A stretch of DNA of 21,542 nucleotides from a virus. The stretch lies in the IMG/VR virus record IMGVR_UViG_3300037807_000783, positions 1-21,542 of that record, one strand, 5' to 3'. Shown piece after piece: positions 1 through 21,542 of this stretch (positions are counted from its first letter, which is position 1; each line of letters starts with the position of its first letter). The notes beneath the pieces were generated by a model. That model had not been told where the DNA came from. It saw nothing but the letters and a program-made list of their open reading frames with translations, and did no database searches. The translations under genes and the position numbers were made by a program.

Positions 1-1
1 A

Positions 2-220
2 ATCCTGCTCACCTATCCAGACATTCGACATGGACTTGTGTGTGATGTGTGTGGTGAATTTGTATTGAGGAATGACGGCAGGATGTGCATCGCACAACGA
101 GAGCCAGATGACCGAGTTGATAGGTTGGTCGAGATGATTGACCAAGCACTCGCCTTCGTAAAGTCGGACGAGGTTCGTGCAAATATTCGTGAAGGTGTTG
201 CATCTATACTGTCAGAGTGA
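2..220 (+). CDS. Hypothetical protein, 3' end of a gene cut by the left edge
   Basis: The frame is open from the first base of the window to the TGA at 218-220, so this is most likely the C-terminal part of a gene whose start lies outside. The visible part has a CDVCGEF motif followed by another Cys about 14 residues later, which could be half of a zinc-binding site. After that comes a charged, helix-prone stretch with many Asp, Glu, Arg and Val residues that could form a coiled coil. A GTG at 38 could give a 60-residue protein, but no good SD precedes it, so a partial gene is preferred. I do not recognise the family. Its place just before the terminase genes fits a late or pre-packaging phage gene. 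Confidence 0.5.
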   Translation: MLLTYPDIRHGLVCDVCGEFVLRNDGRMCIAQREPDDRVDRLVEMIDQALAFVKSDEVRANIREGVASILSE

Positions 221-439
221 TATATGACCACATGACGCACGAGGTTGACCGAGATTGAACGATAACAATAGACATGATGCAATGCATTGGCAAAAGGTAC
301 TCCTGACGGATTCCCCTGAGGGTAGATGTGGCGCACCGTTTATGGTCAGTTTTGTGTCGACCATAGGGAACATCAATGACCGGCAAGCATTCAGCTGGTC
401 GAGCTTGTCAGAAACTCATCAACAAGAGCGAGGAATAAA
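221..439. other. Gap before the terminase genes, possible packaging region
   Basis: No convincing gene is seen here. A 20-codon frame (ATG 376 to TAA 436-438) and a TTG-started frame from 255 that runs into the terminase gene both lack a good SD. In phages with Nu1/GpA-type terminases the cos site often lies just upstream of the small subunit gene, so this gap is a candidate place for it. I see no distinct cos sequence or repeat that proves this. Confidence 0.2.
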
Positions 440-991
440 ATGGCACTACAAGCGCAGAAGTGGACGATATCGGGACTAGCAACAGAGTTCGGAATCAGTC
501 ATCGAGTACTCGGCAAAAGGCTCGAAGACTGCGAACCATGCGAAATCAAGGGTCGCTCCAAGTTGTACAAAATCGCAGGTGTTGCTCCGGCAATATTGAA
601 AATGGACAAGCCGGATGACTTGGACTTGACTCAAGAACGAGCGAGACTAGCGAAGGCGCAAGCTGACAAAACTGAACTGCAACTGGAGGTTGAGAATGGA
701 AATCTCCTGCCAGTCGATGAGGTCGAGTCTGTCTGGTCGGATGTGACCACTGCAATCAGAGCGAAGTTGCTGTCACTGCCAACTCGCATCAGTCCACAAC
801 TTCAAGACCTAAGCCAACCGGAGATGGAGTCGGTGATGCAGGAGCAGATATATGAAGCTCTGGAAGAACTCTCCGAAACAGACATGGAGCAAAATGAAAA
901 GCAGAAGCCGAGTCCAAAGACGAGAGCCAAGCGAACTCGGAAGAAGGGTTCTGGCAAAGTTCAGACCACCACCAAATCTCAAGGTCAGTGA
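440..991 (+). CDS. Terminase small subunit (Nu1-like)
   Basis: This protein (183 aa) is the DNA-recognition subunit of the packaging motor. It would bind the packaging site and recruit the large subunit. Residues about 8-30 form a helix-turn-helix-like segment (ISGLATEFGISHRVLGKRL). Residues about 60-110 are a charged helix (LTQERARLAKAQADKTELQL) followed by a motif that runs through NLLPVDEV to AIRAKLLSLPTRI, the pattern seen in Nu1-type small subunits. The C-terminal tail is Lys/Arg rich. The ATG at 440 has GAGGA at 430-434 with 5-base spacing. The gene overlaps the large subunit by 140 bases. The family call is from recognised pattern and gene order. Confidence 0.88.
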   Translation: MALQAQKWTISGLATEFGISHRVLGKRLEDCEPCEIKGRSKLYKIAGVAPAILKMDKPDDLDLTQERARLAKAQADKTELQLEVENGNLLPVDEVESVWSDVTTAIRAKLLSLPTRISPQLQDLSQPEMESVMQEQIYEALEELSETDMEQNEKQKPSPKTRAKRTRKKGSGKVQTTTKSQGQ

Positions 992-2753
992 GTGGGCAGA
1001 CCTGAAGAGAGTGTTGTCGCCAGAGTCATCAGCAGAGTCTGGTCGATGGCGAACCGACCGAGCTTCATTTCAACGAGGAATCATGGACTCAATTCACGAG
1101 CCTGACATTGAGACAATCGTTGTGATGGCATCGGCTCAAGTTGGCAAGTCTGAAATCTTGCTGAATATGCTTGGATACTTCGTTGACCAAGACCCATCTC
1201 CAATGCTCATGCTTCAACCGACACTCGACATGGGCATGGCATTCTCAAAAGACAGAATCAGTCCGATGGCAAGAGACACTGAAGTCCTGCGAGAGAAGCT
1301 GTCTGAAGTTGCAACCAAAACTTCAGGCAATACAATTTTACATAAGAAATTTCACGGCGGACACATCACAATCTGTGGAGCGAATAGTCCGGCATCTCTG
1401 GCGAGCAGACCTGTTCGAATCATCTTCTGCGATGAGGTTGACAGATTCCCGACTTCTGCCGGCTCGGAAGGCGACCCGGTCAATCTGGCAAAGAAACGAG
1501 CCACGACTTTCCATAATCGCAAAATCATCATGACTTCAACACCGACTGTCAAGGGTGCATCTCGAATTGAGATGGCATTCGAGAACTCTGACCAGCGCAG
1601 ATATCACGTGCCTTGTCCACAGTGTGGAATGATGCAACATTGGGAGTGGAAGAATGTGAGGTTTGACAAAGAGAATCCAGACATCGTGTCAATCGGATGT
1701 GTTGAATGCGACTTTGAGTTTCACGAGCAGGACAAGAGGAGAGCAGTTCAACTCGGTGCATGGATTCCGACAGCAGAGAAAAGCAAGACGGCAGGATTCC
1801 ACATCAATGAATTGTATTCATCGTGGAGAACTTGGCAAGAGGTGGTCATTGATTTTCTTGAAGCAAAGAAATCACCAGAGACACTCAAAACATGGGTGAA
1901 CACATCTCTCGGTGAGACATGGGAAGAGACTGGCGACAGTGCTGATGATGAGTCACTGCATGGCAGGCGAGAAATCTATTCATCCGAAGTGCCTGAAAAT
2001 GTAGTTCTATTGACAGCAGGAATCGACACTCAAGATGACAGACTTGAGATGACGGTCATCGGATGGGATGGTCGAAACGGAGTCGAGGAATCATGGGTGA
2101 TTTCGCACGATGTCATTTGGGGCAGTCCGGGAAGAGCTGAAGTCTGGCAACAACTTGACGACCTATTGCTGAAAAGCTACAAGAAGGAAAATGGCGACAT
2201 GCTGAAGATTGCTTCTTCGTGCATTGATAGTGGAGGTCATTTTACTCAAAATGTGTATGACTTCGTGAAGCCACGACAAGGTCGAGGAGTCTATGCAATC
2301 AAAGGCATGGCAGGTGAAGGCAGACCGGTTGTGTCTGCACCGTACAAAAAGAGGTCTGGCAAGAACAAGTTACCGGTTGAGCTTTTCACCATCGGAGTTG
2401 ATGTTGCAAAAGGATTGATTCTCTCAAGGTTGAAGACGACAGAAATTGGGACAGGGTATATCCATTTCTGCGAGACTCTTGACGAAGAATATTTCAAGCA
2501 ATTGACGGCAGAGAAAAGAGTGACACGATTTCACAAAGGATTTCCGAGAAGAGAGTGGCTCAAAACGAGGAAGCGAAACGAAGCTCTGGACTGCATGGTC
2601 TACGGACTTGGAGCTTTGGCGATTTTGAATCCAGTGTGGGAAGTAATCGCAAAGCGAATCGAGACGAGAGACGAGTCGAGACACGGCAGTCCGAAGCCGA
2701 GGCGGATATCCAGACAACGAAAACGGAGCAACTATGCTTCCGGTTGGAAATAG
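852..2753 (+). CDS. Terminase large subunit (GpA family)
   Basis: This is the ATPase and nuclease that cuts concatemeric DNA and drives it into the head. It is 633 aa, close to lambda gpA (641 aa). Seen in the protein: a Walker A-like ASAQVGKS at 93-100, Walker B RIIFCDEVDRF at 189-199 (D194, E195), a CPQC (255-258) and CVEC (283-286) pair that may bind zinc, and likely nuclease acidic residues D392 (AGIDTQDDR), D459 (CIDSGGH) and D580 (EALDCMVYGL). The segment FRPPP then EWAD near the N-terminus matches lambda gpA FRPEP then EWAD. ATG 852 is preferred because AGGAG at 840-844 is spaced 7 bases. ATG 894 would fit the lambda N-terminal length better but has a poorly spaced GGAG. Confidence 0.95.
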   Translation: MKLWKNSPKQTWSKMKSRSRVQRREPSELGRRVLAKFRPPPNLKVSEWADLKRVLSPESSAESGRWRTDRASFQRGIMDSIHEPDIETIVVMASAQVGKSEILLNMLGYFVDQDPSPMLMLQPTLDMGMAFSKDRISPMARDTEVLREKLSEVATKTSGNTILHKKFHGGHITICGANSPASLASRPVRIIFCDEVDRFPTSAGSEGDPVNLAKKRATTFHNRKIIMTSTPTVKGASRIEMAFENSDQRRYHVPCPQCGMMQHWEWKNVRFDKENPDIVSIGCVECDFEFHEQDKRRAVQLGAWIPTAEKSKTAGFHINELYSSWRTWQEVVIDFLEAKKSPETLKTWVNTSLGETWEETGDSADDESLHGRREIYSSEVPENVVLLTAGIDTQDDRLEMTVIGWDGRNGVEESWVISHDVIWGSPGRAEVWQQLDDLLLKSYKKENGDMLKIASSCIDSGGHFTQNVYDFVKPRQGRGVYAIKGMAGEGRPVVSAPYKKRSGKNKLPVELFTIGVDVAKGLILSRLKTTEIGTGYIHFCETLDEEYFKQLTAEKRVTRFHKGFPRREWLKTRKRNEALDCMVYGLGALAILNPVWEVIAKRIETRDESRHGSPKPRRISRQRKRSNYASGWK

Positions 2754-2789
2754 AAAAGTCATCACGGCAGATGACAATTGGAGTGATGA

Positions 2790-3344
2790 ATGGCATATGA
2801 AAATCTAACTGCAATTCCAGATGAATTCAGAGCAGGCGACACAATCAAGTGGACGCAGAATCTGACGAACTATCAACCGGACGCATGGACATTGAAATAT
2901 GTGTTCGTCAAAGATGGCGACCAAGTAATCGTCACCGGCACTGACAATGGTGACAGCTCGCACTTGCTGACAATCAATCTGGCGAGTGCATTTGAGTCTG
3001 GAACTTATAAGTGGTCATCGTATGTGACCGATGAAGTTGACAGACATACAATTGAAGATGGTCGAGTTGAAGTTCTGGTCAATTATGAAACAGCAACATC
3101 TGGATATGATGACCGAAGTCATATCAAGAAAACACTGGACGCACTTGAAGCAATTATCGAAGGCAGAGCATCAAGAGACCAAGAGTCATACTCAATTGCC
3201 GGCAGGTCGCTTTCAAGAATGCCTGTGCCGGATTTGATTCAATGGCGAGACAAATACAAGGCATATCATGCTCAAGAAATCAAAGCCGAGAGAATCAAAA
3301 GAGGACTCGGACACTCCGGACGCATTGAAGTGAGGTTCAAATAA
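2790..3344 (+). CDS. Putative head-tail joining protein with gpW-like C-terminal part
   Basis: This gene (184 aa) lies between terminase and portal, where lambda has gpW. Residues about 1-95 look like a beta-rich domain (AGDTIKWTQNL, TLKYVFVKDGDQVIVTG, ESGTYKWSSYVTDE). Residues about 105-165 are helical and end with a motif that includes YSIAGRSLSRMPVPDLIQW, a pattern I know from small phage head-tail joining proteins at this place. The beta domain is extra compared with the 68-residue gpW and may decorate or anchor the connector. ATG 2790 has GGAG at 2780-2783. The stop overlaps the portal start by one base (TAATG). The function comes from position and the C-terminal pattern, not from direct proof. 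Confidence 0.6.
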   Translation: MAYENLTAIPDEFRAGDTIKWTQNLTNYQPDAWTLKYVFVKDGDQVIVTGTDNGDSSHLLTINLASAFESGTYKWSSYVTDEVDRHTIEDGRVEVLVNYETATSGYDDRSHIKKTLDALEAIIEGRASRDQESYSIAGRSLSRMPVPDLIQWRDKYKAYHAQEIKAERIKRGLGHSGRIEVRFK

Positions 3345-4789
3345 TGAGATTGCTTCAATTGCTGAAACGAAAAACATTACCAGTAAAAACTGGCAGAACA
3401 TTCGGGCGGTCACTTCACCAATCAGCTGACATCAGTCGCTTGACAAATGACTGGACGACAGTTCCAGTGCCAATCGACCAGACCTTATTGAACGACCTGT
3501 CAGTGCTTCGAGCGAGAAGCCGAGAGCAGGTTTTGAACAATGACTATGCACGAAGATTCATCAAGATGGTGCAGACCAATGTGGTCGGCTCACGAGGGAT
3601 GACAATGCAAGCACAGATTCGAGATGCCGATGGCACTCTTGACCGGCTTGCGAATGATTCCATCGAATCGCAGTGGAAGAGTTGGAGCAGTGCGAGCAAC
3701 TGTGACATCACGAAGACTCGGACATGGACGATGATTCAGCAGTTGGCAATGCACTCGGTCATGCAAGACGGCGAAGCCGTCACATTGATTCATCGCAATC
3801 GAGATGGGATGACATTGGAGTTGGTCGACCCGGAGTTGCTACCAATTCAGCACAATCGAATTCTGAACAACGGCAATCACATCAGGATGTCAATTGAGTT
3901 CAACAGCAATCGCCAACCGGTTGCATATCACATTCTCGACAATGCTCAAAATGATATGTCATATGGATACAGTGGCAGGCGATACATCCGAATTTCTGCT
4001 GATGATGTAGTTCACACCTTCATTCCGGAATTCGTTGGTCAGTCACGAGGTCGACCGGCACTATCAACTGCATTGATGAGAATGAATATGCTTCAGGGAT
4101 ATGAGGATGCCAGCTTAACGAATGCCAGAATTGGCGCAAGTAAAATGGGCTTCTTTGAATCCGAAACTGGAGATGGATATGTCGGTGACGATGCGAATGA
4201 CGGAACAATTGTCATGGATGCAGAGCCGGGAGTATTTGAACAGTTGCCAATGGGGGTCAAGTTCCAAAGCTACGACCCATCATATCCAACTGGCGAATTT
4301 GGCGATTTTGTGAAAGCGAATCTGCGAGGAATTGCATCCGGTCTGGGAGTTGACTATTCAAGCTTCTCAAATGACTTGGAGGGTGTCTCATTCTCATCCG
4401 GCAGGATTGGAATGCTTGAAATGCGAGAGACTTGGAAGACGATGCAAGAGTGGTTCGCAGAAGCATTCTGCCAACGCATATTTCAAGCATGGTTGCAACA
4501 TATGCTGACGCTTGGCAAGTTGACTGTCGTTGGAAAAGAATTGCCGATGCACAAAATCGACAAGTTCAAGCGAGTGAACTTTCAAGGCAGACGATGGGAT
4601 TGGGTCGACCCAAAGAAGGACATGGAAGCCAATCGAACAGCAATTGAACTCGGATTGAAATCTCGGTCTGAAATTATACGAGATATCGGTCGAGACCCTG
4701 ACGAGGTCTGGCGAGAAATACAAAAGGAAACTGAACTCTTGATTCAGATGGGAATCATTGAAGCAAAAGGAGCAGACGATGAACAGTGA
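3344..4789 (+). CDS. Portal protein (lambda gpB-like family)
   Basis: This 481-aa protein would form the ring at the head vertex through which DNA passes, and it docks terminase and the tail connector. The N-terminal part (SVLRARSREQVLNNDYARRF, then VQTNVVGSRGM) and the middle part (DGEAVTLIHRNRDGMTLELVDPELL, shown here only as landmarks DGEAV and LELVDPELL) are typical of the lambda-type portal family, as is GQSRGRPALSTALMRM near residue 230. The C-terminal third contains GLGVDYSSFSNDLEGVSFSS, another family landmark. Length fits the family (lambda gpB is 533 aa). It starts in a TAATG overlap with the gene before and overlaps the capsid-protease gene by 11 bases, a sign of coupled translation. 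Confidence 0.93.
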   Translation: MRLLQLLKRKTLPVKTGRTFGRSLHQSADISRLTNDWTTVPVPIDQTLLNDLSVLRARSREQVLNNDYARRFIKMVQTNVVGSRGMTMQAQIRDADGTLDRLANDSIESQWKSWSSASNCDITKTRTWTMIQQLAMHSVMQDGEAVTLIHRNRDGMTLELVDPELLPIQHNRILNNGNHIRMSIEFNSNRQPVAYHILDNAQNDMSYGYSGRRYIRISADDVVHTFIPEFVGQSRGRPALSTALMRMNMLQGYEDASLTNARIGASKMGFFESETGDGYVGDDANDGTIVMDAEPGVFEQLPMGVKFQSYDPSYPTGEFGDFVKANLRGIASGLGVDYSSFSNDLEGVSFSSGRIGMLEMRETWKTMQEWFAEAFCQRIFQAWLQHMLTLGKLTVVGKELPMHKIDKFKRVNFQGRRWDWVDPKKDMEANRTAIELGLKSRSEIIRDIGRDPDEVWREIQKETELLIQMGIIEAKGADDEQ

Positions 4790-6599
4790 AAAGGTCATGC
4801 GAGATTTGCAAGATAAGACGCAAGTTCGCAAAGTAGAAATCAATCAGTCTGGCATCAACGAAGATGACCGAACTGTTGAAATTGCATTCAGCTCAACTCA
4901 ACCATTCGAGAGATATTTCGGCATGGAAATTTTGAGTCACGAGAAGGACGCAGTTGATTTGAAGAGACTGAACAATGGTGGTGCAGTTCTTGCTGACCAC
5001 AACCACACCGACCAAGTTGGAGTCATCGAAAGGGCATGGGTTGATGAAGCTCGTGTCGGTCGTGCGACCGTTCGCTTTGGGCGAAGTGAACGAGCAAGCG
5101 AGATTTTCAATGATGTCATCGATGGAATTCGAAGGCACATCTCGGTTGGTTATTTCGTCAAGGAAATGGAATTGACAAGGAAAGTCGATGACGCTCCTGA
5201 TGAGTACACTGTCACAAAATGGCAACCATATGAAGTCTCGTTGACAGCAATACCGGCAGACATTTCGGTCGGGGTTGGTCGCTCGGAAAAGATGGCAACA
5301 ACTGAAGATGAAGTTGAGCCAGTCAAGCCGAAGCCAGAACCAGAACCAAAGAAGAAGCCAAAACCGAAACCAAAAAAAGAGGAGACAACAATGTCTGATG
5401 AAAAGAAAACTGATATTGCCGAAGTTCAAGCACAAGCAAGAAAAGACGAACTTCACAGAGTTCGAGAAATTCAAGCACTTGGCGATGTTCATAAAATGAA
5501 CGAAAACGCACGCAGTGCAGTCAACAATGGCAAGTCTGTCGAGGAATTCAGAGCTGAAGTCTTGGACGCAATTGCATCGAAGCCTGTTTCGATTGAAACT
5601 GAAATCGGAATGACTCCAAAAGAGCAACGCAACTATTCAATGCTTCGTGCAGTGAATGCTGTTGTGACTGGCAATTGGTCAGGTGCAGAGCTTGAGAGAG
5701 AAGCATCTGATGAGGTTGCGAAACGAGTTGGCAAGGACGCACAAGGGTTCTTTGTGCCAATGGACATTCAGAGAGATGTGACAACTGCATCTGGTTCTGG
5801 TTCTGGCGCAATCGGCACTGACAATCTAGGTGATAGCTTCATCGACCTGCTTCGCAATTCGCTGAAAGTGAAAGAGCTTGGAGCGACAGTTCTTGGTGGG
5901 CTGGTCGGCAATGTGACAATCCCTGCATTGACTACTGGCAACGCATCATATTGGGTTGATGAAAATTCAGCACCGACTGAAGGCGCACCGGTTGTCGGTC
6001 AGGTTGCTTTGAATCCAAGCACTGTCGGCGCATATGTCGACCTATCTCGCAGGTTCTTGGCGCAAAGTTCATTCGATGCAGAAGCGATGTTCAAGAATGA
6101 TTTGGCTCTGTCGTTGGCAACCAAAATCGACTTGGCTTGCATCAATGGCTCTGGCACAAGTCCAGAACCAACTGGAATTTTGAACACAACCGGCATCGGT
6201 GCTGTTGATTTCACGGCAGAAGGTGCGCCGACATATGCAGAAATCGTGAATGTATGGGAAGAGGTTGCAAATGACAACGGTCTGACCGGCAGTCCTGCAT
6301 TCCTGACAAATGCAACTCTTGCCGGTGCCCTAATGTCGACAGATAGCTTCTCATCAGCAGGGCTTCCAATCCTGAAAGATGGCAAGATTCTTGGATATGA
6401 TTGTGCAGTCAGTGGAAATGTACCGGCACACCACATCATCTTCGGAAATTGGAACGACTTGGTCATCGGTGAGTGGGGTGCGATTGATATCGCAGTCGAC
6501 AAGACAAGTCTCTCGACAACTGGTGCTGTCCGAGTGGTCGCACTGCACGATGTTGGCATTGCACTTCGTCACGCAAGCTCATTCGCTCATGGCGACTAG
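4779..6599 (+). CDS. Fused prohead protease and HK97-fold major capsid protein
   Basis: This 606-aa protein joins two functions usually made from separate genes. Residues about 1-175 are an HK97-type prohead protease, with likely catalytic H74 (in ADHNH) and S122 (in HISVGY). Residues about 180-205 are a Pro/Lys/Glu linker (VKPKPEPEPKKKPKPK). About 210-330 is a charged, helix-rich delta or scaffold-like region. From about 335 on is the HK97-fold shell protein (GFFVPMDI, GNVTIPALTTGNASYWVDEN, ALHDVGIALRHASSF). ATG 4779 is chosen because AAGGAG at 4767-4772 is spaced 6 bases. A TTG at 4758 in the same frame lacks an SD. A strong internal start lies at 5391, which would give a 402-aa capsid-only protein. 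Confidence 0.93.
   Translation: MNSEKVMRDLQDKTQVRKVEINQSGINEDDRTVEIAFSSTQPFERYFGMEILSHEKDAVDLKRLNNGGAVLADHNHTDQVGVIERAWVDEARVGRATVRFGRSERASEIFNDVIDGIRRHISVGYFVKEMELTRKVDDAPDEYTVTKWQPYEVSLTAIPADISVGVGRSEKMATTEDEVEPVKPKPEPEPKKKPKPKPKKEETTMSDEKKTDIAEVQAQARKDELHRVREIQALGDVHKMNENARSAVNNGKSVEEFRAEVLDAIASKPVSIETEIGMTPKEQRNYSMLRAVNAVVTGNWSGAELEREASDEVAKRVGKDAQGFFVPMDIQRDVTTASGSGSGAIGTDNLGDSFIDLLRNSLKVKELGATVLGGLVGNVTIPALTTGNASYWVDENSAPTEGAPVVGQVALNPSTVGAYVDLSRRFLAQSSFDAEAMFKNDLALSLATKIDLACINGSGTSPEPTGILNTTGIGAVDFTAEGAPTYAEIVNVWEEVANDNGLTGSPAFLTNATLAGALMSTDSFSSAGLPILKDGKILGYDCAVSGNVPAHHIIFGNWNDLVIGEWGAIDIAVDKTSLSTTGAVRVVALHDVGIALRHASSFAHGD
5372..5393 (+). promoter_or_regulatory. Internal ribosome binding site and slippery A-run within the protease-capsid gene
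   Basis: AGAGGAG at 5378-5384 lies 6 bases before an in-frame ATG at 5391 (MSDEKKTD), right after the Pro/Lys linker that separates protease from capsid. Initiation here would make the scaffold-like region plus shell protein without the protease. Just before it, seven A bases (5372-5378) read as A AAA AAA in the gene's frame, a typical -1 slippery heptamer. A -1 shift would stop at the TGA at 5396-5398 and give a protease-only protein of about 206 aa. The internal start is well supported by sequence; the shift is only a possibility. Confidence 0.6.
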
Positions 6600-6613
6600 G
6601 CGATGAAATAATC

Positions 6614-6637
6614 GGGAGAGGGCTTCGGCTCTCTCCC
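6614..6637 (+). terminator. Strong hairpin with UUCG loop after the capsid gene
   Basis: The arms GGGAGAGGGC and GCTCTCTCCC pair over 10 bp (one G-U pair) around a TTCG loop closed by C-G, an unusually stable RNA loop. Only three T bases follow, so it is a weak intrinsic terminator at best. It may slow transcription after the abundantly needed capsid gene or protect the upstream mRNA end. It lies in the 57-base gap between capsid and the next gene. Confidence 0.55.
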
Positions 6638-6656
6638 TTTAACGAAAAGGACAGAA

Positions 6657-6848
6657 ATGAAAATCAAAATGACGAGGACGACAATTGTTGCCGGCAAGCA
6701 ATGCAATGTTGGTGACATCACCGACTGTTCCGACAGAGATGGCAAATATTTGATTGCAATCGGCAAAGCCGAAGTTGCTCCAAAAGTAGTCGAGAAAATT
6801 GTCAGAAAAGTTGCTCTGAAAAAAGCAACCAAAAAAGGCAATAAATAA
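6657..6848 (+). CDS. Small basic phage protein, unknown function
   Basis: A 63-aa protein with a beta-rich N-terminal half (MTRTTIVAGKQCNVGDI, GKYLIAIGKAEV) and a very Lys-rich C-terminal tail (VRKVALKKATKKGNK). Proteins of this short type, starting with a Met-Lys-Ile-Lys strand and a later 'GD' turn, are common directly after capsid genes in phages of this kind, but their role is not established. The start at 6657 has AAAAGGA about 6 bases upstream. The gene's stop overlaps the next start (TAATG). The basic tail might touch DNA or the acidic capsid surface; that is a guess. Confidence 0.65.
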   Translation: MKIKMTRTTIVAGKQCNVGDITDCSDRDGKYLIAIGKAEVAPKVVEKIVRKVALKKATKKGNK

Positions 6849-7123
6849 TGAATGTTGAGAATTCAGCTGACCGACTTGCGATGCTCTCTGACTTTGGTCA
6901 GACAGTGTCAATTGACGGCTCTGATGTAACTGCAATTTATGATGAAGATTATGTCGAGTCGTTGGATATTGCCGGCACTCGACCGTTGCTATATTGCCGG
7001 ACATCTGATGTGGAATCAGCAGGTCATGGCGATTCTGTTGAGGTCGATGGGATTGACTACACTGTCGCAAAAGTTCAACCGGATGGAACTGGATTGACTG
7101 TGTTAATTCTTGAGGAAGACTGA
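6848..7123 (+). CDS. Head-tail connector, lambda gpFII-like
   Basis: This 91-aa protein would finish the head-tail interface and let the tail bind. It aligns by eye with lambda gpFII (117 aa): an N-terminal part ending in a short acidic stretch (IYDEDYVESLDIAG), then PLLYCRTSDVESAGHGDSV, which parallels PSLFVRTDEVRQLRRGDTL in gpFII, then a final strand pair (VDGIDYTVAKVQPDGTGLTV). It is shorter at both ends. The gene begins in a TAATG overlap and ends in an ATGA-type overlap with the gpZ-like gene, matching the lambda order of FII then Z. Confidence 0.75.
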   Translation: MNVENSADRLAMLSDFGQTVSIDGSDVTAIYDEDYVESLDIAGTRPLLYCRTSDVESAGHGDSVEVDGIDYTVAKVQPDGTGLTVLILEED

Positions 7124-7638
7124 TGAAGCTCGATATCAAAGGTGATGTCAAATCAATCACCAGAGACCTGCGAAGGGTTGAGCAGAAACTTGTGCCGAGA
7201 GCAACCGTGTCTGCACTTAAGCGGACAACTCGAAAAGTGCAAGCAAGGGTTCGCAGGCGAGTTGCAAAGCGAGTTGGAGTTCCACAGAAAGTCATCAAGC
7301 AGAAACAGGGAATTGCAAAGCCAAATTTCAGGCGACAATCAACGGTGATGTATTTGAGATACAAGGGCATCAATCCAATGTCGGTTAAGAAGGCTAGGCG
7401 ATTGAAAAAGGGATTCAAGGTCGGCAAAGAAAAGCATCCAATCGCATTCTCTCACAACGAGAAGGTCATCTTCGAGAGAATTGGCAAGGCGAGACTTCCA
7501 ATTCGTGCCATCAAGCTTGAAATTCATCCACACAAAGATGAACTCCACAGTGTTGCGAAGAGACTTGCGAAGCCGGTATTCCTGAAAGAATTCAATCGAG
7601 ACCTGAAGTGGAGGTTGAAAAAGGGTGGCTTCCGGTAG
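7123..7638 (+). CDS. Minor tail protein, gpZ-like
   Basis: A 171-aa, strongly basic protein. It has the features of lambda gpZ-type tail completion proteins: an N-terminal segment that leads into LVPRATVSALKRTTRKVQ, a VPQKVIKQKQGI segment, and a C-terminal part with FERIGKARLPIRAIK. In lambda, gpZ acts at the head-proximal end of the tail so that finished tails join heads properly. The gene follows the gpFII-like gene directly (TGATGA junction) and precedes the gpU-like gene with one small gene between, close to lambda order. The start ATG at 7123 is the first in frame. Confidence 0.8.
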   Translation: MKLDIKGDVKSITRDLRRVEQKLVPRATVSALKRTTRKVQARVRRRVAKRVGVPQKVIKQKQGIAKPNFRRQSTVMYLRYKGINPMSVKKARRLKKGFKVGKEKHPIAFSHNEKVIFERIGKARLPIRAIKLEIHPHKDELHSVAKRLAKPVFLKEFNRDLKWRLKKGGFR

Positions 7639-7876
7639 AATTGACAAAATTGGAATGATGTCAGAAGCGAATCGGAGAGTGTACATGCATCGTCATGTGG
7701 ATGGCGAGTCTGACTCATATATATGGTTCAAAGGATGTGCATTCGATATGATTGACAAATGCAGTTCTGCGAGGATTGACTTGGAGTGCGAGGACGACAG
7801 TATCATCGCAGAGACGGAGCGAGGCATCCTGCTCAAAGCATTGAGAACACACAAGAACCTGAAGGAGTTGAAATGA
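7625..7876 (+). CDS. Hypothetical protein between gpZ-like and gpU-like genes
   Basis: An 83-aa protein of unknown family. It contains IWFKGCAFDMIDKCSSARIDL and ends in a Leu/Lys helix. GTG 7625 is chosen since GGAGG at 7610-7614 lies 10 bases upstream. ATG 7655 or 7658 in the same frame would give 73 or 72 aa, but they have no SD. It overlaps the gene before by 14 bases and the gpU-like gene by four bases (ATGA). Its place in a tight tail operon suggests a structural or assembly role, but nothing in the sequence shows one. Confidence 0.6.
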   Translation: MASGRIDKIGMMSEANRRVYMHRHVDGESDSYIWFKGCAFDMIDKCSSARIDLECEDDSIIAETERGILLKALRTHKNLKELK

Positions 7877-8313
7877 GTCACGCAAGGCAACAAATAAGAG
7901 AAGCAGTTGCAACTCAAGTGACCGGCTTGGTGACAACCGGGAGCAATGTCCACCAGTCACGAGTTCGGGCATTCACAACCTTTCCATGCCTGAATGTTTT
8001 GTCAGTCAATGAAGACTTGGATTCAGACAACTCATCAATGAGTGGAGTTCAGGCGAGAGAATTGCAGATTGATATTGAAGCTCGTGTCAAAAGTACATCG
8101 CACTTGGATGATGCTCTTGATACAATTGCAGTGGAAGTCGAGTCGGCAATTGCTGGCGACACTACGCTGAACGGTCTTGTGAAATTCATCGAGTTGCAAG
8201 GCACAGACATTGAGTTCGATGATGACTTGGAGCAACCGATTGGACTCATCTCAATGAGATGGCTCTGCCTATATTATGTTGATTCAAGCGACCCGGAAAC
8301 CATTCTTTCATAA
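7873..8313 (+). CDS. Tail terminator protein, gpU-like
   Basis: This 146-aa protein would cap the tail tube at its final length and form the head-facing tail end. It shows the pattern of lambda gpU: an N-terminal helix (ARQQIREAVATQV), a FPCLNVLSVNEDLDSD strand that parallels the FPAVAVYLTG region of gpU, a QIDIEARVKST strand, a helix with DALDTIAVEVESAI, and a last strand (GLISMRWLCLYYV). Length is near gpU (131 aa). ATG 7873 is chosen because AAGGAG at 7862-7867 is spaced 5 bases. An upstream GTG-type extension to 7786 would overlap the gene before by about 90 bases and lacks support. Confidence 0.75.
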   Translation: MSHARQQIREAVATQVTGLVTTGSNVHQSRVRAFTTFPCLNVLSVNEDLDSDNSSMSGVQARELQIDIEARVKSTSHLDDALDTIAVEVESAIAGDTTLNGLVKFIELQGTDIEFDDDLEQPIGLISMRWLCLYYVDSSDPETILS

Positions 8314-8324
8314 GGAGAAAACAA

Positions 8325-8702
8325 ATGGCTATGCACGGATTTGAAGGCAGTGTCACAGTAGGTGGCGAAACAGTTGGAGCAGTTCAAAGTTGGTCATATT
8401 CAGAATCTGCCGATGTGGTTGAATACTCATCGATGGGCGATTCGAACAAGAACTATGCAACCGGCTCTGTCGGTGGCTCTGGTTCAGGAACGGCATTGCT
8501 AACAAAAGCCGATGCTGGTCAAAGTGCCTTGTCAACAGGCTCAAGTGTGACATTGAATTTGTACACAGAAGGCGAAACAACTGGCGATTATGAGTTGACT
8601 GGAACAGTGGTTGTGACCGGTGTTGACAGAGGTGCAGACAAGGGAGATATGGCTTCATTTAGCTTCAATTTCTCTGGAGTTCTGACAGAAGGCACAGTCT
8701 AG
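8325..8702 (+). CDS. Major tail tube protein
   Basis: A 125-aa beta-rich protein expected to stack as rings to form the tail tube. It is rich in Gly, Ser and Thr, with segments such as GFEGSVTVGGETVGAVQSWS near the start and SFSFNFSGVLTEGTV at the end, the typical first and last strands of tube proteins of this size. The SD is excellent (AAGGAG at 8312-8317, 7 bases before ATG 8325), fitting a highly made structural protein. It lies after the tail terminator and before the tail chaperone, as in most siphophages. Confidence 0.82.
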   Translation: MAMHGFEGSVTVGGETVGAVQSWSYSESADVVEYSSMGDSNKNYATGSVGGSGSGTALLTKADAGQSALSTGSSVTLNLYTEGETTGDYELTGTVVVTGVDRGADKGDMASFSFNFSGVLTEGTV

Positions 8703-8704
8703 CA

Positions 8705-9061
8705 ATGAGCATAATTGACAGAGCAAAGAATCACTATCGAGAGCAATTGAATGGCGAGATGGTTGTGGTTGAAGTTCCAGAATGGAGCGACAAAGACGGC
8801 AATCCGACTCGCATTTATGCGAAGCCGATGTCATTGCACGAGAAGAATGCAATTTTCAAGTACCAATCAAAAGGTTCACTTGAAGCAATTGCCGAAACAT
8901 TGATTGTGCGATGTCGGGCTGAAGACGGAAAGTTGATGTTTGCGAAAGCCGACAAGGTGCATTTGATGCGAAGCGTTGACCCGGATGTGATGTCCAGAAT
9001 CGTATTTGAAATCAACACTCAATCACCAGACACGACTGTCGAGGAAGCAAAAAAAAACTGA
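8705..9061 (+). CDS. Tail assembly chaperone, short form (gpG-like)
   Basis: A 118-aa protein that would coat the tape measure and help the tube form. It carries a mixed N-terminal region (VVVEVPEWSDKDGNPTRIYA) and a helical C-terminal region (VHLMRSVDPDVMSRIVFEIN). It starts two bases after the tube gene ends and stops at TGA 9059-9061 right after an A9 run. Size and place between tube and tape measure, plus the frameshift site at its end, mark it as the equivalent of lambda gpG. A part of the ribosomes should shift to make the longer form ending at 9207. Confidence 0.85.
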   Translation: MSIIDRAKNHYREQLNGEMVVVEVPEWSDKDGNPTRIYAKPMSLHEKNAIFKYQSKGSLEAIAETLIVRCRAEDGKLMFAKADKVHLMRSVDPDVMSRIVFEINTQSPDTTVEEAKKN

Positions 9062-9207
9062 CCGAAGATGCAGACATCATGACTGCATTTCATCTCGCAT
9101 TTGAGTTGAAGATGCCAGTCTCACAAGTGATGGAAATGTCACTTGCTGAATTCGTTGGATGGGTTGCATTCTTCCAAATAAGGAATGAGCATGGCACAAA
9201 GAGCTGA
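8705..9207 (+). CDS. Tail assembly chaperone, frameshifted long form (gpGT-like)
   Basis: Reading shifts by -1 on the A-run at 9049-9057 and continues through 49 more codons to TGA 9205-9207, giving about 167 aa. The added part (MTAFHLAFELKMPVSQVMEM, then EFVGWVAFFQI) has the look of the gpT domain that contacts tail subunits: a short helical domain with an aromatic-rich end. It has no start codon with an SD of its own, so making it by frameshift is the simplest reading. The coding sequence overlaps the start of the tape measure gene by 17 bases. Confidence 0.8.
9049..9058 (+). other. Programmed -1 frameshift site
   Basis: Nine A bases followed by C, read in frame as GCA AAA AAA AAC TGA. Both A AAA AAA and A AAA AAC heptamers are present, and a stop codon follows at once. 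This is the known arrangement for making two chaperone forms in siphophages. The second frame then stays open with a sensible protein to 9207. Confidence 0.82.
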
Positions 9208-11194
9208 AGCAAAATATCGAATAGTTGCTCAAGACAAAACCAAAGGTGCGATGAAATCGATACAGGGAAGCATGAAAGCTGTTGGAGTTGCCATGCTCGC
9301 AACCTTCGGTGCAAACGCAGTCAAGAGCTTGATTTCTGATTCAGCAAAAGAGATGGACGAGCTTGCCAAGTCAGCAAGAAGGCTCGGCATGTCTGCAAAG
9401 GAAATGGATGCTTGGCAGTATGTCGCACAACTGAATGGTGCATCTGTTGAGACTATGACCAAGTCAATCAAAAAGCTGAATACATCAATGTACGATGCAG
9501 GACTTGGACTCAAAACATACACAGACATATTTGATGACCTGAATGTTGAATATGCAAATGCAGATGGCACTCTTCGTGGCACAAATGAAGTCATGTTCGA
9601 TGTTGCTGATGCCCTGAACGGCATGGAGAATCAGGCACAGAAGACTGCACTGCAAGTGAAGCTGTTTGGACGAGCAGGTCTGGACATGGCTCTGATTTTG
9701 GGCAAGGGTTCGGACGCACTGCGAGACCAACTGGCAGATGGTTATGCGACTTCAGGAATGTATGGCGAGATGATGAGCAAAGGTGAAGATTTCATCGATG
9801 CTCAACTTCGAATGAACCGGGCATTCAGGAATGTGAAATTCGCAGTTGCGTCATACGCACTGCCGGGCTTGACCAGTCTCGCAGATGCATTGTCCGAGAA
9901 GCTATTGGACGCACTGACTCACACAACATCAGAATTCAGACGACAAATGGGCGAGCTGATGATGATGCCGACAGAGGCGAAACTTGAGAGCATCGGAGAG
10001 ATGCAAGTCGAGGTCATGGCATCTATTGACTCACCGATTTCCATTGATTATTTCAATGAGATGTTGGAGATGTCGGACAATCTTGGTGTCAGTTTGCAGG
10101 CGATGATGGAAGAAAGAATCGGCTGGAAGCGAGCAAGCGAAGTGATGGATGTTGAACCGGAGCTTCGAGCATTGCACGGCGAGTTGAAGGCGACCGAAAA
10201 GGCAATTGCTGACAAGAAGGCAGAACTCGCTCAACGGAAATCACAACTGGCATATGATGAAGGTCAGCGAGAAATCGAAGAAGCTGAAGAGGCTCTTGCT
10301 GTGATGCGCAAGGAAGCCGAGATGCTCATTCTTGGACAAACTAGTGCGCAAGCAAAACTCATCGAAAAGCTCAATGAGTACAAGGTCGCAGTCGACAATG
10401 GATTGATATCTGAAGAGCAATATTTGGCTCTCAAAGAAAACACAACATTGGCATTGACGGCATTGAGTGACGAAGAGATTTATCGCAAACAAGCAATCGA
10501 AGCGACCAAGAATGAACTCGAATCAATAATGACTCCACAAGAAATCTATAGTGCCAGAATCACAGAGCTTGAAGAGCGATTGATTCGAACCAACATGGCA
10601 GAAGAGGACTTCAACAAACTGGTTGCTCAAGCTAAAGAAGAGCTACATTTAGCATCAAATGCAACTGATGAATGGGCGAGTTCGATGGATGATTTTGAGG
10701 ATGCATCTGTTCAAGCATTCCGTCAGATGGAGTCGGTTGGTCAGACGGCAATGCGAAGCATCTCTGATGCGATTGCCACGACATTTGTTGAGGGCAAGAA
10801 TCTAATGGAGTCTCTTGCTGATTTATCTCAAAATATTTTAATGCAATTTATTTCAACATTAATTCAAATGGGAGTTTCAGATATTACGGCGACCTCAAAT
10901 TATGACACTGGACCTGATTTTATAGGTCCACCAGCACCAAGGGGCAACAGAGCATCGGGTGGTGGAGTGACATCTGGTCACTCGTATCTGGTCGGAGAAA
11001 ATGGCGCAGAAGTATTCGTGCCAACTCAATCCGGAAGCATCGAACAGGCAGGTGGCGAAGTGACGGTGCAGATGAATATTCAGGCACTTGATTCTCGTGA
11101 TGTTCTGTCGGTAATTTCAGAACAAAAAAGCGCAATCGTTGGCATGGTTCAACAAGAGTTCAACAAAAAAGGAATGCGAGGATTCGCAAGATGA
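9191..11194 (+). CDS. Tape measure protein
   Basis: A 667-aa protein that sets tail length and likely leaves with the DNA at infection. It begins with a basic region, followed by a hydrophobic segment at about residues 33-50 (VGVAMLATFGANAVKSLI), then a typical ADALSEKLLDALTH stretch, a long charged coiled coil at about 315-400 (KATEKAIADKKAELAQRK and the following Glu/Ala-rich helices), and ends with the tape measure landmark SYLVGENGAEVFVPTQSGSI. ATG 9191 is preferred over 9185 since AAGGA at 9180-9184 is then spaced 6 bases. At roughly 0.15 nm per residue the tail would be near 100 nm. It ends in an ATGA overlap. Confidence 0.92.
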   Translation: MAQRAEAKYRIVAQDKTKGAMKSIQGSMKAVGVAMLATFGANAVKSLISDSAKEMDELAKSARRLGMSAKEMDAWQYVAQLNGASVETMTKSIKKLNTSMYDAGLGLKTYTDIFDDLNVEYANADGTLRGTNEVMFDVADALNGMENQAQKTALQVKLFGRAGLDMALILGKGSDALRDQLADGYATSGMYGEMMSKGEDFIDAQLRMNRAFRNVKFAVASYALPGLTSLADALSEKLLDALTHTTSEFRRQMGELMMMPTEAKLESIGEMQVEVMASIDSPISIDYFNEMLEMSDNLGVSLQAMMEERIGWKRASEVMDVEPELRALHGELKATEKAIADKKAELAQRKSQLAYDEGQREIEEAEEALAVMRKEAEMLILGQTSAQAKLIEKLNEYKVAVDNGLISEEQYLALKENTTLALTALSDEEIYRKQAIEATKNELESIMTPQEIYSARITELEERLIRTNMAEEDFNKLVAQAKEELHLASNATDEWASSMDDFEDASVQAFRQMESVGQTAMRSISDAIATTFVEGKNLMESLADLSQNILMQFISTLIQMGVSDITATSNYDTGPDFIGPPAPRGNRASGGGVTSGHSYLVGENGAEVFVPTQSGSIEQAGGEVTVQMNIQALDSRDVLSVISEQKSAIVGMVQQEFNKKGMRGFAR

Positions 11195-11793
11195 GTGCTG
11201 TCGATACATTTCCCACATCGCCGAAGCCGAGAGCAATCAGTGTGACATCTGTTGCACCAACATATCATTCCATCAGTCATTCACTCCGGCAATTAACTCG
11301 TTCTCGTGGCGGACAATTTTGGACTGTTGAGATGGAATTCCCTCCGATGACAAGAAGTGACTTTTCTCCAATGTGGGCATTTCTAGTGAAACAGCGAGGG
11401 CGATACAAGAGCTTCAATTTCGTCATGCCGGAACATGAGCCACTGGGAGTTGCAACAGGCACTCCAACGGTCAATGGTGTCCACTCGTCCGGCAGAGCCA
11501 TCCAGACGCAAGGATGGACGACATCAGTGATTGACATCATGAAGTCTGGTGACTTCTTAAAATTCGCCAATCACGACAAAGTGTATATGATGACATCAGA
11601 TGCCAACTCGAATGAGTCCGGCGAAGCCGTGTTGAATATTGAACCGGCTTTGCAAGAATCACTCGCCAATGGAGAGGCGGTTCTTGCGACAGACATTCCT
11701 TTCAAGATGAGATTTGAGAACGATGCATCAACCACATTCGTTGACCGGAACTTGTTTTATGGGTGGAGTTGCAAGATTGTTGAGGCTCTCTGA
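11191..11793 (+). CDS. Minor tail protein, gpM-like position
   Basis: A 200-aa protein directly after the tape measure, at the place where lambda has gpM. The N-terminal part (FPTSPKPRAISVTSVAPTYH, then SLRQLTRSRGGQFWTVEMEF) and FAFLVKQRGRYKSFNF-like middle (seen as WAFLVKQRGRYKSFNFVMPE) form a pattern I know from unnamed phage tail proteins: a beta-sandwich core used at the tail tip. The end (FYGWSCKIVEAL) is a last strand. It overlaps the genes on both sides (ATGA and TGATG), so it is part of the tail-tip operon. Exact role in the tip is inferred. Confidence 0.65.
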   Translation: MSAVDTFPTSPKPRAISVTSVAPTYHSISHSLRQLTRSRGGQFWTVEMEFPPMTRSDFSPMWAFLVKQRGRYKSFNFVMPEHEPLGVATGTPTVNGVHSSGRAIQTQGWTTSVIDIMKSGDFLKFANHDKVYMMTSDANSNESGEAVLNIEPALQESLANGEAVLATDIPFKMRFENDASTTFVDRNLFYGWSCKIVEAL

Positions 11794-12353
11794 TGGCTCG
11801 TGAATTTTCATCAGCATATCTCGCAGAACTTGGCAAGTCAGAGAATCAACCGATTCATCTTGTCGAACTTCAATTGCAAGGTGACACTGTCAGATTGACC
11901 GATGCCCACAAGTCTGTCATCTACGGAATGGACGAGTTCACTCGTGCAGGTCACTTGCTCGGCATTGGTGACATTGAAGAATCTTCAGAGCTGAATGTCA
12001 GTGCGATGACTGTGTCACTGTCGGGCATCGACAGCACAATCACATCGGCATTTCTTGGACACCAATTTCACAACCGAAGTCTGATTGTCCACAAAGCATT
12101 TCTGGATGCAAGTGATTCTCTGGTGTATGGTGCAAAAGTGTTCGAGGGTAAAATCACAGAAGCAGGAATCAGTGATGACCCGGACGGTGGCACTGTGTCC
12201 ATCTCTGTGAACGCATCCAATCACTGGTCAGATTTCACCAGAACGTCCGGCAGGAAGACCAACACATCAGACCAACAGATTCACTTTCCCAATGACATGG
12301 GATTCGAATTTGCAGACCGAACTCTTGAAGACATCGCATGGGGTCGAGAGTGA
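11793..12353 (+). CDS. Minor tail protein, gpL-like position
   Basis: A 186-aa protein. It carries a beta-rich body (NQPIHLVELQLQGDTVRLTD, SELNVSAMTVSLSGIDSTIT, YGAKVFEGKITEAGI, GTVSISVNASNHWSDF) like that of phage proteins in the BR0599/DUF2163 group, which sit at the tail hub before an NlpC/P60-type protein. The order here (this gene, then a small cysteine-peptidase-like gene, then the J-like gene) supports the call. Lambda gpL carries an iron-sulfur cluster bound by cysteines; this protein has no Cys at all, so it would not bind such a cluster. Confidence 0.65.
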   Translation: MAREFSSAYLAELGKSENQPIHLVELQLQGDTVRLTDAHKSVIYGMDEFTRAGHLLGIGDIEESSELNVSAMTVSLSGIDSTITSAFLGHQFHNRSLIVHKAFLDASDSLVYGAKVFEGKITEAGISDDPDGGTVSISVNASNHWSDFTRTSGRKTNTSDQQIHFPNDMGFEFADRTLEDIAWGRE

Positions 12354-12778
12354 TGCGAGCATTGACATTGCATCAGATTGACGAGCATGCACACTCATTG
12401 TGTGGTGCTGAATTCATTTGGGGCAAACAAGACTGCCACACGATAGCGTTCAACATGCTGAAACTCATCACTGGTGTTGACCTGCTCCATCTGGTTGACG
12501 GCAAATATGACTCTGAAGAGACTGCACGAAAACACGCATCACGAAGTGGTACATTTGTACAAAATGGGCAGGGTATTTTGTCCAAATGCATCAACAAAAG
12601 TGACGCAAAGATTGGTGATTTCTTGATATCGAATTCCGGCAAAGAATACGAGCAGATTCACATCAATCTCGGTGGCTCTGTCTTGGCATCAAGTCCAGAG
12701 CATGGAATCAGAATCTATCCAATGAAACTATATAGAAAGTTCCATCCGGACTTTGAGGTGGTGAGAGCAAATGTCTGA
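12353..12778 (+). CDS. NlpC/P60-like tail protein (DUF6950 type)
   Basis: A 141-aa protein resembling small phage cysteine-peptidase-fold proteins placed before J in the tail cluster. The start region has the family pattern FIWGKQDCHTIAFNML with a likely catalytic C28, and IHINLGGSVLAS with a likely catalytic H103. Such proteins are thought to cut peptidoglycan peptides during DNA entry, as suggested for lambda gpK. ATG 12353 is chosen because it lies in a TGATG overlap and gives the usual short N-terminus; ATG 12338 in the same frame is possible. It overlaps the J-like gene by 8 bases. Confidence 0.7.
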   Translation: MRALTLHQIDEHAHSLCGAEFIWGKQDCHTIAFNMLKLITGVDLLHLVDGKYDSEETARKHASRSGTFVQNGQGILSKCINKSDAKIGDFLISNSGKEYEQIHINLGGSVLASSPEHGIRIYPMKLYRKFHPDFEVVRANV

Positions 12779-15386
12779 CAATGTGCGAAGAACTCTCTGG
12801 AGTATTGGTGTCACGGTTGTCGGTTACTATATCATGACGCAAGTGCCGGGACTTGGTGGAATCATTCTTGCGACAGCAACGGTCACTGGACTTGCGTATG
12901 TCGGCAACGAGCTGATGCCATTTGAACAGGAGCTGGCAGAAGGTCATCTCGTCAATAAACAGGGTGCGAATCTTCCCATTCCAATTGTGTATGGAGTGAG
13001 GAGAATCGGTGGAGTGCGAGTTGCCGTTCAAGTCACCGGCGATGACAATGAATATCTGTCTGTCGTTCTGGCGATGTGCGAAGGCGAAGTCGAAGCGATT
13101 GAGTTCTTGAAATATGATGAGCGAGTTGAATCTGGTGATTCGGATTATGGCGACTCGGAGTGGTGGGAAGATTTCGGTGGATATTACACGGAGCATGAAT
13201 TTGGATTTGACGGCGCATATTACACTGTCTGGCACCCGTATGAGGAGTACATCGATGACGGATTCATCTCGTGCAACAAGTATGTCGGCACTGATTCTCA
13301 ATCAGCAGACACTGGACTTGTCGACAGATGGAATGAATGGACAACTGCTCACAAGTTGAGTGGCATCGCATATCTCTCTCTCCGATTCAAATACGATTCC
13401 GACACATGGATTCGTGGAGTGCCGACAGTGACTGGACTGGTCAGTGGTTGCAAGGTCTATGATTTCAGGACAGCGACAAGTGTTGCGTCAAGCAATCCGG
13501 CAGTCATCATTTATGACTATTTAACGAATGACAGATATGGTCGTGGAGTCAACTCCAACTTGATTGACACAGATTCATTCGAAGATTGTGCCAACTATTG
13601 TGACACTGAAGTTGAGCATCCAGATGGCGATGGTGGAACTGTGATGCGACCAATGTACACTTGCAATGCAGTCATGAACACCGGTTCTGATTTCATGACC
13701 AACATGAACAAGCTGTTGACATCCTGTCGAGGAATGCTTGTCTTTTCATCTGGCAAATACAAATTGAAAATGGACAAGCCTGAAGACGCATCATTCGCGT
13801 TCACTGAAGACAATATCACCGGCTCTTGGGAAATACATCTTGGCGACATCAAGAGCCGGTTCAACAGAATCAAAGCACAGTTTGTGAATCCAGTTTCTTG
13901 GCAATCCGACCTGACGGTTGCTGACTCGGAAGCACTTCGAGCCGACGACGATGACCGGTTGCTTGAACGGACACTGGACTTGTCTTGTTGCACTAGTCCG
14001 TACGAAGCGTATATACAGGCAGTGATTGCACTGAATGCAAGTCGACAGCAACTGCGAGCATCGTTCACTGCATTCAGCGAGGGGCTTCAGTGCGAGGTCG
14101 GCGATGTCGTCTCCATCACACACTCGACACCAGAGTGGGACGCAAAAGAATTCAGAGTTTCGGGAATCACCATTCTGTCGTCCGATGAAGTGTCTGTTCA
14201 GGTTCAAGAATATGACGCATCGACATATGAATATGGAGTGATTCAGGAAGTTGATTTGACTCCAAACACGAACCTTCCAGATTCCTTGTCGGTCGAACCA
14301 CCGACAGAACTCACTGTCACCGAGTCGCTATATTCAACAGGCGACAATTCAGGCATCAAGGCGAAGGCGGTGATGACATGGACGGCATCAGCAGATGCAT
14401 TTATTGACCAATATGAGATTCACCACAAGCTGTCAAGCGATGAAGAGTGGTTGGTTGTAGGCAGGACAACCGGCTCGGCAATGGATGTTCTTGAGATTGA
14501 GCCGGCAATGCACAGTTTCAGAGTGAAAGCCATCAACAGAATCGGTGTTTCGTCCGACTGGAATCAGCGAAATCAAGAGATGCTTGGACTGACAGAGCCA
14601 CCAAGCGATGTGACTGATTTCAGTGTTGCAAATCTTGGAGAATTTGCGATGCTGACATGGAGTCCAATGACTGCGAACTCTGACCTTGATGTTCGATATG
14701 GTGGACACTTTGTGATTCGATTTTCAGCAGACACCTCGCCGACTTGGAACAATTCATATCTGGTTGATGAATCGATTGCTGGCAGTCAGAATTCGACAAT
14801 CGTGCCACTTCGGTCTGGTTTTTACTTCATCAAAGCAGTGGACTCGACTGGCAATACATCGCTGAACGCAGTGAGTGTCGACACCGATGGTGCAGAGTTG
14901 GTCGATTACACGATTCTTGGTTCGGAAGTTGCCGAGCATCCAGACTTCGGTGGAACTCTGGTCAACATGACTGAAGACTCTGGTGCTCTCTCGATATCAA
15001 CTGGAGAGACATCTGGAAGTTATACATTCGACACTGGCATCGATGCCGGTTCAGTGCAATCAATGAGACTACAACCAGAAGCATCATTCGAAATCATCAA
15101 TCGCTCAAATGTCATCGACAATCGGACTGAATACATTGACAACTGGCTCGACTTCGATGGTGACGACTCGGATGCATCTGGAAATGTATCATTCCAATTT
15201 CGCAAGACGAATGACAATCCATCGGGAAGTCCTGCATGGAGTTCATGGCAAGCAGTCTTCACCGGAGTCGCGGAATGTCGAGCAGTCGAATTCAGGCTCA
15301 TTGCAAGTGTAGATTCAGTCGATTACGATATAGAAATCACAGAGCTGACCGGAGTGGCTCATCAAATTTCAGCAGGTGGTGGGTAG
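12771..15386 (+). CDS. Tail tip and host-specificity protein, J-like
   Basis: An 871-aa protein forming the central tail tip that meets the host receptor. Residues about 1-45 hold a hydrophobic, Gly-rich stretch (VPGLGGIILATATVTGLAYV). Residues about 60-110 match the J start (NLPIPIVYGVRRIGG, then YLSVVLAMCEGEVEAI). About 215-500 is the hub body (AVIIYDYLTNDRYGRGV, FNRIKAQFVNP, VGDVVSITH). Two fibronectin type III-like domains follow at about 510-602 and 610-694 (PPTELTVTES, HSFRVKAINRIGVSSDW; PPSDVTDFSV, GFYFIKAVDSTGNTS). The last 170 residues form another beta-rich domain. Lambda J has 1132 aa, so this is shorter. The N-terminal hydrophobic stretch resembles parts of lambda gpI, so it may be a small fusion. 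Confidence 0.88.
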   Translation: MSDNVRRTLWSIGVTVVGYYIMTQVPGLGGIILATATVTGLAYVGNELMPFEQELAEGHLVNKQGANLPIPIVYGVRRIGGVRVAVQVTGDDNEYLSVVLAMCEGEVEAIEFLKYDERVESGDSDYGDSEWWEDFGGYYTEHEFGFDGAYYTVWHPYEEYIDDGFISCNKYVGTDSQSADTGLVDRWNEWTTAHKLSGIAYLSLRFKYDSDTWIRGVPTVTGLVSGCKVYDFRTATSVASSNPAVIIYDYLTNDRYGRGVNSNLIDTDSFEDCANYCDTEVEHPDGDGGTVMRPMYTCNAVMNTGSDFMTNMNKLLTSCRGMLVFSSGKYKLKMDKPEDASFAFTEDNITGSWEIHLGDIKSRFNRIKAQFVNPVSWQSDLTVADSEALRADDDDRLLERTLDLSCCTSPYEAYIQAVIALNASRQQLRASFTAFSEGLQCEVGDVVSITHSTPEWDAKEFRVSGITILSSDEVSVQVQEYDASTYEYGVIQEVDLTPNTNLPDSLSVEPPTELTVTESLYSTGDNSGIKAKAVMTWTASADAFIDQYEIHHKLSSDEEWLVVGRTTGSAMDVLEIEPAMHSFRVKAINRIGVSSDWNQRNQEMLGLTEPPSDVTDFSVANLGEFAMLTWSPMTANSDLDVRYGGHFVIRFSADTSPTWNNSYLVDESIAGSQNSTIVPLRSGFYFIKAVDSTGNTSLNAVSVDTDGAELVDYTILGSEVAEHPDFGGTLVNMTEDSGALSISTGETSGSYTFDTGIDAGSVQSMRLQPEASFEIINRSNVIDNRTEYIDNWLDFDGDDSDASGNVSFQFRKTNDNPSGSPAWSSWQAVFTGVAECRAVEFRLIASVDSVDYDIEITELTGVAHQISAGGG

Positions 15387-15388
15387 AA

Positions 15389-16243
15389 ATGACACAACAC
15401 GACTATTCGATAGCAAATGCATCCGGACAGACTGTTCGAAATGACATCAACAATGCACTTGAAGCAATTGTGACTTTGAATGCCGGAGCGACTGAGCCGG
15501 GAACGACATTCGCACATCAACTTTGGCTTGACACAGACAATGGCACTCTGTCGATTCGGAATGCAAGCAACACAACATGGCTTCGTTTGCCGGTTTCGAC
15601 AACAGCGAGTGATTCAACAATTGCAGGTCTGACTGTCAATGGGGCGACCAACTCGACCGGCATCATGAACGCAGATGGAGGAATAACTGTTGCCGGTGGA
15701 AGTCTCGTTGCGACAGTCAGTGCGACTTTCACATCGGATGTGAATTTGCTTGGCGACATCATCAATCCAACTCATCCGGCTTTCAGGGCGACAGCTTCGA
15801 CAACTCAAGTCGTGCCCCTATCCACCGTCACGCAGGTGACGAATCTCGGCGATGAAGAATTCGACCTGAACGGCGATTTCAGTTCAAATGAATTCACTGC
15901 ACCAATTGATGGTGTTTATCATTTTGATGCAAGCATGGTTTTTGAGGACAGAGATTGGACAAGTGTGGATGCATCTGTGTCATTCTGGATTGCCATCTCG
16001 ACAGACGGTGGCTCGACTTGGTCAACACAGAGCGATGATGACAGTATCTGCATAATAAATTCACCTGATGGAACGAGCCAAGATGAACCATTCGTGGCAT
16101 CCACTGTGAGTGGCATCATGAAGCTCGATGAGGATGACATGGTTGCATTATTCACACATGTGACCGACTACGGAGGCTCGGACAAGCGAATCGATTCAGG
16201 CAGTACGGTTCAATTTTGTGGTCACTTAATTTCTGGCATATAA
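15389..16243 (+). CDS. Tail fibre or tip-attached protein with C1q-like C-terminal domain
   Basis: A 284-aa protein. The N-terminal part (HDYSIANASGQTVRNDINNA, then HQLWLDTDNGTLSIRN) is a repeated type in phage tail fibres that attach to the tip. The middle (about 70-130) is Ser/Thr/Ala/Gly rich with a short-strand pattern. Residues about 130-284 look like a C1q/TNF-like jelly roll: an N-terminal FRATASTTQVVPLST strand, EFTAPIDGVYHFDASMVF (the typical 'F-x-A-P-x-x-G-x-Y-x-F' C1q motif) and a last strand STVQFCGHLIS. Such domains form trimers and bind host surface sugars or proteins. It starts three bases after the J-like gene ends, with only a weak SD. Confidence 0.78.
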   Translation: MTQHDYSIANASGQTVRNDINNALEAIVTLNAGATEPGTTFAHQLWLDTDNGTLSIRNASNTTWLRLPVSTTASDSTIAGLTVNGATNSTGIMNADGGITVAGGSLVATVSATFTSDVNLLGDIINPTHPAFRATASTTQVVPLSTVTQVTNLGDEEFDLNGDFSSNEFTAPIDGVYHFDASMVFEDRDWTSVDASVSFWIAISTDGGSTWSTQSDDDSICIINSPDGTSQDEPFVASTVSGIMKLDEDDMVALFTHVTDYGGSDKRIDSGSTVQFCGHLISGI

Positions 16244-16257
16244 CAAGGAGAATGAGG

Positions 16258-16620
16258 ATGAAAAGATTTGGGAGCATATTGATTTTGATGCTCATGATTT
16301 CAACAATGGCGATGGCAGTGATGCCTTTTGCAAAATTCACAACCGAAGGCTCAACAGACTTCAATGTCGCACTGGATAAGTCAAGAAAAGACATTCAGAT
16401 TTTCGCACCAGATGCCGACATCAAGTTCAGTGTTTGGCGATATTATGGCGACGAGTGGAACATCATATATCCGGCATTCAATGTGAACAGTCCGGCAGTG
16501 TGTGACTCTCAATATGTCGCATTTGCCGGAGTGCCATTCAAAATTGTTGACGGTGGAAAAGCCGATGTCATTTGTATTGACAGAACTGATGTGACATCCG
16601 TTCAGGTGATTGCAAAATGA
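16258..16620 (+). CDS. Exported protein of unknown function
   Basis: A 120-aa protein with a clear signal peptide: basic MKR, a hydrophobic core (SILILMLMISTMAMA) and a likely cut after AMA. The mature part, about 100 aa, seems beta-rich (DIQIFAPDADIKFSVWRYYG, VAFAGVPFKIVDGGKADVIC) and has two Cys that might form a disulfide. ATG 16258 is chosen because AAGGAG at 16245-16250 is spaced 7 bases; ATG 16252 would be only one base from it. It lies between tail fibre and lysis genes, where lambdoid phages often carry host-altering cargo genes. The mature part also resembles short beta-sandwich phage proteins. No function is claimed. Confidence 0.72.
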   Translation: MKRFGSILILMLMISTMAMAVMPFAKFTTEGSTDFNVALDKSRKDIQIFAPDADIKFSVWRYYGDEWNIIYPAFNVNSPAVCDSQYVAFAGVPFKIVDGGKADVICIDRTDVTSVQVIAK

Positions 16621-17084
16621 GATATTTGATTGCAATTATTTTGGCGACAGTCGTGTTGCCATTTCTGTGCATAGCAGGGATGCCGGAGATTGCATCACTT
16701 GGAGATAGAGAGAAGTCTGATGGCTTCGTCTCGCCATCCAGTGCGATGCCGGTCATGCGAGCGACATCATACACGTGGAAGTCTGGTGGAGTGAATTGTG
16801 TGTTCACATCCGTCATCTACAATTGCACCGGACGAGTCAAAGTGAAGGTCTACCACGTGACCGGTGCTGTCTGGAAAGAATCTGCATGGAGTTCTGTCGG
16901 AGCTGGCGAAGCAAGCTTCGGATTCAATGACATGATTGTCGGTGATGACTATTCGCAGTTCCAAGCTATATATGATTGCACTGATGGCTCTTGCTTGGAC
17001 AGTGAGTGGACTATGGTGCATCAGGCACAATGGACTCAACCAACGAAGAGACAGCCACCAATCGAAGAGGAGCACGACGAATGA
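16617..17084 (+). CDS. Second exported protein of unknown function
   Basis: A 155-aa protein starting in an ATGA overlap with the exported protein before it. A hydrophobic N-terminus (YLIAIILATVVLPFLCIAG) is a likely signal peptide cut near IAG; the PFLC sequence does not match a good lipobox, so it is probably not a lipoprotein. The mature part has beta-rich segments (ATSYTWKSGGVNCVFTSVIY, RVKVKVYHVTGAVW) and several Cys (VNCVFTSVIYNC, YDCTDGSC) that suggest disulfides outside the cytoplasm. The C-terminal end is acidic. The tight pairing with the gene before suggests they act together. I do not recognise the family. Confidence 0.68.
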   Translation: MRYLIAIILATVVLPFLCIAGMPEIASLGDREKSDGFVSPSSAMPVMRATSYTWKSGGVNCVFTSVIYNCTGRVKVKVYHVTGAVWKESAWSSVGAGEASFGFNDMIVGDDYSQFQAIYDCTDGSCLDSEWTMVHQAQWTQPTKRQPPIEEEHDE

Positions 17085-17326
17085 GCAGTGTGAGGCTAGT
17101 CAGGGAAATCAATGTTGGACATTTGATATCGATATTCGGAATGGTGTTCACTCTGATTGTCTTTCTGGTCAGGACGGACGGCAGGATTGAAACCAACGAG
17201 TTGACGCTTGGACGAGTCATTGAACTGCAAGAGCAGATGATTCGAGATGTCAGTGACCTGAAAGAGTTCAAAATCAGGCAAGAAATCATCACCAACATGG
17301 ACAAGAATCTCTTTGCCGATGAGTGA
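17081..17326 (+). CDS. Small membrane protein with coiled coil, lysis cassette
   Basis: An 81-aa protein. Residues about 13-30 form one membrane segment (GHLISIFGMVFTLIVFLV), followed by a charged helix (TLGRVIELQEQMIRDVSDLK) of coiled-coil type. ATG 17081 has GAGGAG at 17067-17072, 8 bases upstream. It overlaps the exported protein gene by four bases and the endopeptidase gene by 8. A single membrane pass plus a coil at the head of a lysis cassette could be a holin partner, an antiholin or an accessory tethering protein. Bacillus XhlA has a similar mix but in the opposite order. The role is open. Confidence 0.65.
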   Translation: MSSVRLVREINVGHLISIFGMVFTLIVFLVRTDGRIETNELTLGRVIELQEQMIRDVSDLKEFKIRQEIITNMDKNLFADE

Positions 17327-17690
17327 ATATCACTATTTCGCAGACGATGAGTTGACCTGCCGATGTGGATGTGGACTCGGCGCAAGTGCGATGAGCAGGG
17401 CATTCATGTTGAGATTGGAATTCTTACGCAAGGAACTCGGATTCCCATTTCCAGTGACATCTGCAATTCGATGTTCAAAGCACAATGTCGATGTATCATC
17501 GACCGGCAAGAATGGAATTCATACGACGGGCAAAGCTGTCGATATTGCTGTCGATGGTGAGCATAAATATGAGCTAGTGAAACTCGCAATGTTTGCACGA
17601 TTCACCGGCATTGGCATCGGACGCACATTCGTTCATCTCGACATTGGCAGTCCGGGAAAATATCCAAGACCGAGAATTTGGAACTATTGA
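17319..17690 (+). CDS. Endolysin, M15-type peptidoglycan endopeptidase
   Basis: A 123-aa protein of the Peptidase M15 (type 3) family, which cuts peptide bonds in peptidoglycan to lyse the host. Likely zinc ligands are H68 and D75 in GIHTTGKAVDIAV and H106 in FVHLD, with D108 next to it. The segment FPVTSAIRCSKHN is the usual strand and turn before the active site. The N-terminus has a CRCGCG motif common in this family. ATG 17319 overlaps the previous gene by 8 bases; a TTG at 17313 is possible. No signal peptide is seen, so it needs a holin for export. A holin candidate follows. Confidence 0.9.
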   Translation: MSEYHYFADDELTCRCGCGLGASAMSRAFMLRLEFLRKELGFPFPVTSAIRCSKHNVDVSSTGKNGIHTTGKAVDIAVDGEHKYELVKLAMFARFTGIGIGRTFVHLDIGSPGKYPRPRIWNY

Positions 17691-17704
17691 ATGGAGATGG
17701 AAGT

Positions 17705-17881
17705 ATGGAATGGTTGAAAAGCACAAAGTTGATTGCATTCGCAAGTGGCTCGCTGTTGTCGTTTGCAGGATTGATGACTGGCAAAATGAGTGGCAGTGAG
17801 TTCCAACTTGCAATCACGGCAATCACTCTTGCATATATTGCCGGCAAATTTGGTGAGTATAAATATAAAGCTGGTGAGTGA
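17705..17881 (+). CDS. Holin candidate
   Basis: A 58-aa protein with two hydrophobic segments (LIAFASGSLLSFAGLMTG and FQLAITAITLAYIAGKFG) joined by a short loop, plus charged ends (MEWLKSTK at the start, EYKYKAGE at the end). Such small two-pass proteins next to an endolysin are commonly holins, which open the inner membrane at lysis time. ATG 17705 has GGAG at 17693-17696, 8 bases upstream. The gene begins 14 bases after the endolysin and ends in a TGATG overlap with the i-spanin candidate. The call rests on size, topology and place, since holins share little sequence. Confidence 0.7.
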   Translation: MEWLKSTKLIAFASGSLLSFAGLMTGKMSGSEFQLAITAITLAYIAGKFGEYKYKAGE

Positions 17882-18147
17882 TGGAGCTGTTGAGAGAGCT
17901 GTTGCCATTTCTGGCAGTTGCAGTCGTTGCATTTCTATTTGGGCGACCAACAAAGCAAGACAAGCATCTGTTCGAGATGCAGGATAAAATTGACAGAGAG
18001 CGAAGAGAGAAGATTGATGCAATTGCTGAAGCAAAAAAGCAGAAACTGCTCCGGGAGAATCTTGAGAACAGCTATCGCTCTTTATCTGCTCGCATCGAAT
18101 CCCTGCTTCGCAGGGCAGACGCAAAAGATGACGAGAGCATTCACTGA
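17881..18147 (+). CDS. i-spanin candidate, Rz-like
   Basis: An 88-aa protein with an N-terminal membrane anchor (LLPFLAVAVVAFLFG, residues about 7-21) and then a long charged helix rich in Lys, Glu, Arg and Asp (KIDRERREKIDAIAEAKKQK) that likely forms a periplasmic coiled coil. This is the topology of lambda Rz, which links the inner membrane to the outer membrane and fuses them in the last step of lysis. It is shorter than Rz (153 aa). It starts in a TGATG overlap with the holin candidate. Its 3' half overlaps another gene in a different frame, as Rz and Rz1 do in lambda. Confidence 0.7.
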   Translation: MELLRELLPFLAVAVVAFLFGRPTKQDKHLFEMQDKIDRERREKIDAIAEAKKQKLLRENLENSYRSLSARIESLLRRADAKDDESIH

Positions 18148-18376
18148 TTCGACTTCAGTTTCTGTGATAGTTGGGTACGCAGAGCAACTTGAACTTAACA
18201 TCAAAATGCTTGAAATCGATTGCGAATCACAGGCACTCGCTGACAGTCTTGAGATTGATATGTTGCGAGACCGAATCAAGAAATCTGAACCAACACTACT
18301 CGACAAGGTGATGTCTGATGGTCGAGTCTGGTTCATCGTTGGAGCAGTCGTTGGGATGCAATCTCGCAAGTGGTGA
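18017..18376 (+). CDS. Second spanin candidate overlapping the i-spanin gene, with C-terminal membrane segment
   Basis: A 119-aa protein in a different frame from the i-spanin gene, overlapping its last 131 bases. It has a signal-like segment (RTAIALYLLASNPCFAGQTQ), a helical middle (ADSLEIDMLRDRIKKSEPTL) and a C-terminal hydrophobic end (VWFIVGAVVGMQ). The Cys in SNPC is not in a standard lipobox. Rz1-type o-spanins are small lipoproteins without a C-terminal membrane segment, while u-spanins of the T1 type have both an outer-membrane lipid anchor and a C-terminal membrane segment, so this one is between the two. The start is uncertain: ATG 18017, TTG 18062 with GGGAG at 18053-18057, or ATG 18129 without the signal. 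Confidence 0.6.
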   Translation: MQLLKQKSRNCSGRILRTAIALYLLASNPCFAGQTQKMTRAFTDSTSVSVIVGYAEQLELNIKMLEIDCESQALADSLEIDMLRDRIKKSEPTLLDKVMSDGRVWFIVGAVVGMQSRKW

Positions 18377-18575
18377 TTCCTCCAGCAGGGTTTCTTTGGT
18401 GTGATTTTCTTAATTTCAGAAAAATATTCCAGAACATAAGTTCAACAACCACAACAACATCCGAATTGTATGCATATCATTAGGAATGTGTGCTTGCTGT
18501 CTCTCCTTAAAAGTGCGATACTTCTGGAGTGGTCAATATCGACTGCATCGCAATTTTGAACTGGGAGGTTCTGCA
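18377..18575. other. AT-rich gap between lysis and early genes
   Basis: This is the longest gap inside the window after the first one. Its first part (about 18390-18480) is rich in A and T. A frame with ATG 18486 runs through into the next gene, but a better start lies at 18576. A weak promoter-like pair is noted separately. No clear terminator with a T-run was seen. The break in the otherwise tight gene packing fits the border between the late and early transcription regions. Confidence 0.5.
18494..18522 (+). promoter_or_regulatory. Possible sigma-70-like promoter
   Basis: TTGCTG (18494-18499) and GATACT (18517-18522) are spaced by 17 bases. They match the usual hexamers at 3 and 4 of 6 positions. 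A start near 18529 would leave a leader of about 45 bases before ATG 18576 and would exclude the upstream ATG 18486. The match is modest. Confidence 0.25.
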
Positions 18576-19151
18576 ATGACAACATCAAACACAAACATCA
18601 CACTGACAACAAAAGAACTCACAGGAGGAGATAGAATGAAAAAGAAACAATGTAAACATGTCATCGGGTTTTATGATGATGACGAAACCAGAGTTGAACT
18701 AATTGACGGCAATACCTACAGTGTCGTTGTGTTCGATGGTGACAGTAATTTTACCAAGTTTGAATATTGCCCACACTGCGGAGCTACTCTTACTCTGGAT
18801 GAGACTGAAGTCGAAAAGATACACGATGTCACAAGCGATGCACTTCAAAGAGTAGAGCCATCACTGCCAGTGCCAGCATCGATGCCAACTTTGTCATCCA
18901 CAAGTCTCAACATCGATGGCTATTTCTATGTCTTGGACATTGAAAAGCAGTCATTCGCTATCCCGGCACTGCCGGTCGGCAGAGTCAATCACCGGGTTGA
19001 ACTGTTGCGAGACGAAAATGGCGACTATGCAGTGAAAACAGGTCGGACTGATTGCTTGCCACTAGGCAGACAGAGATGCACTCAACATTGCTTCACATTG
19101 CATGGTGCATTGAGTGATGCAGTGGAGTGGTACGCTTCGGAATCGCTATAA
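18576..19151 (+). CDS. Hypothetical early protein with a possible zinc-binding site
   Basis: A 191-aa protein of unknown family. Near the start are a CKHVIGFYDDDE segment and a YCPHCGATL segment, together a likely Cys/His zinc site (C-x-H and C-x-x-C). A Pro/Ser-rich linker follows at about 90-115, then a second domain (DGYFYVLDIEKQSFAIPALP, HRVELLRDENGDYAVKTG). Three in-frame starts exist. ATG 18576 has GGGAGG about 9 bases upstream and begins with MTTSNTNIT, shared with the next gene. ATG 18636 has the strongest SD (AGGAGG at 18623-18628 with GGAG up to 18630) and would remove the shared motif. ATG 18486 has no good SD. Either of the first two could be used. Confidence 0.68.
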   Translation: MTTSNTNITLTTKELTGGDRMKKKQCKHVIGFYDDDETRVELIDGNTYSVVVFDGDSNFTKFEYCPHCGATLTLDETEVEKIHDVTSDALQRVEPSLPVPASMPTLSSTSLNIDGYFYVLDIEKQSFAIPALPVGRVNHRVELLRDENGDYAVKTGRTDCLPLGRQRCTQHCFTLHGALSDAVEWYASESL

Positions 19152-19157
19152 TTAAGC

Positions 19158-19210
19158 ACCGGGAGAGTTTCGGCTCTCCCATCACTCAACAGGGAGAGAA
19201 CAATGACAAC
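19158..19210 (+). repeat. 53-bp direct repeat, copy 1, with hairpin and copied SD
   Basis: Identical base for base to 19795-19847. It includes a hairpin (GGGAGAG at 19161-19167 and CTCTCCC at 19174-19180 around TTTCGG), an 11-base spacer, a second GGGAGAG at 19192-19198 that serves as the SD, and ATG 19203 with the codons ACA AC. Because both GGGAGAG copies can pair with the same CTCTCCC, two exclusive folds are possible. It is the leader of the gene that starts at 19203. Confidence 0.9.
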
Positions 19211-19787
19211 ATCGAACACAAACATCACAGTCAAGCTAGTGAAGAGATATGATGGTGCTTATGACATCAAGTGCGAAGAGCATCCAGAGCTGGCATTGGT
19301 GGCTCGCAAAGAGTGCATGAGCATGGGCATGGCATACTACATTTATACAGATGACATGTACACAAAGAAGTCAACCATTGACTCCTTCTTCACACTGCAA
19401 GATTTGAGAGAAGAGTTGGTCGAAATTATCAAGGCACACATCGACAGCAATCCATCTCCAGTCGCACCATCTCCAGTTGACTCAATTCCTGCATCCGAAG
19501 AAGAGTATCTCGCCATTGCAGAATCCAATGGATATGACATCCACGATGAATGTGTGTGCAATGGAAGCTCATGGCACAGAATCACCAAAGTGCCTATGCA
19601 AGCAACCAGAGACTCGTGGACAGAGTCAGAGTGGATGAAGTGGATTGATGTTCATGCAAATGGACATCTTCAGGATGTCATTGACTTGAAGCTGTCACTG
19701 CGAAGAATGGTTGCCAAAATTGACTACAATCATCATGAACTAGATAGCATGACCGTGGCAATCATTCAGGTTGCCACGAACACTTGA
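19203..19787 (+). CDS. Hypothetical early protein
   Basis: A 194-aa protein of unknown family. It starts MTTSNTNIT like the gene before. The N-terminal part (VKLVKRYDGAYDIKCEEHPE, LALVARKEC) seems beta-rich, then a helical part (LQDLREELVEIIKAHI), a Pro/Ser/Val linker (NPSPVAPSPVDSIP), and a C-terminal part (YDIHDECVCNGSSWHRITKV, then TESEWMKWID) with Cys, His and Trp residues. Its SD (GGGAG at 19192-19196, spaced 6) lies within the 53-bp repeat. No nuclease or DNA-binding motif is clear. The place before the recombination genes suggests an early function. The 3' end of the gene holds an 8-bp inverted repeat. Confidence 0.7.
   Translation: MTTSNTNITVKLVKRYDGAYDIKCEEHPELALVARKECMSMGMAYYIYTDDMYTKKSTIDSFFTLQDLREELVEIIKAHIDSNPSPVAPSPVDSIPASEEEYLAIAESNGYDIHDECVCNGSSWHRITKVPMQATRDSWTESEWMKWIDVHANGHLQDVIDLKLSLRRMVAKIDYNHHELDSMTVAIIQVATNT
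19754..19778 (+). repeat. 8-bp inverted repeat at the end of the hypothetical gene
   Basis: CGTGGCAA at 19754-19761 and TTGCCACG at 19771-19778 pair perfectly around a 9-base loop. It lies in the last codons of the 19203 gene, 17 bases before the next direct repeat copy. There is no T-run after it, so it is not a standard terminator. It could mark an mRNA end or be chance. Confidence 0.4.
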
Positions 19788-19794
19788 ATCAGGA

Positions 19795-19847
19795 ACCGGG
19801 AGAGTTTCGGCTCTCCCATCACTCAACAGGGAGAGAACAATGACAAC
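19795..19847 (+). repeat. 53-bp direct repeat, copy 2, with hairpin and copied SD
   Basis: Second perfect copy of the repeat, 637 bases after the first. The hairpin arms are at 19798-19804 and 19811-19817, the SD copy GGGAGAG is at 19829-19835, and ATG 19840 starts the exonuclease gene. The copies stop matching right after the first three bases of codon 2 and two more bases. It sets the start and likely the control of the exonuclease gene. Confidence 0.9.
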
Positions 19848-20784
19848 CTATCATCCAGAAAAAAACAAGTCGGAATGGCTTGTCCAACGAAAACGGTCAA
19901 TTGGTGGAAGCGAATCGAGTGCGATACTTGGTTGCGACCAATACCGAAGCCCACTCGACATCTACATCGACAAGACAACCGAACGTGTCGATGAGATAAA
20001 CAATGGCTACATGTGGCTTGGCAATGTGCTTGAAGAGCCAATTGCCGAGCGATATATGGACGAGACTGGTCGCAAAATGCGAAGGCAACCATTCAAAGTC
20101 CATCCTGATTTTCCATTCATGTCATGCACGCTAGACCGGCAGATTGTCGGTGATGAGCGAGGTGTGGGGGTTTGGGAGTGCAAGACTGCATCGCCATATT
20201 TGTTTCGGGATATGAAGTTGAATGGACTGCCGGAGAAATACATCATTCAAGTTCAACACAACATGTGTGTCTGGAATTACAAGTGGGGTGCGATTTGTGT
20301 GCTGAATCGAGACACTGGCGAGATGATTCACTTCGACATCGACAGAGATGATGAGCTCATCTCTGTGATTGTCGAAAAGCTCGGTCTGTTTTGGCATGGT
20401 CACATCGTGCCGAGAATCGCTCCAGAGCCAATTGCAGTCAAGGTCGTCAAGTTGCCACCGGTTGGTGGAGAAATCACCGTCATCAACAATGACGACTGGT
20501 TTGATGCCTGCTCTGTATATAGCGAAGCAAAGGCACTCCAGTCTGATGCAAAGATGATGATGGATGTGGCAAAAGCGAAAATCATCGAACACATGGATGC
20601 AAGTGACGCATCAACATCTGAAGGCTCTGGAATGCGATTCTATTACAAGCCGAATAAGGGCAGGTTGACGACAGACATGAAGAAACTGCAAGCTGACAAT
20701 CCAGACATCAACCTGGATGAGTATCAAAACAGAGGCAGTGACTTCATGTCACTGCGAGCCTTTGAGATTGGAGACAGCAAATGA
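19840..20784 (+). CDS. YqaJ-type phage recombination exonuclease
   Basis: A 314-aa protein of the YqaJ/lambda exonuclease-like nuclease fold. It would chew one strand of double-stranded DNA ends to give single strands for annealing. Seen: GGSESSAILG at 22-31, the typical start of the fold; G61 and E65/E66 in LGNVLEEPIAERY; D99 in CTLDRQI; E113 and K115 in VWECKTA; and Q137/Q139 in YIIQVQHNM. These are the usual metal-binding and catalytic positions. The C-terminal third has a helix (YSEAKALQSDAKMMMDVAKA) common in this family. ATG 19840 is set by the SD in the direct repeat. The stop overlaps the start of the annealing protein gene (ATGA). Confidence 0.92.
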   Translation: MTTYHPEKNKSEWLVQRKRSIGGSESSAILGCDQYRSPLDIYIDKTTERVDEINNGYMWLGNVLEEPIAERYMDETGRKMRRQPFKVHPDFPFMSCTLDRQIVGDERGVGVWECKTASPYLFRDMKLNGLPEKYIIQVQHNMCVWNYKWGAICVLNRDTGEMIHFDIDRDDELISVIVEKLGLFWHGHIVPRIAPEPIAVKVVKLPPVGGEITVINNDDWFDACSVYSEAKALQSDAKMMMDVAKAKIIEHMDASDASTSEGSGMRFYYKPNKGRLTTDMKKLQADNPDINLDEYQNRGSDFMSLRAFEIGDSK

Positions 20785-21464
20785 GCGACACAAAAGAGGT
20801 GATGCCAATTTTGGCAGACATGGCGAAACAGCATGGGATGGATGTTGGCAACTTCTGGTCGACAATGCAGTCGACAGTTCTGCCGAATGCAACTCAAGAG
20901 CAAGCATTGGCATTCCTGACTGTTTGCCGAGAATACAAATTGAATCCACTTATCAAAGAGGTGTATGCCTTCCCATCTCGTGGTGGAATTCAACCAATCG
21001 TTGGAGTCGATGGATGGCTCGCAATTGCGAATCGGCAACCACAGTTCGATGGACTTGAGACTGAAGAAATCAACGACGCTGAAGGCAATCTGATTGCAAT
21101 CAAAGCAACCATCTGGCGAAGCGACAGAAAGCATCCGACAACAGCAACTGAACGAATGAGTGAGTGTGTCAGACCGACTCCAATCTGGACGAAATATCCA
21201 TGCAGGATGTTGACCAACAAGGCAATCATTCAGGCAATCAGAAGGGCATTCTCAATCTCTGGAATCTGTGACCCGGACGAAGGCGAAAGAATTGCAGAGT
21301 GTCAAAGTGTGGAGACTGTCGACATTGCTGAAGCAACCAAGCTGAAAATGGATGCAATCAAATCGAGAATCACATATGATGATTCTGATTGCATCGATGT
21401 CGAGGATGTCATGGAGGACGAACTCGGCAAGGCAAGTGAGTCAGGAGATTCCTCCCACTCTTGA
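20781..21464 (+). CDS. Single-strand annealing protein, RecT/Bet family
   Basis: A 227-aa protein that would anneal complementary single strands made by the exonuclease. The landmark region is ALAFLTVCREYKLNPLIKEV, then YAFPSRGGIQPIVGVDGWLA, then RQPQFDGLE, the typical core of Bet/RecT proteins. Further on, CRMLTNKAIIQAIRRAF fits the family helix that follows. The C-terminal tail is acidic (DDSDCIDVEDVMEDELG) and may bind host single-strand binding protein or other partners, as acidic tails often do. It is a little shorter than lambda Beta (261 aa). It overlaps the exonuclease gene by four bases, which ties the pair into one operon. Confidence 0.93.
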   Translation: MSDTKEVMPILADMAKQHGMDVGNFWSTMQSTVLPNATQEQALAFLTVCREYKLNPLIKEVYAFPSRGGIQPIVGVDGWLAIANRQPQFDGLETEEINDAEGNLIAIKATIWRSDRKHPTTATERMSECVRPTPIWTKYPCRMLTNKAIIQAIRRAFSISGICDPDEGERIAECQSVETVDIAEATKLKMDAIKSRITYDDSDCIDVEDVMEDELGKASESGDSSHS

Positions 21465-21483
21465 TTCACTTGCTGACAATCAC

Positions 21484-21542
21484 GGTGGCGAGAATCTATC
21501 GTTTTGAGAATGACATCCATATTGAATTCTCATCTCGCCACC
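21484..21542 (+). repeat. Large nested inverted repeat at the right edge
   Basis: GGTGGCGAGA (21484-21493) pairs perfectly with TCTCGCCACC (21533-21542). Inside it, TGAGAAT (21505-21511) pairs with ATTCTCA (21526-21532), which sits directly beside the outer arm. The result is a two-part stem with an 11-base bulge on the 5' side and a 14-base loop. It starts 20 bases after the annealing protein gene. The window ends exactly at the outer arm, so further pairing cannot be seen. Confidence 0.6.

Follow-up and report, generated by a model that had tools for sequence, protein, structure and literature searches.

The right end of this virus record raises the question of why two adjacent, unrelated genes are preceded by the same leader, and whether its hairpin serves as a regulatory device or was simply copied along with the signals for translation. 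A preliminary description had proposed a compact RNA switch or a module that moves between genes. We analysed the whole stretch of 21,542 nucleotides (the window) together with related records. The explanation that we favour, to which we assign a probability of roughly 0.58, is that the leader is an ordinary intercistronic stem-loop with a ribosome-binding site (RBS), duplicated as a cassette, in which the stem-loop is a probable stabiliser or insulator.

The window encodes a gpA-type terminase, a lambda-type portal and an M15 peptidase (Pfam), as well as a major head gene (PHROG), and its source virus is a marine-type tailed phage. Based on the terminase, the nearest named phages are the CRP-822-type roseophages (PMC12629253), at 49–52% identity, and TerL reached at most 57% identity to relatives in an IMG/VR terminase search. 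At the right end of the record, an unnamed gene is followed by an orphan, a YqaJ/RecE-like exonuclease and a RecT/Bet-like protein (Table 1). The preliminary description called the genes behind the repeats early, which is reasonable to infer from the YqaJ exonuclease and RecT found there. No match to the orphan was found in Pfam, PHROG or by phage tblastn, window DNA from 15000 to 21542 matched none of the named phages, and the exonuclease as query retrieved no close relatives; YqaJ was found in 2 of 21 related records. The 21.5-kb record is probably a fragment without most of the non-structural half.

Direct reading of the sequence and a repeat search confirmed two perfect copies of the leader in front of differing genes. 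The copies diverge at the very next base on either side of the 53-base identity, which includes the first 8 coding bases and then ends abruptly. Within the window, no other sequence of at least 20 bases is repeated exactly, and the genes behind the pair, the orphan and the exonuclease, are unrelated. Each leader is composed of the upstream stop codon, 9–10 nt, GGGAGAG-U-UUCG-G-CTCTCCC, 11 nt, GGGAGAG, AACA and ATGACAAC. The order is thus arm 1, loop, arm 2, spacer, arm 3 (the SD) and ATG, with arm 2 complementary to both arm 1 and arm 3. The arms of the hairpin are those originally described, whereas the proposed 7-bp stem with a 6-nt loop is better drawn as an 8-bp stem with a UUCG tetraloop and a U-G closing pair. 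In copy 1 the hairpin starts 9 nt past the TAA of the preceding ORF, with no U-tract behind it. Located 9–10 nt after a stop codon and 22 nt before an ATG, the leader hairpin has the placement of an intercistronic stem-loop. Apart from the two leaders, the window has no perfect copy of the inverted repeat GGGAGAG-N6-CTCTCCC; with as many as 3 mismatches allowed, a scan found 4 matches versus 0.46 expected from shuffles. In 73-nt folds, copy 1 had a z-score of -3.2 and copy 2 one of -1.8.

Table 1. Features of the window discussed in the text.
Feature	Coordinates	Strand	Basis or remark
Leader copy 1 (53 bp): hairpin, spacer, SD and ATGACAAC	19158–19210	+	Same letters as copy 2
Leader copy 2 (53 bp)	19795–19847	+	Same letters as copy 1
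Hairpin, copy 1: arm 1 19161–19167 GGGAGAG, UUCG loop, arm 2 19174–19180 CTCTCCC	19161–19180	+	Fold
Hairpin, copy 2	19798–19817	+	Fold; starts 10 nt past the TGA of the orphan ORF
Arm 3/SD GGGAGAG, copy 1, 4 nt before ATG 19203	19192–19198	+	Sequence
Arm 3/SD, copy 2, 4 nt before ATG 19840	19829–19835	+	Sequence
Third hairpin, GGGAGAGGGC-TTCG-GCTCTCTCCC	6614–6637	+	Pattern scan, fold
Segment near gene start, common with 19201–19229 (28/29 bases)	18574–18602	+	Repeat search; no hairpin upstream
Orphan ORF, 194 aa; leader copies on both sides	19203–19787	+	No database match
YqaJ/RecE-like recombination exonuclease gene	19840–20784	+	PF09588 E 3.5e-25; phrog_434 E 4.2e-60
RecT/Bet-like annealing protein gene	20781–21464	+	PF03837 E 3.7e-23; phrog_252

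The two pairings open to arm 2 have predicted energies of -14.2 kcal/mol (arm 1:arm 2) and -11.8 kcal/mol (arm 2:arm 3), both being model values in which the UUCG loop with its U-G closing pair may be mis-scored. In the fold of the 53-mer the respective probabilities were 0.78 and 0.22, and that of arm 1:arm 2 lay between 0.67 and 1.00 over every length and temperature tried. With longer flanks the hairpin probability was 0.84–1.00 in copy 1 and 0.69–0.80 in copy 2. The SD-free hairpin was thus preferred about 2–4:1 in short contexts, and more so in the longer copy 1 contexts; the arm 2:arm 3 population amounted to 19–33% in all copy 2 contexts and in the shortest copy 1 context, and to 0–16% in the longer copy 1 contexts. 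The findpath saddle was at -3.5 kcal/mol, about 11 kcal/mol over the arm 1:arm 2 hairpin, and this hairpin is complete prior to the transcription of arm 3. RNA folding therefore bore out the mutually exclusive pairings as physically possible, with both helices populated in the predictions, and the SD-free fold is the predicted default.

These two structures are the basis of the proposed RNA switch, in which arm 2 would toggle by strand displacement between arm 1 (SD free) and arm 3 (SD hidden), driven by a protein, by a ribosome that terminates at the stop codon upstream, or by folding speed. Both helices are perfect, the competing 7-base arms are identical, and three-arm leaders exist in other phages. 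However, the hairpin that leaves the SD free is both the first to form and the favoured one, no sensor domain was seen, Rfam gave 0 hits above the gathering score for the window (those listed were far under threshold), and SD pairing did not recur in the comparisons described below. We consider such a switch quite improbable. Very unlikely in our estimate is its minimal, ligand-free form, a translational toggle copied onto two genes, where near-isoenergetic strand displacement decides which of two identical arms pairs with their one complement; if true, the orphan gene and the recombination exonuclease would answer to the same signal.

A drawing of two alternative RNA structures can be tested by which of the pairings recurs in the same genomic slot of relatives. 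A third hairpin of the leader type, with similar arms and missed by the preliminary description, lies between the major capsid gene, whose stop is 14 nt before it, and the next small gene, whose ATG is 19 nt on (Table 1). We compared this capsid slot in 80 IMG/VR loci found by terminase, three roseophages and the window, of which 39 had a readable head-gene end. A hairpin of at least 6 bp, then a start codon, was present in 30 distinct cases among these 39, and 29 of the 30 stems had at least 7 bp; stops of other long ORFs gave a background of 52/659 (8%). Most of the 9 left-out loci seem, by eye, to have a hairpin missed by the strict filter. The hairpins lie at medians of 7.5 nt after the stop and 19.5 nt before the start, contain TTCG in 14/30 cases and are in several instances followed by a U-tract; their sequences vary widely while shape and position persist. 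Complementarity between hairpin and SD averaged 4.03 bp versus 3.88 in swapped pairs (p 0.15), and 4.11 versus 4.07 (p 0.45) in a smaller first set. Judging from these sequences, the phage group keeps a stem-loop in the capsid slot without recurrent SD pairing. The conserved post-capsid hairpin is the firmer general result of this analysis, and the window leaders would belong to the same class by shape and position rather than by shown homology.

Two other features of the capsid slot were observed. In CRP-811 (L136, 25490–25540, - strand), the loop region CTTCTCCAG of the post-capsid hairpin shows perfect 9-base complementarity to the SD (CTGGAGAAG) that serves the following gene. In L190, L205 and L216, the gap between the capsid gene and the next gene contains, behind the G-rich hairpin, a second one (TTGAA-type and TTCAA-type arms), whose changes among the three loci look paired by eye.

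The exact 20-base hairpin of the leaders was also identified in at least 119 IMG/VR contigs. Among the matches listed (120 occurrences), 59 precede TAAATA, 40 have a U-tract and 21 have other contexts, and in none of these 120 does GGGAGAG or GGAGAG occur within 40 nt downstream. Because the SD partner is missing behind these listed occurrences, the hairpin appears to be a popular phage stem-loop to which that partner does not belong. The claim of a compact switch thus gains no support from recurrence: the arm 1/arm 2 pair is found again in the capsid slot and in these contigs, whereas the arm 2–SD pairing is not. In L003, L006, L008, L014 and ~55 other loci, the hairpin immediately precedes the conserved gene start TAAATACTTGTATGAAAGC...; these contigs are presumably T4-like phages, and TAAATA with the start codon behind the 59 occurrences looks like a T4-type late promoter.

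The 40 occurrences with a U-tract are terminator-like in sequence. Together with the several U-tracts of the capsid slot, they agree with a hairpin that derives from an intrinsic terminator and would act as an attenuator at which transcription pauses or partly terminates ahead of each gene. However, the window copies continue with ATCACTCAACA (ATCACTCAAC) and are absent from the terminator scan list, and since neither leader site has a U-tract, the hairpin is not an intrinsic terminator there. We regard such an attenuator or terminator remnant as distinctly unlikely.

The third arm is an exact repeat of arm 1 over 7 bases. Swapped hairpin/SD pairs reached at least 7 bp in 4/870 cases, and for a single pre-chosen pair the match would be a coincidence of about 0.5%; it is nevertheless weak evidence because the leader was picked for that match and phage genomes offer many hairpin/start pairs. 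A scan for the three-arm pattern returned 12 contigs (~9 distinct) versus 4 with a rearranged third arm, and an ATG lies just downstream in 4 of the 12 and in none of the 4 controls. We treat this excess as a lead only, and the four non-window three-arm contigs, which are unrelated to it, having been fetched by the same pattern, do not count as independent evidence in the later generic scan. Two of the leaders, in L132 (4030–4095, of the gene preceding a helicase-like gene) and L133 (4172–4240, - strand, of a small-terminase-like gene), contain pairings of 15–16 bp over both SD and ATG, which are predicted to fold so and to compete with a shorter upstream hairpin. On these predictions they are better switch candidates than the window leaders, and they would keep the idea of an SD-hiding leader alive in general, though not for the window phage. 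A T7-like promoter (GGGAGA start as in T7) was considered for the window and rejected by eye, as the two copies have different bases ahead of arm 1 and arm 3 is preceded by a poor match; the idea may apply to L132.

Searches for the leader itself returned no relatives carrying the 53-bp element: the exact 38-base leader was not found in IMG/VR, nor hairpin plus third arm in the genome collection, nor repeated hairpin-leaders in 24 related records (~620 kb), and named phages gave weak pieces only, over the hairpin part. The two copies are one evolutionary observation. In G002, the record of L139, a start-associated repeat around GGGAGAAGAAAGATGGATGA has three copies, at positions of about 2, 345 and 987.

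Start-proximal repetition within the window extends further than the preliminary description noticed. The first 27 coding bases of the orphan match those of the preceding gene in all but one position, and three consecutive ORFs can start with MTT. The sequence near the start is thus common to three consecutive genes, and the whole hairpin leader is present at two only. This distribution bears on the possibility that a phage or host RNA-binding protein binds the UUCG hairpin beside the SD, bringing the orphan and the exonuclease under joint control as a small post-transcriptional regulon. Selection for a common regulator would fit a letter-identical element, including spacer and SD, on two different genes, but recent duplication is an equally good explanation of the identity, the start-proximal copy at 18574 comes without the hairpin, and the window yielded no recognisable candidate for an RNA-binding regulator. 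We consider this protein operator unlikely.

The duplicated cassette accommodates these observations as follows. Hairpin, RBS and start would have been copied as one unit before two adjacent genes, by recent duplication or gene conversion and plausibly through the YqaJ/RecT annealing system of the phage itself; duplication of the leader as a cassette leaves direct repeats flanking the orphan gene, which resembles an inserted cassette. This much of the module proposal in the preliminary description was upheld: two perfect copies have unrelated flanks and one orphan ORF between them, and the adjoining YqaJ/RecT pair could act on the repeats. That the copies enclose a gene lacking known relatives, beside a two-component recombination system, agrees with an insertion or duplication that arose through recombination at the leader. 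Upon transcription, the arm 1:arm 2 hairpin would form just past the upstream stop codon, and the SD would lie where pairing ahead of the ATG is weak or absent, so that translation is probably on by default. The stem-loop probably shields the end of the upstream message from 3'–5' decay and separates the two cistrons. The leader would then be a small, clear case of a hairpin and RBS module copied between neighbouring phage genes, with the copying possibly done by the recombination genes that adjoin it.

Among known systems, the nearest literature analogue is provided by the SAS/ESAS repeats of cluster K mycobacteriophages. SAS is a 13-mer (GGGATAGGAGCCC) with 11–19 copies per genome and unproven function; ESAS consists of imperfect 17-bp inverted repeats, for which its authors see little support as mRNA hairpins. 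SAS/ESAS and the window leader are alike in that a repeated sequence carries the SD shortly upstream of the ATG at several unrelated non-structural genes and is directly preceded, in a subset of SAS, by an inverted repeat. In contrast, the window leader has a perfect 7–8 bp hairpin and a different sequence, CAACAGGGAGAGAACA, where SAS is defined by its 13-mer with up to 2 mismatches 3–7 bp before ATG; it is present in two copies in 21.5 kb of a probably partial record.

Hairpins of the C(UUCG)G type between genes of T4-like phages are reportedly very stable (Tuerk et al., 1988). The window hairpin is likewise a UUCG-loop hairpin between tailed-phage genes, but its closing pair is U-G and the identical leader serves two genes. 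In T4-type late genes such as lysozyme, the SD is hidden in a hairpin of early transcripts, and hiding is the default in long transcripts. The window SD can also be hidden through upstream pairing, whereas the fold preferred in the window leaves it free, and no late promoter was seen between the arms. The capsid-slot hairpins of CRP-822-type roseophages have a similar stop-hairpin-RBS geometry and mostly G-rich/C-rich arms; unlike the window leaders, they occur at different genes and usually have a CTTCTT or T-rich tail.

Further hairpins were noted around the orphan and recombination genes. Two fall within the last codons of the orphan (19754–19778, CGTGGCAATCATTCAGGTTGCCACG) and exonuclease (20735–20755, GCAGTGACTTCATGTCACTGC) genes. 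At the end of the record, 3' of recT, an inverted repeat GGTGGCGAGAAT ... ATTCTCATCTCGCCACC (21467–21542) is a possible end-of-operon hairpin.
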